From assembly GCF_030818695.1 (NCBI RefSeq), contig NZ_JAUTAR010000001.1, positions 4,086,501-4,150,500 on the forward strand: a DNA stretch of 64,000 nucleotides. Direction: 5' to 3'. Source of the DNA: Chryseobacterium sp. SORGH_AS_0447. GTDB lineage: Bacteria; Bacteroidota; Bacteroidia; Flavobacteriales; Weeksellaceae. A model generated the notes under the pieces. It searched no databases and was not told the origin of the DNA. It was given only the letters and a program-made list of their open reading frames with translations. Each line of letters starts with the position of its first letter. Position 1 is the first letter of the stretch. Position numbers and translations under genes: made by a program. Below, in pieces: positions 1 to 64,000 of the stretch.

Positions 1-219
<219 letters not shown>

Positions 220-239
220 TAATTAAAAAAAAATAAAAT

Positions 240-563
240 ATGAATTTACCTCAAGTGATCACCGATTTGGTAAAAGCCCAGGACGATTTTGACAGCGTTG
301 CCTATGCGAATTGTTTTTCCGAGACCGCTGTTGTTTTTGATGAAGGAAAAACGCACCACGGAAAAAAAGAAATAGAACATTGGATCTCAGATGCTAACAC
401 CCGTTATCAATCGGTTATGAAGCCTTTAAGCTATGAAGAAAATGGAACGGAAAGCATTTTAAAAGCGGAAGTTTCAGGAACGTTTCCCGGCAGCCCGATT
501 GTCTTAAGCTATCATCTGCAAATTAACAATGGCGCCATACAGTCATTGAAAGTTACGGGATAA
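240..563 (+). CDS. SnoaL/NTF2-like small protein
   Basis: This is a 107-residue cytosolic protein with no signal peptide. The pattern (N-terminal helix with FDSVAYANCFSETAVVFDEGK, then IEHWISDANTRY, then alternating strands ending LSYHLQINNGAIQSLKVTG) fits the cone-shaped NTF2/SnoaL fold used by polyketide-cyclase-like and ketosteroid-isomerase-like proteins. It follows the SDR gene by 20 nt, and SDR plus SnoaL-like pairs are common in small stress or detoxification operons. The exact reaction cannot be read from the sequence. A terminator-like hairpin starts at its stop codon. Confidence 0.75.
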   Translation: MNLPQVITDLVKAQDDFDSVAYANCFSETAVVFDEGKTHHGKKEIEHWISDANTRYQSVMKPLSYEENGTESILKAEVSGTFPGSPIVLSYHLQINNGAIQSLKVTG

Positions 564-594
564 AAAAACAGCTAAATTTTAGCCGTTTTTTTTC
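562..594. terminator. Bidirectional terminator-like hairpin
   Basis: Arms AACAGCTAAA and TTTTAGCCGTT face each other, with an A run on the left and a T run on the right. On the minus strand the one imperfect pair becomes G-U. It lies between the convergent SnoaL-like gene and the APH-type kinase gene and could serve both. Confidence 0.6.
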
Positions 595-654
595 AATTTT
601 TTTTGTTTATTACAATTGAGAATTTGCTATTATATTGTTGATGTATTTCATTTG

Positions 655-1647
655 TTACGCAATCTCAATCTTGTGGTAAGCCATCCATCGTTTCAGATTT
701 CCAACCATTCTTTTTAGATGGTCTTCATTCAGGAAGATGTTCGTCCAGTAGTCAAACCGGTCGCACTGAACGCTGATGTAATAGGTCATGATGGCTAAAC
801 AGGCGAAGGGTAAGAATTCTTTTTCTTCGTTACTGATTTCAGTTACTGTTTCGTAACCTTTGATAAAACAGTCTGCTTTTGCGTGATACTCGTCTTCGTT
901 TAAATGCGTGGTAAACAGCTGAAACAAGAAATAAGAAACATCAAAGCATAAATAACCGTTGCCACAGAAATCAAAGTCAAAAAAGGTGATTTCCTTTTCA
1001 TCGTCAATATGCAGATTATCGAACCAGACGTCAAGATGAACCGCTCCGTATCTCATCTTTTGTGGGTTAATACGATCCATTCTCAACGTTAAAAATTCAG
1101 ATAGGGTTTCTAAAAATTTAATCTCGCTGGTGTTTCGATGATAGAATGCTTTTGTTCTTGAAACAGGATTACTAAGCAGGTTCTCAGTATTGTAAGACAT
1201 TCTTTTCAGCTTAAGGTTTTCTGTCGACTGATGAACTTTTGCCAACGCCTGCCCGATGAGAAAACTGGTCTCCTGCGAAAATTTTGCCGTTTTTATTCCC
1301 TTCGCATACGAAAACAGAACTCCGAATCTGGTCCCTTCCGGTGCTTCCATCTCCTGAATGAACTGTTTTGATTGATCCGCTATTGGAAAAGCAACCGGCC
1401 GGCCTGTTTCTTTTAAAAGGTTTAAAAGCCTCAGCTCTTCTTCAATTTCCAGCCTCGTCCGCCAATCATAGGTATACACTCGGAAAACATATTGATCTTC
1501 CCCATCCTCAACAATATATAAATGATTCATCGCAAGCCGGAATACCTTACATTCCGTTTTGTTGCTCAGTCCATATTGTTGTTGAATAAGCTGACCAAGT
1601 GCATGGGGTGAAAGCGTACTGTTGATGGCCGGAAATTTCTTTGTCAT
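655..1647 (-). CDS. APH/homoserine-kinase-like phosphotransferase
   Basis: This 330-residue protein has the aminoglycoside-phosphotransferase fold, which also covers choline kinase, homoserine kinase II and SrkA-type kinases. The catalytic loop reads HLDVWFDN (H-x-D-x(4)-N) near residue 208. The metal-binding segment reads ITFFDFDFCGNG about 15 residues later. The N-lobe contains QYVFRVYTYD, an ATP-lysine-like strand in which arginine sits where lysine is often seen. No membrane segment or signal is present. It stands alone on the minus strand. The substrate is unknown; proteins of this type phosphorylate small molecules or act as stress-response kinases. Confidence 0.8.
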   Translation of the reverse strand: MTKKFPAINSTLSPHALGQLIQQQYGLSNKTECKVFRLAMNHLYIVEDGEDQYVFRVYTYDWRTRLEIEEELRLLNLLKETGRPVAFPIADQSKQFIQEMEAPEGTRFGVLFSYAKGIKTAKFSQETSFLIGQALAKVHQSTENLKLKRMSYNTENLLSNPVSRTKAFYHRNTSEIKFLETLSEFLTLRMDRINPQKMRYGAVHLDVWFDNLHIDDEKEITFFDFDFCGNGYLCFDVSYFLFQLFTTHLNEDEYHAKADCFIKGYETVTEISNEEKEFLPFACLAIMTYYISVQCDRFDYWTNIFLNEDHLKRMVGNLKRWMAYHKIEIA

Positions 1648-2006
1648 TCGTCCTTACTTTATGGCAGGTGTAAAGATAGGGAATGTGTTAAAAATTATTG
1701 ATCACAATACTGGTTTTTTAAGTGTTTTGAAGGGATGTTTTGAGGAACGATTATATCATTTAAGTCCCGGTTTATTTTGCTTTTTTATTTGCTAATCTTC
1801 TCCAAATAATTTTTAATCGGTATAAATAATTGATCCTGACCAGAAATACAATATAACGCATTTTAAGCTACTTGTGAAAGTATAATATTTCAAAAATACA
1901 GTGAGTTCTAAGCGAATGGTTCAGGAATTACATAAAATACAAAGGCAAACAGCCATAAAATAATAAAATTAAAATACTCATTTTCAAAAGGTTAATTAAA
2001 AAATCA
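1648..2006. other. AT-rich intergenic region, no gene seen
   Basis: No convincing reading frame is visible between the kinase gene and the duplicated leader that begins near 2007. The stretch holds the kinase promoter (not pinned down) and otherwise only AT-rich sequence. Confidence 0.5.
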
Positions 2007-2108
2007 AAATTTATTTAATTTTTAGGTGCAAGGTTTTCGCAATTGCGCCATTTATTAAATGAGTACTCAAGATAACGACATTAATTAAAAATATTTAAAC
2101 AATTCAAA
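2007..2108 (+). promoter_or_regulatory. Conserved leader, copy 1, with 9-codon upstream ORF
   Basis: The leader matches 6118-6234 in front of the paralogous lipoprotein gene: both contain ATTTATTTAA, then GCAAGGTTTT, then TTTATTAAATGAGTACTCAA and GATAA. Within it a short frame at 2059-2088 reads M-S-T-Q-D-N-D-I-N and stops 20 nt before the lipoprotein ATG. TAATTTTT at about 2018 could be a weak TAnnTTTG-type -7 box. Conservation outside the coding part suggests a functional 5' UTR, but it may simply reflect the duplication. Confidence 0.55.
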
Positions 2109-2684
2109 ATGAAAATTCTATCAATATCAAAATCTGTAGTGGCAATGTTAGCGTTAACAAGCCTTTTATTCATCTCATGCAAGAGAGATGATGACACTTA
2201 TATCAAACCAACAGACGTTACAGCTGTTGGCGGAGAGTATTCAGGCGAAGTTACCGTAAAAGGTACCGCTACCACAAAATACCCTACTAAATTCAGTATT
2301 GGAGGCGTAGGGATAGATCTTTATCAGATACCGTTGAATGAAATCATGCCATTGGTTGTTAAGGATGCTACTCAGGCACAGGCCGCCTTAGCGAAAACAC
2401 CTTATGGCCAACTTATCATGGATTATTCAGCTGTAGCCTCTGAATCCGGAATTATTAACGTTTTCGCAACCCCTGAACAGATGAAGTTTGATGTTCTTGA
2501 AAATGGAAAAACCAAAAAAGTGATTGTATCATTTAATGTTACCAATCAGCCGGTCTATACCAGAGCTACCAAGACGATTGACTTTGAAGTGCAGTCCACG
2601 CAAATTACGGTCGATGGCACTGCGGTAACCGCTGCACCTATTAATTATAAGTTTTTTCAATGCAAAAACCTAAGTGCTAAATAG
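2109..2684 (+). CDS. Duplicated lipoprotein of unknown function, copy 1
   Basis: This is a 191-residue lipoprotein. A hydrophobic signal is followed by the lipobox-like LLFISC (Cys at about 25) and charged residues, so the mature protein is membrane-anchored. The body opens with GGEYSGEVTVKG, continues with KFSIGGVGIDL, a helical PLVVKDATQAQAALAKTPYG segment and a beta-rich end with QCKNLSAK. By eye about 70% of residues match the copy at 6235-6804. I do not recognise a named domain with certainty; DUF4840-type Bacteroidota lipoproteins are a possibility. A small secreted protein gene follows, and its paralog also follows the second copy, so the pair is a unit. Confidence 0.8.
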   Translation: MKILSISKSVVAMLALTSLLFISCKRDDDTYIKPTDVTAVGGEYSGEVTVKGTATTKYPTKFSIGGVGIDLYQIPLNEIMPLVVKDATQAQAALAKTPYGQLIMDYSAVASESGIINVFATPEQMKFDVLENGKTKKVIVSFNVTNQPVYTRATKTIDFEVQSTQITVDGTAVTAAPINYKFFQCKNLSAK

Positions 2685-2691
2685 TGATCAT

Positions 2692-2728
2692 ATATGACTA
2701 TGCTACAGCTAATTTTGCATAGTCATAT
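2692..2728 (+). terminator. 12-bp perfect hairpin between the two cassette genes
   Basis: ATATGACTATGC at 2692-2703 pairs exactly with GCATAGTCATAT at 2717-2728 around a 13-nt loop. No clear T run follows, so it may be an attenuator or an mRNA-stabilising or processing hairpin rather than a full terminator. It lies 26 nt before the next start codon. Confidence 0.5.
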
Positions 2729-2766
2729 TGAACGTTCCAGTATTAACAATCAAAATGACAGAAAAA

Positions 2767-3252
2767 ATGAAAAGAACTTTTTTATTAGCTGCCCTTGCAA
2801 CAGCAATCAGCTCAAACATCACATTCGCACAAGCTAAACTTACTCAAAAGCCTTTAGCTGCGGCAAAAAGCCAAACTATAAAACAGGTAAGCATACCATT
2901 TAAAGAAGCAAAAAGTTATTTTACCAATAACAATGCTAAACCAGGTGTAGTCAAAATTGTAACCCAGGAGGCGTTTGACAAATACTTCGGTGCTGCTTCG
3001 ACAATGAAATCTTCAGGGACGAAAATAGATTTTTCAAAGCAGATCGTATTAGCTGTTATCGGGCAGCAAAGTAAGAATATGGTATCGCTGGAAGCAAAAT
3101 CAGTAACTAAAAAGGCAGACGGAACATTGGTGCTTCTTTACCGAAAGCATGTCGGAAAAAAACAGGGCTATAGCAGCCTTACAAGCCTTATCCTCATAGT
3201 GGACAAACAAACTGCAGGTCCGGGAGATCTCAAAGCAATAGAAATAAAGTGA
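2767..3252 (+). CDS. Small secreted protein, cassette partner, copy 1
   Basis: From the ATG at 2767 the product has 161 residues and a clean Sec signal (MKRTFLLAALATAISS then FAQ); an ATG at 2755 is the alternative start. The mature part contains IPFKEAKSYFTNNN, a helix EAFDKYFGAAS, KIDFSKQIVLAVIG and the C-terminal SLTSLILIVDK. The protein at 7802-8299 shares this layout block by block, so the two are paralogs. The function is unknown; the small periplasmic beta-rich layout resembles secreted protease-inhibitor-like proteins, but no motif proves this. It follows the lipoprotein gene by 82 nt and ends at a strong terminator. Confidence 0.78.
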   Translation: MKRTFLLAALATAISSNITFAQAKLTQKPLAAAKSQTIKQVSIPFKEAKSYFTNNNAKPGVVKIVTQEAFDKYFGAASTMKSSGTKIDFSKQIVLAVIGQQSKNMVSLEAKSVTKKADGTLVLLYRKHVGKKQGYSSLTSLILIVDKQTAGPGDLKAIEIK

Positions 3253-3272
3253 TTTAATTTGATGTGGTTATG

Positions 3273-3312
3273 AAGGGGACAAACATTCCAAGTGAATGTG
3301 TCCCTTTTTTTT
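3273..3312 (+). terminator. Rho-independent terminator
   Basis: GGGACA plus ACATTC pairs with GAATGTGTCCC (a two-base bulge on the left arm) and is followed by eight T residues. It closes the first cassette, 20 nt after the stop codon. Confidence 0.85.
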
Positions 3313-3414
3313 CACGTTCAATTCTGGAAAAGAGTCTGTCCAAACTCTCTAATAAAAAAAGTTGAATTTTTATGAATTTTGCCACGTGTAACATAAACTT
3401 TACTATAAATGACC

Positions 3415-3422
3415 TAAATTTG
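3415..3422 (+). promoter_or_regulatory. -7 promoter box of the sigma factor gene
   Basis: TAAATTTG matches the Bacteroidota consensus TAnnTTTG. Transcription would start near 3428, just upstream of the ATG at 3450. This favours 3450 over the in-frame ATG at 3372, which lies upstream of the box. Confidence 0.55.
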
Positions 3423-3449
3423 TCATTAAAATTTGATGATGAAAAACCT

Positions 3450-4046
3450 ATGCCTCCCAATCCCTTGAAAGTAGTTATTTCCGAAGAACAGGAATTGGTC
3501 AATGATCTTTTAAAGAAAGACAAAAATGCCTGGAAGTATTTCTATAATCTGTATGCAAAGGATCTTATCCGAATCTGCGGTCGTTATGTCAGCGATAGCG
3601 AACAGATCAATGATATCCTTCAGGAAGGATTTGTAAAAATGTTTCAGTCCATCGATAAGTTTGAGTATCGGGGAGATGGTTCATTGAGGGCCTGGATGAC
3701 GAGGATAATCATCAATGAAGCACTTGGCTATTTGCGAACCTCAACTAAAAATATGGAAGAACCGGTTGATCCGCAGGAAATTCCGGATCATGAGGATGAA
3801 TCTGATGAGCCTGAAATGCAAGATGTTCCCTCATCTGTTTTATATTCGATGATTCAGGAACTCCCTGTTGGATACCGGACTGTTTTTAACTTATTTGTAT
3901 TTGAAGACATGGGTCATAAAGAGATAGCAAAACGACTGGGTATAGCAGAGGCATCGTCAGCCTCCCAGTTTCACCGGGCAAAAAAGATTCTGGCGAAAAA
4001 AATTACCGATTACAAACAAAGTAATGAAAGGCACTATGGACGATAA
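3450..4046 (+). CDS. ECF-type RNA polymerase sigma factor
   Basis: From the ATG at 3450 the protein has 198 residues. Region 2 is visible as AWKYFYNLYAKDLIRICGRY then DILQEGFVKMFQSIDKFEY and LRAWMTRIIINEALGYLR, the core- and -10-binding helices. An acidic linker (EDESDEPEMQD) leads to region 4, LPVGYRTVFNLFVFEDMGHK followed by a helix-turn-helix IAKRLGIAEASSASQFHRAK. This layout is normal for sigma-70 family group 4. The gene overlaps the next one by 11 nt, which is the usual arrangement of an ECF sigma factor with its regulator. The first 26 codons of the longest frame are probably not translated, because a TAAATTTG box lies inside them. Confidence 0.88.
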   Translation: MPPNPLKVVISEEQELVNDLLKKDKNAWKYFYNLYAKDLIRICGRYVSDSEQINDILQEGFVKMFQSIDKFEYRGDGSLRAWMTRIIINEALGYLRTSTKNMEEPVDPQEIPDHEDESDEPEMQDVPSSVLYSMIQELPVGYRTVFNLFVFEDMGHKEIAKRLGIAEASSASQFHRAKKILAKKITDYKQSNERHYGR

Positions 4047-5442
4047 ATGGTTAAATAAATTGCGGGAGAAGGTCAATGACCATGATCCGCAGTATAAAGA
4101 TGATTTTTGGGAATCAATAGAAGAACGCCTTTTTCCTGAAGAGGATAAAAAACTGGCGCCGGTGAAGAAATTTCCGATTGCCCGGGTGATTACCTTTGCG
4201 GCATCTATCGCAGCATGCCTTTTGGTGATGTTCGTTTCCTATTTTCTTTTAAACGATAATTCTTCACCATCCGGTAAAAACCAGATAGCCGGAGCGAAGA
4301 AACCTGTTGATACATCTTCTTCACCTCAAAATGATGGGGCGGATCTTTTGACAAGTGAGCAGAACGACACACAGGTTGGCCAAACGATGCCTGAGCTTAG
4401 CGATCTGGAAAGTGCCAAAGAGCAGAGAAAAGCTGTTAAAATAAATTTGAAAGACCAGTTTGGCAGCAATCGCAAAGATGCTGATCAAAGTATAGCTGCC
4501 GCCGTACCGAAAGTTGGTACAACGGAACCGGTACTTTCAGACAACAACGTACTTCCAGATAACAAGGTACTTTCAGCTAACAATAATGCACCAAAGGCTG
4601 ATGCGAACAGTTCCAACGGTATTCCGCAAATACTGAAACCAAACGAAGAAGATAATGAGCTCATCAAAAAGGAAAAACTTCTTGAGGATCTTACCATCAA
4701 TAAAAAACTGATGGCCAAGGCCAAAAAGCCAAATATCCTGAAAGTATTAGGGGGGAGTTTATTATCTGCCGGAGTGATCCCTGGCGCAAGTTCCGTAGCC
4801 AATGGTTATGCCTCATTCGATAATATAGCCGCGGGTGCTGATTCAACCCACGTAATCGGACCCGGATCAGACCACTTATCGGATATTTTAGCCGGTAACC
4901 AGAATCAGCAGGTGAATTCAACCATCAGAAAAAACAAAGCATTATCTTTTGGAATATCTGTAAATACGGACATTTCAAAAAAATGGAGCCTAAGCTCAGG
5001 ACTGTTTTATACAAAACTTTCTTCTGAGATTGAAGCCGGATCAGATGAATATAATTATTCCATCAAGCAGGTTTCCCACTATATCGGTGTACCTGTCCAG
5101 TTGAATTACCGCTTTATCAATAAACCAAAAGTTCGTGTTTACGTCGGTGCGGGCGGGCAGGTCGATTTCGCTGTGGCATCAAAAAGAACAAATAGCTATG
5201 AAGTGGCAGGAGCCAGTTTCTCCGATAACGATCCTTCCTACAAGCCTCAGAATGTCAGGTTTTCGCTTGCAGCAGCCCCGGGAATAGAATACCGTTTCAG
5301 CAAAAACCTGGGATTATATGTAGAACCGGGCATTAGATATTTCTTCCGTGAAAATAACTCCAACGAAGCGAATACGGAACGAAATCCTGCTGGCTTCAGC
5401 TTACGTACAGGACTAAGGTATACTATAAATGCTAAAGATTAG
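4036..5442 (+). CDS. Anti-sigma-like inner-membrane anchor fused to outer-membrane beta-barrel domain
   Basis: From the ATG at 4036 the protein has 468 residues (an ATG at 4024 is also possible). The N-terminus MDDKWLNKLREKVNDHDPQY and a helix ending EERLFPEED resemble the cytosolic sigma-binding part of Bacteroidota anti-sigma factors. One membrane segment follows (FPIARVITFAASIAACLLVM, residues about 46-66). A long Ser/Asn/Asp-rich periplasmic stretch runs to about residue 295. The last 165 residues (LSFGISVNTDISKKWSLSSG onwards) read as an OMP_b-brl type eight-stranded barrel ending SLRTGLRYTINAKD. If both ends insert, the protein would span both membranes. It overlaps the sigma factor gene, so co-expression and control of that sigma factor are likely; the role is inferred. 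Confidence 0.78.
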   Translation: MDDKWLNKLREKVNDHDPQYKDDFWESIEERLFPEEDKKLAPVKKFPIARVITFAASIAACLLVMFVSYFLLNDNSSPSGKNQIAGAKKPVDTSSSPQNDGADLLTSEQNDTQVGQTMPELSDLESAKEQRKAVKINLKDQFGSNRKDADQSIAAAVPKVGTTEPVLSDNNVLPDNKVLSANNNAPKADANSSNGIPQILKPNEEDNELIKKEKLLEDLTINKKLMAKAKKPNILKVLGGSLLSAGVIPGASSVANGYASFDNIAAGADSTHVIGPGSDHLSDILAGNQNQQVNSTIRKNKALSFGISVNTDISKKWSLSSGLFYTKLSSEIEAGSDEYNYSIKQVSHYIGVPVQLNYRFINKPKVRVYVGAGGQVDFAVASKRTNSYEVAGASFSDNDPSYKPQNVRFSLAAAPGIEYRFSKNLGLYVEPGIRYFFRENNSNEANTERNPAGFSLRTGLRYTINAKD

Positions 5443-5523
5443 ACATATGATATTTAATTACTGATTATCATAGATCATAAATACAGTAGAAGTTTTCTCA
5501 AAGGCGTAGCTTATTGTAAAAAA

Positions 5524-5560
5524 AATATTCTCTATTTATTCCTGGTAAATAGAGAATATT
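5524..5560. terminator. 15-bp perfect inverted repeat
   Basis: AATATTCTCTATTTA (5524-5538) and TAAATAGAGAATATT (5546-5560) are exact reverse complements around the loop TTCCTGG. It lies 81 nt after the stop of the barrel gene. The stem is AT-rich and no separate T run follows, so it may be a terminator or a stabilising hairpin. Confidence 0.6.
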
Positions 5561-6117
5561 ATGATCCATGAAGTATTTTACCTGGCTACTGAGGTTGCAA
5601 TTGACGGTAGCTTATCCGGTTTAAATCACTTCCTAATTCCCATTCAGAGCTATATGCTGGCAATTCCCTGTCTTCATATGGTCTGAGCCAAATTTAAACC
5701 AGACGTCGTATTTAAGGTTTTATGAGTCTCCATTCTGATTTACTCTTCATATTTATTTATGAAGCTGATGATTTATTTAAATCGTATTCAGCATACTGTC
5801 ATTTACCGAAATAGTAAAAGCAATCAAAATTGATTTCTAACTGATCTCATCCATCAACTATAGCTATCAATAAAGCCATAGATTTTTTATTTATAAAATT
5901 ACCGTCACTTTTGGAAGTTATTTTTTCTATCACCTGTTTTTAAAAGGTTCTTATAGGTTGGATTAAATATAAAATCTCTGACGGATATTTTGCCATTCCA
6001 TTTCTCTTCGCCAACTTATTTAAGTACCCTTCGACTAGATTATAAGTTCCGGTTTTCCCTACCCGAAAGCGATGCATACAATGTGATTAATGGTAAGTAT
6101 TTAAAATTAATTAACTG
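5561..6117. other. Intergenic region, no gene seen
   Basis: Between the hairpin at 5560 and the leader near 6118 there is no convincing gene. A 64-codon frame at 5990-6184 has no recognisable domain and runs into the conserved leader, so it is treated as chance. Confidence 0.55.
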
Positions 6118-6234
6118 CAAATCAATAATTTATTTAAATACCTATATTTTTCATGCAAGGTTTTTAAAAAGCTGCATTTATTAAATGAGTACTCAAGATA
6201 ATTACATTAATCAAATCATTAATCACACACAAAA
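6118..6234 (+). promoter_or_regulatory. Conserved leader, copy 2, with upstream ORF overlapping the next start
   Basis: The segment is homologous to 2007-2108: AATTTATTTAA, GCAAGGTTTTT and TTTATTAAATGAGTACTCAA are shared. The short frame starting at 6185 again opens M-S-T-Q-D-N and here runs 17 codons to a TGA at 6236-6238 that overlaps the lipoprotein ATG at 6235. TATATTTT at about 6142 may be a weak -7 box. A coupled leader peptide is possible; a passive remnant of the duplication is the alternative. Confidence 0.5.
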
Positions 6235-6804
6235 ATGAGAATTTCAACAATATCAAAAACATTAACCGCAGTTCTGGCTATATCAGCTCTTTGTTTCACT
6301 TCCTGTAAAAAAGATACCTTTATTACCACGGACAATACACAGGCTGTAGGAGGCGAATATTCAGGAGAACTTAGTGTAAAAGGGAGTGCTATAAAAAAAT
6401 ATACTACCAAATTCAGTATTGGGGGCGTAGGCATAGAGCTGAGCCAAATCCCCCTGGACGAGATTATTCCATTGGTTGTAAAAGACAGTAAGCAGGCACA
6501 GGCAGCACTGGCTAAAACACCGTTCGGTTTGCTCACCATGGATTACTCAGCAGTTTCAATTGAGTCCGGAATAATCGATGTATATGCTACCCCGGAGCAA
6601 ATGAAATTTGATGTCCTTGAAGATGGGAAAACGAAGAAAGTTGCTGTAACCTTTAATGTATATAAGCAGCCGGTATATAACGCTTATACAAAGTTGATCA
6701 ACTTTGAGTTACAGGTTACTCAGATTTCCGTGGATGGAAAATCTGTAACTGCCGCTCCGGTAAATTTCAATTTCATTCAATGCAAAAATCTCAGTGCCAA
6801 ATAG
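6235..6804 (+). CDS. Duplicated lipoprotein of unknown function, copy 2
   Basis: This 189-residue lipoprotein has a signal ending ALCFTSC (Cys at about 23) and is paralogous to the gene at 2109-2684. Shared blocks include AVGGEYSGE, KFSIGGVGIEL, QAQAALAKTPFG, ATPEQMKFDVLE and the C-terminal QCKNLSAK. Divergence is concentrated just after the lipobox and in the LINFELQVTQISVDG strand region, as expected for an old duplication with both copies kept intact. No catalytic motif is visible. The downstream order differs from copy 1, because the gene at 6943 sits between this lipoprotein and its small secreted partner at 7802. Confidence 0.8.
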   Translation: MRISTISKTLTAVLAISALCFTSCKKDTFITTDNTQAVGGEYSGELSVKGSAIKKYTTKFSIGGVGIELSQIPLDEIIPLVVKDSKQAQAALAKTPFGLLTMDYSAVSIESGIIDVYATPEQMKFDVLEDGKTKKVAVTFNVYKQPVYNAYTKLINFELQVTQISVDGKSVTAAPVNFNFIQCKNLSAK

Positions 6805-6822
6805 CATAAAGATCCTGAGAAT

Positions 6823-6846
6823 ACCCCATGCCGTAGTGAATGGGGT
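6823..6846 (+). terminator. Weak hairpin after lipoprotein copy 2
   Basis: ACCCCAT and ATGGGGT (7 bp) enclose a 10-nt loop, 19 nt after the stop codon. There is no good T run, so termination is uncertain. Confidence 0.35.
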
Positions 6847-6942
6847 GCTTAACACTTTATTAGATGCAAAACAAAGCATCAGAAACAGCTAGCTGAGTTT
6901 ACTATACTTAGCGTTTCAACCGGTAATAAAAAAGAACTACAT

Positions 6943-7539
6943 ATGAGAACTTACTGTATCCAGTCACTGGTATTTTTAATATTCATTTCAACAATGGCAT
7001 CCGCGCAAAACACGGTTCTATATTATGACGTCATTCATCATGATAAGGTGGTAGGCAACACCGTTGTTAAAAAGATGGGTAATGATCAAAATTTTAATAT
7101 CACGTTGCACTTCTCTGCAGATATTAATTTTCTTATTAAAAGAGTGGTCATTCAAGGTAAAGAACACGCACGGTTTGAAAATGGAATTTTGCAATATGGT
7201 TCCATATTTCGACAAGCCAATGATAAAATTAAAACCGACAAATCAATAAAACGCTTAGGAAGTTCTTACACGGTACATGATGGGAACCAGTCCCGCACAG
7301 TAGGGTTAGGAGAAATACACGATAATATGCTAAGTCTGCTGTTTAACGAACCCCAAAAAGTTAATGCAATATATTCCGATAACCAGCAGAAACTGGTCAA
7401 TGTAAAAGAAACTTCTCCCCATCAATATATTATTCCGGGAAAAGATGAAAGCAGCAGTACCTATATTTTTCAAAATGGACAATGCAGCAGGATTATTATT
7501 AAAAGCGACCTGTTGACTTTACAATTAGTACGAAAATAA
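6943..7539 (+). CDS. Secreted protein of unknown function (DUF6134-like)
   Basis: This 198-residue protein has a Sec signal (MRTYCIQSLVFLIFIS, cleavage near ASAQ). The mature part begins TVLYYDVIHHDKVVGNTVVK, followed by strand-rich sequence and a C-terminal YIFQNGQCSRIIIKSDLLTL. The opening, in which a secreted protein describes a Y-D-V-x(4)-K-x-V-G strand pair, resembles the DUF6134 family found in Bacteroidota; I am only moderately sure of that match. No function is known. It is placed between the two halves of the second duplicated cassette and absent from the first, so it was either inserted here or lost there. Confidence 0.7.
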   Translation: MRTYCIQSLVFLIFISTMASAQNTVLYYDVIHHDKVVGNTVVKKMGNDQNFNITLHFSADINFLIKRVVIQGKEHARFENGILQYGSIFRQANDKIKTDKSIKRLGSSYTVHDGNQSRTVGLGEIHDNMLSLLFNEPQKVNAIYSDNQQKLVNVKETSPHQYIIPGKDESSSTYIFQNGQCSRIIIKSDLLTLQLVRK

Positions 7540-7750
7540 AAATCTGGTCGAGAACCATGCTAAGACTTCTGACATTGTTAAGAATAATTTCAGAGATAAG
7601 AATAATGCGCGCAAGAAAACCATCAACGTCTTAGCTTCGAATTTCTGCTTTACGGCTTTTTTCATTTTATTAAATAGGGTCTCTAGGACTAGATATCTGT
7701 ATTAATCCTTTATCCTAATTAACCGTTACGAACTGTCGATCACTACACGA

Positions 7751-7770
7751 TAATCAAATGTATTTGATTA
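7751..7770. promoter_or_regulatory. Perfect palindrome, possible operator
   Basis: TAATCAAATGTATTTGATTA is a 9-bp inverted repeat around a GT centre. It lies 31 nt upstream of the start at 7802, a position suited to a repressor or activator site. It has no T run and its centre is too short for a stable hairpin. Confidence 0.4.
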
Positions 7771-7801
7771 ATCTTTCCTGTAAACTGTCAAAACTAAACT
7801 T

Positions 7802-8299
7802 ATGAATAAAACCAAAACAACTGCTCTTATTTTAGGAGCGCTATTTTTTGCATTCCATCTAAATGCGCAAAAAAAAGAATTTAAAAACGATTCAGAAAAA
7901 AGAAAGCTACAACACCTGCCAGATCCTATTCCTTTTAAGGTGGCCCACGGGTATTTTATTAATTATTCAGTTAAAGGTAAAATCACGGAATCCAAGGTTG
8001 AAACTCAGGCCCAGTTTGATAAAATATTTAGTTCCGCTGCAGTGATGGGTGAAGATGGACTACCTACTAAAATTGACTTTACAAAACAATACGTGATTGC
8101 CGTAGTGAAGCCAGATACCCAGAAAGAGACTAATTTAATTCCGTTAAGCCTCCAAGACAACAGGGATGGAAAAATAATATTTACCTACGGTGTTAAACTT
8201 GGAAAAATCCACTCCTACATTTCATCTCCTCTTTTGCTAATTATTGTTGATAAGGACCATAATGGAAATATTGTAATTAACGAAAAATTTGTTCGGTAA
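7802..8299 (+). CDS. Small secreted protein, cassette partner, copy 2
   Basis: This 165-residue protein has a Sec signal (MNKTKTTALILGALFFAF, cleavage near LNAQ). It aligns with 2767-3252 through IPFKVAHGYFINYS, the helix QFDKIFSSAAVMG, KIDFTKQYVIAVV and SSPLLLIIVDKD. Identity is clearly lower than for the lipoprotein pair, so the two components diverge at different rates. The function is unknown and no cysteine or catalytic motif is conserved between the copies. The next gene begins 1 nt after its stop codon, so it is co-transcribed with the propeller lipoprotein and glycosyltransferase genes. Confidence 0.75.
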   Translation: MNKTKTTALILGALFFAFHLNAQKKEFKNDSEKRKLQHLPDPIPFKVAHGYFINYSVKGKITESKVETQAQFDKIFSSAAVMGEDGLPTKIDFTKQYVIAVVKPDTQKETNLIPLSLQDNRDGKIIFTYGVKLGKIHSYISSPLLLIIVDKDHNGNIVINEKFVR

Positions 8300-8300
8300 T

Positions 8301-9566
8301 ATGATACTCAATCTATCCAGAAAAAAAACGAGCTGTTCTTTATTTTTATTTTTTTCGCTAATTATAGCATGCTCACAGATAGCAGCATGTTCAGAACGTG
8401 AAGATCCATTTTTTCCGGAAAACGTACCCACTATTCCGGACAACAAAAAGGAATATACAGGTGTTATCGAATACTTTACCGATAAGGGTACCATTAACAT
8501 TAACACTCTTGCAAATGCAAATTATCCCGGTAAAAATGAGTCTTCCCTGATCAAAAACATCAGCAATCCAAATTTTAGCTATTGCCACCCGGATGTGGAA
8601 TATTTTCCCTCCGGATTCAACGGATATAAATACTGGATGGTCTTCACGCCATTTTTTGGCAGTGTGGGAAATGTAAAACTATCTACAAGATTTGAAAATC
8701 CTACAGTTGTTGTTTCAAATGACGGACGTAACTGGACCTGTCCCAAAGGTAATTGTGGCCCTATACAAATGGCTCCAAGCATTGGTGAAAGTTTCAGAGA
8801 GAGAAAAGGAGAGGAAGTTCAGGGGTTCTGGTCTGATGTAGATTGGAATTATGAACATGGAGAATTTTCGCTTTATTTCAGAGGCAGCATGATAAAGGCC
8901 CAGGCATTAAGGAAAAGAGGAGCAAAAAGCATCAACAATAGCAGAAAATTAATGAAGAATGCCCAACGCACCATTGTGCGCCAGACCTCTAAAGACGGAG
9001 TTTCCTGGACGCCAATGGAAGTTGCTTATACCAGCAATCCACCTTATTCGCCAAAAAACAACCATATCCTATCGCCATCTTTTGTGTATAACGGCAGTCA
9101 GTATATAAGCTTTGAAGTGGAGAATAATATCAGTTCCAATTTTCCCGGAAATAATCCTTCCTACGTCATCAGAAGAACATCCGCCAATGGTTTGGATTTC
9201 TCTGAATTTAAACAAAGTAAAGTGGTGAATTTTATAAATAAACCCTGGAAAAAAGACAATCCCCAAGATGCACCCTGGCATCTGCAGGCATCCTATGTGG
9301 ATGGATATTATTTTTTATGCATTGCGGTAGGAGATGTGAAAAGGTATACCTCGGAAAGTCTCTATCTCGCGGTATCAAAAGATGGTCTGAATTTTAAAGT
9401 TTTCCCCAAGCCCATGGTAGAGCATAATGCCTACCGATCATGTGTATTTCCGATGCATAGCACTACTGAGCTGATAGATTTTGGCGCTGTAATCGGGTTT
9501 AAAAATGGTGTTTTTACCTACAGGGAATTTCATATAAACAAATCAAACCTTAACCAATGGATATAA
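8301..9566 (+). CDS. Beta-propeller lipoprotein, GH43/GH32-like
   Basis: From the ATG at 8301 the product has 421 residues; the longer frame begins at a TTG inside the upstream gene. The N-terminal signal contains LIIACSQIAACS, two possible lipidation cysteines, followed by a Pro-rich linker. Repeated strand blocks such as YKYWMVFTPF, NPTVVVSNDGRNWTCP, VDWNYEHGEFSLYFRG, IVRQTSKDGVSWTP and LYLAVSKDGLNFKVF resemble blades of the five-bladed propeller of GH43/GH32-type enzymes and sialidase-like proteins. I cannot place catalytic acids with confidence, so it may bind glycans instead. The stop codon overlaps the start of the glycosyltransferase gene, which links it to surface polysaccharide or glycoprotein work. 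Confidence 0.7.
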   Translation: MILNLSRKKTSCSLFLFFSLIIACSQIAACSEREDPFFPENVPTIPDNKKEYTGVIEYFTDKGTININTLANANYPGKNESSLIKNISNPNFSYCHPDVEYFPSGFNGYKYWMVFTPFFGSVGNVKLSTRFENPTVVVSNDGRNWTCPKGNCGPIQMAPSIGESFRERKGEEVQGFWSDVDWNYEHGEFSLYFRGSMIKAQALRKRGAKSINNSRKLMKNAQRTIVRQTSKDGVSWTPMEVAYTSNPPYSPKNNHILSPSFVYNGSQYISFEVENNISSNFPGNNPSYVIRRTSANGLDFSEFKQSKVVNFINKPWKKDNPQDAPWHLQASYVDGYYFLCIAVGDVKRYTSESLYLAVSKDGLNFKVFPKPMVEHNAYRSCVFPMHSTTELIDFGAVIGFKNGVFTYREFHINKSNLNQWI

Positions 9567-10630
9567 ATAAATCTGCTCAGAATAGAAAAGATTTTCTGGT
9601 ATCAGTAGTCATGCCAATATTTAATACGAGTGAATTTTTATCAGAAGCAGTAAACAGTGTACTCTGTCAAAGTTTAGAAGATTTTGAACTGATTTTAGTA
9701 AATGATGGAAGTACTGATAATTCCGCGGATATCTGCCAGGAATTCTTGAGACATGACAAAAGAATAAAATATTTTCATCAAAATAATGCAGGAGTTTCGG
9801 CTGCAAGAAATCTGGGGCTCAGGCATGCTACCGGACAATACATCTTTTTCATGGATTCAGATGACACTATTGGTATAGAGTTTCTTGAAACATCATATGT
9901 TGTTTCCATATATCAAGACACTGACATCACTATATTGGGTAGTTATTTCTGTAATAGTAATGTTCCCATCCCTGCACTTCCGACCTGCGCTATGTTTTTA
10001 AAAAGGGATTTTTTAAGATCATATAAAGAGATCCAATTTCCAGAAGGTATACAACCGTGTGAAGATGGTTTATTTTCCCATCAATTACTTGCTTTAACAT
10101 CCCGTATCGGTGAAAATCCAAACGCTATTTATCATCATAGAAGCCATGAGAATCAAAATCACATAATAATCAATGGAGACTGCGATAGTGTATTGATTCA
10201 GATATATCAATGGAGAGAAATTTTGGAAAAATTTTATATGAAATTTGATCTATATCCAAAAAAATACTTCCACTTAGCTCTTTTCATTCAGCACGAACCC
10301 TTTGAATTAAGGTATATAGGAATGCCGCTTGATAAAGGGCAAAAATATTTGTTGCATAACCTTATAAAATGCTGGATGTTCCCTGTTTTTCAAAATTTAA
10401 AGAAAGAAGAAATCAGAATGCTGTCAAAACCATTTTTATACTTCACCACCACTGATAGCCCTACTGATTTTGACCAATTTTTTGAAAAATACCGATATTG
10501 GAGAAGGATAAAAAAAGGAGTCTTTCAATTTTTGGTTCGCTTTATTGTTATAAAGAGCGTGAGAAGAAAGTTAAGGCATAAAATCAATGAAAATTTTAGA
10601 AAGGATGACGATCTTATTTATAGAGCATAA
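9557..10630 (+). CDS. GT2-family glycosyltransferase
   Basis: This 357-residue protein has the GT-A fold. The nucleotide-binding strand is SVVMPIFNTSEFLSEAVNSV, followed by DFELILVNDGSTDNS, GVSAARNLGLRHATGQYIFF and the metal-binding MDSDD (D-x-D equivalent) near residue 97. EDGLFSHQLL near residue 176 is where the catalytic base of GT2 enzymes such as WcaA lies (E-D). The C-terminal third is basic and specific to this protein. It overlaps the preceding propeller gene by 10 nt, so the two are translationally coupled. The sugar donor is unknown. It is the last intact gene of this run; the next 550 nt hold only remnants and a tRNA. Confidence 0.88.
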   Translation: MDINKSAQNRKDFLVSVVMPIFNTSEFLSEAVNSVLCQSLEDFELILVNDGSTDNSADICQEFLRHDKRIKYFHQNNAGVSAARNLGLRHATGQYIFFMDSDDTIGIEFLETSYVVSIYQDTDITILGSYFCNSNVPIPALPTCAMFLKRDFLRSYKEIQFPEGIQPCEDGLFSHQLLALTSRIGENPNAIYHHRSHENQNHIIINGDCDSVLIQIYQWREILEKFYMKFDLYPKKYFHLALFIQHEPFELRYIGMPLDKGQKYLLHNLIKCWMFPVFQNLKKEEIRMLSKPFLYFTTTDSPTDFDQFFEKYRYWRRIKKGVFQFLVRFIVIKSVRRKLRHKINENFRKDDDLIYRA

Positions 10631-10671
10631 GCAGTTCTCCTAATGGCAGTGGAACTATACATCCTTAGTAA

Positions 10672-10836
10672 GTAAACGCAGGAGATCTCACACTCTACTT
10701 GTTTTTTCAGAGACATTCTTACTTTGGAAAATTTGTTAAAAGCTTAAAAAGAAATGAAGCGGCTGAAGGATCAGTCGCTGCCGAAAAACAAAATCAGTAT
10801 GTAGAAAAGATAAAGGCTTTAAAAATAGCAAATTAA
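10672..10836 (+). pseudogene. Orphan C-terminal coding tail
   Basis: An open stretch of 54 codons ends with TAA at 10834-10836. Its last 41 codons read like a real protein end: YFGKFVKSLKRNEAAEGSVA and then KQNQYVEKIKALKIAN. There is no start codon or upstream part. I do not recognise the family. It is directly followed by a decayed piece of a propeller gene, so this segment is a graveyard of deleted genes. Confidence 0.45.
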
Positions 10837-10842
10837 GAAGTA

Positions 10843-11012
10843 TGACTGAATTTTAAAGTTTTCCCCAAGACCATGGTAGCATAACGCGTACCTATCGTGT
10901 GTATTTCCTATGAATGGCAATTCTCAGAAAATAGAATTTGGTGCAGTAATTGGGTTTAAAATGGCATTTTTACTTATCGAGAATTTAGTCTTAGTAAATC
11001 GTATCTTAATCT
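10843..11012 (+). pseudogene. Decayed 3' fragment of a second propeller lipoprotein gene
   Basis: The stretch aligns with the 3' end of the intact propeller gene (9383-9556). Shared runs include CTGAATTTTAAAGTTTTCCC, CCATGGTAG, GTGTATTTCC, GGGTTTAAAA and a similar end. Small deletions and insertions shift the frame several times and no start codon remains. It is the leftover of a tandem paralog whose 5' part is gone. Confidence 0.8.
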
Positions 11013-11150
11013 CTGCGTATAATGAAAATAATATCTAAACGAAAATAATTTTTTAAATATAGATTGTAATTCCGATAGTCATACAGGTAAATTTTATTTT
11101 ACAATAAATACATTTGCAATAAAAGTTTAAATCTTAATAATATAAAAACT

Positions 11151-11180
11151 AAAAAGCACTTACAGTTGTAAGTGCTTTTC
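11151..11180 (-). terminator. Terminator of the tRNA gene
   Basis: AAAAGCACTTAC and GTAAGTGCTTTT form a perfect 12-bp stem with loop AGTT. On the minus strand it starts 6 nt after the tRNA 3' end, and A/T runs flank the stem. Confidence 0.8.
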
Positions 11181-11184
11181 AACG

Positions 11185-11258
11185 TGGTCCCACTTGGGCT
11201 CGAACCAAGGACCACCTGATTATGAGTCAGGTGCTCTAACCAACTGAGCTATAGGACC
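11185..11258 (-). tRNA. tRNA with CAT anticodon (Met elongator, or Ile2 with modified C34)
   Basis: Read on the minus strand, the gene starts GGTCCTATAGCTCAG and ends TGGGACC plus discriminator A. The acceptor stem GGTCCTA/TGGGACC contains one G-U type pair, the D arm is AGCTC-AGTTGGTTA-GAGC, the anticodon stem CCTGA/TCAGG encloses CTCATAA, and the T arm has the GTTCGAGCC core. The anticodon is CAT. It lacks the features of the initiator (three G-C pairs in the anticodon stem), so it is elongator Met or the Ile(AUA) tRNA whose C34 becomes lysidine. The loop is the same in both, so this cannot be settled by eye. No CCA is encoded. Confidence 0.9.
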
Positions 11259-11319
11259 GCAAAATTGGCTGAATTTTGTGACTGCAAAAATAACAAAATT
11301 TCCGGCATTACAAAATTTT

Positions 11320-11718
11320 TTATGGTTTTTCTTGGCACAATTCTACCAGGACGCCGTTGGTGGATTTCGGGTGAAGGAAGACAACGAGTTTATTATCAGC
11401 ACCTTCTTTGGGTTCTTCAGAGATAAATTCAAAACCTTCTTTTTTCAGTCTTTGCACTTCGGCCGCAATATCTTCTACTCCGAAAGCCAGATGGTGGATG
11501 CCCTCCCCTTTTTTGCCGATGAATTTGGAAACCGGACTGTCTTCCCGGCTCGCTTCCAACAGCTCGATCTTGCTTTCACCGGCGGCATAAAAGGAAGTGG
11601 TTACCCCTTCCCGTTCCACCGATTCTTTTTTGTAGGATTCTTTTCCCAGCAGCTTCGCAAAAAGTTCGTCGGAAACCCCTAAGGATTGTACGGCAATCCC
11701 GATATGTTCTAATTTCAT
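11320..11718 (-). CDS. mce: Methylmalonyl-CoA epimerase
   Basis: This 132-residue enzyme has the vicinal-oxygen-chelate (glyoxalase) fold and interconverts (2R)- and (2S)-methylmalonyl-CoA in propionate metabolism. The metal ligands are visible: His in MKLEHIGIAV, Glu in SKIELLEAS region, His in GEGIHHLAFGV, and Glu in the C-terminal GVLVELCQ. Typical family words include KGEGIHHLAF and FLHPKSTNGVLVEL. The length is normal for the family. The gene is on the minus strand between the tRNA and rbfA and is probably transcribed alone. Confidence 0.93.
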   Translation of the reverse strand: MKLEHIGIAVQSLGVSDELFAKLLGKESYKKESVEREGVTTSFYAAGESKIELLEASREDSPVSKFIGKKGEGIHHLAFGVEDIAAEVQRLKKEGFEFISEEPKEGADNKLVVFLHPKSTNGVLVELCQEKP

Positions 11719-11791
11719 AAAGAATAAATAAATTAAGTCGTAATTTTGAGTCGGCTACCAGATTTCGGGGTACCAATTCAAACAAAAGTAC

Positions 11792-11799
11792 TAAATTTG
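11792..11799 (+). promoter_or_regulatory. -7 promoter box of rbfA
   Basis: TAAATTTG ends 8 nt before the ATG at 11808, so transcripts would start only a few bases before the start codon and be nearly leaderless. Confidence 0.55.
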
Positions 11800-11807
11800 C
11801 AGAAATT

Positions 11808-12167
11808 ATGGAAAGTAACAGACAAAGAAAAGTAGCCCAGATTATACAGGAAGATTTCGCAGAGCTTTTCCGCAAGCAGGCATCAGAAAGCAAGCAGAGC
11901 ATTCTGGTATCGGTTTCGGATGTAAAGGTGACGCCGGATCTCAGCATTGCCAAGATTTATTTAAGCATCTTCCCGCAGGAACACCGTAAGGCGGTAATGA
12001 AAGAGATCGAGGAAAACAAGGCCCAGTACCGCAATTTTATCGGCCAGAAAATGGCCAAGCAGGTGCGCGTGATCCCGAATCTTAATTTTTACCTGGATAC
12101 CACGCTGGACGATGTTGAAAAACTGGAGCGCGAACTGAGAGGCGAAGGCGATAATCCTATTTTGTAA
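11808..12167 (+). CDS. rbfA: 30S ribosome-binding factor A
   Basis: This 119-residue protein is RbfA, a KH-like cold-shock factor that helps 16S rRNA maturation on the 30S subunit. Family features are visible: N-terminal RQRKVAQIIQEDFAELFRK, the strand VSVSDVKVTPDLSIAKIYLS, and the C-terminal RVIPNLNFYLDTTLDDVEKL. The length is normal. It is followed after 3 nt by the permease gene, so the two form an operon started by the TAAATTTG box. Confidence 0.95.
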   Translation: MESNRQRKVAQIIQEDFAELFRKQASESKQSILVSVSDVKVTPDLSIAKIYLSIFPQEHRKAVMKEIEENKAQYRNFIGQKMAKQVRVIPNLNFYLDTTLDDVEKLERELRGEGDNPIL

Positions 12168-12170
12168 CCC

Positions 12171-13409
12171 TTGAAAAACATTGCCTTTTATATTGCTTCC
12201 CGATACCTTTTGTCAAAAAAAGGCAGCACGGCCGTGACCTTTATTACCTGGTTGGCGGTCGGTGCAATGACGGTAGCCGTTACGGCAATGTTTGTGATCA
12301 TCTCCGTATTTTCAGGACTGGAAGATCTCAACAAGGACCTGATTTCCAACCTTCACGCCGACCTGACCATCAAAAGCACTTCCGGAAAGACGCTGAAAGA
12401 CCTGGATCAGATCACTTCGGTTTTAAAAAACAACAATGAGATCAGCCATTTTTCCAGGGTCATTGAGGAAAAAGTCTACATCAGCTTTAACGGAAAAGGC
12501 GATATCGCCTATTTACGCGGCGTTGATTCGGCTTATACGACCGTCAACCCGATCAATAAAGAGATTTTTTACGGCGTTTATCCCAGCTTTAAGTATTCCA
12601 ATGAAGTCCTGATGGAAAATTCACTGGACATCCGGCTGTCTGTTCCGGTAGCTACGGAAAACGGCTATGCCACGGTATTCATGCCGAAGCCGGGAACCGG
12701 GATCATCAACAAGGAAGAGGATATTTACAATAAAAAAGACATTTTGGTCACCGGACTTTTCCCCGGAAAAGACCAGCTCGACAATTACATCATCGCGCCG
12801 ATCGAACTGACGCAGGAATTACTCAATCTTCCGAAAAATTCAGCCTATCAGATCGTGATCAGGCTGAAAAACCCTGAAAATGCCGATGCCGTAAAACAGC
12901 AGCTTACCACTTCTCTCGGAGGCAGCCTTACAGGTGAAAAGACACCTTCAGGAAAAGAGATCGAAATCAAAACCAAACAGGAAGAGAATGCCGCATTCTG
13001 GAAAATGATCAATACCGAAAAGTTATTTATCTATTTAATTTTTGCACTGGTTATTTTCATTACCACCTTCAACCTGGCAGGTGCCATCATTATCCTTCAG
13101 CTGGATAAGAAAGAACAGGCCAAATCTTTGGTCTCATTAGGTTTCCCATTAAGCCATCTGCGGCAGGTATATTTTTATACCGGAATCCTGATCGTCGTAT
13201 TGGGAATCATTTCGGGGCTGATCCTGGGAACAGGCCTTTGCTACTTCCAGCAGTACACCGAATTCTTTAAAGCCAACGAAACCCTACCTTTCCCGGTAAA
13301 AATTGTCGGCCAGAATTACCTGATCGTTGCCCTTACCGCCTCCTTGTTTGGATTTGGTATTTCGTGGGTATTTTCAAAAATCAGCAGGGAGTATATTACT
13401 AAAAATTAA
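12171..13409 (+). CDS. FtsX-like ABC permease (LolC/LolE type), TTG start
   Basis: This 412-residue inner-membrane protein has the MacB/FtsX layout: one N-terminal membrane segment (FITWLAVGAMTVAVTAMFVI), a large periplasmic domain (about residues 50-280), then three membrane segments (LFIYLIFALVIFITTFNLAG, a segment at about 335-358, and one at about 380-400). The opening YIASRYLLSKKGSTAVTFIT is typical of lipoprotein-releasing permeases LolC/E, which pull lipoproteins from the inner membrane with LolD and pass them to LolA. No ATPase gene is adjacent. The only in-frame start that keeps the canonical N-terminus is TTG at 12171, 3 nt after the rbfA stop, so translation is probably coupled. 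Confidence 0.85.
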   Translation: MKNIAFYIASRYLLSKKGSTAVTFITWLAVGAMTVAVTAMFVIISVFSGLEDLNKDLISNLHADLTIKSTSGKTLKDLDQITSVLKNNNEISHFSRVIEEKVYISFNGKGDIAYLRGVDSAYTTVNPINKEIFYGVYPSFKYSNEVLMENSLDIRLSVPVATENGYATVFMPKPGTGIINKEEDIYNKKDILVTGLFPGKDQLDNYIIAPIELTQELLNLPKNSAYQIVIRLKNPENADAVKQQLTTSLGGSLTGEKTPSGKEIEIKTKQEENAAFWKMINTEKLFIYLIFALVIFITTFNLAGAIIILQLDKKEQAKSLVSLGFPLSHLRQVYFYTGILIVVLGIISGLILGTGLCYFQQYTEFFKANETLPFPVKIVGQNYLIVALTASLFGFGISWVFSKISREYITKN

Positions 13410-13458
13410 CACGTTCCCGTGTTCGTTTTTTTGTACCTTTACGCCCCAATTTTTAAAA

Positions 13459-15261
13459 ATGAAACGAAATCTATTCCCCTTTTTACTGATTTTTGCGTTT
13501 ATCAGCACCTTTGCGCAAATTCCGACCGGTTATTATGACGGAACCGCAGGCCTTACCGGCGCTGCTTTGAAAACCAAACTTAAACAGATCATTACCAACG
13601 GACATGTAGACCATGGCTACGGTGGACTTTGGAACGGCTATCAGACCACAGACCGCGATAATATCGCGATGTCAGGTTATGAAAATGACAACACGATCCT
13701 GGACATCTATTCCGAAAACCCAAACGGTACCGATCCTTACACTTATAACTATCCAAGCGGACAATGCGGATCATACAACAGTGAAGGCGACTGCTACAAC
13801 AGGGAACACGTTGTCCCTCAAAGCTTGTTCAACAGCAATGCTCCGATGGTTTCCGATATCAATTTTATCCGGCCTACCGACGGAAAGGTAAACGGGATGC
13901 GGTCCAACTTCCCTTACGGAAAAGTGGGCTCCGCCTCTTACACTTCCCAGAACGGATCAAAATTAGGGACTTCCTCTTCTCCTGGATATTCCGGGACGGT
14001 TTTTGAGCCGATCGATGCCTTTAAAGGAGACATTGCCCGAATGATCCTGTATTTTGTAACGAGGTATGAATCTCAGCTTTCCGGCTTCGGAACTGGAAAT
14101 ATGCTGGGCGGTTCGTCTTTTCCGGGATTACAGACCTGGGAGCTGAACCAGCTGCTGGCATGGCATGCGGCAGACCCGGTTTCCGCGACGGAAATTTCCA
14201 GAAACAACGCCTCGTATAATTACCAGGGAAACCGGAACCCGTATATCGATCATCCTGAATATGTAGCGCAGATCTGGGGTACACCGGTTGCCGATACCCA
14301 GGCTCCTACCGCTCCTACGAATTTAGCGACAAGCAATCCTTCTTCAAATTCCATTTCTTTAAGCTGGACAGCTTCTACGGATAATGTGGGGGTAACCGGT
14401 TATGATATTTATAAAGACGGAAACTTTTATGCAACCGTTACAGGAACAACCGCTACGGTTTCGGGATTGAATCCATTGACGACTTACAGTTTCTACGTAA
14501 TCGCGAAGGATGCGGCAGGAAATGCTTCTGCAGCAAGCAACACCGCTCAGGGCACTACTCTTGCGGGAGGACAGCCTGGAGGAAGCTGTGGAACGGAAGA
14601 TTTCTCCAATATTCCATCAGCAAGCTCTTCTTACACCACCCAGAACTGGACGAGTAACAACATCACCTGGACGGCTACTGATGCCAGAACCGACCAGAAT
14701 ATCAACGGGACCGGAGACAAAGCCATTACCATCAGAAACGGAAACTTAACAAGTTCTACCATTTCCGGAGGAATCCAGAGCTTGACGGTAAAAGCACAGT
14801 TAAAGTTTTCAGGTACCGCAGGTAACTTGGATCTAAAAATAAATGGTACGACGGTGGGTACAATTCCTTATTCCTCTACTTCAACCCAGTCATTTACCAT
14901 TAACAATATTAATGTGAGCGGAAACGTTGTAATCAGCATTGTAAATCCTGTAACCGATAACAGAGTTGCCATTGACGATTTAAGCTGGACCTGCTACGGC
15001 GTTCTGGGAACGGCGGAAATTTCAAAAGATCAATCGTCTTTCAGCATCTATCCGAACCCGGTAAAAAACAATGAATTGTTTGTAAAGGGGGAAAACCTGA
15101 GCCGCATTTCGAAAGCGCAGATCTATGATTTCTCAGGAAAGCTGATTGAAACCTTTGAAAATCCTTTCAGACATTCAAATAAAATCAATCTTAAAGGTTT
15201 GGTTAAAGGAAACTACATCCTGAAAACGGATGTCTTCTCCGCGAAATTTATTGTAGACTAA
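13459..15261 (+). CDS. Secreted endonuclease I with FN3 domain and type IX sorting signal
   Basis: From the ATG at 13459 the protein has 600 residues with a Sec signal (MKRNLFPFLLIFAFISTFAQ). The nuclease part (about 20-280) is endonuclease I/NucM: the His-Me finger reads CYNREHVVPQSLF and is followed by DINFIRPTDGKVNGMRSNFP. A fibronectin type III domain follows (PTAPTNLATSNPSSNSISLS to TYSFYVIAKDAAGNAS), then a beta-sandwich carbohydrate-binding-like region. The C-terminus (FSIYPNPVKNNELFV to GNYILKTDVFSAKFIVD) is a type A T9SS sorting domain, so the enzyme is exported across the outer membrane. It likely degrades extracellular DNA for nutrition. Confidence 0.93.
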   Translation: MKRNLFPFLLIFAFISTFAQIPTGYYDGTAGLTGAALKTKLKQIITNGHVDHGYGGLWNGYQTTDRDNIAMSGYENDNTILDIYSENPNGTDPYTYNYPSGQCGSYNSEGDCYNREHVVPQSLFNSNAPMVSDINFIRPTDGKVNGMRSNFPYGKVGSASYTSQNGSKLGTSSSPGYSGTVFEPIDAFKGDIARMILYFVTRYESQLSGFGTGNMLGGSSFPGLQTWELNQLLAWHAADPVSATEISRNNASYNYQGNRNPYIDHPEYVAQIWGTPVADTQAPTAPTNLATSNPSSNSISLSWTASTDNVGVTGYDIYKDGNFYATVTGTTATVSGLNPLTTYSFYVIAKDAAGNASAASNTAQGTTLAGGQPGGSCGTEDFSNIPSASSSYTTQNWTSNNITWTATDARTDQNINGTGDKAITIRNGNLTSSTISGGIQSLTVKAQLKFSGTAGNLDLKINGTTVGTIPYSSTSTQSFTINNINVSGNVVISIVNPVTDNRVAIDDLSWTCYGVLGTAEISKDQSSFSIYPNPVKNNELFVKGENLSRISKAQIYDFSGKLIETFENPFRHSNKINLKGLVKGNYILKTDVFSAKFIVD

Positions 15262-15284
15262 GATTTAAGAAATATTTCATCCTG

Positions 15285-15312
15285 AAGACCGGTTTTTTCC
15301 GGTCTTTTTTTT
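15285..15312 (+). terminator. Rho-independent terminator after the nuclease gene
   Basis: AAGACCGG and CCGGTCTT form an 8-bp stem with a T6 loop, followed by a T-rich run. It ends 12 nt before aroE. Confidence 0.85.
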
Positions 15313-15323
15313 ATTTTTATCCT

Positions 15324-16061
15324 ATGGATTCCAATAAAAAATTAGGGCTGATCGGGAAAAATATTTCCTATTCCTTTTCAAAAAAATACTTTGAAGACAA
15401 ATTCCAGAAACTGATGCTGAAAGGCTATTCGTACAGCATTTTCGACTTACCGGAACTCCATGAAGTGGAAAATCTTTTTTCCAATCCCGAATTATTGGGA
15501 TTCAACGTTACCATTCCGTACAAGGAAAAAATCATCGGATACCTGGATGAATTAAGTGATGAAGCGCAACAGATCGGCGCCGTCAACTGCGTCCTGATTG
15601 AAAACGGTAAAAAAAGAGGCTATAACACGGATGCATTCGGATTCGAAAAAACATTGATGCTCCATAAAAAGCCGCACCAGCATTCCGCGCTCATCTTAGG
15701 AAACGGCGGAGCGGCCAAAGCCGTAAAATATGTGCTGGATAAATACGGGATCCCTTCTCTTACCGTTTCCAGGACTACGGAGATCAATTATGAAAATTTG
15801 GATAAAGAAACCGTGGAACAGCACCAGATTATCATTCAGTGCACTCCGGTGGGTACGTTCCCGAATGTGGAAGACTGCCTGCATTTTCCTTTTGAAGGAA
15901 TTACCAAAGACCACCTGATCATCGACTTAATCTACAATCCGAACTACACGAAATTCATCATCAATGCTTCCGAAAAAGGAGCAAAAACCGTGAATGGCTA
16001 TTATATGCTCGAACAGCAGGCAGAAAAAGCCTGGGAAATTTGGAATTTTCAAAAAAAATAA
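15324..16061 (+). CDS. aroE: Shikimate dehydrogenase
   Basis: This 245-residue enzyme reduces 3-dehydroshikimate to shikimate with NADPH in aromatic amino acid synthesis. Visible features are the substrate-binding ISYSFSKKYF start, NVTIPYKEKI with the catalytic lysine, the AVNCVLIENGKKRGYNTDAF segment, the nucleotide-binding loop ILGNGGAAKAV, and the C-terminal VNGYYMLEQQA. The protein is slightly shorter than E. coli AroE (272) but all key blocks are present. It follows a terminator and is read before the DUF349 gene. Confidence 0.94.
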   Translation: MDSNKKLGLIGKNISYSFSKKYFEDKFQKLMLKGYSYSIFDLPELHEVENLFSNPELLGFNVTIPYKEKIIGYLDELSDEAQQIGAVNCVLIENGKKRGYNTDAFGFEKTLMLHKKPHQHSALILGNGGAAKAVKYVLDKYGIPSLTVSRTTEINYENLDKETVEQHQIIIQCTPVGTFPNVEDCLHFPFEGITKDHLIIDLIYNPNYTKFIINASEKGAKTVNGYYMLEQQAEKAWEIWNFQKK

Positions 16062-16139
16062 CTTAACTTAGTATTGTATTTGGCTTTTTAGCCATATATT
16101 TAGAGGATATTATAATGCCACTCACATAAACGATTTGCT

Positions 16140-17945
16140 ATGATTACAGAAAACAATCTTTCTGAAAACGAGGAGAACAAGAACGACCAGGAAATCCCTC
16201 AGGAAAAAACATCAGAAAATGTCTCATCCCACGATGAAAACATTCCCCATGAAGAGCCGGAACATGAAGAAGAACATGCAGATGTGGAAATCTCTCTGGC
16301 TGATGCGCTGAAAGAAATGGAAAAAATCATCAATTCGCCGAATGCCGGTGAAGATTTTAAGAAATTCAACCAGCTGAAAGAAAAAGCAAGTCATTACATC
16401 CATGATGAAGTGGAAGATAAAAAGCATGAATACGTAGAAGCCGGAAATGCCCCTGAAAACTTCAGTTACGAGCATCCTTCCCAGGCGAGGTTCTCCGCTT
16501 TGGTGAATATCTTCAGAGAAAAGCACGACGATTACCAGAAAGGCCAGGAAGAAGAGCAGAAGAAAAATCTCGATCACCGCCAGAGCATTATCGAAAGGCT
16601 GAAAAACCTGTATACCAATTCCGAACCGGGTACCAACCTTTTCAAATCCATCCGTGAGATCAAGGAAGACTGGTCCAATGCCGGACAGGTGGCCAAATCG
16701 GAATTCAGAATCCTGAACAACAACTACTTCCATCACCTGAACCAATTCTATCAGATGCTGGACCTGAATAAAGAATTCCTGGAGCAGGAATACAGCCATA
16801 ACCTGGAAAAGAGACAGCACATCATCGAGCGTGCCAAGCAGCTTGAACATGAGCCGGTAATCCAGAAAGCGCTGAATGAGCTTCAATACCTGCACAAGCT
16901 TTGGAAAGAAGAAGCTGAGCCGGTAGCAGAAGAATTCCGTGAAAAGACTTGGGAAGAATTCAAGGAAATTTCCAACAAAATTCACGAAAGAAAATCCGAG
17001 CTTTCAGCAGCCATCGAGACAGAACAGGCCGGTAATCTTGAAAAGAAAAACCAGATTATTGCGGAGATTAAAAAACTGTCTGAGCCTGCGGAAAATCCTA
17101 ACCACAACTACTGGCAGAACGCCATCCGAAAAGTGGAGGATCTCCGTACCGAATTTCTGAAAACCGGAAGTGTTCCGAGAAAGCTTTCCAACCAGAACTG
17201 GAATGACTTCAAAACTACCCTTAGAAATTTCAACACGACAAAGAATACCTATTATAAATCGTTAAAAGGATCTCAACAGGCCAACCTGGAAGAAAAATTA
17301 AAGCTCATCCAGACGGCAAAAGACAACCAGAACAACGAAGAATGGGATATCGCCGTTCCTTTATTTAAAAAGCTTCAGGAAGACTGGAAGAAAATCGGAC
17401 ATGTTCCGAAGAGCATGACCAATAAAATCTGGGACGAGTTCCGCGATGCCTGTAACGCGTTTTTCAATAATTACCGTGAAAAGAGCAATGCTTCTACCGA
17501 CAACTGGAAAGAAAATTACAAGCAGAAGAAAGCCATCCTTGAAGAGCTGAAAACCGTAACCAACGAAGACGGCAGCATCGAAAGGATTGAAGCCATCAAA
17601 ACGGCCTGGAACAACATCGGGAAAGTGCCGAGAGACAAAATCTCCATCAATACCGAATTCAACAAAACATTGAGAGAGAAACTGAAGCTCAACAAAATCA
17701 ATGAATTTGAGCTGAAAGAAGAAGGTCTTTCTGAAAACCAGTTGACTGATAAGGCCAGAAAAATGAAGAGCCAGATCTCTGATCTTGAAGCCGAAATCGT
17801 GAAGCTGGAAAACAACCTGGCATTCTTCAAAAACCCATCCAGAGAAAACCCGCTGCTGAAAGATACGTACAACTCCATCGACGAGAAAAAGGCACACCTG
17901 GAAAACTTAAAACAAAGTCTCCACACCATTATTGCAGGAGAATAA
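16140..17945 (+). CDS. DUF349 repeat protein
   Basis: This 601-residue soluble protein is very rich in Glu, Lys and Asn. After an acidic N-terminus (about 1-55) there are several copies of the DUF349 helical unit, each about 70-75 residues, recognisable by W-x(5)-V/I-P-x-x-x-x-x-x-x-W or -F cores: SIREIKEDWSNAGQVAKSEF, ELQYLHKLWKEEAEPVAEEF, VPRKLSNQNWNDFKTTLRNF and KKLQEDWKKIGHVPKSMTNK. The C-terminus (about 545-595) is a coiled coil (KMKSQISDLEAEIVKLENNL). DUF349 proteins are found in Bacteroidota and Actinobacteria; their role is unknown. A terminator-like hairpin follows. Confidence 0.9.
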   Translation: MITENNLSENEENKNDQEIPQEKTSENVSSHDENIPHEEPEHEEEHADVEISLADALKEMEKIINSPNAGEDFKKFNQLKEKASHYIHDEVEDKKHEYVEAGNAPENFSYEHPSQARFSALVNIFREKHDDYQKGQEEEQKKNLDHRQSIIERLKNLYTNSEPGTNLFKSIREIKEDWSNAGQVAKSEFRILNNNYFHHLNQFYQMLDLNKEFLEQEYSHNLEKRQHIIERAKQLEHEPVIQKALNELQYLHKLWKEEAEPVAEEFREKTWEEFKEISNKIHERKSELSAAIETEQAGNLEKKNQIIAEIKKLSEPAENPNHNYWQNAIRKVEDLRTEFLKTGSVPRKLSNQNWNDFKTTLRNFNTTKNTYYKSLKGSQQANLEEKLKLIQTAKDNQNNEEWDIAVPLFKKLQEDWKKIGHVPKSMTNKIWDEFRDACNAFFNNYREKSNASTDNWKENYKQKKAILEELKTVTNEDGSIERIEAIKTAWNNIGKVPRDKISINTEFNKTLREKLKLNKINEFELKEEGLSENQLTDKARKMKSQISDLEAEIVKLENNLAFFKNPSRENPLLKDTYNSIDEKKAHLENLKQSLHTIIAGE

Positions 17946-17963
17946 AAAATAATCTTAAATCTT

Positions 17964-17998
17964 AAAAGCGGAGCAAAACATTTGACTTCGCTTTTTTC
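17964..17998 (+). terminator. Terminator between the DUF349 gene and ribD
   Basis: AAAAGCGGAG pairs with CTTCGCTTTT (one G-U) across a 12-nt loop, followed by T residues that run up to the ribD ATG. Confidence 0.7.
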
Positions 17999-19036
17999 AT
18001 GAGTATGCAGGACGAATTTTATATCAAAAGAGGAATTGAGCTGGCCCAGAAAGCCCTGGGCAAGACCTATCCCAACCCTTTGGTCGGAAGCGTGATCGTA
18101 CACAACGGTAAAATCATCGGGGAAGGCTATCACTATAAAGCTGGGGAAAACCATGCGGAAATCAATGCCATCGAATCGGTGGAAGACAAATCCCTGATTC
18201 CGGAATCTACGATTTATGTTACACTGGAGCCTTGTGCGCATTACGGAAAAACGCCGCCGTGCGCTTTAAAGATAAAAGAACTCGGCTTCCGTAAAGTGGT
18301 GATCGGAGCCATGGATTCCCATGACAAAGTAAACGGAAAAGGAAAAAAAATCATCCAGGATGCCGGGATCGAAGTAGTGTCTGGGATTTTAGAAGAAGAA
18401 TGCATCAAGTTGAATAAAAGATTCTTCACGTATCATGAAAAGAAGCGGCCATACATCATCCTGAAATGGGCACAGTCAGCCGACGGTTTTCTTGATAAAA
18501 ATTTTCAACCCACGGCAATTTCCAATTCGTTGGTGAATCAGTTCGTGCATCAGCTGAGAGCCGACGAACACGCGATCCTGGTAGGAACCCAAACCGCTTT
18601 GAATGATAACCCGAGCCTGACGGTGCGAAATGTGAAGGGCGTAAATCCGGTAAGAATATTAATTGATTTTGATTTGAAAGTCCCTTCGAATTTCAGCATT
18701 TTTAATCAGACGGCGAAAACCATCGTTATCAATTCCGTAAAGGAAGAAACTCATGAGAATATTCATTTTATTAAGATTAAAAAAGAGAATTTCCTTCAGG
18801 AACTGATGGACGCTTTATACAGAGAGCAGATCCAATCCGTGATTATTGAAGGCGGAAGATTTACCCTCCAGCAGTTCATCGACGGAGATCTCTGGGACGA
18901 AGCGATCATCATTAAAAACGAAAACCTCAGGCTTGAAAATGGGACTGAAGCACCTCAATTTACCGGCAGGAAACCCTTACGCACAGAAGATTTCAGAGAC
19001 AACAGTATTGAATTTTATCAATATCAGACAACATAA
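17999..19036 (+). CDS. ribD: Bifunctional riboflavin deaminase/reductase RibD
   Basis: This 345-residue enzyme carries out two steps of riboflavin synthesis. The N-terminal deaminase (about 1-150) has the zinc motif NHAEINAIE then LEPCAHYGKTPPC, with H-A-E and P-C-x(8)-C ligands. The C-terminal reductase (about 155-340) starts RPYIILKWAQSADGFLD, includes HAILVGTQTALNDNPSLTVR and the VIIEGGRFTLQQFID loop that binds NADPH. Both halves are complete. The start is ATG 17999; ATG 18005 is the alternative. No other rib gene is next to it. Confidence 0.95.
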   Translation: MSMQDEFYIKRGIELAQKALGKTYPNPLVGSVIVHNGKIIGEGYHYKAGENHAEINAIESVEDKSLIPESTIYVTLEPCAHYGKTPPCALKIKELGFRKVVIGAMDSHDKVNGKGKKIIQDAGIEVVSGILEEECIKLNKRFFTYHEKKRPYIILKWAQSADGFLDKNFQPTAISNSLVNQFVHQLRADEHAILVGTQTALNDNPSLTVRNVKGVNPVRILIDFDLKVPSNFSIFNQTAKTIVINSVKEETHENIHFIKIKKENFLQELMDALYREQIQSVIIEGGRFTLQQFIDGDLWDEAIIIKNENLRLENGTEAPQFTGRKPLRTEDFRDNSIEFYQYQTT

Positions 19037-19137
19037 CAGATTCATTATCAAAACATAAATTAACAAATACATGATAATTTTTCACTGTTGTTTGAAATTA
19101 ATTAAGTAACTTCATGATCCATTTAAACCAATACATC

Positions 19138-19290
19138 ATGAAAAATTTAAGAAAATTATCAAAGAAAGAATTAAAATCCGTAAACGGTGGAATCCAGACC
19201 TGCGATCAGTATTGCAACCCGGAATCTTACAGATGTTGTATTCCACGAAAGGCATATTATTGCGCTCCCATTGGCAGCCCATGTCGATAG
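19138..19290 (+). CDS. GG-leader bacteriocin-like mini-peptide
   Basis: A 50-residue peptide is encoded. Its leader MKNLRKLSKKELKSVNGG ends in the double-glycine cut site used by C39-peptidase ABC exporters. The remaining 32 residues (IQTCDQYCNPESYRC onwards) contain six cysteines (two of them adjacent), consistent with a disulfide-rich or modified mature peptide. Peptides with this leader are frequent in Chryseobacterium genomes and are usually annotated as bacteriocin-like, but the function is not established. No transporter or modification enzyme lies nearby. A similar gene is at 48203-48364. Confidence 0.75.
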   Translation: MKNLRKLSKKELKSVNGGIQTCDQYCNPESYRCCIPRKAYYCAPIGSPCR

Positions 19291-19461
19291 AGCGGAATAC
19301 TTGGCTGATCCGATGGAATCAACTTGGATAAGCTAAAAAATGAAAAATTACAAAAAAGAGAGCTTTAACAGTTCTCTTTTTTGTTTAGGCCTTTCAATTA
19401 AAAATTTTACCTTTGAAAAATAATTCTAAAATAACAGGCAGAAGCATTTTCCTCATTACCT

Positions 19462-20064
19462 ATGTTCAGTTTTAAAACGATAGAATCTCCGGTTGAAAAC
19501 ACCTTATTAAAAGAAAAGGGAAGCAAGTTCATCGGCTTTGCCTTTCCGGTGAACAATGAAGAAGAACTTAAAAATGCTTTGGAAAAGATCTGGTCCGAAC
19601 ATCCGAAAGCAACGCATCATTGTTACGCTTTCAGAATAGGACTGAATGGAGAAAACTACCGTGCCAACGACGACGGCGAGCCATCCGGAAGTGCTGGGCT
19701 GCCGATTTACAACCAGTTATTGGCCAATGAAATCACCAATGTCCTGGTGATTTCCGTACGCTACTATGGCGGAACAAAACTCGGAGTTTCCGGTTTAGTA
19801 AAGGCTTACAAAGAATCGGCTAAAATCACGCTGGAAGAAGCCCGGATTATGACAAAGGAACTGGAAACCGTAGTACAGATCAGTTTTAATTTTAATCAGC
19901 AGAATGTAATTTTCACTCTGCTGTCGAAGTACGATGCAAAAGTTCTACAATTCGATGCCAACGAAAACTGTATCGTGACGGCTGCTTTAAAGCTTTCCCA
20001 AAAAGAAAGCATCTCGGAAAAACTTTCCGAGATGCATTATGTTTCATTTGAATTTACAAATTAA
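19462..20064 (+). CDS. YigZ/IMPACT-family protein
   Basis: This 200-residue protein has the UPF0029/IMPACT N-terminal domain, recognisable by HPKATHHCYAFR, NDDGEPSGSAGLPI and VRYYGGTKLGVSGLVKAY. The C-terminal about 60 residues (VQISFNFNQQNVIFTLLSKY) form the small DUF1949 ferredoxin-like domain found in bacterial members such as E. coli YigZ. The biochemical role is uncertain; translation-linked nucleic-acid binding has been proposed for the family. The gene overlaps the 3' end of the convergent zinc peptidase gene by 4 nt. Confidence 0.92.
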   Translation: MFSFKTIESPVENTLLKEKGSKFIGFAFPVNNEEELKNALEKIWSEHPKATHHCYAFRIGLNGENYRANDDGEPSGSAGLPIYNQLLANEITNVLVISVRYYGGTKLGVSGLVKAYKESAKITLEEARIMTKELETVVQISFNFNQQNVIFTLLSKYDAKVLQFDANENCIVTAALKLSQKESISEKLSEMHYVSFEFTN

Positions 20065-20750
20065 TTCCTTCTTCCTCCCATCAGTAAGGAAACGAAGTAT
20101 AACAACTGGACCAGTGATCCGATCGCAGCCACCACATAGGTTCTGGCCGCCCATTTCAGGCTGTCCTTTACGCCGACATATTCCTCTGAAGTTACGGTTC
20201 CCGTATCTCTGAGCCACTTCATTGCTCTGTTGCTCGCATCATACTCCACAGGAAGCGTTACGAAAGCAAAAAGTGTTGTTAACGCGAACATAATAACACC
20301 AATCGTCAGGATCAGCTTATTTCCGCTCATTGCCATCACCAGGATACCGCCCATGATAACAAACTGCATCAGGTTTGAGCTGATGCTCACTACCGGTACC
20401 AGTTTTGAACGCAATTGTAACATTGAATATCCTACTTTATGCTGTACCGCATGTCCGCACTCATGAGCCGCAACAGCCGCTGCCGCTGCATTTCGCTGCA
20501 TGTAGACTGCTTCAGAAAGATTTACCGTTTTATTTTCAGGATTGTAATGATCTGTCAACTGCCCTGGAACCGACATTACCTGTACATCGTTGATTCCGTT
20601 ATCCCTCAACATCTTTTCCGCCACCTCCTTACCAGAAAGCCCGTTTCGGAGATGCACCTGCGAATAGTGCTCAAATTTTGATTTCAACCGCCAGGAGACA
20701 TACCAGCTCACCGCCATTGAAATGATTATGATTAAATAATAACCGCCCAT
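20061..20750 (-). CDS. YugP-type zinc metallopeptidase, membrane-bound
   Basis: This 229-residue protein belongs to the neutral zinc metallopeptidase family of B. subtilis YugP. The metal site reads AAHECGHAVQH (H-E-x-x-H). An N-terminal membrane segment (YYLIIIISMAVSWYVSW) precedes it and three hydrophobic segments follow (about 115-140, 145-165 and 205-225). VYMQRNAAAAAVAAHECGHA and the PVEYDASNRAMKWL segment are typical. The substrate is unknown. It is convergent with the YigZ-like gene. Confidence 0.92.
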   Translation of the reverse strand: MGGYYLIIIISMAVSWYVSWRLKSKFEHYSQVHLRNGLSGKEVAEKMLRDNGINDVQVMSVPGQLTDHYNPENKTVNLSEAVYMQRNAAAAAVAAHECGHAVQHKVGYSMLQLRSKLVPVVSISSNLMQFVIMGGILVMAMSGNKLILTIGVIMFALTTLFAFVTLPVEYDASNRAMKWLRDTGTVTSEEYVGVKDSLKWAARTYVVAAIGSLVQLLYFVSLLMGGRRN

Positions 20751-20823
20751 CTATAAACTTTGTAATATATTTTTTCAACCGAGATGATGTAAAAACTGTG
20801 CCAAAGTTTTATATTAATTTATT

Positions 20824-20831
20824 TATATTTG
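20824..20831 (+). promoter_or_regulatory. -7 promoter box of the GNAT-like gene
   Basis: TATATTTG matches TAnnTTTG and lies 23 nt before the ATG at 20855. Confidence 0.5.
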
Positions 20832-20854
20832 TCCTATAATTCCCCTAGAAAATC

Positions 20855-21982
20855 ATGTCAGAAATTTCAGTTATTGAAGTAAAAAGTGCTGATCAGCTCA
20901 AGCAGTTTGTAAGATTTCCGATGGATCTGTATAAAAACAATCCCTATTATGTCCCTTCTTTTGTGAATGAGGAAATCAACATCTGGAATCCGGCAGAAAA
21001 TCCCGCAATGGAATACTCGGAGGCAAAACAATTTTTGGCTTACAAAGACCGCGAGCTTGTGGGCAGAATTGCTGTAATGATCAATCATAAGGAGGAACAT
21101 GAACTAGGGATCAGAAAGGTACGTTTCGGATGGATCGACTTCATTGATGATGAAAAGGTTTCAAAGGCCCTGATCCAGAAAGTAATAGAATACGCCGGAG
21201 AAAAGAACATCGGGAAAATAGAAGGACCGATGGGGTTCACGAACCTGGATAAGGCCGGAATGCTGACAATGGGCTTCGATAAGCTGGCCACAATGATCGG
21301 AATCTACAACCATGCCTATTACCCGGAACATCTGGAAAAACTGGGCCTGACCAAAGAAAAGGAATGGGTGGAATTCGAGCTGCAATTCCCGGAAGTATTG
21401 CCCGACAAGATACACAAATTCAATGAGTTGATTTCCCAGAAGTACAAACTGAAGGTATTGGATTTCAAGTCGAAAGAAGAGATTATTGAATATGTGGATC
21501 CGATGTTTGACCTGTTGGATGAAACCTATAAACATCTGTCCACTTACACTCCGATTTCGGACGAACAGCGGAAAACATACAAAGAGAAATATTTTAAACT
21601 CATCGATAAGGATTATATCGTCTGTGTTGCCGATGATACGGACCAGCTGGTGGCTTTTGCTATTACCATGCCTTCCTATTCCAAAGCGTTGCAGAAATCC
21701 AAAGGAAAGCTGCTGCCCTTCGGATGGTGGCATTTTCTGAGAGCCGGAAAGAAAAACGACCGGGCGAATTTTTACCTGATCGGGATCCATCCGGATTATC
21801 AGAGAAGAGGCGTTACTTCGATCATCTTTAAGGAAATATGGAAGCTCTTCCGCAAAAAGGGCGTAAAATACCTTGAAACAAACCCTGAACTGGAAGAAAA
21901 TAAAAGCGTTCAGCTGCTGTGGCAGGACTATGGTCCGGTGAACCATAAGCGAAGAAGAACCTATTCCCTGGAAATTAAATAA
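20855..21982 (+). CDS. GNAT-like N-acyltransferase-fold protein
   Basis: This 375-residue soluble protein ends in a GNAT fold. The acetyl-CoA binding motif A reads IGIHPDYQRRGVTSIIFKEI near residues 308-327, and KGVKYLETNPELEENKSVQ continues the fold. The N-terminal half (FVRFPMDLYKNNPYYVPSFV, then AKQFLAYKDRELVGRIAVMI) matches a large uncharacterised bacterial group with two tandem GNAT halves. The substrate is not known. It is preceded by a TATATTTG box and followed by a small membrane protein gene. Confidence 0.85.
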   Translation: MSEISVIEVKSADQLKQFVRFPMDLYKNNPYYVPSFVNEEINIWNPAENPAMEYSEAKQFLAYKDRELVGRIAVMINHKEEHELGIRKVRFGWIDFIDDEKVSKALIQKVIEYAGEKNIGKIEGPMGFTNLDKAGMLTMGFDKLATMIGIYNHAYYPEHLEKLGLTKEKEWVEFELQFPEVLPDKIHKFNELISQKYKLKVLDFKSKEEIIEYVDPMFDLLDETYKHLSTYTPISDEQRKTYKEKYFKLIDKDYIVCVADDTDQLVAFAITMPSYSKALQKSKGKLLPFGWWHFLRAGKKNDRANFYLIGIHPDYQRRGVTSIIFKEIWKLFRKKGVKYLETNPELEENKSVQLLWQDYGPVNHKRRRTYSLEIK

Positions 21983-22022
21983 TTCCCTCCTCAAAAAGTA
22001 GACTTATCAGAAATTCTAAGAT

Positions 22023-22199
22023 ATGAAACCACACCTTATCGTTTTCGGAATTTTAATTGCCGGATTTATTGCGTACAACTTATTTTTCCAGGCTGCGGAC
22101 GAACGAACGAATACGGCCATCAACATCATTTACGCCAGTGTGCTTTTTGCTTATATTTCATTTATGGCCTACTCGCTCCTCAGAAAAATGAAGAAATAA
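22023..22199 (+). CDS. 58-residue two-helix membrane protein
   Basis: A short frame from ATG 22023 to TAA 22197 encodes 58 residues with two hydrophobic helices (HLIVFGILIAGFIAYNLFF and IIYASVLFAYISFMAYSLL) joined by a polar QAADERTNTA loop, ending in basic LRKMKK. It starts 40 nt after the GNAT-like stop and could share its transcript. The function is unknown, but the hydrophobicity and codon use look real. Confidence 0.7.
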   Translation: MKPHLIVFGILIAGFIAYNLFFQAADERTNTAINIIYASVLFAYISFMAYSLLRKMKK

Positions 22200-22289
22200 G
22201 CGTTATTTTTACTGATTCTAAATTATACGTTTCATCCATTTTCCAGCCACATTTAACCTCATAAATTTCATGCTTTCTTGTTTATTCGC

Positions 22290-22297
22290 TAAATTTG
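22290..22297 (+). promoter_or_regulatory. -7 promoter box of the nuo operon
   Basis: TAAATTTG is a full match to TAnnTTTG, 23 nt before the nuoA ATG. It is the only clear box before the 14.4-kb operon. Confidence 0.6.
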
Positions 22298-22320
22298 CAA
22301 ATTGAGATAATAATGCAAAA

Positions 22321-22692
22321 ATGAATTTACCTGAAAGTTATATTCCAATCCTTTTACAGGCAGGTGTTGCGATAGGTTTCGTAGCCATTTCTTTGCTTGG
22401 AGCGCATTTTTTAGGTCCGAAACAGAAAAAAGGAAATTCTGTGAAGAACCAGAGCTGGGAATGTGGAGTCCCGGTAGAAGGAAATGCGAGAACACCGTTT
22501 TCCATCAAATACTTTTTAACAGCGGTATTGTTCGTATTATTCGATATCGAAATCGTATTTTTTTACCCGTATGCGGTAAACTTCAGAGAATTCGGAATGG
22601 AAGGATTCCTTGCGGTACTTACCTTTGTAGCCATCTTTTTCATGGCATTTTTCTATGTATGGAAAAGAGGAGCACTGGATTGGGATAAGTAG
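22321..22692 (+). CDS. nuoA: NADH-quinone oxidoreductase subunit A
   Basis: This 123-residue membrane subunit of complex I has three membrane helices (about 9-28, 62-82 and 92-112). Family signatures are GPKQKKGNSVKNQSWECGV with the loop cysteine that becomes accessible in the deactive state of mitochondrial ND3, and FSIKYFLTAVLFVLFDIEIV with the conserved acidic residues. It opens the nuo operon behind a TAAATTTG box and is followed by nuoB after 102 nt. Confidence 0.96.
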   Translation: MNLPESYIPILLQAGVAIGFVAISLLGAHFLGPKQKKGNSVKNQSWECGVPVEGNARTPFSIKYFLTAVLFVLFDIEIVFFYPYAVNFREFGMEGFLAVLTFVAIFFMAFFYVWKRGALDWDK

Positions 22693-22794
22693 AGGAATAG
22701 AAATTGTAAATGACTGTTTTAGACAATACGAGTGGCTTGAAAACTAACATTAACACTCATTTCTGATCTAAAATTAAAATCTTAAATCAATCAA

Positions 22795-23355
22795 ATGTCA
22801 GATAACAAACCAGTAATAAGAACAGATGCACCGGCTCCGGAAGGATTTGAAGGAGAAGGCTTTTTCGCAACGAAACTGAGCAGTGTAATCGGGATGGCCA
22901 GAAAATTCTCTCTTTGGCCGCTGCCTTTTGCAACCTCTTGCTGCGGCATCGAGTTTATGGCAACCCTGAACCCAACGTATGACGCTTCTAGATTCGGGAT
23001 GGAAAGAAACTCTTTCTCCCCGAGACAGGCAGATTTACTGATGGTTTGCGGAACCATATCCAAGAAATTAGGACCGGTCCTAAAAGAAGTATACACCCAG
23101 ATGGCTGAGCCGAAATGGGTAGTTGCCGTAGGTGCTTGCGCATGCAGCGGTGGTATTTTTGACACGTATTCCGTATTGCAGGGAATCGATAAAATAATTC
23201 CCGTGGACGTATACGTTCCGGGATGCCCTCCCCGACCTGAGCAGATCATCGAAGGGGTAATGCAGGTTCAGGCTCTTGCAGAAAGCGAAAGCATCAGAAG
23301 AAGAGATACACCTGAATACCAGAAACTATTAGATTCTTACAATATTAGCAACTAA
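22795..23355 (+). CDS. nuoB: NADH-quinone oxidoreductase subunit B
   Basis: This 186-residue peripheral-arm subunit holds cluster N2, the last Fe-S centre before quinone. The four ligands are visible: the adjacent Cys pair in TSCCGIEFMA (49-50), Cys in GACACSGGIF (115), and Cys in VPGCPPRPEQ (144). Length and motif spacing are normal. It is followed by nuoC after 5 nt. Confidence 0.97.
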   Translation: MSDNKPVIRTDAPAPEGFEGEGFFATKLSSVIGMARKFSLWPLPFATSCCGIEFMATLNPTYDASRFGMERNSFSPRQADLLMVCGTISKKLGPVLKEVYTQMAEPKWVVAVGACACSGGIFDTYSVLQGIDKIIPVDVYVPGCPPRPEQIIEGVMQVQALAESESIRRRDTPEYQKLLDSYNISN

Positions 23356-23360
23356 CGGAA

Positions 23361-23855
23361 ATGACCAACGAATTTGTATTAGAAGCCATCACAAGAGAAT
23401 TTCCGGAATCCGTTATCGCAAGTTCGGAACCTTACGGGATGCTGACGGTTGAGGTAAAAAAAGAAGACCTGAAAAAAATCGTTCATTACCTGAAAGATTC
23501 TTCGCTGGAAATCAATTTCCTGACGGATGTATGCGGCATTCATTATCCTGAGTTTCCGGATAAGGAAATCGGAGTGGTTTACCACCTGCAGAATATGATG
23601 GCCAATTTCAGACTCCGTCTGAAAATCTTTATGTCCAGAGAAAACGTAGAAGTGGATTCTTTAGTGGATCTGTATGCAGGAGCCAACTGGATGGAAAGGG
23701 AAACCTATGATTTCTTCGGAATTAAATTTAAAGGCCACCCGGACCTCAGACCGATTCTGAATATGGAAGACCTGGGTTACCATCCGATGCTGAAGGAATA
23801 CCGACTGGAAGACGGGACAAGGACCGATAAGAACGATGATATGTTCGGAAGATAA
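23361..23855 (+). CDS. nuoC: NADH-quinone oxidoreductase subunit C
   Basis: This 164-residue subunit (30-kDa subunit family) is a separate protein, not fused with NuoD as in E. coli. The family block DLYAGANWMERETYDFFGIK is followed by GHPDLRPILNMEDL and a GYHPMLKEY end. It sits at the junction of the hydrophilic arm next to NuoD. Confidence 0.96.
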   Translation: MTNEFVLEAITREFPESVIASSEPYGMLTVEVKKEDLKKIVHYLKDSSLEINFLTDVCGIHYPEFPDKEIGVVYHLQNMMANFRLRLKIFMSRENVEVDSLVDLYAGANWMERETYDFFGIKFKGHPDLRPILNMEDLGYHPMLKEYRLEDGTRTDKNDDMFGR

Positions 23856-23922
23856 AAATATAAATGATTAATGATGATTGATCAGTAATCAATTATCACT
23901 TATCGATTATCAATTATATATT

Positions 23923-25146
23923 ATGAAAGATAACTCATTATCTAATATACTTAACCAATACGAAAGTAAGGAACAGATTGACGGACAACTGTATACCCTC
24001 AATTTAGGACCTACCCACCCTGCAACGCACGGGATTTTCCAGAACATCTTAACGATGGACGGAGAAAGAATCCTTCACGCAGAGCAGACCGTGGGATATA
24101 TCCACAGGGCATTTGAGAAAATTTCCGAAAGAAGGAATTATTCTCAAATCACTACCCTTACCGACCGTATGAATTACTGTTCTGCGCCGATCAATAACCT
24201 GGGTTGGCATATGACGGTTGAAAAACTGATCGGTGTTGAAGTTCCGAAGCGTGTAGACTATATGCGTGTGATTTTAATGGAACTTGCCAGAATCGGTGAC
24301 CACCTGATCTGTAATGGGGTAACCGGGATGGATTCAGGAGCGATTACAGGGCTTACCTATATGTTCATCGAAAGAGAACGTATTTACGATATGTACGAGC
24401 AGATCTGCGGGGCAAGGATGACCACCAATATGGGAAGAATCGGAGGTTTTGAAAGAGATTTCACTCCGAAGTTCCATGAGCTGATCAAGGATTTCCTTAA
24501 AACCTTCCCTCCTAGATTTAAAGAATTCTGTACGCTTCTTGAGAGAAACAGAATCTTTATGGACAGAACCATCGGTGCAGGAGGCATTTCTGCAGAAAGA
24601 GCATTAAGCTACGGGTTTACCGGTCCGAATTTACGTGCAACAGGCGTCGACTATGATGTGAGAGTCGCACAGCCTTATTCTTCTTACCAGGATTTCGACT
24701 TTATCATCCCTGTGGGGACATCCGGAGATACTTACGACCGTTTCATGGTTCGTCAGCAGGAAATCTGGGAATCGATCAAAATTATCAAGCAAGCATACAA
24801 AAATCTTCCTGAAGGACCGTTCCACGCGGACGTTCCGGATTTCTACCTGCCAGAAAAAGCAGATGTATACCAGAAAATGGAAGCATTGATCTACCACTTC
24901 AAAATCGTAATGGGAGAAACCGACGTACCGAAAGGTGAAGTTTACCATGCGGTAGAAGGAGGAAACGGAGAATTAGGATTCTATCTGGTAAGTGACGGCG
25001 GAAGAAGCCCTTACCGACTGCACTTCAGAAGACCTTGCTTCATCTACTACCAGGCATATCCTGAAATGATTACAGGTTCTGTAATTTCTGATGCGATTGT
25101 TACCATGTGTAGTATGAATATCATTGCGGGAGAATTAGACGCATAA
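23923..25146 (+). CDS. nuoD: NADH-quinone oxidoreductase subunit D
   Basis: This 407-residue 49-kDa-family subunit helps form the quinone site. Signatures are LNLGPTHPATHGIF with the quinone-contact histidines, EQTVGYIHRAFEKISERRNY, TDRMNYCSAPINN and the C-terminal MCSMNIIAGELDA. The start was set to the ATG at 23923, because the longer frame opens in a low-complexity AT-rich spacer (ATCAATTAT-type repeats) that does not look coding. Confidence 0.96.
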   Translation: MKDNSLSNILNQYESKEQIDGQLYTLNLGPTHPATHGIFQNILTMDGERILHAEQTVGYIHRAFEKISERRNYSQITTLTDRMNYCSAPINNLGWHMTVEKLIGVEVPKRVDYMRVILMELARIGDHLICNGVTGMDSGAITGLTYMFIERERIYDMYEQICGARMTTNMGRIGGFERDFTPKFHELIKDFLKTFPPRFKEFCTLLERNRIFMDRTIGAGGISAERALSYGFTGPNLRATGVDYDVRVAQPYSSYQDFDFIIPVGTSGDTYDRFMVRQQEIWESIKIIKQAYKNLPEGPFHADVPDFYLPEKADVYQKMEALIYHFKIVMGETDVPKGEVYHAVEGGNGELGFYLVSDGGRSPYRLHFRRPCFIYYQAYPEMITGSVISDAIVTMCSMNIIAGELDA

Positions 25147-25247
25147 AACGGTAAAAAGTACAGTGTACCATGTGCAGTGTACTTAAAAATATAAACAGAT
25201 AATAATACTTTGTACTTTGTACAATGTACATTTTACAACAAAATAAA

Positions 25248-25757
25248 ATGAGCGAAACAATAGCTTTTAAACCGGAAAGTTTAGCACTGGTGCACAAGAT
25301 GATGGCAAGATATCCTGAGGGAAGACAAAAATCGGCCCTTATTCCTGTACTTCACCTGGCACAGAAAGAATTCGGAGGATGGCTGGACGTTCCGGTAATG
25401 GATTATGTTGCGGAACTGCTGAGCATCAAGCCCATCGAAGTATACGAAGTGGCTACTTTCTATACCATGTTCAATATGAAACCGGTAGGTAAATATGTAC
25501 TGGAAGTTTGCAGAACGGGGCCTTGCATGGTTTCGGGAAGCGAAAAAATCCTTAATCATATCCGAACCAAACTGAACATTAAGGACGGGGAAACTACGGA
25601 AGACGGAATGTTTACCCTGAAGCCGGCCGAATGCCTTGGAGCGTGCGGATATGCTCCGATGATGCAGCTGGGGAAATTCTTCCACGAAAATTTAACGATT
25701 GAAAAAGTAGACGAAATCCTTGATCTTTGCAGAGAAGGACAGGTTGCTTTGGACTAA
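25248..25757 (+). CDS. nuoE: NADH-quinone oxidoreductase subunit E
   Basis: This 169-residue subunit (24-kDa family) has a thioredoxin-like fold with a [2Fe-2S] cluster. Ligands are in CRTGPCMVSG and ECLGACGYAPMMQ. The helical N-terminus (MMARYPEGRQKSALIPVLHL) contacts NuoF. Start is ATG 25248; the longer frame includes a spacer with GTAC-rich short repeats. Confidence 0.96.
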   Translation: MSETIAFKPESLALVHKMMARYPEGRQKSALIPVLHLAQKEFGGWLDVPVMDYVAELLSIKPIEVYEVATFYTMFNMKPVGKYVLEVCRTGPCMVSGSEKILNHIRTKLNIKDGETTEDGMFTLKPAECLGACGYAPMMQLGKFFHENLTIEKVDEILDLCREGQVALD

Positions 25758-25836
25758 TTGAATTTTAATATCAAATAAATAAGAAGCGTACCACCGGAGC
25801 CAAAAGCTATCGGCCATTCGCTAAAAGCAAATAAAA

Positions 25837-27195
25837 ATGAGTAAAAAACTTTTACTTAAAGACGCACATGTTGAAGGCATCCGCTATTTCGAAACCTACC
25901 GCAAGCAAGGAGGTTACGGAGCAGCAGAAAAAGCCCTGAAAATGACACCGGACGAAATCCTGGAAGAAGTAAAAGCTTCGGGACTTCGCGGACGTGGAGG
26001 CGCAGGATTCCCGACCGGGATGAAATGGAGCTTCCTGGCAAAACCGGAAGGCGTTCCGAGACACTTGGTGGTAAATGCCGACGAATCGGAGCCTGGAACA
26101 TTCAAAGACCGTTATCTGATGGAATTCCTTCCTCATCTTCTGATCGAGGGAATGCTGATTTCATCATACTGTTTAGGTTCCAACACTTCGTACATCTATA
26201 TCCGTGGGGAATATTCATGGATTCCGGATATTTTAGAAGAAGCGATTGAAGAGGCCAAAGCAGCAGGATTTTTAGGTAAAAATATATTAGGAACAGGTTT
26301 CGATCTTGAAATCTATGTTCAGAGAGGTGCCGGAGCCTACATCTGTGGGGAAGAAACGGCCTTGCTCGAATCTCTTGAAGGAAAAAGAGGAAACCCAAGA
26401 CTGAAACCGCCATTCCCGGCTGTAAAAGGACTTTGGGAAAGACCAACCGTAGTAAACAACGTTGAATCGATTGCGGCTATTGTTCCGATCATCGATATTA
26501 CCGGAGCGGAATATGCTAAAATCGGCGTAGGAAGATCTACCGGTACCAAACTGATTTCTGCCTGCGGAAACATCAACAAACCGGGCGTTTATGAAATCGA
26601 TATGACGATTACCGTTGAAGAATTCATTTACTCAGAAGAATATTGTGGCGGAATTAAGGACGGAAAAAGACTGAAAGCCTGTATCCCGGGTGGAAGTTCC
26701 GTTCCGATCGTTCCTGCCAATTTGTTATTAAAAACCGTAAACGGAGAACCGAGATACATGAACTACGAATCTTTGGCTGATGGTGGTTTCGCTACCGGAA
26801 CCATGATGGGTTCAGGAGGGTTCATCGTGTTGGATGAAGACCAGTGTGTGGTGGAACATACCATGACTTTGGCAAGATTCTACAACCACGAAAGCTGCGG
26901 ACAATGTACGCCTTGCCGTGAAGGTACGGGATGGATGTACAAGATTTTGAAGAAAATCGAGAAAGGAGAAGGAAAAATGGAAGATATCGATCTGCTTTGG
27001 GACATCCAGAGAAAGATCGAAGGAAATACGATCTGCCCATTGGGTGATGCGGCGGCATGGCCGGTGGCAGCAGCGATCCGTCACTTCAGAGACGAGTTTG
27101 AATGGCACGTGAAAAATCCTGAGTTGTGTAAAACCCAGAATTACGGGCTTGCCCATTATGCAGATCCAATCCCTGCTGTTGAGAACAATGCTTAA
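25837..27195 (+). CDS. nuoF: NADH-quinone oxidoreductase subunit F
   Basis: This 452-residue subunit binds NADH and FMN and holds cluster N3. The FMN/NADH loops read GLRGRGGAGFPTGMKW and VVNADESEPGTFKDR; ERGAGAYICGEETALLESLE-like sequence (here QRGAGAYICGEETALLESLE) follows. The [4Fe-4S] ligands are in HESCGQCTPCREG (about 352-363) and a later Cys in GNTICPLGDAAAWP. It is complete and typical. Confidence 0.97.
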   Translation: MSKKLLLKDAHVEGIRYFETYRKQGGYGAAEKALKMTPDEILEEVKASGLRGRGGAGFPTGMKWSFLAKPEGVPRHLVVNADESEPGTFKDRYLMEFLPHLLIEGMLISSYCLGSNTSYIYIRGEYSWIPDILEEAIEEAKAAGFLGKNILGTGFDLEIYVQRGAGAYICGEETALLESLEGKRGNPRLKPPFPAVKGLWERPTVVNNVESIAAIVPIIDITGAEYAKIGVGRSTGTKLISACGNINKPGVYEIDMTITVEEFIYSEEYCGGIKDGKRLKACIPGGSSVPIVPANLLLKTVNGEPRYMNYESLADGGFATGTMMGSGGFIVLDEDQCVVEHTMTLARFYNHESCGQCTPCREGTGWMYKILKKIEKGEGKMEDIDLLWDIQRKIEGNTICPLGDAAAWPVAAAIRHFRDEFEWHVKNPELCKTQNYGLAHYADPIPAVENNA

Positions 27196-27196
27196 G

Positions 27197-28093
27197 ATGA
27201 AAAGTTTACTGGTAGCTGGGTTAATGATTTCGGGTTTTATCTTTGGACAAAGAGCGACAAATGATACGATAGGAGAATCAACCCTTGAAGAAGCTTGTGC
27301 TTTTCCTGGCAGATTATCTATTAAGCAAAAAGAAAAACCTTTACCATTAAGCAAAAAAGGACAGATGTTCGCTTTCTTCGGTTGGAACAGAGGCGCTTTC
27401 AGCAACTCGGACATTCATTTCACCGGAAACGGCTATGATTTTCAGCTGAACAATGTATCTGCAAAAGACAGACCTACGAAATTGGGGATTGTATATATCG
27501 ATCCGTCTTGGTTTACCGTAGTTCAGTATAATTTCAGAGCAGGTTATTTTATTAAAGATAATTTGGCTTTGGTACTGGGAATCGATCACATGAAATATGT
27601 GATGAATCAAAACCAAACGGTTGATTTTTCAGGAACAATTTCAGATCCTAAATATGCAGCCATGGTACAGAACGGACAGGTAAATCTATCTGATGAGCAG
27701 TTCCTTACCTTTGAGCACACAGACGGTCTTAATTATGAAAATTTAGGACTTGAGAAATATAAAAATCTTGTTCACAAGAAAAATATAGACCTGGTATGGT
27801 CTTACGGAGCCGGTCTAGGTTTCATGTTTCCGAAAAGTAATGTAAAACTTTTTGGCAATGAACGGAGCGACCGTTTCCATGTAGCCGGTATGGCAACCGA
27901 TCTGAGATCGAGTTTAAACCTGGTTTTCTGGAACCACTGGATGATCAGGGCAGAAGCCAAAGCCGGGTACATCAATATGTGGGACATTAAAACCACATTG
28001 AACAACAAACCGGATAAAGCCCGTCAGGATTTTGTTTTCGGACAGGTGCTGGCAGGAATCGGATATACATTTAATACGAAAAAGTATAATTAA
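27197..28093 (+). CDS. Outer-membrane-like secreted protein inside the nuo operon
   Basis: From ATG 27197 the product has 298 residues with a signal peptide (MKSLLVAGLMISGFIFGQ). After a short linker (about 18-60) the sequence alternates hydrophobic and polar residues: GQMFAFFGWNRGAFSNSDIH, GIVYIDPSWFTVVQYNFRAG, VWSYGAGLGFMFPKSNVKLF and a final FVFGQVLAGIGYTFNTKKYN with an aromatic-containing last strand. This is a typical outer-membrane beta-barrel layout. It is not a complex I subunit, yet it lies 1 nt after nuoF and 41 nt before nuoG. The frame begins within the nuoF end, so translation may be coupled. Role unknown. Confidence 0.8.
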   Translation: MKSLLVAGLMISGFIFGQRATNDTIGESTLEEACAFPGRLSIKQKEKPLPLSKKGQMFAFFGWNRGAFSNSDIHFTGNGYDFQLNNVSAKDRPTKLGIVYIDPSWFTVVQYNFRAGYFIKDNLALVLGIDHMKYVMNQNQTVDFSGTISDPKYAAMVQNGQVNLSDEQFLTFEHTDGLNYENLGLEKYKNLVHKKNIDLVWSYGAGLGFMFPKSNVKLFGNERSDRFHVAGMATDLRSSLNLVFWNHWMIRAEAKAGYINMWDIKTTLNNKPDKARQDFVFGQVLAGIGYTFNTKKYN

Positions 28094-28134
28094 ACAGAGC
28101 TTAATGGCTAAGGCATAAGCGAAAAGCATAGAAT

Positions 28135-29133
28135 ATGAGCGAAGAGGTTAAAAAATTTAAAATAACTATAGACGGACAGACCACCGAAGTTTTGCCTGGA
28201 ACTTCTATCCTGGAAGCTGCCAGACAGATCGGCGGAAAATCCGTACCTCCGGCAATGTGCTATTACAGCAAATTGGAAACCAGCGGAGGAAGATGCAGAA
28301 CTTGCTTAGTGGAAGTTTCCAAAGGATCTGAAGCAGATCCGCGTCCTATGCCGAAATTGGTGGCAAGCTGCAGAACCAATGTAATGGACGGGATGGAAGT
28401 GAAAAACCTTTCTTCCGAAAAGGCACAGGAAGGCAGAAAAGCCGTAACTGAGTTTTTACTCTTGAACCACCCGTTAGACTGCCCGATTTGTGACCAGGCA
28501 GGAGAATGCCACCTTCAGGATCTTGGCTATGAGCACGGCGTGGAAAACACCAGAACGGAATTCGAAAGAAATACTTATGATGCCGATGACTTGGGGCCTC
28601 ACATCAAACTGAATATGAACCGTTGCATCCTGTGTGCAAGATGCGTACTAGCTGCTAACCAGCTTACCGGAGAAAGAGAGCACGGAATCCTTTTCAGAGG
28701 AGATCACGCTGAAATTTCAACATATCTGAATAAAGCCCTTGATAATGATTTTATCGGAAACGTAATCGACGTTTGTCCGGTAGGGGCATTAACAGACAGA
28801 ACCGCACGTTTTGCGAGCAGAGTATGGTTTACCAAACCGATGAATGCTTCTTGCAACTGTGGAAAATGTTCCGGAAAAGCAGTGGTTTGGATGAAAGGAG
28901 ACGAAATTGTAAGGGTAACGGCCCGAAAAGACCAGTGGGGTGAAGTAGAAGAATTTATCTGCGATACCTGCCGTTTCGAAAGAAAGAGCCTGAGCGACTG
29001 GAACATCGAAGGTCCTAGACATATCGACAGACATTCGGTGATTTCACTCAACCATTACGAGAAGCCTAAAGACGAATTGAGAGTCCTAGATAATCCGATG
29101 GCAAAAGAGATCAGCGAAAAAGACGAAAAATAA
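28135..29133 (+). CDS. nuoG: Short NADH-quinone oxidoreductase subunit G
   Basis: This subunit has 332 residues, against about 900 in E. coli. The N-terminal [2Fe-2S] domain (MCYYSKLETSGGRCRTCLVE), the His-Cys motif (HPLDCPICDQAGECHLQDL) and the ferredoxin-like motif (NMNRCILCARCV with VCPVGAL) that carry clusters N1b, N5 and N4 are all present. After them a C-x-C-x-x-C cluster (ASCNCGKCSGKAVVW, then ICDTCRF) takes the place of the 4Fe-4S molybdopterin region, and the whole molybdopterin-oxidoreductase-like domain is missing. All electron carriers needed between NuoF and NuoI remain. The short form appears to be normal for flavobacteria rather than a broken gene. Confidence 0.93.
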   Translation: MSEEVKKFKITIDGQTTEVLPGTSILEAARQIGGKSVPPAMCYYSKLETSGGRCRTCLVEVSKGSEADPRPMPKLVASCRTNVMDGMEVKNLSSEKAQEGRKAVTEFLLLNHPLDCPICDQAGECHLQDLGYEHGVENTRTEFERNTYDADDLGPHIKLNMNRCILCARCVLAANQLTGEREHGILFRGDHAEISTYLNKALDNDFIGNVIDVCPVGALTDRTARFASRVWFTKPMNASCNCGKCSGKAVVWMKGDEIVRVTARKDQWGEVEEFICDTCRFERKSLSDWNIEGPRHIDRHSVISLNHYEKPKDELRVLDNPMAKEISEKDEK

Positions 29134-29137
29134 AGAG

Positions 29138-29298
29138 TTGGATGCTGGAAGAAGGAAGCCGGAAGTTTAATATAAAACTCACCTACTGCTTTCAACATCA
29201 GCTGTTTAAAAATATAAAAAATTGGTAATGTGATGATGAGTCGATGCCACGATGTACTGAACATCCAGCTCCGGCTCCCATCTTCAAACATTTAAATA
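29138..29298. repeat. Degenerate inverted-repeat element in the nuoG-nuoH gap
   Basis: The gap opens with GGATGCTGGAAGAAGGAAGC and closes with CATCCAGCTCCGGCTCCCAT, which are imperfect reverse complements. The inner part TTGGTAATGTGATGATGAG recurs in the nuoH-nuoI gap. No reading frame is present. It looks like a decayed short palindromic or MITE-like repeat. Confidence 0.5.
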
Positions 29299-29301
29299 AA
29301 A

Positions 29302-30366
29302 ATGGATTTAATTACATTTAAACTTATACTTGTATTAGCACTTTTCCTGCTTTCGCTGACGATCGCAGCCTACTCTACCTGGGCGGAAAGAAAAGTAGCA
29401 TCTATCATGCAGGACAGGATCGGGCCGAACAGAGCCGGGCCTTTCGGATTGCTGCAGCCTCTTGCGGATGGTGGAAAGTTTTTCTTTAAAGAAGATTTCA
29501 CCCCTGCCAATGCGGAAAAATTCCTTTTCGTGTTGGGTCCGGCATTGGTGATGTTTATTTCATTGATTACCGGAGCGGTTATTCCTTGGGGTAAAAGTTT
29601 AAATATCGCCGGTACTTCGTACGATCTTCAGGTGGCAAACATCGACGTAGGAGTTCTTTTCATTATCGGAATGGCTTCTATCGGGGTTTACGGGATTATG
29701 ATCGGAGGCTGGGCTTCCAACAACAAATATTCATTACTTGGGGCCATCCGTGCTTCTTCACAGATGATTTCTTACGAATTGGCAATGGGATTGGCTTTGC
29801 TTTCCATCATTATGATGACGGGAAGTCTTGATCTTAAAGAAATTACGGCAAGCCAGACCAACGGAAAATTGTGGGGCTTTATTCCATGGGTTTCCGGACT
29901 GAACTGGAATATCTTTTATCAGCCGATTGCTTTCCTTGTTTTCTTCGTTGCTGCTTTGGCAGAAACCAACAGACACCCTTTTGATTTACCGGAATGTGAA
30001 TCTGAATTGGTAACCGGATATTCTACGGAATATTCTTCGATGAAATTAGGATTGTACATGTTCGGTGAATATGTGAATATGTTTATCTCCAATGCTTTCA
30101 TGGTCGTTCTTTTCTTCGGAGGATACAATTATCCGGGAATTGAATGGGTAACGCAGCACTGGGGTGAAAATACCGCAGGAATTTTAAGTGTTGTGGCATT
30201 TTTAACCAAGACGGTAATCGGAATCCTGATCTTCATGTGGATCAGATGGACACTGCCGAGATTCAGATACGATCAGTTAATGCACCTGGGATGGAAAACG
30301 CTGATCCCGATGGCATTGGTAAATTTATTAATTACAGGAGCCGTAATCTTAGCTTTTGCCAATTAA
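29302..30366 (+). CDS. nuoH: NADH-quinone oxidoreductase subunit H
   Basis: This 354-residue membrane subunit forms part of the quinone channel and the E-channel linking the two arms. About eight membrane helices can be seen. Signatures are YSTWAERKVASIMQDRIGPN, GPFGLLQPLADGGKFFFKED, and AETNRHPFDLPECESELVTG. It is complete. Confidence 0.97.
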   Translation: MDLITFKLILVLALFLLSLTIAAYSTWAERKVASIMQDRIGPNRAGPFGLLQPLADGGKFFFKEDFTPANAEKFLFVLGPALVMFISLITGAVIPWGKSLNIAGTSYDLQVANIDVGVLFIIGMASIGVYGIMIGGWASNNKYSLLGAIRASSQMISYELAMGLALLSIIMMTGSLDLKEITASQTNGKLWGFIPWVSGLNWNIFYQPIAFLVFFVAALAETNRHPFDLPECESELVTGYSTEYSSMKLGLYMFGEYVNMFISNAFMVVLFFGGYNYPGIEWVTQHWGENTAGILSVVAFLTKTVIGILIFMWIRWTLPRFRYDQLMHLGWKTLIPMALVNLLITGAVILAFAN

Positions 30367-30384
30367 TCATCTGAAATAAATTAA

Positions 30385-30468
30385 TTTGAAAATTTGATAA
30401 TGTGACGATGAGCTGCTGTGACGATGAAATTTCCATCTCTCCGCCTCCATCTTCTAACATTTAATAAT
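30385..30468. repeat. Degenerate repeat in the nuoH-nuoI gap
   Basis: TTTGATAATGTGACGATGAG and CCGCCTCCATCTTCTAACAT match the inner and right-end parts of the element at 29138-29298. It separates nuoH from nuoI by 111 nt, while later genes are tightly packed. Confidence 0.45.
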
Positions 30469-30477
30469 AAAAAATAA

Positions 30478-31035
30478 ATGAAACTTACAAACAGATCAAA
30501 AGTTGTTTCCAATAAAGAAATGACCCTTGCTGAAAAAATCTACCTGCCTGCAATCTTTACAGGGATGGGGATTACCTTTAAGCATGCTGTAAGAACCGTA
30601 CTGAAAGGAGCACCCGCTGTATATGCGTATCCGGAAGTACAGAAGCCGAGAGCAGAAATCTGGAGAGGCCAGCACGTTTTGAAAAGAGACGAAGAAGGCA
30701 GAGAAAGATGCACCGCTTGCGGACTTTGTGCGGTGGCATGCCCTGCAGAGGCCATTACCATGACGGCTGCTGAAAGAACAAAAGAGGAAAAGCACCTGTA
30801 CCGGGAAGAAAAATATGCATCGGTATATGAAATCAATATGCTAAGATGTATCTTTTGCGGGATGTGCGAAGAAGCCTGCCCGAAATCTGCGATCTATCTT
30901 ACCGACCGTTTGGTAGACGTGGAAACCAACAGAGGTTCTTTCATTTACGGAAAAGACAAATTGGTGGAAAAAATAAATGAAAGGATTGATATCACTGAAA
31001 GACAGTCCGAGAAACAAAAAAATGCGGTAAAATAA
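30478..31035 (+). CDS. nuoI: NADH-quinone oxidoreductase subunit I
   Basis: This 185-residue ferredoxin-like subunit carries clusters N6a and N6b. Both [4Fe-4S] motifs are visible: CTACGLCAVACPAEAI and CIFCGMCEEACPKSAI. An amphipathic N-terminus (LAEKIYLPAIFTGMGITFKH) docks on the membrane. Its stop codon overlaps the nuoJ ATG by 1 nt. Confidence 0.97.
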   Translation: MKLTNRSKVVSNKEMTLAEKIYLPAIFTGMGITFKHAVRTVLKGAPAVYAYPEVQKPRAEIWRGQHVLKRDEEGRERCTACGLCAVACPAEAITMTAAERTKEEKHLYREEKYASVYEINMLRCIFCGMCEEACPKSAIYLTDRLVDVETNRGSFIYGKDKLVEKINERIDITERQSEKQKNAVK

Positions 31036-31532
31036 TGGATCAGTTTTTATTTTTCTTGGTGGCGTTTTTAGCAGTGGCAAGTGCGGTGTATTTCGTATTT
31101 GCAAGAAATCCTCTCTATGCTATTTTGTCATTAATTGTTACAATGTTTTCGATTGCGGGTATGTACATTCTCCTGAATGCACAGTTTCTTGCGATTATCC
31201 AGATTATAGTATATGCCGGGGCGATCATGGTATTGTTCCTGTACATCCTGATGATGCTTAACCTTAATAAGCAAGACGAAAGTAAGAAGAACAATACTTT
31301 AAAGTTTGCCGGTGTTTTTACGGCAGGTCTTCTGTTAATTGGAGTTTTGGGAGTATTCAGAGGCGTACAGCAGAATCATGTGGCTGTAGCAGATGCTGAT
31401 GGAAGCATCGGGCTTACCAAAAACCTGGGCAGACTTTTGTTTAATGAATATGTTTTACCGTTTGAGCTTGCATCCATCCTTATTCTGGCAGGTATTGTAG
31501 GTGCGGTATTAATCGGTAAAAAAGATTTATAA
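31035..31532 (+). CDS. nuoJ: NADH-quinone oxidoreductase subunit J
   Basis: This 165-residue membrane subunit (ND6 family) has five predicted helices. The pi-bulge helix region IIQIIVYAGAIMVLFLYILM is conserved. It starts on the last base of nuoI, indicating translational coupling, and is followed by nuoK after 4 nt. Confidence 0.95.
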   Translation: MDQFLFFLVAFLAVASAVYFVFARNPLYAILSLIVTMFSIAGMYILLNAQFLAIIQIIVYAGAIMVLFLYILMMLNLNKQDESKKNNTLKFAGVFTAGLLLIGVLGVFRGVQQNHVAVADADGSIGLTKNLGRLLFNEYVLPFELASILILAGIVGAVLIGKKDL

Positions 31533-31536
31533 AATT

Positions 31537-31866
31537 ATGGGAGAAGTAAATACATTTATACAAAGCATCCCTCTGAACTACTTCATCATCCTTTCGTCAG
31601 TATTATTCTGTCTGGGCGTGTTGGGCGTATTGCTGAGAAAAAATGCTATTGTTATTTTGGGTTGTGTAGAGCTTATGCTGAATTCGGTAAACCTTTTACT
31701 CGCTGCATTTTCGGCGTACAAAGGAAACGGCGACGGACAACTTTTAGTTTTCTTCATTATGGTGGTGGCTGCTGCGGAAGTGGCAGTAGGTCTGGCAATT
31801 ATTGCTATGCTTTATAGAAATACCCGTTCTGTTGATGTAAGTATATTTAATAAATTAAGAGGATAA
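31537..31866 (+). CDS. nuoK: NADH-quinone oxidoreductase subunit K
   Basis: This 109-residue membrane subunit (ND4L family) has three helices. The conserved glutamates lie in VILGCVELMLNSVNLL and VVAAAEVAVGLAIIAMLYR and belong to the proton path. Length and position are standard. Confidence 0.96.
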   Translation: MGEVNTFIQSIPLNYFIILSSVLFCLGVLGVLLRKNAIVILGCVELMLNSVNLLLAAFSAYKGNGDGQLLVFFIMVVAAAEVAVGLAIIAMLYRNTRSVDVSIFNKLRG

Positions 31867-31868
31867 GA

Positions 31869-33782
31869 ATGGAAAATTTAGTGTATGCAATAATACTTTT
31901 ACCACTTTTAGGTTTTCTTATTAACGGGTTATTCGGGAAAAATCTTCCAAAAATTGTTGTAGGGAGTTTGGCTACGGCAATGGTTTTTGCCTCTTTCTGC
32001 ATCGCAGTAAGTATTTTCCTGGGTTTCAATTCCGAAAGCCAGCCTGTAATTGTAAAAGCTTTTGAATGGTTCAGGGTAAACGGGGTTCAGATCAATTTCG
32101 GATTCCAGATCGATCAGCTGTCTTTGATGATGGTGATGATCATTACAGGAATCGGTTCTTTGATTCATCTCTACTCTATCGGATATATGAGCCACGATAA
32201 AGGTTTCTATAAGTTTTTCACTTATCTGAACTTGTTTATCTTCTCCATGTTACTTTTGGTAATGGGAAGCAACTACCTGATCCTGTTCATCGGATGGGAA
32301 GGCGTAGGATTGTGTTCCTATTTACTGATCGGGTTCTGGTATACCAACGAAGAATACGGTAAAGCAGCAAGAAAAGCATTCATCATGAACAGAATCGGTG
32401 ACCTTGCGTTGCTGATCGGGATTTTCATGTTGGCTTCTCAGACCAATGCTGTCGATTATCTTACCATTAGAGAAAATGCAGGAAAATTTGAACTGGACGG
32501 AAGCGTAATCATCTTTATTACGGCAAGTTTATTTATCGGTGCTACCGGTAAATCGGCTCAGGTTCCTCTATATACATGGCTTCCGGATGCGATGGCCGGC
32601 CCTACCCCTGTTTCTGCGTTAATTCACGCGGCGACGATGGTAACGGCAGGGATCTATCTGGTGGTACGTTCCAACTTCTTATTCACACTGGCGCCAAGCG
32701 TTCAGGACGGAATTTTATTCATCGGCTTCCTAACGGCTGCGCTGGCAGGATTCTACGCCCTGCGTCAGAACGACATTAAAAAAGTTTTGGCCTACTCTAC
32801 CGTTTCACAGCTTGGATTCATGTTCATTGCTTTAGGATTGGGTGCTTATACAACTGCCATGTTCCACGTAATGACACACGCTTTCTTTAAAGCCCTGTTA
32901 TTCTTAGGAGCAGGATCTGTAATCCACGCGATGAGCAACGAACAGGATATGCGTTTCATGGGAGGATTGAAAAAATACATTCCTCTTACGCATGCTACTT
33001 TCCTGATCGGAACCCTTGCTATTTCAGGATTCCCTCTTCTATCGGGGATGATCTCAAAAGACGAAATTCTGGTAGCTGCCTTTGCTAAAAACCCGATCTA
33101 TTGGGTAATGTTATTTATTTTAGCGGCAGTTACGGCAACTTATATGTTCAGACTGTATTATCTTACTTTCCACGGGGAGTTCAGAGGTACGGAAGAACAG
33201 AAACATCATCTGCATGAAAGCCCGTCTAATATGACGCTGCCTTTGATCGTACTGGCTATCTTTTCCGTAGTAGGCGGTTTTATCAACCTTCCTCACTTCA
33301 TCGGACATGGTCATTACGCCAAATTAATGGAATGGCTTAAGCCGGTGCTTACTGAGGAGAGCTACAACCAGATGGAAGCTACCCTTTCGGGAGTTCCTTT
33401 CGGTACTGAAATGATTCTTTTAGGCGCAACGGTTTTAATGTTCTTCTGTGTTTGGTTTTTTGTTAAAAATACATACGTCAACAAGAAAAAGCAGGCCTTG
33501 CCGGAAGAAATGTACACCGGATGGGAAAAACTGTCTGCCAAGAAATTATATGTTGACGAACTTTACAATGCGATTATTGTAAAAACTGTTGAAGGATTAG
33601 GACGCGGAGGAAGAATGTTTGATAAAGGAATTCTTGACCGTTTTGTAGACTTCGTAGGCGACGGCGCTGAAGACAGCGGAAGAGCCATGAAGCGTATCCA
33701 GAACGGAAATGTGGAGAACTATATTCTTATCATGTCTTTGGCGGTGGGAATTATATTAATTGTTAACTTTTTATTACAATAA
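31869..33782 (+). CDS. nuoL: NADH-quinone oxidoreductase subunit L
   Basis: This 637-residue Mrp-antiporter-like proton pump subunit has about 16 membrane helices including the long lateral helix at the C-terminus. Signatures are NYLILFIGWEGVGLCSYLLI, PVSALIHAATMVTAGIYLVV with the discontinuous helix, and FHVMTHAFFKALLFLGAGSV. The C-terminal end (about 545-637) carries the YVDELYNAIIVK amphipathic region. Confidence 0.97.
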   Translation: MENLVYAIILLPLLGFLINGLFGKNLPKIVVGSLATAMVFASFCIAVSIFLGFNSESQPVIVKAFEWFRVNGVQINFGFQIDQLSLMMVMIITGIGSLIHLYSIGYMSHDKGFYKFFTYLNLFIFSMLLLVMGSNYLILFIGWEGVGLCSYLLIGFWYTNEEYGKAARKAFIMNRIGDLALLIGIFMLASQTNAVDYLTIRENAGKFELDGSVIIFITASLFIGATGKSAQVPLYTWLPDAMAGPTPVSALIHAATMVTAGIYLVVRSNFLFTLAPSVQDGILFIGFLTAALAGFYALRQNDIKKVLAYSTVSQLGFMFIALGLGAYTTAMFHVMTHAFFKALLFLGAGSVIHAMSNEQDMRFMGGLKKYIPLTHATFLIGTLAISGFPLLSGMISKDEILVAAFAKNPIYWVMLFILAAVTATYMFRLYYLTFHGEFRGTEEQKHHLHESPSNMTLPLIVLAIFSVVGGFINLPHFIGHGHYAKLMEWLKPVLTEESYNQMEATLSGVPFGTEMILLGATVLMFFCVWFFVKNTYVNKKKQALPEEMYTGWEKLSAKKLYVDELYNAIIVKTVEGLGRGGRMFDKGILDRFVDFVGDGAEDSGRAMKRIQNGNVENYILIMSLAVGIILIVNFLLQ

Positions 33783-33784
33783 TA

Positions 33785-35278
33785 ATGTCGGGTTTGTTAT
33801 TAACATTATTGCTATTACCTCTGGTAGGTTCGGGATTAGTTTTTGCCTGGAAAAACAATTCCAGCAAATATTTGGCACTGGGAATTGCGTTGGTACAGAT
33901 GCTCGTTACCTTCTACATTGCAGCGGATTTTGATTTTAATCCGACGGTAGACAGCGTATTGCAGCACGAGATCAATTACCCTTGGTCACAGTTTATGAAG
34001 AGCTCTCTTCACTTCGGGATCGATGGGATGAGCCTTCTTCTTTTATTGCTGACGAATATTTTAACGCCGATTATTATTCTATCTTCTTTCAATGAAAATG
34101 TAAGCTACAGAAATACATTCTACGGACTGATTCTGATGATGCAGTTCGGGTTGGTAGGTGTTTTCACATCGCTGGACGGATTGCTGTTCTACATTTTCTG
34201 GGAAGTAACCTTGATTCCGATCTGGTTTATTGCCGGGCTTTGGGGTCAGGAAAATAAAAGACTTGAATTCACAACGAAGTTCTTCGTCTATACCTTTGTA
34301 GGATCATTATTTATGTTAGCCGGATTGATCTATGTGTACAACCACTCTGCATCATTCGCGCTTACGGACTTATATAATGCCCAGCTGAACGAAACGCAGC
34401 AAACGGTGGTATTCTGGTTTATCTTCTTTGCTTTTGCAGTGAAGTTACCGGTATTCCCTTTCCACACCTGGCAGCCGGATACCTATACGTATTCACCGAC
34501 TCAGGGATCGATGCTTCTATCGGGGATCATGCTAAAAATGGCGATTTACGGGGTGATGCGTTATTTACTGCCGATCACACCGCTTCCTATTGCTGGGATT
34601 TCGGGGCAGATCGTAATTATTCTGGCTATCGTAGGAATTGTTCACGGTGCTTTAATCGCGATCATCCAGACCGATATGAAGAAGATCATTGCTTATTCTT
34701 CTTTCTCCCACGTAGGACTGATGGTGGCGGGTATTTTTGCTTCTGCCGTAATTTCCCTGAGAGGAACGTTCAACATCGAAGGAGCTGAAGGAGCTTTGGT
34801 ACAGACTTTTGCCCACGGTATCAACGTGGTGGGTCTGTTCTACTGCTGTGATATTTTATATAAGAGATTTAAATCGAGAGACATCCGACAGATGGGAGGG
34901 CTTGCAAAAGTAGCACCGAAATTTGCCGTATTGTTCCTGATCATCATTCTGGGTTCAATGGGCGTTCCATTGACCAACGGATTTATCGGAGAATTTATCT
35001 TGTTGAAATCTGTGTATGATTTTAACGGGTTAGCAGCAGTAATCGCTGGTCTTACGGTAATCCTTGCCGCAGTCTATCTGTTGAGATTCTACGGAAAGGC
35101 GATGTTCGGACAAGGTGATGAAGCCGTATTGAGTACAGCAAAAGACCTTTCGGCAGTAGAATTCTCGGTATTGGCCAGTTTAGCGGTTTTTGTGATCGTA
35201 TTCGGTATTTTCCCGCAGCCGATCATCGAGATGGTGAATAGTTCGTTGAAGTTTATCTACCAATCAATGGTAAGCTAA
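33785..35278 (+). CDS. nuoM: NADH-quinone oxidoreductase subunit M
   Basis: This 497-residue antiporter-like subunit has about 14 helices. The proton-path signatures are IFWEVTLIPIWFIAGLWGQE (key Glu), FPFHTWQPDTYTYSPTQGSM and MKKIIAYSSFSHVGLMVAGI. It starts 2 nt after nuoL. Confidence 0.97.
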   Translation: MSGLLLTLLLLPLVGSGLVFAWKNNSSKYLALGIALVQMLVTFYIAADFDFNPTVDSVLQHEINYPWSQFMKSSLHFGIDGMSLLLLLLTNILTPIIILSSFNENVSYRNTFYGLILMMQFGLVGVFTSLDGLLFYIFWEVTLIPIWFIAGLWGQENKRLEFTTKFFVYTFVGSLFMLAGLIYVYNHSASFALTDLYNAQLNETQQTVVFWFIFFAFAVKLPVFPFHTWQPDTYTYSPTQGSMLLSGIMLKMAIYGVMRYLLPITPLPIAGISGQIVIILAIVGIVHGALIAIIQTDMKKIIAYSSFSHVGLMVAGIFASAVISLRGTFNIEGAEGALVQTFAHGINVVGLFYCCDILYKRFKSRDIRQMGGLAKVAPKFAVLFLIIILGSMGVPLTNGFIGEFILLKSVYDFNGLAAVIAGLTVILAAVYLLRFYGKAMFGQGDEAVLSTAKDLSAVEFSVLASLAVFVIVFGIFPQPIIEMVNSSLKFIYQSMVS

Positions 35279-35294
35279 TTTGATATTTTAAAAA

Positions 35295-36680
35295 ATGAGT
35301 GTTTTAATTATTGTTTTCCTAACGGCAGTTGTTGCGTTATTTTCAGGAGTTTTTGAACAAGGGAAATTCGCAAGATACATTGGGATTTTGGGATTAATCA
35401 TCGCATTATGGGTAAGTTTTATGCCGGAACTTTCGTTCTTCGGACAGTACAGGCATATGTATGACTATACCGAAAATACGGCGCTGTTCACTAAAATATC
35501 AATCGTAACGACTTTATTGTTGTTCTTTTTGGGAGGGTTTGCCTTCAGCAACCACAGAAGCCACCAATCGGAACTGTACGCTTTGATGCTTTTTGCTCTT
35601 TGCGGTGGGATCATCCTTTTCGGATACCAAAACCTGGTAACGCTGTTCCTGGGAGTGGAAATTCTTTCGATTCCTTTATATGTAATGGCCGGAGCCAACA
35701 AAACGGATCTGAGATCTAACGAAGCTTCGATTAAATATTTCTTAATGGGTGCATTTGCGACAGGTTTCTTACTGTTTGGTATTGCATTCATCTACGGAAG
35801 TACAGGAAGTTTCGATTTATATAAAATCCAGGATTTCGGAGTTTCGAATCCTAAAGATGTGATGTTTATTCTTGGGGTGTTGCTTATTCTATGTGCTCTG
35901 GCATTTAAAGTAGCATTGGCACCTTTCCACATGTGGAGCCCTGACGTATATTACGGAGCACCTTCACTGATCACAGCCTTTATGGCAAGTGTGGTGAAGA
36001 TCTCAGGATTTTTTGCCCTGTTCAGACTGATGACTATCGGATTTGGAGGAGTAACGGCAGAATGGATCAACGTTTTCGGGGTATTCCTGATCATTACTTT
36101 ACTATTGGCGAATGTAATGGGTCTTGCCCAGACCAACGCCAAAAGAATGCTGGCTTACTCTTCGGTTTCCCACGCGGGATACATCGGATTGGTATTCTTC
36201 GGAATGACGAGCCTTTCCACTTATAACCTGGCATTCTACCTGTTTGCTTATGCTTTATCAACCGTAGGGGTTTTCATGTGCCTGATCTATGTTGAAAAAC
36301 TGAAAAGAGAAACATCTTTCGGAGCTTTCAAAGGATTGGCAAAAACAGAACCTCTGCTTGCAACGGCAGCAGCAATTTCCATGCTTTCCATGGCAGGGAT
36401 TCCTTTAACAGCCGGTTTCATGGGTAAATTTGCCTTGTTTTCCCAGGCAATGAACTCCAATCACGGGGTATTCCTGGTATTGGTCGCGGTATTAGGCTCC
36501 GCCCTTTCTATTGCTTATTATTTAAGACTGATCATTTCCATGTTCTTCTTTAAAGAAAGCTCATTCAAATCTTCTGAAAAGGTAACCCTTACTTATAATA
36601 TTGTAGCGGTATTTGTTATTGCTTCGATTATTGTATTGGGTGTGTTCCCGGATCTATTTGCAAGACAGTTCGGATTATAA
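35295..36680 (+). CDS. nuoN: NADH-quinone oxidoreductase subunit N
   Basis: This 461-residue antiporter-like subunit has about 14 helices. Signatures are FLGVEILSIPLYVMAGANKT, FKVALAPFHMWSPDVYYGAP and AKRMLAYSSVSHAGYIGLVF. It is the last gene of the operon and is followed by a strong terminator. Confidence 0.97.
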   Translation: MSVLIIVFLTAVVALFSGVFEQGKFARYIGILGLIIALWVSFMPELSFFGQYRHMYDYTENTALFTKISIVTTLLLFFLGGFAFSNHRSHQSELYALMLFALCGGIILFGYQNLVTLFLGVEILSIPLYVMAGANKTDLRSNEASIKYFLMGAFATGFLLFGIAFIYGSTGSFDLYKIQDFGVSNPKDVMFILGVLLILCALAFKVALAPFHMWSPDVYYGAPSLITAFMASVVKISGFFALFRLMTIGFGGVTAEWINVFGVFLIITLLLANVMGLAQTNAKRMLAYSSVSHAGYIGLVFFGMTSLSTYNLAFYLFAYALSTVGVFMCLIYVEKLKRETSFGAFKGLAKTEPLLATAAAISMLSMAGIPLTAGFMGKFALFSQAMNSNHGVFLVLVAVLGSALSIAYYLRLIISMFFFKESSFKSSEKVTLTYNIVAVFVIASIIVLGVFPDLFARQFGL

Positions 36681-36706
36681 AATATTTTATAAATCCTCAC
36701 CATATA

Positions 36707-36739
36707 AAAGCACAGCCTTCAGGGTTGTGCTTTTTTTCT
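36707..36739 (+). terminator. Terminator of the nuo operon
   Basis: AAAGCACAGCC pairs with GGTTGTGCTTT (one G-U), followed by a run of seven T residues, 26 nt after the nuoN stop. Confidence 0.88.
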
Positions 36740-36931
36740 TACAAATCCGAAAGACAGAAAAAGATTTCGAATACAATAAAAGCTTAGTTTAAATAAATAC
36801 GTTTTACTTCAACGTTGTGCATGAGCCTGAAAACTTTATTGGGACTTTTTTTAAGCTAAAACTCTTATTCAAAGCTCCGGATTCGTCCTACCAATCATAG
36901 TTTTTTCATACCTTTACTTTAAATTTCAGCT

Positions 36932-39232
36932 TTGTCGGACCTCTATAAAAAAGACACTCCCTTTCAGGTTTATATTTCATTCAAAAAATATTTGGATGTA
37001 TTGGAACATATCCGGTACAACGACCGCCTGGAGTACCGCGTCAATTATGCTGAATCCCTGATTGAAAAAACAAAAAACTTCCGCGAACTGAGGGACGGGT
37101 TCGAGGATACCCGCTTGCTTGAAAAAAATGAAGACCTCATCCGGCTTCTTCTGGCAGACCTCTTTCCTACAGGTCTAACCAATAACGAAATAAAAGCAGC
37201 CGGTATTCCCCTTTCCAACATTACTTTCAACTATACCGAAAGATTTAAGGCGATACTGAAAGATGCCGGAAAAGACTTTGAAATAGAGCTTCGGAATATC
37301 GACGATGATGAGTTTTACGTATTCTGTTGCTGCCTGATCTTACAAAGTTATTTTAAAAGAGACATTAAAAGCACCCTCCCGCTATACTATGACATTCCCA
37401 ACAGGCAGGGAATCATGAAGCATTATAAAATTTCGGTGAATGCCGATTTTACGGAAGTCTATCCTACGGAAGGCGCCCGAATCCCTTCGGAGGAAGTAAT
37501 CGATATGCTTCTCGAAAACCTGGATGATTTCAAGCTCTGGAAGAAATATTTCCCTTCCAAATCCTGGGTTTTAACAGGCTTTTCAATCGTTTCTCTGGTC
37601 GACTGCACTTCTGAAGTAGCCTTGTCAGACCTTAAGTCCAGCATGATCCAGATCGATCCCGAAAACCTGAAGCCGGACGAAAACCTCAGGGAAATTTTCA
37701 AATCTTATTTCGATGTTGCCCAGCTGAGCTTCGGGCTCATGCTCTTCAATGAAAAAGACCAACGGCTGGAAAAGCTCCCGATCTATGAAAACGTCTTTAC
37801 CAACCACATCTTGGATTTCTGGATCAATACCTTTGATGAAGAAATCCGGAAAAATACATTTACCAATCTGAATCATAATTCCAGGCCGATTGTGGTTTCC
37901 AATATCGAAAACCTGGACGATGAGATCAAATCGCTGCCCTCATTCAGGATCCTGAGAGACAACGAGATTAACAGCTTTATGGTAATTCCGATTATGAAAG
38001 ACGGCGCGCTGATCGCCATGATGGAATTTACCTCCCCTATTCCGAACAGCTTCAACGGACTGAAACTGAAAAAAATGGAATTTTTTACGGATATGATCCT
38101 GTTCTCGCTCAATCGGTTCAGCTTTGAGAAGAACTATCAGATCGAAGCAATTATCCAGAGGGAATACACCACCATCCATGACAGTGTGGTCTGGAAATTC
38201 AGGAATGAAGCGGAACGGTATTTCAACGCCTCGCTGGCCAAAAAGATCTATACCTTAAAACAGATAGCCTTTAAAAATCTTACACCGCTTTTCGGCTTTT
38301 CCGACATCCGGTCTTCTTCGGAGAAAAGGTACTACCTGATGCTTGAAGATCTTAACCAGCAGATCCATTGCCTCCAGGAAATTTTTGCTCTGATCAATTC
38401 GGACTCAGAGAAATACATCCTGGCCCTTGACATTTTTGAAAACGAACTGAACCATGAAATAAAGGCAGATACCGAGCAGCGATTCCAGAGATTGCTGCGG
38501 GACGAGATCCACCCTTTTCTTCAGGGCAAGCTTGAAATAAAATCATCCAGTGAAGTAAAGGCCAAAATCAAAGATTATTTCACCCAGGTTTTTGTGCAGA
38601 ACGGGCTTTTCTACGCAAAAAGAAAAAGCCTGGACGATTCCATTACCCTGGTCAACCGAAAGCTGGCGGATGTACTGGATGAAGCCCAAATCAAGGCCCA
38701 GCAGATCTTCCCGCATTATTACGAAAGATTCAAGTCCGACGGCGTTGAACATAATCTGTATACAGGACAGACCATTGCTCCCGATCTGAATTACCATTTT
38801 AAAGTAGTCCATAAGCTGAGATACTGGCAGCTAAAGACCATCTGCAATATGGAACTCGAATTCCGGAACTTCAGAAAGGATCTTCCCATTCATCTTGAGA
38901 TCGCTTCCCTGATTTTTGTTTACAACGAAAAAATAGACATCCGCTTCAGAATGGATGAAAAACGTTTTGATGTAGACGGTGCTTATAATTCGTATTACGA
39001 AATCATCAAAAAACGCCTGGACAAAGCGCATATAAAAGATTCCGAAGACCGGATTACCTGTCCCGGAAAAATCACCGTGGTGTATTTTGGTATGGAAAAC
39101 CAACGGGAATATCTGGATTACATCAGCAGGCTTCAGAAAAAAGGAATTCTTCAGAACGACACGGAGTTTTTTAAGGTAGAAGACCTTCAGGGTATTACCG
39201 GGCTCCTGGGATTGAGGGTTTCTTTAGCATAA
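36932..39232 (+). CDS. Large cytosolic GAF-like domain protein, TTG start
   Basis: This 766-residue soluble protein has no signal or membrane segments. Residues about 255-400 (EIFKSYFDVAQLSFGLMLFN, then SFMVIPIMKDGALIAMMEF) look like a GAF sensory domain. The flanking regions are helical and of unknown fold; a conserved-looking basic end contains PGKITVVYFGMENQREYLDY. No ATG is suitable; the TTG at 36932 gives the start, with a TACCTTTA box about 23 nt upstream. There is no kinase, phosphatase or output domain, so it may act by protein-protein contact. It lies alone after the nuo operon. The GAF call is moderate; the gene itself is certain. Confidence 0.75.
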   Translation: MSDLYKKDTPFQVYISFKKYLDVLEHIRYNDRLEYRVNYAESLIEKTKNFRELRDGFEDTRLLEKNEDLIRLLLADLFPTGLTNNEIKAAGIPLSNITFNYTERFKAILKDAGKDFEIELRNIDDDEFYVFCCCLILQSYFKRDIKSTLPLYYDIPNRQGIMKHYKISVNADFTEVYPTEGARIPSEEVIDMLLENLDDFKLWKKYFPSKSWVLTGFSIVSLVDCTSEVALSDLKSSMIQIDPENLKPDENLREIFKSYFDVAQLSFGLMLFNEKDQRLEKLPIYENVFTNHILDFWINTFDEEIRKNTFTNLNHNSRPIVVSNIENLDDEIKSLPSFRILRDNEINSFMVIPIMKDGALIAMMEFTSPIPNSFNGLKLKKMEFFTDMILFSLNRFSFEKNYQIEAIIQREYTTIHDSVVWKFRNEAERYFNASLAKKIYTLKQIAFKNLTPLFGFSDIRSSSEKRYYLMLEDLNQQIHCLQEIFALINSDSEKYILALDIFENELNHEIKADTEQRFQRLLRDEIHPFLQGKLEIKSSSEVKAKIKDYFTQVFVQNGLFYAKRKSLDDSITLVNRKLADVLDEAQIKAQQIFPHYYERFKSDGVEHNLYTGQTIAPDLNYHFKVVHKLRYWQLKTICNMELEFRNFRKDLPIHLEIASLIFVYNEKIDIRFRMDEKRFDVDGAYNSYYEIIKKRLDKAHIKDSEDRITCPGKITVVYFGMENQREYLDYISRLQKKGILQNDTEFFKVEDLQGITGLLGLRVSLA

Positions 39233-39291
39233 AAAACTCATCCAAATTACTGAATGAGCTGATATTTCTTATCTTCTGTTTTACTTTGCCT

Positions 39292-40464
39292 CTAAAGACT
39301 TAAAAAAGCATATCCGAATGACAGTACGGAAATAATAATTCCGGCCATAAAGATCTGGTAAGTGATCGACAGCAACCTGTATTTCCTGTCCAGTACTTTC
39401 CCTAAATAATAAAGGTCTTTCACCATAGAATCATAGATATAATCCCGGTCTTTGATGAGAATATGCATCGCATTCTGGTAATCGTCGAAAATCATCCGGT
39501 TGAAATTTCCGAAGAATAAAAGATTGACTTTTCTGTCGGTTACGTCCTGTGCCGTAAACCGCACTTTGGTAACGTTCGGCTTTGTGGATAAAATCGCAAA
39601 AATAATTGTAAGAACACTTGATACCAATAAAATAAAGCTCGGAATAATCAGGTGTGAATTTCGTGGTGCATCCAGCTTCGGAACCAATACGGAAAGGCAG
39701 ACGGAAATAATAATGGCATTAACGGACAAAAGAATGTTTGCCTTACTGTCTGCAATATCACTCAGTCTCGTGTGGTTGCCCAGAGTTACCCGGAACAGCG
39801 TATCTACGCTGCGGTCGGACTTCGGCTCTTTTTCTTTGTCCTTCTTGCTTTCGGATGCTTCTTTCTTGCCGTCATCCTTATCCAGCTTTTTCTCTATTTT
39901 TTTGATGTTCTTTTCTTTCAGAGGCTGCCAGTTCTTTTTGGCATAATCGGTATAGAATTTATGCTTGTTTTTAAGCATATCCAGGTTTCCTGAATTCCAT
40001 TCGTCGTTGGAGTAACATCGGACATTCGTCAGTTCCCACTCTTTTCTCAGCGTATCGGAAATTTCATTGTAATCATGGCTGGCAAAATGGCTGCAGTCGG
40101 CATCTTTTACAATTTTTTCCAGTAAGTTCTGCGGCTGATAGGTAATTTTGGTTGCCAAAATCAACCGCGAAACCTCATCGATATCATTTTCCGGATAGCC
40201 TTCCTGCTCGAGAAAGCTTCTTGCAATTTTTACGCCTGCTTCCTCATGCTCTTTGGCACATTCTATGTATCCAGTATCATGAAACCACAGCGCCAGCAGG
40301 ACTTTTTCCTGATCTTTCTCTGAAACCTCCGTATTTCGCAGAATTTCCTCAGCTTTATTTACCGTGAATGTAGTATGTATGAAATTATGATAAAAATATA
40401 CCGAAGATAGTTTATCTTTGAATAAGGCTTCAACATAATCTTTGGCTTTGTGTAAAATATGCAT
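39292..40464 (-). CDS. HD phosphohydrolase fused to a PycTM (Pycsar effector) domain
   Basis: From the ATG at 40464 (a GTG lies one codon upstream) the protein has 390 residues. Residues about 1-190 are an HD domain: YFYHNFIHTTFTV, ALWFHDTGYIEC (H-D pair), KEHEEAG and VKDADCSHFAS supply the metal ligands. A Lys/Asp/Glu-rich linker follows (about 192-222). Residues about 222-390 begin DTLFRVTLGNHTRLSDIADS, the start typical of PycTM, with membrane helices near 245-262, 270-290 and 367-387. PycTM proteins are the membrane-damaging effectors of Pycsar anti-phage signalling, which respond to cCMP or cUMP. No pyrimidine cyclase gene is in the window. The HD part could hydrolyse the signal. The head-to-head neighbour starts 26 nt away. 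Confidence 0.82.
   Translation of the reverse strand: MHILHKAKDYVEALFKDKLSSVYFYHNFIHTTFTVNKAEEILRNTEVSEKDQEKVLLALWFHDTGYIECAKEHEEAGVKIARSFLEQEGYPENDIDEVSRLILATKITYQPQNLLEKIVKDADCSHFASHDYNEISDTLRKEWELTNVRCYSNDEWNSGNLDMLKNKHKFYTDYAKKNWQPLKEKNIKKIEKKLDKDDGKKEASESKKDKEKEPKSDRSVDTLFRVTLGNHTRLSDIADSKANILLSVNAIIISVCLSVLVPKLDAPRNSHLIIPSFILLVSSVLTIIFAILSTKPNVTKVRFTAQDVTDRKVNLLFFGNFNRMIFDDYQNAMHILIKDRDYIYDSMVKDLYYLGKVLDRKYRLLSITYQIFMAGIIISVLSFGYAFLSL
40413..40420 (+). promoter_or_regulatory. -7 promoter box inside the HD-PycTM gene, for the divergent phosphoesterase gene
   Basis: TATCTTTG matches TAnnTTTG on the plus strand and lies 70 nt before the ATG at 40491, within the 5' coding part of the minus-strand HD-PycTM gene. 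No obvious -33 TTG is present. Confidence 0.45.
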
Positions 40465-40490
40465 CACCGAAATTTTATTAATGTAAATTT

Positions 40491-43400
40491 ATGAATTTAT
40501 ACTTGAAAACGCATCTAAAAAATACTTCTGTTGCTCTCAGGTTAGTACTGTCTGCCGGAGTGCTCTATTCCTGCGCAACATATAACGTAAAAAAGGGCAA
40601 AAACGTATCTGAAGTACAGCGCTCCGACCTACTGGCCGGCAACGATTTCAAGCTTTTTCTGGTAGGTGATGCAGGAAATGCCGACGAACCCCAGGCACAG
40701 CAGACCCTTGATTTACTGAAAAACCAGCTCGAAACAGCAGACACGAATTCGATGCTGATCTTTCTTGGCGACAATATTTATCCGAAAGGAATGCCGGCGA
40801 AATCCGACAAAAATTATGAAATTGCGAAAAAAAAGCTGGAAGATCAGTTAGCTTTAACAAAAAACTTCAAAGGCCGCACCCTGGTAATCCCGGGAAATCA
40901 TGACTGGTACAGCGGGCTTGAAGGGATAAAGGCGCAGGAAAATTTTGTAAAAAATTATCTAAACGATAAGAAAGCCTTTTTGCCGAAAAATTCATGTCCG
41001 ATCGATGATATCAGCCTGACCAAAGACATCAAACTGATTGTGATCGATTCCGAATGGGCATTGCTGAACTGGGACAAATACCCGGGCATCAACAAAGACT
41101 GCGATATCAAAACCCGCGAAGACCTTTTTACAGAATTCAAGGATTTAATCAATAAAAACCAGGATAAAAGGATCATCGTTGCCCTGCACCACCCGGTGAT
41201 CAGCAGCGGAACCCATGCCGGATACACTTCTGCAAAATCGAACCTTTATCCTTTAAAAAGCAAAATACCGGCTCCCGGTGTGGCAAGCCTCATCAATGTT
41301 GTGAGAAGCGCTTCAGGAGCCAGCCCGGAAGATATCAACAACCGGCATTATGCGGATCTGGCAGGCCGCATCAGAAGTATCGTGCAGGATAAGGATAACG
41401 TTATTTTTGTTTCCGGACATGATCATAATCTACAATATCATAAAAGCCGTAACATCCGGCAGATCGTTAGCGGTGCCGGCTCCAAGGTCGACCCGGCTTC
41501 CATTAAAGAAGATACCGATTTTTCTTACGGAGGAAGCGGTTTTGCCGTTTTAAACCTCCGGAAAGACCAGAGTTCCGATGTGGAATTTTTTTCCACGAAA
41601 AACAATACGGCAGAAAGTCTCTCCCATATTCAGGTAACTGAAAAGCCGAAAGAATTCGTGAACAATTATCCCGATACCTTTCCTTCGGCTGTGTCCTCCT
41701 CCATTTACCCGGAACGATTAACAAAGAAAGGGAATTTCTACACCTGGCTCTGGGGCAAGCATTACAGGAAATATTACGCGATGCCTGTTGAAGCTCCTAC
41801 AGCCGATATTTCAACGCTGGACGGCGGTTATACCCCCTTCAGGGAAGGCGGCGGGAACCAGTCGAACAGCTTAAGGCTGAAAGCAAAGGACGGGCAGGAA
41901 TTTGTAATGCGGGGTGTTAAGAAAAGTGCCGTCCGCTTCCTCAACAATATGGCCTTCAGGAAAAGTACCTTTGGAAACGAGCTGGACAATACCTTTCCCG
42001 AAAGGTTCCTTCTCGATTTTTATACAACCAACCATCCTTTCACTCCGTTTGCTGTAGGAAATATGGCCGATAAAATCGACCTTTACCACAGTAATCCGAG
42101 GTTGTTTTATATTCCGAAGCAGAAAGCTTTGGGAGCATACAATCAGCATTATGGTGATGAAATGTACATGATCGAAGAACGTTTTTCATCCGACCCGAAA
42201 ACCCTGGCTTCACTGGATCATGCAGACGATATCGTCTCAACGAATGATGTCCTGAAAAATTTTAATAAAAGCTACAAATATTCCGTCGATCAGGAAATGT
42301 ACATCCGCGCACGGATTTTCGATATGCTGATCGGCGACTGGGACCGCCATGCCGACCAATGGAAATGGGCGGAATACAAAGACGGCGATAAAGTGGTCTA
42401 CAAACCGATTCCGAGAGACCGGGATCAGGCTTTCAGCAATTATGACGGCGCAGCCTTTAAGGTCATTATGAATATCCCGGCCATACGCCACATGAAAACC
42501 TTTAAAGACGATATCAAAAACATAAAATGGTTCTCCATGGAGCCTTACCCGCTGGATCTCGTTTTTCTGAAAGGAGCCACTGAAGAAGACTGGATTGCCC
42601 AGGCAAAATACATTCAGGAGCATCTGACGGATCAGGATATTGACGCAGCTTTTACCAATCTGCCGAAAGAAGTACAGGATGAAACCATTACCGACATTCA
42701 GAGAAAGCTGAAAAGCAGAAAGACGAAACTGGAAAATTATGCTTCGCAGTACTATCAGGTCCTGCAGAAAAAAGTACCGCTGGCCGGAACCGTACATCCT
42801 GATAAATTCGTGATCACAAAAACCGGGAATTCCGTTAATGTAAAACAGTTTAAATTAGATAAAAACAAGGAAAATCCCGAATTGGTTTTCGAAAAGACCT
42901 ACGACGATTCCAAAACAAAGGAACTCTGGATCTACGGGCTTGAAGATGACGACATCTACGAAGTTTCCGGTGACGGCAGGCCGAAAACGAATATCCGTCT
43001 GATCGGAGGGTATAATCATGATACTTACAATATCTCGGACGGCAGTAAGGTTAAAATTTACGATTTTAAATCCCAGAAAAATACGTACAATACCAAAGGT
43101 GCCTCAAAGCATATCTCTGATGATTACAATGTCAATACATACGATTATAAGCATCCGAAATACAATTTCTTTGCAGGCTATCCGAATGCCAACTTCAATC
43201 CGGACGACGGCGTGATTTTAGGGGTTGTTGCCAACTATACGGTAAACAATTTCATCCGCGATCCATATACGCAAAAACACAGCCTGAGAGCCAATATGTA
43301 TACTGCTACCGGAGGCTTTAACGTCGGTTATAAAGGAATCTTTAAAAAGGCCATCGGAGGCTGGGATGCAGGCATCGATGCCTCGTTTACCACCCCATAC

Positions 43401-44207
43401 TTTGCACGGACCTTCTTTGGGTTGGGCAATGAGACCATTTATGATAAAGATGCAGTAGACAGAGATTATAACCGGGTTAGGATTTCACAGATTAAATTTG
43501 CACCTTCGGTTTCAACCACCAGCTGGCACGGGCTGAAACACCAGTTCCAGCTCAATTTTGAACATGCTGAAGTACAGAGAAACGACGACCGTTTTATTGC
43601 CGTTTCGCCTGATGTACGTCCTGAAGTATTCAACGGACAGCAGTTTGCCGGTGCCAATTATACCTTTGGTTTCAGAAATCTGGATAATACCGCCTTCCCT
43701 ACCCTCGGCTTGGAATTTGCTTTGAATGCAGGCTGGAAGGCTAACCTATCGGAATTCAACCAAAACTTTGCTACCTTCCAGGGAACATTAAATATCTTCC
43801 ACCGGATTGATAAGCGCGGAAAATTTGTCCTCGCTAATTCTGCCAATGCCATGATCATTAACAATAATAATTTTGAATTTTACCAGGCAGCAGCCATCGG
43901 CGGGAACAACAAGATGCGTGCTTACCGTAACGAAAGGTTTGCCGGAAAATCCTATGTGGTGAACAATACGGAACTGCGATGGGATTTCGGACGCATCAGA
44001 AACAGCATTGCGCCGGCCAATATGGGTGTCCTGATCGGTTATGATCTGGGAAGGGTCTGGATGGACCGTGAATCCTCCGATAAATGGCATCAGGGCGTGG
44101 GTGCGGGATTCTGGCTCAACATTCTCGAAATGTTTTCCGCAAGGATCGATTATTTCACCGGGGAAGACGGCGGAAGAATTTCAGGCGGGGTCGGACTTGC
44201 GTTTTAA
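40491..44207 (+). CDS. Phosphoesterase / kinase-like / outer-membrane-barrel multidomain lipoprotein
   Basis: This 1238-residue protein has a lipoprotein-type N-terminus (Cys 28 in VLYSCAT). Residues about 53-340 are a calcineurin-like phosphoesterase: LVGDAGNAD (59-65), LGDNIYPKG (93-100), PGNHDWY (135-140), ALHHPVISSGTHAG (about 231) and VSGHDHNLQY (about 308). The middle (about 455-800) contains EFVMRGVKKSA, MLIGDWDRHADQWKW (about 612) and PIPRDRDQAFSNYDG (about 639), which resemble N-lobe and catalytic-loop elements of Fam20/HipA/CotH-like kinases. Residues about 885-1238 form a BamA/TamA-like barrel ending RISGGVGLAF. Both the phosphatase and the barrel are clear; the kinase-like part is my inference. 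The HD-PycTM gene starts 26 nt away in the opposite direction. Confidence 0.82.
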   Translation: MNLYLKTHLKNTSVALRLVLSAGVLYSCATYNVKKGKNVSEVQRSDLLAGNDFKLFLVGDAGNADEPQAQQTLDLLKNQLETADTNSMLIFLGDNIYPKGMPAKSDKNYEIAKKKLEDQLALTKNFKGRTLVIPGNHDWYSGLEGIKAQENFVKNYLNDKKAFLPKNSCPIDDISLTKDIKLIVIDSEWALLNWDKYPGINKDCDIKTREDLFTEFKDLINKNQDKRIIVALHHPVISSGTHAGYTSAKSNLYPLKSKIPAPGVASLINVVRSASGASPEDINNRHYADLAGRIRSIVQDKDNVIFVSGHDHNLQYHKSRNIRQIVSGAGSKVDPASIKEDTDFSYGGSGFAVLNLRKDQSSDVEFFSTKNNTAESLSHIQVTEKPKEFVNNYPDTFPSAVSSSIYPERLTKKGNFYTWLWGKHYRKYYAMPVEAPTADISTLDGGYTPFREGGGNQSNSLRLKAKDGQEFVMRGVKKSAVRFLNNMAFRKSTFGNELDNTFPERFLLDFYTTNHPFTPFAVGNMADKIDLYHSNPRLFYIPKQKALGAYNQHYGDEMYMIEERFSSDPKTLASLDHADDIVSTNDVLKNFNKSYKYSVDQEMYIRARIFDMLIGDWDRHADQWKWAEYKDGDKVVYKPIPRDRDQAFSNYDGAAFKVIMNIPAIRHMKTFKDDIKNIKWFSMEPYPLDLVFLKGATEEDWIAQAKYIQEHLTDQDIDAAFTNLPKEVQDETITDIQRKLKSRKTKLENYASQYYQVLQKKVPLAGTVHPDKFVITKTGNSVNVKQFKLDKNKENPELVFEKTYDDSKTKELWIYGLEDDDIYEVSGDGRPKTNIRLIGGYNHDTYNISDGSKVKIYDFKSQKNTYNTKGASKHISDDYNVNTYDYKHPKYNFFAGYPNANFNPDDGVILGVVANYTVNNFIRDPYTQKHSLRANMYTATGGFNVGYKGIFKKAIGGWDAGIDASFTTPYFARTFFGLGNETIYDKDAVDRDYNRVRISQIKFAPSVSTTSWHGLKHQFQLNFEHAEVQRNDDRFIAVSPDVRPEVFNGQQFAGANYTFGFRNLDNTAFPTLGLEFALNAGWKANLSEFNQNFATFQGTLNIFHRIDKRGKFVLANSANAMIINNNNFEFYQAAAIGGNNKMRAYRNERFAGKSYVVNNTELRWDFGRIRNSIAPANMGVLIGYDLGRVWMDRESSDKWHQGVGAGFWLNILEMFSARIDYFTGEDGGRISGGVGLAF

Positions 44208-44287
44208 ATTATGGGTAATGAATAATCGGTAATGAGTAATGGGTAATAAGCAATAAGCAAAATTATATTTTGACAGAGTCTTAAAAT

Positions 44288-44705
44288 TCCTGCGAACAAA
44301 AATCTGCGCAATCTGCAATATCTGCGTGATTATCCATCAACGCAAAGTTTTTACTTTCCGGAGGAATATTTTAAGGTGGCAAAGAGGGATCAGCCAGCTG
44401 ATTGATGAAGCTATACGGCAGCTTCACGAAGCAAATTTATTTGCCTTCGCCTTCTAAAATCAACGGTATGAAATTCATCTTTGCGTTAAAGAACCTTCGC
44501 AACAAAAATCTGCGCAATCTGCAATATCTGCGTGATTATCCGTCAACGCAAAGTTTTTACTTTCCGGATGAATATTTTAAGGGGCAAGGAGAGAATCAGC
44601 AAGCTGATTGATGAAGCTATACGGCAGCTTCGCGAAACAAATTTATTTGCTTTTGCTTTTTGAAATCAACGGTATAAAAATTCATCTTTGCGTTAAAAAA
44701 CTTCC
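44288..44705. repeat. Tandem direct repeat, two units of about 206 bp
   Basis: The block starting ACAAAAATCTGCGCAATCTG at about 44296 recurs at about 44502, an offset of 206 nt. Shared runs include GCAATATCTGCGTGATTATC, CAACGCAAAGTTTTTACTTT, TGATTGATGAAGCTATACGG and ATTCATCTTTGCGTTAAA. The units are close to 90% alike by eye. Open frames inside (for example 44402-44611) are by-products. The word TCTGCGTGATTATCC relates it to the dispersed words near 47.5-49 kb. Confidence 0.85.
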
Positions 44706-44729
44706 GCAACTAAAATCATCAGTTGGATT

Positions 44730-45602
44730 TTACTTCAGATTGAACCGGTAGACATTTCCTCCCGTTTTTTTATCCTTTTCATCGGCGATCAGCAAAGCGG
44801 TATCATTCAGGAAGGTGATGGCTTCTTTCTGCGAATTATGATTCAGTGATACGGTCCGGATTTCTGTTTTGCTGAAATCGTTGGGAGCAAAACCAGTCAG
44901 GATGTTGATATTTTTATGGTTCAATAAAACAATCTTATCTTTCGTGCTGTTGATGGTAGCAGAAGTAATCGCGGCATCACTGTAATTTCCGTGAAGTTTC
45001 AGCCGGCCTATTAATTGAGCTTCAAAATCGCCTTCTCTATTGGGAACCCGGAAAACCAGGAACGTTCCGTCGAAGCCTTTGCTGCGGTTTTTGGTAAATA
45101 AATAAAAGCTGCCGTCCATTTCTACAAACGCTTCACAGTCATACAACCAGTTTGATTTTTTAGGAGGGAATTCCGTCTGCCCTTCATAGTGGAATTTCGT
45201 AGTCTGTATTACCTGGGTCGACTTTTGTGCCGTGTTTTGAAGATCAATTTTTAAAATCGATAAATCCTGACGGTCGTTCTCGTTATTCCCGAAATCCCCG
45301 ATGTACAGATGGCCTTGCGGATCGGAAGTAATGTCTTCCCAATCGTGGTTGTCTGCATTTTCTACCAAGACATCGGCGATCAGGCTCCCCTGCAGATCGA
45401 GACCATAGACTACATTTTTGTTTCCCTGGTCTTCAATAGCCCAGATGGTGTTCTTATCTTTGGACATTGCCATTCCGGAAACTTCCTTCAACTTTTTAGG
45501 CAGGGAAAATTCCACCTTCAGTTCATCTGTTTTAGGAGAGTCCTGAGCCTTCGGATTGCAGCTCCAAAGCAGGAATGCTGACAAAATAACAACACGCAAC
45601 AT
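44730..45602 (-). CDS. Lipoprotein with SdiA-regulated-like beta-propeller
   Basis: This 290-residue protein has a lipoprotein signal (AFLLWSC, Cys 15). The mature part has blade-like repeats: EVSGMAMSKDKNTIWAIEDQ, ENADNHDWEDITSDPQGHLY, IGDFGNNENDRQDLSILKID and QKEAITFLNDTALLIADEKD. The DWEDI and GDFGNN words are typical of SdiA-regulated/NHL-like propellers of Bacteroidota. The function is unknown. It begins 4 nt after the FUSC gene stop and is the last gene of the mazG-FUSC operon. Confidence 0.78.
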   Translation of the reverse strand: MLRVVILSAFLLWSCNPKAQDSPKTDELKVEFSLPKKLKEVSGMAMSKDKNTIWAIEDQGNKNVVYGLDLQGSLIADVLVENADNHDWEDITSDPQGHLYIGDFGNNENDRQDLSILKIDLQNTAQKSTQVIQTTKFHYEGQTEFPPKKSNWLYDCEAFVEMDGSFYLFTKNRSKGFDGTFLVFRVPNREGDFEAQLIGRLKLHGNYSDAAITSATINSTKDKIVLLNHKNINILTGFAPNDFSKTEIRTVSLNHNSQKEAITFLNDTALLIADEKDKKTGGNVYRFNLK

Positions 45603-45606
45603 ATTT

Positions 45607-46686
45607 TTATTTTTTTAATTTTTTAAACTGAAAATAAGAAAACCGGATATTCTTCTCTAAGTTATTAATAATCTGCTGATGGTGCAGAAAAAATCCTGCC
45701 GCAAGACCGAGTAAGCTTCCGATAATGGTATCCAGCAGCCTGGCCTGCATCAGGTGTTCCACATTATGATGAACATCGCTCGCGGTTTCTGCCAGGAGAA
45801 TCGTCAAAGGGGTAATAAAAACCACCGCCAGACCGTAATTCCGTACAACCAGCAATTCGATAATAAACTGCAAAACCGTGATAATAATGATCATGGTTAT
45901 TTTTTCGGGATTGAATAAAAGAATGAGCCATACGAGGCCAATGCCGATAAAAGTCCCGAGAATCCGGTGCATGTTCCGCTGGCGTACATGCTCAAAGTTC
46001 CGTCCCTGAATGATAGCAACCGTAGCAATAGAGATCCAGTAGGTATTTTTAAAGTCCAAAAGGTGACCGATGATCAGCGTGAGGGCCATGAAAATTCCGA
46101 TGATCGTACTTTCAACAAATTTGGTATATCTTCTTTTGTTAAAAGTCCTCCGCGGAACCGTCACCACTTCACTCTTTTCGACAAAAACCGAATACAGGAA
46201 TGCAAAAGAGCATGATAAAATGGCTCCCATCGCCACCAACCCTACCCTCAACGGAATCAGCTCCAAATCAAACTTGTAAGTGCTTGCCATAGCCGCTACC
46301 ATAATGAAGAAAAAGTTTCCCGGAGGCGGAATTTTAAAATACGAAGAAATGAAATGAGCCAGGAACGAAACGATGGCTACGGATAATGCCGCAAAATAAA
46401 TATTAAATCCAAAAAAAGAGCTTGCGGTAAATGAAAATACAATCCCGAAAGCACAGATTGTCAGGTGGATCATCCGCTGCGTAATCGGAGCCGAGGTAAA
46501 GTACAGGATTGTTAAAGCTCCCAAACTGGAAAGTGCGCCATAGTTCGGTTTTCCCAGGAAATAGCCAATGAACAGGCAGCTGCCTATGCATAGGGCGGCA
46601 AGAAACGGAAAATGCCATTTCCGCTCCGTCTGCTTGAATTCCAGCAGATACTGGAACCGGTGGTGTATCGGATTCTGAACTTTCAT
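45607..46686 (-). CDS. FUSC-family inner-membrane protein
   Basis: This 359-residue membrane protein has an FUSC fold, related to YccS/YhfK and aromatic-acid exporters. Two groups of hydrophobic helices are seen (about 25-165 and 195-340), separated by a short basic cytosolic loop (VPRRTFNKRRYTKF). The signature RNFEHVRQRNMHRILGTFIG is the conserved G-x(2)-H/R motif after the second helix group. It starts directly at the base after the mazG stop codon. The substrate is unknown; efflux of organic acids is a family guess. Confidence 0.88.
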   Translation of the reverse strand: MKVQNPIHHRFQYLLEFKQTERKWHFPFLAALCIGSCLFIGYFLGKPNYGALSSLGALTILYFTSAPITQRMIHLTICAFGIVFSFTASSFFGFNIYFAALSVAIVSFLAHFISSYFKIPPPGNFFFIMVAAMASTYKFDLELIPLRVGLVAMGAILSCSFAFLYSVFVEKSEVVTVPRRTFNKRRYTKFVESTIIGIFMALTLIIGHLLDFKNTYWISIATVAIIQGRNFEHVRQRNMHRILGTFIGIGLVWLILLFNPEKITMIIIITVLQFIIELLVVRNYGLAVVFITPLTILLAETASDVHHNVEHLMQARLLDTIIGSLLGLAAGFFLHHQQIINNLEKNIRFSYFQFKKLKK

Positions 46687-47454
46687 TTAAAGTGTGCGTT
46701 TAGCCTGTTCCCAGAGAACATCCATTTCTTCCAGCGAGAGATCCGCCAGGTTAACTTCCTGCTCCAGTGCTATAGTTTCCATTTTCTGAAATCTCGAAAT
46801 GAATTTCAGGTTAGTTCTTTCCAGCGCAGAATCCGGATTGATCCCTGAGATTCTGGCATAGTTGATGAGCGAGAAAAATACATCTCCCAATTCCTGCTCT
46901 TTCTTATCCAAATCGGTTTCTTCATGAAACTCGCGGATTTCTTCATCCACTTTTTTCCACGCATCTTCCGCATCATGGAATTCGAATCCGATTCCCTTCA
47001 CCTTGTCCTGGATCCGGTAGGCTTTTACCATGCTTGGCAGACTTTTCGGAACACCGCCCAGAATGGATTTGTTGCCTTCTTTCAGCTTCAGCTTTTCCCA
47101 GTTCTGCTTTACTTCTTCTTCATCTTTCACTTCGGTATCCCCATAAATATGAGGATGGCGGAAAATCAGTTTTTCGTTTAGGGAATTGATGACATCGGCG
47201 ATATCAAAACTTTCTTTTTCCGAACCGATTTTTGCGTAAAACACCAGGTGCAGCAAGACATCGCCCAGTTCTTTTTTAATCTCCTGAAGATCGTTCTGCA
47301 AAATCGCATCCGAAAGTTCGTAGGTTTCTTCCAGCGTCAGATGGCGCAATGATTCGAGGGTCTGCTTTTGGTCCCACGGGCATTTCTCCCGCAGATCATC
47401 CATAATATCAAGCAACCGTCCGAAAGCTTCCAGTTTTTCCTGTTTGGTATTCAT
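46687..47454 (-). CDS. mazG: Nucleoside triphosphate pyrophosphohydrolase MazG
   Basis: From the ATG at 47454 the protein has 255 residues, two tandem MazG domains. The first has CPWDQKQTLESLRHLTLEET with E-E-x-x-E metal ligands (EETYELSDAI) and GDVLLHLVFYAKIG; the second has EIREFHEETDLDKKEQELGD and VFFSLINYARI. These enzymes hydrolyse (d)NTPs including damaged ones. A CAAATTTA word at 47476-47483 (TAAATTTG on the minus strand) lies just upstream and supports this start over the longer frame. The FUSC gene follows with no gap. Confidence 0.94.
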   Translation of the reverse strand: MNTKQEKLEAFGRLLDIMDDLREKCPWDQKQTLESLRHLTLEETYELSDAILQNDLQEIKKELGDVLLHLVFYAKIGSEKESFDIADVINSLNEKLIFRHPHIYGDTEVKDEEEVKQNWEKLKLKEGNKSILGGVPKSLPSMVKAYRIQDKVKGIGFEFHDAEDAWKKVDEEIREFHEETDLDKKEQELGDVFFSLINYARISGINPDSALERTNLKFISRFQKMETIALEQEVNLADLSLEEMDVLWEQAKRTL

Positions 47455-47475
47455 AAATTGAGAATTCAAGTCTTA

Positions 47476-47483
47476 CAAATTTA
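47476..47483 (-). promoter_or_regulatory. -7 promoter box of the mazG operon
   Basis: TAAATTTG (read on the minus strand) lies 22 nt before the mazG ATG at 47454. Confidence 0.55.
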
Positions 47484-47528
47484 CGGCAAATATTCTGTTT
47501 GATTCTTTTGAGCTTACAAATCTCCCGC

Positions 47529-48083
47529 GGATTTCCACAGATTTTCACGGATGACTGCGTTTAATTTTAACACATGAGTCACATAGAGAATTTTTAGATA
47601 GGCTGAAAATATTTTAGAGCACTTCAGAAAAAAATCAGAGATTTTTAAAACTCATGGGTTCTGAAATGTTTTCAAAGCTTTCCTCTTTCATCTCATGTTT
47701 CTAATGTGTAAAATTATAAACCATAGATTATGGCAGATTTTCTCGTGGGATGCGAGGCTTCGCGAACCTCAGCCTGACAGTGCCCATTTACAGGTTAATT
47801 GAGTTAAAGTAAAATAGTTGTAGATTAAGCAGAATATAAGTTCAAACCTAAATTAGCGTTCTGTCATCCTGAGTCGAAGGATCTTTGTAAGGCATTATTA
47901 AGGACTTTGAAGCATCAGCCGTTGGATCATCTTTCCTCAGAATCGTGAAAGTATAAAAATTAAAGATTTAAAAACTTTTACGGGCTTATTTTTCGCTAAA
48001 TATTCAACTTTATTTATGCAATATCCATGTCTTTTGCGGTGAAAAATCTCCTACGGATTGCATGGATTTTCACAGAGGACTGT
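47529..48083. repeat. Repeat-rich intergenic region
   Basis: The stretch has no convincing gene. Words such as GGATTTCCACAGATTTTCAC (47529) and GGATTTTCACAGAGGACTG (48064) recur near 48.64 and 49.02 kb. The block 47745-47916 has a second, diverged copy at 49036-49190, sharing GATTAAGCAGAATATAA and TGTCAT-CCT/TCT-GAAGGAT words. These are dispersed intergenic repeats, probably decayed short mobile elements. Confidence 0.6.
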
Positions 48084-48202
48084 GTATATTTTAACGTATT
48101 AATGACGAACGATGTAATGGCTTTTAAAAATTACTGACCGGTATCCAAATTAAAAGTTCCTCCGTCGGGAAGAACTTTCGTACAATTCAGTTTATAAGAT
48201 TC

Positions 48203-48364
48203 TTATCCTTCTACCGGTTCCGGAACGATAATATAACATTCCGAGTTAATCGGGACGCAAACTGCAGCTTCAGGACAGTAATAATTCAAGGGAGGACATT
48301 TTGGAGATTCCGCTCCTTTGATGGATTTCAGTTCTTTTCTTGACAGGGTTTTTAAATTTTTCAT
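48203..48364 (-). CDS. GG-leader-like mini-peptide with an early stop
   Basis: A 53-residue peptide starts MKNLKTLSRKELKSIKGA, close to the leader of the peptide at 19138 but with Gly-Ala at the cleavage position. The rest contains four cysteines and CVPINSECYIIVPEPVEG. After the TAA at 48203 the same frame stays open for 23 more sense codons (ESYKLNCTKVLPDGGTFNLD, then TGQ) down to a TAA at 48131. The extension is protein-like and cysteine-containing, so the peptide may have been longer before a nonsense mutation. No exporter gene is nearby. Confidence 0.65.
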   Translation of the reverse strand: MKNLKTLSRKELKSIKGAESPKCPPLNYYCPEAAVCVPINSECYIIVPEPVEG

Positions 48365-48704
48365 AATGTTAGAATTTGGTTTGGTTAAAAAATGATATTA
48401 TTTTTATACAGCTAAAGTTAGTAAAACATTGATATCAAAAATTTTATTTATTATTTTTTTTATCCCGTTAAAAAATGATCATTCTGTACAGAAGTATTTC
48501 TCAAACCAAAGTACATAAGTTCAATACCCGTTTGTCATTCCCGCAGAGAATTGCAATATCGTACCAGAGAATCGCATAAAAAGATTTGGATTTGAATCCA
48601 AATAGAGCGGCGAAAGAAATCTCCCGCTGATTATGCAGATTTTCATCGATGATAGTATGGCTTCGACTTCGATCAGCCATCAAGAATGCGGAGTTCGGAG
48701 AGAG
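48365..48704. other. Intergenic region with repeat fragments, no gene seen
   Basis: This stretch holds the upstream region of the mini-peptide gene, a palindrome at 48584-48603 (ATTTGGATT/AATCCAAAT) and a further repeat word CAGATTTTCATCGATGATAG. The 60-codon frame at 48501-48683 lies over the repeats and is not supported. Confidence 0.5.
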
Positions 48705-48929
48705 CTACTTAGGCTTATTTAAATCATACGTGTGGATATCCATTTTGTTTTCATCAGCATCGCGCCTTTTTTCCAATTGCTGAACATTTTTATTGAGATC
48801 ACTCTGGGTGCCTTCCAGGTAATTTTTATCAGCAAATTGGGTATCGGTGACTTTATATTTTTGAGAGCCACATGAAACACATACTGTCAGAAAAAGGAGT
48901 GTAATTAAAGGATAAACCAGAGTTCGCAT
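48705..48929 (-). CDS. Small lipoprotein of 74 residues
   Basis: The product has a lipoprotein signal (LLFLTVCVSC, Cys 20) and a short charged, coiled-coil-like tail (SDLNKNVQQLEKRRDADENK). It has no recognised domain. The signal and the charge pattern argue for a real gene. It stands alone between repeat stretches. Confidence 0.6.
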   Translation of the reverse strand: MRTLVYPLITLLFLTVCVSCGSQKYKVTDTQFADKNYLEGTQSDLNKNVQQLEKRRDADENKMDIHTYDLNKPK

Positions 48930-49035
48930 ATTTTTTTTCCGAAAAATACAATTAAATTATTGAAAAAATGGCTTAGTACGAATGTAGATCAGAATTACAA
49001 AGAGACTTTCAACGAATCTCACGGATTTTCACAGA

Positions 49036-49190
49036 TGATGTGACGCTTCGAGAGCCTGGCAGTGTATATTTAGAGTTTAGTTTGAATTAAAAATAGCTGG
49101 GTGATTAAGCAGAATATAAATTTAGACTTATATTAGGATTATGTCATTCTAAGGCTTCTGAAGGATTTCAGTAAGAGATTTGAAAGCATC
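49036..49190. repeat. Diverged second copy of the 47745-47916 repeat
   Basis: It shares GATTAAGCAGAATATAA, a TGTCATTCT/GAAGGAT block and the end TTTGAAAGCATC with the first copy, in the same orientation. Directly upstream is the word GGATTTTCACAGATGATG. Confidence 0.6.
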
Positions 49191-49274
49191 AAAGCTACCG
49201 TGAAGCAGTTTTATAATGAAAGTGAGACGAAGGTGATGGAAAGTAAGTTTGTGGGGATTGAGGGGATTGAGTAA
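49179..49274 (+). pseudogene. Orphan C-terminal tail next to a repeat
   Basis: The frame reads FESIKATVKQFYNESETKVM and ESKFVGIEGIE, then TAA at 49272-49274, followed by a terminator hairpin. The upstream side is repeat sequence and there is no start. It looks like the 3' end of a gene replaced by the repeat. Family not recognised. Confidence 0.45.
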
Positions 49275-49278
49275 AAAA

Positions 49279-49296
49279 CTCCTGAGGTTTCAGGAG
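49279..49296 (+). terminator. Hairpin after the orphan tail
   Basis: CTCCTGA and TCAGGAG form a perfect 7-bp stem with loop GGTT, 4 nt after the stop at 49274. No strong T run follows, but its position supports the tail being a former gene end. Confidence 0.5.
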
Positions 49297-49393
49297 TAAT
49301 AACTGGTGTTTAATGTAAAATATTAGCTTAGTATTTCAGTTATAAAATTTCTATCGTTTTTTGAGATTTTGTTTTAATTTGTATTCTTTAGAG

Positions 49394-49497
49394 CTAGGTA
49401 TTGTTAGGAGCTCCTGAACAGATGGGAAGCTCTGGCGCAATCATTGTTCAGAATACCTCCGGATCCAATCTCCTAAAGCTAATTAGTTGTTTTCAAT
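49394..49497 (-). pseudogene. Possible decayed GG-leader-type peptide gene
   Basis: On the minus strand the frame reads KQLISFRRLDPEVF, then TGA, then TMIAPELPICSGAPNNT and TAG at 49394-49396. The start MKKLISF-K-LD is common in small Chryseobacterium peptides; here an ATTG replaces the expected ATG and an in-frame stop interrupts the leader. This reading is tentative. Confidence 0.3.
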
Positions 49498-49586
49498 CTT
49501 GTATTATTCTAAACAATAGCCTTATCTTATTTTAAAACTTCTTAAAAAGAAAATATAAAAGTCTCTTGCAATAAAAAAGTAGAAAA

Positions 49587-50522
49587 TCAATTCTCATTTA
49601 ATATGCCATTCGCTAACACAATATTCTGTTTTGGCAATTTTTTTTGTCTTATTTTTTTGGCCGAATTGAGCATCTTTATAGATTTTTTGTATTTCAAATT
49701 ATCGGAGAAAATAATAATTTCTTCACCTATTTTATTAGATGTTGATTGTGAAATATTAAATGAGTAAGTTTTAAATTTATTATATGTATCTTTTATAAAT
49801 TGACTATTATCGTAAGATAAAATAAAATCCAAATCCAAATTATTTAAGTAATCGAACAATTTAACGTGATCATTATTTTTGTAAAAATTTAAATAAAGTT
49901 CTGAACCTTTTAGATGATATGGCGGATCTAAATAGATAAAAATAGAATCTAAACTTTTAATATGATTAAGAAAGTCAATTGCATCTAAATTAAAAAAATG
50001 AATGTTACTACGTTTTTCATAAATTAGTCTAATTTTTTCAACAAGCTTACTTTTGTTAAATCTGGCATTAATCTTATATTTACCATTCTGATTTTGCCCT
50101 CCTATAACACCACCTTTTATTACACCAGAAACATTTGTTCGGTTTAAAAAAAATGTAGCCTGTGCAATTTCAAATGGATTATGGTTATGTGCATCATTAA
50201 GTATATTTTTATAATAATGCCAATTATCAACTGTTATTTCTAAGCTCTCAATCCAGTTACAAAATTCATCCGCTTGATTCAAAATACTATTCCAAAATGA
50301 GTAAATAGAATTATCGAAATCGTTTAAATAAATTTCATTTACTACACCTTCAAATAACAGTTTTAATGCAAGACCACATCCTCCTGCGTAAGGTTCAGCA
50401 TATGATTTGCCCAAATATTTATTTTCATTAATTAAGTTGGATACAAATAAGTATAATCCATTCTTTCCACCAGGGTATCTAAGCGGAGAGTAAAATGACA
50501 TTTTTTTTTTATTGGCTTCCAA
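49587..50522 (-). CDS. D12-class (Dam-like) DNA adenine N6-methyltransferase
   Basis: This 311-residue enzyme has the order of D12-class methyltransferases. The N-terminus reads SPLRYPGGKNGLY (substrate lysine motif), then SYAEPYAGGCGLALKLL (AdoMet motif I, F/Y-x-G-x-G) and the catalytic motif IYLDPPYHLKG (D-P-P-Y) near residue 199. It starts 2 nt after the ATPase gene stop, so the two are one operon. The ATG at 50522 is followed by a ten-A run and a second ATG at 50501 (MSFYSPLRYPGGK), which may be the real start. The target sequence is unknown. The gene is AT-rich compared with the flanking housekeeping genes. Confidence 0.9.
   Translation of the reverse strand: MEANKKKMSFYSPLRYPGGKNGLYLFVSNLINENKYLGKSYAEPYAGGCGLALKLLFEGVVNEIYLNDFDNSIYSFWNSILNQADEFCNWIESLEITVDNWHYYKNILNDAHNHNPFEIAQATFFLNRTNVSGVIKGGVIGGQNQNGKYKINARFNKSKLVEKIRLIYEKRSNIHFFNLDAIDFLNHIKSLDSIFIYLDPPYHLKGSELYLNFYKNNDHVKLFDYLNNLDLDFILSYDNSQFIKDTYNKFKTYSFNISQSTSNKIGEEIIIFSDNLKYKKSIKMLNSAKKIRQKKLPKQNIVLANGILNEN
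50501..50510 (-). promoter_or_regulatory. Ten-base homopolymer at the methyltransferase start
   Basis: A run of ten A residues (T on the plus strand) lies between the two in-frame ATG codons of the methyltransferase gene. Length changes would put the upper ATG out of frame and leave the lower one usable. It could allow phase variation or slippage, but no second allele is available. Confidence 0.4.
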
Positions 50523-50524
50523 TT

Positions 50525-52081
50525 TTATTTTTTGAATGTTTCGACAAAATTATTAAAATCAAATATAAACTGATCATATATATCCTTGTTTTTTTGTATC
50601 CACAAATTAATAATTTTACTACAAGTATTCCCACTTCCCCAATATGACTTCTGAGAATTAAACCAATTTTTTGCTTTTATTCGATCAGTTCTTATATCAT
50701 TAATTCCAAATTCATGAAAACACAATTGCTTATCATAACCATTATGTAATTTATCCCAAATATCTGATGATTCTTTTTCGGCATATAGCATTTCAGCTAA
50801 TACTCTTTCTGGAGATTCATTTCCAGGTAATAAAAGAAAATTTTTATAATTTTTTATTACTCGCATATTGTTTGGTTCATTTCTAACATCGCCATCTAAA
50901 CAGATAATACTTTGTGGAAAATTAAAACCGTGTATTTTCTTTCTTACAAGTTCTATGTAATTGGAGCACCCCATAGAACATTGTAAGAAATTTAAGGAAG
51001 ATTTTCTATTTTTTATCAAACCCTTTAAAAATATTTCACCTTCTTTATCTTCAGTAAATACATTTATTTTCAGATCCTTTGGCTTGACAGTTAATGTAAC
51101 CTTTAATTTATTTTGTATGAAATTAAAGGTTGGCTTCTCTATTATATTTATATTATCATCTAATTTTTGAAGATATACAACTTTAATTTGATCTTTTAAT
51201 TTTGTATCCTTTTGATATTCACAGGCTAATTCAATAAGATTTAAAGAATGAGTCGTGAAAATAATTTGAATTTTGTATTTAGAAGAAAATTTTCGTAAAT
51301 ATTCAAATAATTTAATTTGAGATGCTGGGTATAATGTTGTATCAATCTCATCAATCACTAAAATACCTTTTTTATATTCTTGCGGAAATTGTTCTTTTAA
51401 TCTTTTGAAAGATAATATTGATAATAAAATTTTTCCCAGATTATCTTGACCAGCCGAATTCATACTCCAATCATAATAGCTTGTACTAAAACCAATAGTA
51501 TTCTTCTGCTTACTTTCTAAATAATTGAATTCATCAATTTCTAAATCTGGAGTTATTAATATTTTATTATGCCATTCATTAAGTAATTTTACTTCATCAT
51601 CAGATAATGTTATTTTAGAGCTTGCAGAAATGCTACTATCTTCTCCAATTGGAAATAATCGAGACAAGCTTAAATATATTACTGGATATTGTAGATAGCC
51701 AGACCCCTTAGATCTATCACCGCGCTTCCAAAATCTAATTTCTCCCGTTTTCGAATCTCTTATAATACTTTCGATAGTAAAAATAGGATTTTCTTCATCC
51801 ACCGTAAATAATGTCCATGCATGATCCTTTGCTTTGTCGAATGATTTAGATAATTTAAATTTTTCAGAAAAAGATGATTTATAGTTTCCTCCGCAAAGTG
51901 GTTTTTCATTATATAAAGGATTCGTTTTATCAGTAATTGAAAATGGTTGACTTAATAATCCTAAAATTGTAGTTTTTTGAGTTCCATTTTGACCAGCTAT
52001 AATTGTAATATTTTCACCTAGCTCAAAATTTACATTTTTAAATCCTCTAAATTTTTCAATTTGAATTTTATTAATTAACAT
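50525..52081 (-). CDS. OLD-like AAA ATPase with TOPRIM-like C-terminus
   Basis: This 518-residue protein begins INKIQIEKFRGFKNVNFELG, the start typical of SMC/RecF/OLD-type ATPases. Walker A is GQNGTQKTT (30-38). Walker B and the following region read ILVIDEIDTTLYPASQIKLF (about 240), with the H-loop IIFTTHSLNLIELA. Residues about 335-518 hold FTEDKEGEIFLKGL and SIICLDGDVRNE, acidic clusters placed like the E and D-x-D residues of TOPRIM/DUF4435-type nucleases. This matches OLD-family and PARIS-type defence ATPases. It is the first gene of the operon with the D12 methyltransferase. The AT content is high. The TOPRIM assignment is an inference. Confidence 0.8.
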   Translation of the reverse strand: MLINKIQIEKFRGFKNVNFELGENITIIAGQNGTQKTTILGLLSQPFSITDKTNPLYNEKPLCGGNYKSSFSEKFKLSKSFDKAKDHAWTLFTVDEENPIFTIESIIRDSKTGEIRFWKRGDRSKGSGYLQYPVIYLSLSRLFPIGEDSSISASSKITLSDDEVKLLNEWHNKILITPDLEIDEFNYLESKQKNTIGFSTSYYDWSMNSAGQDNLGKILLSILSFKRLKEQFPQEYKKGILVIDEIDTTLYPASQIKLFEYLRKFSSKYKIQIIFTTHSLNLIELACEYQKDTKLKDQIKVVYLQKLDDNINIIEKPTFNFIQNKLKVTLTVKPKDLKINVFTEDKEGEIFLKGLIKNRKSSLNFLQCSMGCSNYIELVRKKIHGFNFPQSIICLDGDVRNEPNNMRVIKNYKNFLLLPGNESPERVLAEMLYAEKESSDIWDKLHNGYDKQLCFHEFGINDIRTDRIKAKNWFNSQKSYWGSGNTCSKIINLWIQKNKDIYDQFIFDFNNFVETFKK

Positions 52082-52391
52082 GATTTGTTTTTAGTTTTTA
52101 GTTTATAATATGATTGCATATAACTTATTTATATCCGCCATATATTACCGGATATACACCCAAATTTGTAATAATAAGCGCTAAATATAAGTAAAAGTTT
52201 TTTAGATTACTTGTAAATTGAAAAACTGGTTTTCTAATATCCAGGTATGTTCAGGAAAATTACTCCATTTATAGCATAAATAACAAATGTAATAATATGA
52301 AATTGTTCATATTTATGGCAATTCGTATTTATACGGAATTTATATATAGAAAATAGTAAAAATGTGAATAATAGTTTTTTCATGGATAGTT
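52082..52391. other. AT-rich intergenic region with one weak small frame
   Basis: Upstream of the ATPase gene there are no clear domains. A 49-codon minus-strand frame (52234-52383) starts MKKLLFTFLLFSIYKF, like a signal peptide, 8 nt after the neighbouring gene ends, but its remainder is not protein-like. It may be a decayed secreted-protein gene. Confidence 0.35.
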
Positions 52392-53042
52392 TTAATTAAA
52401 TGACTCCTTTAAAGTTTTTTCGAGGAAAGAGATTAGTAAATTTCGCTTAGGGCGTAATTCCTTCAGTTTTTCGAGTCTGTAATCGTTAATTTCCTTTTTA
52501 GACTGCATTAACTTATTATGGCGCGTCGTTAAGTTCGCTTCACCTCTAATTATAAAATCAACATCGGAGAAGTGTTTTTCAAATTCATTTTGTATTCCAA
52601 CTAATTTTAAGCTTACTTCTGATCGTAATTCATAAAATTCTGATTCGCCTATAAAAATTTCAATCTCACCTTCTTTTAAATTGTAATTAAATTTTACGGC
52701 ATTTATTCTCTCAAGTAAACTATCATTTTTAGATTTATAGTCATCCCCTCCAATACTTGAATAAGCATGAAATATTAGTCTTTCCCAATTATTGTAGGCT
52801 CCAAAATAATCTAAAACAATTTTTCGTTTTAAAGCATTATAGTCGATCTCTCCACTTGAACGAATATTGATTTTTGACTCTACAGTCTTAATTTTTTCAG
52901 TGATCTCTTCGATGTCTTCTTTGGTTGCCACATTCTTACCCTTTTCCGTAAAATAAGATGGAAAGTAGTTTTTTATTAAGAAGAATAATGCGAGAGTAAT
53001 TACGATTTGTATTACAGTGAAAATCAGAAATTCCCAATCCAT
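52392..53042 (-). CDS. Membrane-anchored coiled-coil protein
   Basis: From the ATG at 53042 the protein has 216 residues. One N-terminal membrane helix (FLIFTVIQIVITLALFFLI) is followed by GKNVATKEDIEEITEKIKTV, a word seen in many Bacteroidota membrane-anchored proteins of unknown function, and by a largely helical charged region ending NLISFLEKTLKESFN. The longer frame starts inside a TATATTTG promoter box at 53061-53068, so the ATG at 53042 is preferred. Function unknown. It belongs to the AT-rich island. Confidence 0.75.
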   Translation of the reverse strand: MDWEFLIFTVIQIVITLALFFLIKNYFPSYFTEKGKNVATKEDIEEITEKIKTVESKINIRSSGEIDYNALKRKIVLDYFGAYNNWERLIFHAYSSIGGDDYKSKNDSLLERINAVKFNYNLKEGEIEIFIGESEFYELRSEVSLKLVGIQNEFEKHFSDVDFIIRGEANLTTRHNKLMQSKKEINDYRLEKLKELRPKRNLLISFLEKTLKESFN

Positions 53043-53060
53043 GTTAATAGTTTTTATTTT

Positions 53061-53068
53061 CAAATATA
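53061..53068 (-). promoter_or_regulatory. -7 promoter box of the coiled-coil protein gene
   Basis: TATATTTG on the minus strand matches TAnnTTTG and lies 18 nt before the ATG at 53042. Confidence 0.5.
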
Positions 53069-53085
53069 ATAAAAAAGTGATAAAA

Positions 53086-53226
53086 TTATTTGTAGTTATC
53101 TTTTACCATTGTTATTACTATTTTACACTGTCTATTTGTTCCCACTGAGACTGCAGCAACATCGAATAAAAAACTAGTGGTAACTGCTTCTCCCGGCTTA
53201 TTATCTTTAAAGCTTATGGCACGACT
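53086..53226 (-). pseudogene. Orphan C-terminal coding tail at the right edge of the island
   Basis: A minus-strand frame of 46 codons (SRAISFKDNKPGEAVTTSFL, FDVAAVSVGTNRQ and CKIVITMVKDNYK, then TAA at 53086-53088) looks like a real protein end with beta-strand periodicity. It has no start and is preceded by a stop codon. I do not recognise the family. It is probably the remainder of a gene cut by the event that placed the island. Confidence 0.45.
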
Positions 53227-53334
53227 TCAAAAATTTAAGTAAATTTCAAAGTACAAGGCAAAAATTACAATACATTAATATTCAGATTATTCAGACAATT
53301 TATAGTATATTAAATTTCTATTTCAAAAATTTAG

Positions 53335-53366
53335 TAACAAAAAAACCTCATCAAATCTGATGAGGT
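53335..53366 (-). terminator. Terminator of the DUF5606 gene
   Basis: On the minus strand ACCTCATCA and TGATGAGGT form a perfect 9-bp stem with a 4-nt loop, followed by seven T residues. Confidence 0.88.
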
Positions 53367-53392
53367 CCCAATCTTAAATTGAAATTAAGGAA

Positions 53393-53956
53393 TTATCCCT
53401 GCTTTCTGTGTGTGCTTTTCGGAGCGGCTTTTGCTGCGGAAGTAGCCTTTACTTTAGGGGTTGCAGGCTTTTCAGCTTTTGGAGCTGCTTTTTTAGGCGC
53501 TTCTTTTTCTACGTTTACTTCTTCCGTTGCCGGCTCACCGTCTAAGGTTTCAGGCTCTGCTTTTACAAAGCTTTCCGGCGTGATGTATCCTGCTTTGTGA
53601 AGGATGTTGTACCACTGGGCCAGTTTCTTGATATCGGAAGCATATACCCTTTCGGTATCATAATTCGGAAGAGAAGCCACCATGAATTCTTTTAACTCAG
53701 CATCACTTGATTTGTGAGGAATAGCTTCTTTATAGTCGTAATTTTTAGCAATATTTTCAAAAACTTCAAACAAAGGAACTTCTTTATCGAATGTAAACAT
53801 CGCAATGTTATCAAGAAGACTCACCTGGCTTGAATTCCCGATACTTACTTTCTTTTTGGTGGTAACATCCTCAATGATGAATCCGTTTTTCAGTTGGGAT
53901 ACTAACTTGAAAAGTCCCGGTTTTCCGGAAATTGAAATTATTTTTTCTAACAGCAT
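53393..53956 (-). CDS. DUF5606-domain protein
   Basis: This 187-residue cytosolic protein begins MLLEKIISISGKPGLFKLVS, the hallmark of DUF5606 in Bacteroidota. The domain covers about 1-130 (GFIIEDVTTKKKVSIGN, IAMFTFDKEVPLFEVFENIA, TERVYASDIKKLAQWYNILH). The C-terminal 50 residues are low-complexity Ala/Lys/Pro (KAAPKAEKPATPKVKATSAA). Function unknown. It precedes def and ruvX on the same strand order (minus), about 100 nt away from def. Confidence 0.92.
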   Translation of the reverse strand: MLLEKIISISGKPGLFKLVSQLKNGFIIEDVTTKKKVSIGNSSQVSLLDNIAMFTFDKEVPLFEVFENIAKNYDYKEAIPHKSSDAELKEFMVASLPNYDTERVYASDIKKLAQWYNILHKAGYITPESFVKAEPETLDGEPATEEVNVEKEAPKKAAPKAEKPATPKVKATSAAKAAPKSTHRKQG

Positions 53957-54054
53957 AATTTTATTTTTTATAATTCTACAATCGGTTCCTGCACTTCAAC
54001 GGGCTCGGTGTAAGAACGTTCTGCGTTTCTATTTATTATTTTAATTAATTCAGA

Positions 54055-54627
54055 TTACTTTGGGAATCTCATTTTGTAACCGATGCTTACGTCACCCTGG
54101 GTAATTTTTGTCAGCTTACCTTTCACCAGCTTCTTTTTTAAAGCGCTTAAATGGTCGGTAAACAAAATCCCCTCGATGTGGTCATACTCATGCTGGATTA
54201 CGCGGGCTCTAATATCGGAAAAAGTTTCTGTATGTTTTACAAAATTTTCGTCATAGTATTCGATGACAATGGTATCTTTTCTCTTTACGTCCTCGCGTAC
54301 ATCCGGAATCGAAAGGCATCCTTCATTAAATTTCCATTCCTCCCCCGATTCTTCAAGGATCTGGGCATTGATAAATACTTTCTTGAATTCTGCCAGCTCA
54401 TCCTTAATATCTTCATAGTCTTCGTCTTCTGCCAGCGGACTTACGTCGATCACAAAAAGACGGATATCGAGACCGATCTGCGGTGCAGCCAGGCCAATTC
54501 CGTTGGCACTGTACATTGTCTCGAACATATTCCCTATCAACTCCTGAAGCTCAGGATAATCTTGATCAATATCCTTTGCCATTTTTCTTAACACAGGATC
54601 GCCAAAAGCTCTTATCGGTAAAATCAT
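54055..54627 (-). CDS. def: Peptide deformylase
   Basis: This 190-residue enzyme removes the formyl group from nascent proteins. All three family motifs are visible: GIGLAAPQIG, EEWKFNEGCLSIPDV (E-G-C-L-S with the metal Cys) and VIQHEYDHIEGIL (H-E-x-D-H). It starts inside the last codons of ruvX (4-nt overlap), so the two are co-translated. Confidence 0.96.
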   Translation of the reverse strand: MILPIRAFGDPVLRKMAKDIDQDYPELQELIGNMFETMYSANGIGLAAPQIGLDIRLFVIDVSPLAEDEDYEDIKDELAEFKKVFINAQILEESGEEWKFNEGCLSIPDVREDVKRKDTIVIEYYDENFVKHTETFSDIRARVIQHEYDHIEGILFTDHLSALKKKLVKGKLTKITQGDVSIGYKMRFPK

Positions 54628-55040
54628 CTTGTTCTCTGTTCTAAAAAATTCTGCAATATGATGGTTGCACTTACTTTATCTATTAATCCTTTTTCCTGTC
54701 TCTGTTTCCTGCTTTTCCCGCTTTGGGAGATAAAAAACGAGGCCATTTTGGAGGTAAACCTTTCATCGAAGCGGTGGACTTTTACAGCCGGAAATTCTTT
54801 CTCAAAAATTCCGATGAACTTCAAAATATCCTTTTCCACTTCAGATATATTCCCCTTCAGGTCTACAGGAAGGCCTATTACCACATCATCTACCCGGTTT
54901 TCGCTGAAATATTTTTTCAGGAAGGGGATGATGGATGGGGTCGGTACGGTCTCCAGCCCGCTTGCAATAATCTGCATATCATCTGTTGCAGCGATGCCAC
55001 AACGTGCTTTTCCGTAATCAATTGCAAGGATCTGTCCCAT
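54624..55040 (-). CDS. ruvX: Putative pre-16S rRNA nuclease / Holliday junction resolvase YqgF
   Basis: This 138-residue RNase H-fold protein has the catalytic Asp in MGQILAIDYGKARCGIAATD, the DDVVIGLPVDLKGN loop, VHRFDERFTSKMA and the C-terminal DKVSATIILQNFLE acidic residue. Members process the 5' end of 16S rRNA. A CAAATTTA word (TAAATTTG on the minus strand) at 55048-55055 lies only 8 nt before the ATG, so the transcript is nearly leaderless. Confidence 0.95.
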   Translation of the reverse strand: MGQILAIDYGKARCGIAATDDMQIIASGLETVPTPSIIPFLKKYFSENRVDDVVIGLPVDLKGNISEVEKDILKFIGIFEKEFPAVKVHRFDERFTSKMASFFISQSGKSRKQRQEKGLIDKVSATIILQNFLEQRTR

Positions 55041-55047
55041 AGGTTTG

Positions 55048-55055
55048 CAAATTTA
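55048..55055 (-). promoter_or_regulatory. -7 promoter box of ruvX-def
   Basis: TAAATTTG on the minus strand ends 8 nt before the ruvX ATG. Confidence 0.5.
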
Positions 55056-55269
55056 GTAAATTTTAATGATTTTATTCCAAATGCAGTTTTTTATTACCGG
55101 CAGCGCCGTTTTGAATAAGCATTGTTACTTCCCACATAATTCATCATTACAGGAAATGCCTGTCTGTATTGGGATTGGATACGAAAATTTTATTCTTTTG
55201 CCGTGTTTTTTTATAAATCACACTTTATTACACTAATTTTTTATAAATTTAGTTTTCTAAAAACGGAAT

Positions 55270-55746
55270 ATGAAGAAACTCATCCTCGTAAGACATGCAA
55301 AAAGTGACTGGCCGGAAGAAACCGACGACTTCAACAGACCATTGGCAGACAAGGGTTTGGAGGAAGCGATGCATATGTCTAAATTTATGAAAGACAACAA
55401 TGTGGCGATCGATTACTTTGTTTCGAGCCCTGCAGTGCGTGCACTGAATACATGCAGAATATTCAACCAGTCCTACAACATCGACATTACGACGAACGAG
55501 AAGCTTTACAATCCATTGGAAAGCAATTTTGAATCGGTTATCTATAATCTGGATGACAGCCATGAGTCGGTGGCTTTTTTCTCGCACAACAACGGGATTT
55601 CCAACTTTGCCAATTCCATTTCCCAGGATATTTTCCATTTTCCGACCTGCGGAGTAGCCGGCTTTGAGATCGACTGCAATTCGTGGTCTGAATTTGACGG
55701 CGCCCGAAAGAAGTTGCTGTTCTTCTATGAACCTGGAAAAATCTAG
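55270..55746 (+). CDS. SixA-like histidine phosphatase
   Basis: This 158-residue protein belongs to the histidine phosphatase (phosphoglycerate mutase) superfamily. The catalytic R-H-x motif reads KKLILVRHAKSDWPEE, followed by FNRPLADKGLEEA and a second basic block with SPAVRALNTCRIF; the second catalytic His lies in AFFSHNNGISNFAN. The short length fits SixA-type phosphohistidine phosphatases. Its partner is not identified. Confidence 0.93.
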   Translation: MKKLILVRHAKSDWPEETDDFNRPLADKGLEEAMHMSKFMKDNNVAIDYFVSSPAVRALNTCRIFNQSYNIDITTNEKLYNPLESNFESVIYNLDDSHESVAFFSHNNGISNFANSISQDIFHFPTCGVAGFEIDCNSWSEFDGARKKLLFFYEPGKI

Positions 55747-55759
55747 CCTGAGGGGGTCT

Positions 55760-55806
55760 TCATTCAGGCGGGAGGCGGGAAGCTGGATGCAGGAAGTTTC
55801 TTCTTT
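55760..55806. repeat. Repeat fragment related to the nuoG-nuoH gap element
   Basis: GGGAGGCGGGAAGCTGGATG and CAGGAAG resemble the left part of the element at 29138, here after the SixA-like gene. It is short and only suggestive. Confidence 0.35.
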
Positions 55807-55900
55807 TAAAAGTCAAGAACGACAATCTCCTATTTTTTGCATCTACTGAAGGGAGATATTGGTTACAGTTCTCTCATTACTTTTTCTTTATAAACTGCTG

Positions 55901-55930
55901 AAAATAAAAAAACGGACCGAAGCCCGTTTC
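55901..55930 (-). terminator. Terminator of the serine hydrolase gene
   Basis: On the minus strand AAACGGGC, loop TTCG, GTCCGTTT (one G-U) is followed by a T run. It is 21 nt after the stop codon. Confidence 0.88.
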
Positions 55931-55950
55931 TTTTACTATCTATTCCGAAA

Positions 55951-57495
55951 TTATTTTCTTCTTAAATCCAGGTCTTCAAAATCAAAACTGAAATCCGTAA
56001 CGTCGGAGATCGGCTTTAATCGGGCAGACTGTGCTTTTCCGGTTTCATCATAATCAAAGATCATATAAGCATCTGCATCGTAGCTTCGGTCGTCCCATCT
56101 GATGATAAATGAATTGTTGGAATACGGCAGCAGCTCCCCTTTTAATCTTGGCGATCTTTTACATGAGATCCGGTACGTATTTCCCTGCTGGATAACTTCA
56201 ACATCACCGAACCAACGGTCGTTGTAGGTTGCTGTAAATTGTTCTGCTTTCGGTTGAAGGTTTTTATCTTTTTTGAAAGCTTCGGATTTTGCAAACGCTT
56301 CCTTCTTCTGCTTATCGAAAATTTCTTCCGTCTTCTTCATCCGGTCGCCATAGGTTTTCAGCCAGTTCCGGTCGGCAATTCCGAGATAAGAATCTTTCAC
56401 GGTATTGGTAACGGTGTTGAAAGCCGCTCCCGACTGCTGGTTGGTTAAAACAACAATCCCCAGCTTCATATCCGGAATCAGGGTAAACTGCGTTACGGTT
56501 CCGATCAGCCCGCCTGTATGCTGAACCTGCTTGTGACCTTTCACGTCGCTTAAAAACCAGCCCATTCCGTATCCGTAGAAGTTGGTATCATAAGGATTTT
56601 TTGCTGCTACGCTGCTCGGAATCTGCAAGCTCCAAAGCTGCTGCACATTTTTATCCGAAACCAATTTTTTCCCGTCTTTTGTGGTAAAATTATTCAAAAG
56701 GCAGTCTGCCCAGAGCGTCATGTCTTTGATGTTGCTCAAAATTCCTCCGGCAGCATTGGCCGTTTCGTTCCAGTCGTGGGGAACGGCAATGGCTTTTCCG
56801 TCCACCGGAGCGTGGGCATCGATTTTATTGCCTACGGATTTTGCCCTGTTGTAACTTCCATAACTTGAATTCATGCCGACAGGCTTCATAATCCTTTGCT
56901 CTACAAACTCGGCCCAGCTTAACCCCGACACGCGGTGAATCACTTCCCCGGCAACGATAAACATGATGTTGTTATAGTCCAGCGTTGTCCTGAACGGGTT
57001 TTCCGGCTTCAGGTATCTTACATTATGAACAATGTCATTCACCGTTAAGCTTCCGCCTTCCGGAAAAAACATCAGATCGCCCTGTCCGAGACCTAATCCT
57101 GCCCGGTGTGTTACCAGATCTTTAATCGTAACATTCTGGGAAACATACGGATCGTACATCTGGAATTCCGGAATGTATTTCGAAACTTTATCGTCCCAGT
57201 TCAGTTTCCCTTCATCCGCTAAGATCGCCAGCGCAGTACAGGTAAACCCTTTGGAGTTGGATGCAATTCCGACAAGGGTATTTTCATCCATCGGCTGCCT
57301 GGTCGTTAAAGAACGTACTCCGAATCCTTTCGAGTAGATTACTTTTCCGTCTTTGATAACGCCGACCGACATTCCCGGAACGTCAAATGTCTTTAAGGTG
57401 TTCTGAATTAATTCATCCAGTTTTTTCTCTTCCACCTGAGCCTGAGCCATACCGACCGTCAGCAGGAGAAGGAAAAAAGAAAGTTTCTGCTTCAT
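55951..57495 (-). CDS. Secreted serine hydrolase, class C beta-lactamase fold
   Basis: From the ATG at 57495 the protein has 514 residues with a signal peptide (MKQKLSFFLLLLTVGMAQAQ). The penicillin-binding fold has the nucleophile motif GIASNSKGFTCT (S-x-x-K), the tyrosine motif LDYNNIMF (Y-x-N) and HTGGLIGTVTQ (H-T-G) near residue 325. The C-terminal about 110 residues are a lipocalin-like DUF3471-type domain (TATYNDRWFGDVEVI onwards). Members act as peptidases or esterases, not necessarily beta-lactamases. A CAAATGTA word at 57510-57517 (TACATTTG on the minus strand) supports the chosen start over the longer frame. Confidence 0.92.
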   Translation of the reverse strand: MKQKLSFFLLLLTVGMAQAQVEEKKLDELIQNTLKTFDVPGMSVGVIKDGKVIYSKGFGVRSLTTRQPMDENTLVGIASNSKGFTCTALAILADEGKLNWDDKVSKYIPEFQMYDPYVSQNVTIKDLVTHRAGLGLGQGDLMFFPEGGSLTVNDIVHNVRYLKPENPFRTTLDYNNIMFIVAGEVIHRVSGLSWAEFVEQRIMKPVGMNSSYGSYNRAKSVGNKIDAHAPVDGKAIAVPHDWNETANAAGGILSNIKDMTLWADCLLNNFTTKDGKKLVSDKNVQQLWSLQIPSSVAAKNPYDTNFYGYGMGWFLSDVKGHKQVQHTGGLIGTVTQFTLIPDMKLGIVVLTNQQSGAAFNTVTNTVKDSYLGIADRNWLKTYGDRMKKTEEIFDKQKKEAFAKSEAFKKDKNLQPKAEQFTATYNDRWFGDVEVIQQGNTYRISCKRSPRLKGELLPYSNNSFIIRWDDRSYDADAYMIFDYDETGKAQSARLKPISDVTDFSFDFEDLDLRRK

Positions 57496-57509
57496 TTTTA
57501 AAATTTTTC

Positions 57510-57517
57510 CAAATGTA
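57510..57517 (-). promoter_or_regulatory. -7 promoter box of the serine hydrolase gene
   Basis: TACATTTG on the minus strand matches TAnnTTTG, 14 nt before the ATG at 57495. Confidence 0.5.
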
Positions 57518-57556
57518 ATAAATATTGGATGATGCTGATAAAAAACTAAATCTTCA

Positions 57557-57564
57557 TAACTTTG
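57557..57564 (+). promoter_or_regulatory. -7 promoter box of the YfcE-like gene
   Basis: TAACTTTG lies 17 nt before the ATG at 57582, on the opposite strand to the neighbouring serine hydrolase promoter. Confidence 0.5.
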
Positions 57565-57581
57565 CAGGGTAAAAAAATTTA

Positions 57582-58079
57582 ATGACAAAAATCCTGCTCC
57601 TTTCCGATTCCCATTCTTACATCGACGACCGAATTTTAGAATATGCCGGCCAGGCCGATGAAATCTGGCACGGTGGTGATTTCGGAAGCATGGAGGTTAT
57701 CGAGCAGCTTGAAAAAATTAAACCGCTGAAAGGCGTTTACGGAAATATTGACAATGCGAAGATCCGGTCTGAGTTCCCTGAAGTAACTCGTTTTACGTGT
57801 GAACAGGTGGAAGTCCTGATGATCCACATCGGCGGCTATCCCGGGAAATATACACCGCTGGCCAAGCAGGAAATTGCGGAAAAGGCACCGAAATTGTTTA
57901 TTTCCGGGCATTCGCATATTCTAAAAGTGATGTTCGACCAGAAAAACAACCTGCTGCACCTGAATCCCGGAGCCTGTGGAAAACAGGGCTGGCATAAGAT
58001 GCGGACCATGATGCGGTTTGTGATCGACGGTGCGGAGATAAAGGACCTGGAAGTTATTGAATTGGGAACGAAATTCTGA
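57582..58079 (+). CDS. YfcE/MJ0936-type metallophosphoesterase
   Basis: This 165-residue cytosolic phosphoesterase has the five metal motifs of the family: LLSDSHSYID, IWHGGDFGS, VYGNIDN, MIHIGGYP and FISGHSHILK. It would cleave phosphodiesters such as cyclic nucleotides or small metabolites; the substrate is not known. It is followed after 54 nt by the Smr gene. Confidence 0.93.
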   Translation: MTKILLLSDSHSYIDDRILEYAGQADEIWHGGDFGSMEVIEQLEKIKPLKGVYGNIDNAKIRSEFPEVTRFTCEQVEVLMIHIGGYPGKYTPLAKQEIAEKAPKLFISGHSHILKVMFDQKNNLLHLNPGACGKQGWHKMRTMMRFVIDGAEIKDLEVIELGTKF

Positions 58080-58133
58080 GATTAAAAATTTAAAATTCAA
58101 AGTTTAAGGTTAATTGTCTGAAGATTAAAAATT

Positions 58134-58628
58134 ATGAAAATCGGTGATACAGTTTCGGTGGTGGATGAGGATTTAAGCGGGGTAATTACTTCGGTGAAGG
58201 GGAATATCGTGGTTTTTAAAGACGAATACGGTTTTACCTACCAATACCCGAAAGAGAAGCTGGTCCCGAAGATTTCGGATTTTTATGAAAACATCAAAGT
58301 CGTTAAAAAAGCAGAGCCGAAAAAAGTTACCTCCAAAGGGCATCAGAAAAACCCGATGATCCTGGATCTTCATTTTCATAACCTGGTTAAAAACCCAAAT
58401 GATTACGACAGCTTCGAAAGGCTTTTTATTCAGAAGGAAAGGCTGATGGAAACCATTAACTTCTGCCGGAAACATCATCTGAAAAGACTGGAAATCGTAC
58501 ACGGCATCGGAGACGGAGTTTTGCAGAGAATGGTGTACGATACTTTAGAAAGCCAGACGAATATCGATTTTTACAACAAGGAAATACTTCATCATCAATC
58601 GGGTGCGGTAATGGTAGAATTTCACTAA
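58134..58628 (+). CDS. Smr-domain protein
   Basis: This 164-residue protein has an N-terminal SH3-like part (KIGDTVSVVDEDLSGVITSV) and a C-terminal Smr domain. The Smr motif is visible as MILDLHFHNL (D-L-H-x-H) and LEIVHGIGDGVLQRMVYDTL (H-G-x-G-x-G). Smr domains act as endonucleases on RNA or DNA in stalled-ribosome or branched-DNA repair. Confidence 0.93.
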   Translation: MKIGDTVSVVDEDLSGVITSVKGNIVVFKDEYGFTYQYPKEKLVPKISDFYENIKVVKKAEPKKVTSKGHQKNPMILDLHFHNLVKNPNDYDSFERLFIQKERLMETINFCRKHHLKRLEIVHGIGDGVLQRMVYDTLESQTNIDFYNKEILHHQSGAVMVEFH

Positions 58629-58633
58629 ATTTG
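58626..58633 (+). promoter_or_regulatory. -7 promoter box of the DUF3822 gene
   Basis: TAAATTTG overlaps the stop codon of the Smr gene and ends 13 nt before the ATG at 58647. Confidence 0.5.
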
Positions 58634-58646
58634 CAGGAATCAGATT

Positions 58647-59363
58647 ATGAATATACTCAATTTACTTTTTACCAAGGACGGATTGATCTACCAGATTGCC
58701 AGAAATAAGAGCATTGTGGAGGAAAAATCATATTTCGTTGACGAGGAATCTCCGGAAAATTTTATTGCCGAAACGCTGGATCACGTCCTGCTGAAACAGA
58801 GATTTGATGAAATCCATGTCATTTCAGCGCTGAATCATTTTACGCTGATGCCGGAAGGTTTTTCGGAGCATGAAACCGGCTTCGACCTGATTGCCTTCAA
58901 TGCACCTGTGGATAAGGAAAAAGAAGAACTGATGCTGTCCATCAATGAAAAATTTAAGATCCAGTTCTACTATACTTTCCCGAAAGATTTTTACAAAAAG
59001 ATCAAGGAATTGGCGCTGCCGGTTCAGTTTAATTTCTCGGGTGAAAAGTTTTTAAATTCCATTCAATACAAAAACGGCAAAGAAATCCACATCAATCTTT
59101 ATCATAACCAATGTGAGTTTTTTGCCATAGACAACAAAAAAATTATCTTATACAATAACCTGGATGTAAATTCAGAGGTTGATTTTCTTTATTTTGTGAT
59201 GTTTACGTTAAGCAAAATCGGTTTCGGGATCAATGAAACCCACTTTTTCGCTTACGGGGAAACAACGGAAAATGAAACCTTCATTTCAGAATTGCAGAAA
59301 TTCGTAAAAAACATGAAGATTGTATTTGATAATATTCCAAACAAAAATTTTATCTTAAATTAG
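58647..59363 (+). CDS. DUF3822-family protein
   Basis: This 238-residue protein matches DUF3822 of flavobacteria by context and layout: two actin-like-fold halves, with YQIARNKSIVEEKSYFVDEE, HVISALNHFTLMPEGFSEHE, FDLIAFNAPVDKEKEELMLS and NLYHNQCEFFAIDNKKIILY. It precedes an RsmD-type methyltransferase gene after 60 nt, the usual neighbour of DUF3822. Function unknown. Confidence 0.85.
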   Translation: MNILNLLFTKDGLIYQIARNKSIVEEKSYFVDEESPENFIAETLDHVLLKQRFDEIHVISALNHFTLMPEGFSEHETGFDLIAFNAPVDKEKEELMLSINEKFKIQFYYTFPKDFYKKIKELALPVQFNFSGEKFLNSIQYKNGKEIHINLYHNQCEFFAIDNKKIILYNNLDVNSEVDFLYFVMFTLSKIGFGINETHFFAYGETTENETFISELQKFVKNMKIVFDNIPNKNFILN

Positions 59364-59423
59364 GTTCATAATCTGCTAACGGGTGGAGACACTAGCAGTT
59401 TAATACCCTATAACCCAACAACT

Positions 59424-60008
59424 ATGTACAGAATCATTTCAGGCAAATGGAAAGCCAAGAAAATAGCGGCTCCGAAAAATTTTGATGTAAGGCCGACCAC
59501 GGATTTTGCAAAAGAAGCATTGTTCAGCATTTTGGAAAATACCTACGATATGCAATCGATCTCTGTGCTGGACTTGTTTGCGGGAATCGGCTCCATTAGT
59601 TTTGAGTTTGCTTCAAGAGGCTGCCAGGATATAACTTCGGTAGAAATGAACCCGAAGCATACTTCTTTTCTTAATTCTACGGCTTCAGAGCTGGGATTCA
59701 GCCTGCAGGTGAATGTTCAGAGAGGCGATGTATTCGACTGGCTGAAGAAATTCAGGAATAAAAAATCTTTTGAAATCGTTTTTTCCGATGCGCCTTTCGA
59801 AATGGAAGAGAAGAAATATCATGAAATCATTTCTCTGGTATTGAACAATAAATATTTAAAAGAAAACGGCATTCTTGTCGTTGAGCATCAAAGCCGCATG
59901 AAATTTGACCATCCGAACCTGATCGATACCCGGAAATACGGAAACGTAAGCTTCAGTTTTTTTGAGCCGAATAAGGAAGAAAAAGAAGATATTCCAACCA
60001 TAGAATAA
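59424..60008 (+). CDS. rsmD: RsmD-type rRNA guanine-N2 methyltransferase
   Basis: This 194-residue enzyme is related to RsmD, which methylates G966 of 16S rRNA. It has MYRIISGKWKAKKIAAPK, VRPTTDFAKEALFSILEN and the AdoMet loop VLDLFAGIGSISFEFASRG. The catalytic motif IV, which is usually D/N-P-P-Y/F, reads FSDAPFEMEE here, with Ala for the first Pro. Length and the rest of the fold are normal. It is followed by a strong terminator. Confidence 0.88.
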   Translation: MYRIISGKWKAKKIAAPKNFDVRPTTDFAKEALFSILENTYDMQSISVLDLFAGIGSISFEFASRGCQDITSVEMNPKHTSFLNSTASELGFSLQVNVQRGDVFDWLKKFRNKKSFEIVFSDAPFEMEEKKYHEIISLVLNNKYLKENGILVVEHQSRMKFDHPNLIDTRKYGNVSFSFFEPNKEEKEDIPTIE

Positions 60009-60019
60009 TAGAATAATAG

Positions 60020-60051
60020 AATAATCAGGAAGTTTTCCTGATTATTTTTTT
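60020..60051 (+). terminator. Terminator after rsmD
   Basis: AATAATCAGGAA and TTCCTGATTATT form a 12-bp stem with a 3-nt loop and are followed by T residues. Confidence 0.9.
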
Positions 60052-60211
60052 GATGTCTATATCTACCTTTTAAGAAGTACAGGAAACAGAAACAGGCTTT
60101 TTAAAAACGTTTAAATATTTTACTACCAGTTCTGGTTTTACAGCTATACCCATACGGCAGGACTACGATATTATTTATCACTTAAATTTATACTATCATT
60201 CTTTACCGTTA

Positions 60212-60242
60212 TTGCAAATGTTCAAAACATACAATAGTTTTG
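60212..60242 (+). promoter_or_regulatory. -33/-7 promoter of the nitroreductase gene
   Basis: TTG at 60212-60214 and TAGTTTTG at 60235-60242 are 20 nt apart and fit TTTG-N19-TAnnTTTG. The ATG is 28 nt downstream. Confidence 0.6.
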
Positions 60243-60270
60243 CAACTATAAAAAATATAGTTTAAAAATT

Positions 60271-60873
60271 ATGAGCTTTTTAGAAAAAATGAAATCGAGA
60301 TATACGGTAAAAAAGTATAATCCGAATGGAAAGATAAGTGATGAAACGGTACAACAACTGAAAGACATTTTACAGCTGAGCCCTTCTTCTATCAACAGCC
60401 AGCCGTGGAATTTTGTCTTTGTGAATGAATCTTCAGAAAACAGGGAAAAGCTTGCCGATGCCTCTTATTGGAACAAGGATAAGGTAGTCAACAGCAACCT
60501 GCTAATCGTATTCCAGGTGCTGAAAAATCCGGAAGATTTTGAAAAGCAGATCAAAGGGTATCTGCCGGAAGGTTCCATCAATTATTATAAAAACTTTGTG
60601 AAGTCTAAAGGTGAAACAGCCATAAAATCGTGGATGGCACACCAGGTTTACCTGTCATTGGGTGTACTGCTTTCCGCCTGTGCTGAAATGGGCCTCGATT
60701 CTACACCGATGGAAGGTATTGAAAATGATAAATACGATGAAATTATCAACAATGATAAATACGAAACCCTTTTTGCCGTAACTGTAGGCACAAGATCGGA
60801 AGAAGATACCAACCAACCCGTGCATACGCCTAAGAAAAGGCTGGAAAGTTCAGAGGTGATCGTGGAGATCTGA
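60271..60873 (+). CDS. NAD(P)H-dependent nitroreductase (NfsB type)
   Basis: This 200-residue FMN enzyme has RYTVKKYNPNGKISDETVQQ (FMN phosphate-binding R), QLSPSSINSQPWNFVFV, and the GVLLSACAEMGLDSTPMEG block of the nitroreductase family. It reduces nitro- or quinone compounds. It stands alone with its own promoter and is convergent with murI. Confidence 0.93.
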   Translation: MSFLEKMKSRYTVKKYNPNGKISDETVQQLKDILQLSPSSINSQPWNFVFVNESSENREKLADASYWNKDKVVNSNLLIVFQVLKNPEDFEKQIKGYLPEGSINYYKNFVKSKGETAIKSWMAHQVYLSLGVLLSACAEMGLDSTPMEGIENDKYDEIINNDKYETLFAVTVGTRSEEDTNQPVHTPKKRLESSEVIVEI

Positions 60874-60892
60874 TTTAATTCAAATAAAAAAT

Positions 60893-60922
60893 AAAAGCTG
60901 TCTCTTCACGGGACAGCTTTGC
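60893..60922. terminator. Bidirectional terminator between the nitroreductase gene and murI
   Basis: AAAGCTGTC (60894-60902) and GACAGCTTT (60912-60920) form a 9-bp stem with T-rich flanks on both strands. Confidence 0.8.
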
Positions 60923-60924
60923 TT

Positions 60925-61755
60925 TTATAGAACTTTCAATTCAAGATCGATGGTTTTTCCGAAAAATTTCTTGGAAATCTTTTCGAAGTTTTTCGTAAGA
61001 TCCGAAAGATAGAAATGGTAATTCGGATTGGGATTCTGGTCATTCAGGAGATTGTATTTATCCAGGATAATTTTCAGATGATTGGCCACAATATTCGGGG
61101 AGTCGATCACGCGAACCCGGTTTCCGTAATACTGCTTGATTTCATCAATTAATAAAGGATAATGGGTACATCCCAGGATCAGGGTTTCAATATTCTTAAG
61201 CTTACTGTTGCTGAGGTAATTGTAAATGATGGCATGGGTAATCGGATGGTTTTTAAAGCCTTCTTCAATCGCAGGAACCAACAAGGGTGTTGCCAGTTCA
61301 TCCACTTTAATCCATTTATTGTGCTTCCGGATGCTTTTTTTATATAAGCCTGAATTCACTGTTGCTTTTGTCGCAATAACCCCAACGTTATTATGAATCT
61401 CGTAGGATACTTTTTCTGCCACCGGATTAATCACATCGATTACGGGAACTTTTCCCGCCACCGACAGCATCACTTCGTTCAAAGCATTGGCCGTCGCCGT
61501 ATTGCAGGCAATAACGATGGCTTTGCAGTTTTGCTCCAGCAGAAAGTTGGTGATTTTGGTAGAATATTCGATGATGGCTTCCCTTGATTTTTCACCGTAA
61601 GGAAGATGCTTGGTATCGCCGAAATAAATAAGGTCTTCATGAGGAAGCAACCTTTTGATTTCTTTAGCTACCGTTAATCCTCCTACTCCGCTATCGAAAA
61701 TCCCGATAGGCTGTTTCGGTGAAAGGTGCGAGTAATCCTGTTTTTTAGTTTTCAA
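60925..61755 (-). CDS. murI: Glutamate racemase
   Basis: This 276-residue enzyme makes D-glutamate for peptidoglycan. Signatures are PIGIFDSGVGGLTVAKEI, the catalytic Cys in IVIACNTATANALN and the second Cys in LILGCTHYPLLID, plus VIDSPNIVANHL at the C-terminus. A CAAAAATA word at 61776-61783 (TATTTTTG on the minus strand) lies 20 nt upstream. Confidence 0.95.
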   Translation of the reverse strand: MKTKKQDYSHLSPKQPIGIFDSGVGGLTVAKEIKRLLPHEDLIYFGDTKHLPYGEKSREAIIEYSTKITNFLLEQNCKAIVIACNTATANALNEVMLSVAGKVPVIDVINPVAEKVSYEIHNNVGVIATKATVNSGLYKKSIRKHNKWIKVDELATPLLVPAIEEGFKNHPITHAIIYNYLSNSKLKNIETLILGCTHYPLLIDEIKQYYGNRVRVIDSPNIVANHLKIILDKYNLLNDQNPNPNYHFYLSDLTKNFEKISKKFFGKTIDLELKVL

Positions 61756-61775
61756 AATAACGTTGAAATTTTATG

Positions 61776-61783
61776 CAAAAATA
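61776..61783 (-). promoter_or_regulatory. -7 promoter box of murI
   Basis: TATTTTTG on the minus strand matches TAnnTTTG, 20 nt before the ATG. Confidence 0.45.
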
Positions 61784-61820
61784 AGGAATTTTGTCACGTA
61801 AAATATGACGTGAAATTAAT

Positions 61821-62945
61821 TTAGACAATAAACAGGTCCGAAGCGATCCCATCCGCCATAAACCAGTGCTTTTCAGGAATCTTCAGATGGTTGTTTTCAA
61901 TAACGAGGATTTCCTCATCCAGTTTCTGTTTGATTTCACGCTGGAAATGCTCCAGGATCCGGTCATCAAATTTTCCCTTTAAGCTTTCAAGATCAACCCC
62001 CCAGATGGTCCGCAGGCCGATCATGATCATTTCATTGAACTGGTCTTCCCGGGAAAGGAGCTCCTCCTCTTTCGCCAAAAGATTGGCGTTGAGCTTTTTA
62101 ATGTACTGTTGGTTGTTGGCAACATTCCAGCTTCTGATATCCGTACCGTTGTATGAATGGGCAGACGGGCCGATTCCCAGGTATTCCTTGTATTTCCAAT
62201 ACGAAGAATTATGTCTTGAATAAAAGCCGGGCCTCGCAAAGTTGGAAACCTCGTAGTGTTCAAACCCACGGTCTTTCAGAAAATCCGACAGATAATAAAA
62301 TTCCCGGTTCTGCTCCTCTTCTTTCGGACTCATGACTTTTCCTTTGGAGATCCAGTTTTCCAAAGCGGTTTTAGGCTCTACCGTTAAAGCATATGAAGAA
62401 ATATGGGGCACTTCAAGCGCGATGGTTTTATACAGGTTTTCTTTCCAGATTTCCAGATTGGAAGTGGGTGATCCGTAAATGAGATCAATGCTTAAATTTT
62501 CAAAGCCGAAATCCTGCGCCCTCTTAATGGAATCTTCCGCTTCATTGGCGGTATGTGCACGGTTCATCAGTTTCAGATCGGCTTCAAAAAAACTCTGGGT
62601 TCCGATGGAAAGCCTGTTTACCACAGAATCGGATAACCCTTTTAAGAAGTTTTTATCCAGATCATCCGGGTTCGCTTCCAACGTAATTTCAATATCTTTT
62701 TCGAAACTGAAATATTTCAACACCTCATCGATCAGAGATTTTATTTCATCCGCAGAAAGAACAGAGGGTGTCCCGCCGCCGAAATAAAGGGATTGTAAGC
62801 TTTTGTTCTGCAATTCATCTTTTCTGAGAAAGATTTCCTTCTTCATAGCAGCCAGCATTTCATCCTTAAAATTCAAGGAGGTTGAAAAGTGAAAATTACA
62901 ATAGCTGCATTTCTGCTTACAAAAGGGGATGTGAATATAAATCAT
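61821..62945 (-). CDS. hemW: HemW-type radical SAM heme chaperone
   Basis: This 374-residue protein has the radical-SAM cluster motif FCKQKCSYCNFHF (C-x3-C-x2-C), followed by LYFGGGTPSVLSADEI and VNRLSIGTQSFFEADLKLMN, which separate HemW from other radical SAM enzymes. A KYKEYLGIGPSAHSYNG block and the C-terminal HemN-C helices (MIMIGLRTIWGVDLESLKGK) are present. It is thought to transfer heme into apoproteins; it lacks the extra cysteine of true HemN. It directly follows the PorP terminator. Confidence 0.94.
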   Translation of the reverse strand: MIYIHIPFCKQKCSYCNFHFSTSLNFKDEMLAAMKKEIFLRKDELQNKSLQSLYFGGGTPSVLSADEIKSLIDEVLKYFSFEKDIEITLEANPDDLDKNFLKGLSDSVVNRLSIGTQSFFEADLKLMNRAHTANEAEDSIKRAQDFGFENLSIDLIYGSPTSNLEIWKENLYKTIALEVPHISSYALTVEPKTALENWISKGKVMSPKEEEQNREFYYLSDFLKDRGFEHYEVSNFARPGFYSRHNSSYWKYKEYLGIGPSAHSYNGTDIRSWNVANNQQYIKKLNANLLAKEEELLSREDQFNEMIMIGLRTIWGVDLESLKGKFDDRILEHFQREIKQKLDEEILVIENNHLKIPEKHWFMADGIASDLFIV

Positions 62946-62975
62946 AAAAAAAGAGCCCTGAAAAATTCAGAGCTC
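62946..62975 (-). terminator. Terminator of the PorP/SprF gene
   Basis: On the minus strand GAGCTCTGAA and TTCAGGGCTC (one G-U) with a 3-nt loop are followed by seven T residues, ending at the hemW start. Confidence 0.85.
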
Positions 62976-62997
62976 AAATGTATTTAAATTAAATCAA

Positions 62998-63948
62998 TTA
63001 ATATCTATAACCTCTGTGGTTAATGAAGTTGTCGAAGTTATACCCTAACCCGATCATGAAGCTGTTTCCTCCGTACTGCTGGATGTCAGACAATCCTAAG
63101 TTATACGTCGCCCCGATCATGAATTTGTTGAATCTTACTTTTACAACCGGTGCAATCTGAAGCTCCTGACTGTCGAATCTGTTCTGAACAGAACGGTAGC
63201 TTACCCCGAAGGAGAATGCATTGATATCGTTGAAGAACGTTGCCATCAAGTTATAATCAATCGTTCTTGTAGAGTTTGTATTAAGGTTAATTAATGCAGA
63301 CGGTGTGAAATAGATGTTATCTCCAATATGCCAGTCATATCCTAAGTTTAAGAAAAACTTGATCGGAGAAGGCTCACGTCCGTTTACAATCGCTTCATCA
63401 TTGGTAAGAGCGATATCGTTTACGGAAACCCCTGCGAAGATATTTCGGTAAGTAGCCTGTGCCCCAAAGTTGGCATAAGCCATGAAGATGTTGCTTTCGC
63501 TTCCCTGCAATAAAGGATCTGAAGCATCTTGTGTATTAATCTTCGAATAATCAAAATTCATGTTATAGAAACTCACACTTGTACCGAATGAGAACTGGTC
63601 TTTTCGGTCTCCTTCGCTGCTAAGAGGAATAAAATATGAAGCACCCGCCGTAATACCTCCGGCAGAAATAGGCCCGTTGCTGTCTCGGAATACAGATAAA
63701 CCTGCACCTACCCTATCAAAGATGTTCGCGTTGATCCCTACCGACTGTACGTTGGGAGACTCACTGAACTTCGAAAATTGCTGCTGATAGTTAAGATTAA
63801 GCTGCACATAGTCGGTCTTTCCGTATTGTGCCGGGTTGAACAAAAACTCACCATCTAAAAGATATTGTTGATAGTACGGTAAAGTTTCTTGTGCTTTGTA
63901 TGCATTTGACAAAAGAGCTAAACATACGATAGCATATAGTTTTCTCAT
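62998..63948 (-). CDS. PorP/SprF-family type IX secretion protein
   Basis: From the ATG at 63948 the protein has 316 residues with a signal peptide (MRKLYAIVCLALLSNAYKAQ). The mature part is an outer-membrane barrel of the PorP/SprF family: YYQQYLLDGEFLFNPAQYGK, the AGLSVFRDSNGPISAGGITA block and the final NSFMIGLGYNFDNFINHRGY. These proteins anchor substrates of the type IX system. No T9SS core gene (porK-N) or partner adhesin is adjacent in the window. A CAAATATA word at 63972-63979 (TATATTTG on the minus strand) supports this start. Confidence 0.93.
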   Translation of the reverse strand: MRKLYAIVCLALLSNAYKAQETLPYYQQYLLDGEFLFNPAQYGKTDYVQLNLNYQQQFSKFSESPNVQSVGINANIFDRVGAGLSVFRDSNGPISAGGITAGASYFIPLSSEGDRKDQFSFGTSVSFYNMNFDYSKINTQDASDPLLQGSESNIFMAYANFGAQATYRNIFAGVSVNDIALTNDEAIVNGREPSPIKFFLNLGYDWHIGDNIYFTPSALINLNTNSTRTIDYNLMATFFNDINAFSFGVSYRSVQNRFDSQELQIAPVVKVRFNKFMIGATYNLGLSDIQQYGGNSFMIGLGYNFDNFINHRGYRY

Positions 63949-63971
63949 AACAAATCTTGATTTCAATTCAA

Positions 63972-63979
63972 CAAATATA
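63972..63979 (-). promoter_or_regulatory. -7 promoter box of the PorP/SprF gene
   Basis: TATATTTG on the minus strand lies 23 nt before the ATG at 63948; the -33 region is partly outside the window. Confidence 0.5.
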
Positions 63980-64000
63980 AAAAAATTCTCAATATATTTT

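Follow-up and report, generated by a model that had tools for sequence, protein, structure and literature searches.

Two genes on the minus strand of the 64,000-nucleotide stretch of DNA analysed here (the window) encode an OLD-type ABC ATPase and, following it, a D12-class adenine methyltransferase, referred to below as components C and B, respectively (Table 1). Both reading frames were found on that strand at the places given in an earlier note on this sequence. If the methyltransferase starts at TTG, 2 nt separate the two genes, as the note had it; an in-frame ATG at 50501 would make this 23 nt. The shorter gap is plausible because close homologues start at about the TTG position in the alignment. 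Both proteins are full length compared with relatives among those listed, and a whole-genome search gave one match each for the ATPase and the methyltransferase family in this genome. The pair is indeed AT-rich, with a GC content of 26.1% compared to 39.9% for the window. That it is bounded by repeats holds in a weaker form, since a direct repeat and a few short repeat families are situated beyond the methyltransferase gene. Between the pair and a DUF5606-like gene, 52392-53063 encodes a protein of 223 aa whose N-terminus has a membrane-like segment. It was considered as a member of the module and dropped, because Pfam and PADLOC gave nothing informative for it and the 51 other loci searched contain no relative.

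Table 1. Features of the ATPase-methyltransferase locus, in positions of the window
Feature	Position	Strand	Remarks
ATPase ORF (component C)	50525..52081	-	ATG start, 518 aa, OLD-type ABC ATPase fused to TOPRIM-like domain
Walker A, residues 30-38, GQNGTQKTT	51968..51994	-	coordinates derived from ORF
TOPRIM-like C-terminal domain, residues 332-518	50525..51088	-	predicted fold and residue pattern
Methyltransferase ORF (component B)	49587..50522	-	TTG start, 311 aa, D12-class adenine methyltransferase, PD-Lambda-5_B-like
Methyltransferase motif IV DPPY, residues 199-202	49917..49928	-	sequence alignment
Direct repeat, 51 nt, 80% identity	47823 and 49103		methyltransferase side of pair
Flank common with G005, 80%	49186..49369	.	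methyltransferase side
Second flank common with G005, 83%	52268..52354	.	other side of pair

The ATPase matches AAA_15 of Pfam at 66 bits (cut-off 32.1) and has the Walker B motif IDE, the signature SAGQD, and H278, as found in OLD-family ABC ATPases. P-loops usually carry Gly before the Lys of Walker A. Here, this Gly is replaced by Gln, and 37 of 42 ATPase rows compared read GQNGTQK[TS]. Variants are GKNGTSKS in phage phiNP and in an Acinetobacter copy, and the usual Gly in G057 and G353; the Javan645 row is blank at this position. The rows show nothing unusual in Walker B, signature, and H-loop except in L016, where Lys replaces the Walker B Glu.

For the C-terminal 187 residues, a TOPRIM-like structure was predicted (pLDDT 94.1). 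Structural match scores were modest, the best match in the PDB being the C-terminal region of an OLD protein. The alignment revealed conserved residues at E344, D396/D398, E425, and K471, thus the E, DxD, K pattern of the C-terminal TOPRIM domain of the OLD family. This pattern recalls the catalytic residues of GajA, in which E379A, D511A, and K541A are reported to abolish cleavage (PMC8136825, in excerpt). Sequence-based searches with the C-terminal domain gave nothing consistent in Pfam across 34 members, and three helical-repeat chains only, at E 0.24 or worse, in a profile search of solved structures. In the VIA list for the C-terminal model, from which the absence of a family does not rule that family out, receiver domains make up most rows; with the whole ATPase model, VIA spans about residues 1-330 only. 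A predicted TOPRIM-like domain with the OLD pattern is therefore supported by the modelled fold and the residues. The assignment as an OLD-type ATPase made in the earlier note was borne out by the AAA_15 match, the residue pattern, and the PDB match. For the C-terminus, the note had offered TOPRIM or DUF4435; the former stands, with a fold predicted confidently and matched modestly, and for the latter no Pfam match was obtained.

Among PADLOC models, PD-Lambda-5_B (PDLC04018) scores highest for the methyltransferase (355 bits, residues 8-287), followed by a type II methyltransferase model with 292 bits. It also matches TIGR00571 dam at 72.5 bits, under the model cut-off of 114.85, and there is no Pfam match at E values up to 1. 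Its description as a D12, Dam-like enzyme is thereby confirmed. A segment of the form LNRTNxSG...GGxIGG..Q.G, which from comparison with Dam we take to be the recognition part, is largely conserved in 40 aligned methyltransferases, with one switch that is mostly V/I or R. Because of this conservation, the aligned methyltransferases may share one or two sites. Members of this family were also detected near a larger partner, recorded as HerA-like in L060, and an uncharacterized protein with a length of 460-490 aa (L036, 7596-12258; L060, 4986-9427), which may be another partnership of the methyltransferase family.

A search of genome contigs with the single ATPase protein as query yielded no relative, whereas an alignment as query yielded 39 loci, on all of which profiles for the ATPase, the methyltransferase, and PD-Lambda-5_A were run. 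A methyltransferase gene is located near the ATPase gene in 35 of them. Of the other four, L042 and L043 have contigs ending at the gene, L044 is a short fragment, and L031 is the only true exception. A PD-Lambda-5_A-type gene (component A) is present in 26 of the 39 loci, counting a cut copy in L008 and a short copy in L012. The arrangements are diverse: C-A-B (L009-L017, L019, L022-L024, L035), A-B-C (L007, L008, L015, L040, L045, and viral L051 and L052), and A-C-B (L029, L030, L032-L034) were observed, as were convergent (L025, L041, viral L053, and phage ValB1MD-2) and divergent arrangements (genome G124 and L097). Looser loci are L036, with the methyltransferase 3.8 kb away and no A, and L039, with two intervening genes; in L018 the contig terminates within the methyltransferase gene. 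In seven of the 39 loci (L020, L021, L026, L027, L028, L037, L038), C and B lie in this order on the same strand, separated by anything from an overlap to 196 nt, and no A was detected in the surrounding DNA examined. Their hosts are Alphaproteobacteria, a methanogen, Chitinophaga, Lentisphaerae, Oxalobacter, and Muribaculaceae. In the two Muribaculaceae, the gene immediately upstream of the pair (L037, 1965-5999; L038, 1950-5936) codes for some 1,340 aa, and its product in L037 matches type IIG restriction-methyltransferase models.

Outside these 39 loci, the C-B order was found in phages phiNP and Javan645, in an Acinetobacter record labelled plasmid though chromosome-sized, in two Psychrobacter plasmids (the ATPase gene spans the record start in one and is split in two pieces in the other), and on a 4.8 kb contig of genome G353. 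Only six of 395 genomes drawn from the phylum contain the ATPase at E 1e-80 or better, and the family is therefore rare. The methyltransferase is nearby in four of these carriers (the window, G124, G297, G353), but not in G057 and in G231, the latter bearing a stop. Contig sizes were also compared, taking in 119 of 120 listed methyltransferase homologues. For 29 of 120 listed ATPase homologues, among them seven of the 14 closest, the longest contig is exactly equal in size to that of a listed methyltransferase homologue; after shifting the sizes by 1-10, 0-2 such coincidences were left. Overall, cases of C lacking B are few, whereas B is also present in loci that have no C. The linkage clearly recurs in bacteria, an archaeon, and phages, so that adjacency in this strain only, which the earlier note had named as grounds for refutation, is excluded.

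The note, whose author knew of no standard system with exactly this gene order, needs correction in one respect: since the methyltransferase is of the PD-Lambda-5_B type and 26 of 39 related loci contain a PD-Lambda-5_A-type gene, a known system is often found in the company of the pair. PD-lambda-5 (Vassallo et al. 2022), one gene of which belongs to the B family, defends E. coli from phages (PMC9519451, in excerpt). Its requirement for a host without mrr suggests that the sequence methylated is not the GATC of Dam. Component A, which is ParB/Srx-like, was found neither in the window nor elsewhere in its genome, either with PDLC04017, which was equally without match in 14 control genomes, or with a profile designated A3. 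The latter derives from 23 proteins that come mostly from the loci described here, so that its matches there are in part built in. Ten neighbour proteins were examined independently with the PADLOC PD-Lambda-5_A models: eight matched, L010 and L014 only at 28-33 bits, and the neighbours in L037 and L031 did not. GNRR is invariant in the A-type proteins; two of those scanned show a sub-threshold match to ParB_N, and one record is annotated 'ParB/Srx family N-terminal domain'. A and B without the ATPase exist on a Kosakonia plasmid and a Vibrio maritimus plasmid. The window locus thus shares B and the usual company of B with PD-lambda-5 but lacks A, which is a defining part, and instead specifies an ATPase-TOPRIM protein matched by no PD-Lambda-5 model examined.

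Two further arrangements of A were noted. In Vibrio phage ValB1MD-2 (L054, 8067-9619), PD-Lambda-5_A is encoded by two adjacent genes, gp41 and gp42, which adjoin the methyltransferase and the convergent ATPase gene near an integrase gene. The PADLOC model PDLC04607 (PDC-M38A, 715 positions) is weakly matched by PD-Lambda-5_A-type proteins at its N-terminal end and by the ATPases of this family at its C-terminal end, as would be expected of an A-ATPase fusion; a name search for PDC-M38 yielded no paper.

Considering the frequency of A, the absence of any match to it in the window genome, and its presence in both nearest rows of the ATPase tree (L007 and G124), the window locus could represent a decayed PD-lambda-5 system, in which C was an optional third subunit, A has been lost, and the rest no longer works as a unit. 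We consider this improbable. Both genes are open and of full length with their motifs kept, and loci without A recur: on the tree of 42 ATPases, in which the placement of the long end branches L061, L098, and L100 is unsure, the presence of A requires at least eight changes, six of them forced by well-supported branches. In addition, equal contig sizes suggest that two close metagenomic ATPases are each encoded on one contig together with a B homologue; these contigs, of 2,553 and 2,841 bases, are too small to leave room for a whole A beside C and B.

The pair is located between genes which we take to be housekeeping genes, mazG and a DUF5606-like gene. Their distance is 5.9 kb here and 0.1-0.3 kb in nine of 12 genomes of the same genus, in line with the acquisition proposed in the earlier note. 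Among the other three, mazG is outside the DNA compared in G654 and G232, and G005, which has the most similar DUF5606-like gene, contains a different insert (mazG to DUF5606-like gene about 5.5 kb). Two flanks are common to the window and G005, and the segment exchanged between them (49369-52268) contains the pair and no further ORF taken as a gene. Between the same flanks, G005 harbors a cassette (L094, 857-3732) for a trypsin-like peptidase, a DUF6864 protein, a 104-aa protein, and HNH_5, perhaps another defence unit; the protease part of the peptidase also matches retron RT-Protease XI models. The phage copies of the ATPase-methyltransferase pair are situated near integrase or excisionase genes. 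Copies of the pair, with or without PD-Lambda-5_A, are thus present in a chromosomal insertion site, in plasmid records, and in temperate phages.

Proximity of several copies to integrase, excisionase, and recombinase genes of phages and plasmids would also be expected if the pair served mobile elements in stability or regulation, by addiction as known for restriction-modification systems or by control of prophage DNA, and had no role in defence. This, too, appears unlikely, given the protection conferred by PD-lambda-5 with its B-family gene and the function of OLD-TOPRIM proteins elsewhere as defence effectors, as far as described in the excerpts available. Probably, the pair constitutes an anti-phage system that is as yet unclassified and has PD-lambda-5 as a relative.

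Its relation to other systems was examined in the same way. OLD proteins have been divided into classes 1-4 and an archaeal class 5 (single gene, Gabija, retron, PARIS, and Cran1), which in the excerpted sources are defined by other partners or none, and not by a methyltransferase (PMC10568477, PMC12796447). The window ATPase shares with them the order of ABC ATPase and TOPRIM-like domain and the E/DxD/K pattern. It differs in the Walker A Gln and in its partner, a D12 methyltransferase rather than a helicase, a reverse transcriptase, or a separate TOPRIM gene. Retrons of type I-B come closest by score: ATPase-Toprim_I-B (PDLC02914) is the top-scoring ATPase model of PADLOC, with 88.7 bits over 237-454 through the TOPRIM region, and the first Foldseek match of the whole ATPase model is retron Eco8. 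However, no RVT_1 was found in the window genome by a search that matched in three of 14 control genomes, and no Rfam RNA reached the gathering score in 47000-54700; neither the reverse transcriptase nor the ncRNA of such a retron was thus detected. GajA of Gabija is likewise a fused ATPase-TOPRIM protein resembling the window ATPase in fold and catalytic pattern, but no UvrD/PcrA/Rep-like GajB is adjacent, the three UvrD-helicase matches of the genome all being outside the window. For PARIS, in which AriA goes with a separate or fused AriB (DUF4435), the AriA and AriAB models scored 61.2 and 42.8 bits, respectively, below the retron I-B model, and Pfam gave no DUF4435 match. MADS is a multi-gene system with DNA methylation; its mad3 ATPase gave a weak match of 43.8 bits, but the NCBIfam mad3 score is 20.8 compared to a cut-off of 420 bits. 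Neighbourhoods of TOPRIM-linked OLD-ABC proteins have been surveyed by Aravind and colleagues, as cited in PMC12839542 (in excerpt). A literature search, covering mostly papers available without subscription and some of these in excerpt, revealed no OLD nuclease with a dedicated methyltransferase and no OLD-methylase neighbourhood; an earlier mention in Krishnan et al. 2020 or Dot et al. 2023 is possible. Within these sources, our reading is that the pair belongs to a methyltransferase-linked class of OLD nucleases outside classes 1-5 as described, and is a PD-lambda-5 partner absent from the PADLOC models.

As to the mode of action, the reading we prefer, tentatively and at slightly less than even chances, is a mobile two-gene module against invaders, in which an NTP-gated OLD-type TOPRIM nuclease (C) would depend on the adenine methyltransferase (B). 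B would methylate its own site throughout the host genome, and C would be kept inactive by nucleotide, by modified DNA, or by both, and would cut DNA without the methyl mark. Discrimination between self and non-self would thus come from B and the cut from C. In most relatives, A would add an extra layer specific to A and B, as in PD-lambda-5, which the window locus would do without.

Alternatively, C could guard B, together with A where present. C would be inactive as long as B works or while B binds it, the binding being putative, and a phage blocking or bypassing the methyltransferase would free C to degrade nucleic acid and kill the cell, comparable to PARIS answering inhibitors of restriction-modification or BREX. 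We regard this possibility as only a little less likely than the preferred one. That C is rarely without B, and that B can be present where C is not, would fit it, and the excerpts of PMC12839542 and PMC10568477 describe an abortive action for the OLD-TOPRIM effectors of PARIS and retrons. At the seven loci mentioned above and in the window, however, C and B are kept without A in the DNA examined, and only the methyltransferase would be left to guard. Dependence of the nuclease on methylation is preferred because the pair recurs without A, and because the uneven occurrence of C and B is the asymmetry of a nuclease and its protecting methyltransferase.

In 25 loci with all three genes, from which L012 (A of only 207 aa) and L054 (A in two pieces) were omitted, distances of A and B are clearly correlated (Mantel r 0.62, p 0.001). 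The correlation of ATPase and B is weak (r 0.17, p 0.04), and that of ATPase and A is not clear (r 0.11, p 0.07). In 13 loci without A, the value for ATPase and B was again 0.17 (p 0.10). Individual pairs of loci illustrate this: the ATPases of L009 and L012 are 80% identical and the methyltransferases 42%; between L022 and L023, identity is 77% for the ATPase, 83% for A, and 44% for the methyltransferase. Such exchange of the methyltransferase under a conserved ATPase was considered as an argument against restriction-modification, but it is weakened by the largely conserved recognition-like segment. Judged from these sequences, the weak co-divergence of ATPase and B fits a specificity-matched restriction-modification pair poorly unless the methyltransferases share one site. 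The lack of co-divergence is the main argument against licensing of the nuclease by methylation, and the apparent tolerance of C for divergent B would agree with guarding.

In wider terms, the data could be accommodated by a distinct class of OLD nucleases that is licensed by methylation through a D12 adenine methyltransferase partner. Its members would act both as a stand-alone pair and as a so far unrecognized third component of PD-lambda-5, providing a generic nuclease for interchangeable A-B cassettes; we regard this proposal as evenly poised between right and wrong. How Gabija tells invader from self is under current study (PMC12407980, in excerpt). If such a class exists, its link to a methyltransferase would give a concrete and testable answer to this question for OLD-type ATPase-nucleases. 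PD-lambda-5, for which the PADLOC models examined comprise A and B only, would gain a component, and ATPase genes that are named merely 'AAA family ATPase' or 'ATP-dependent nuclease' would be given a context.
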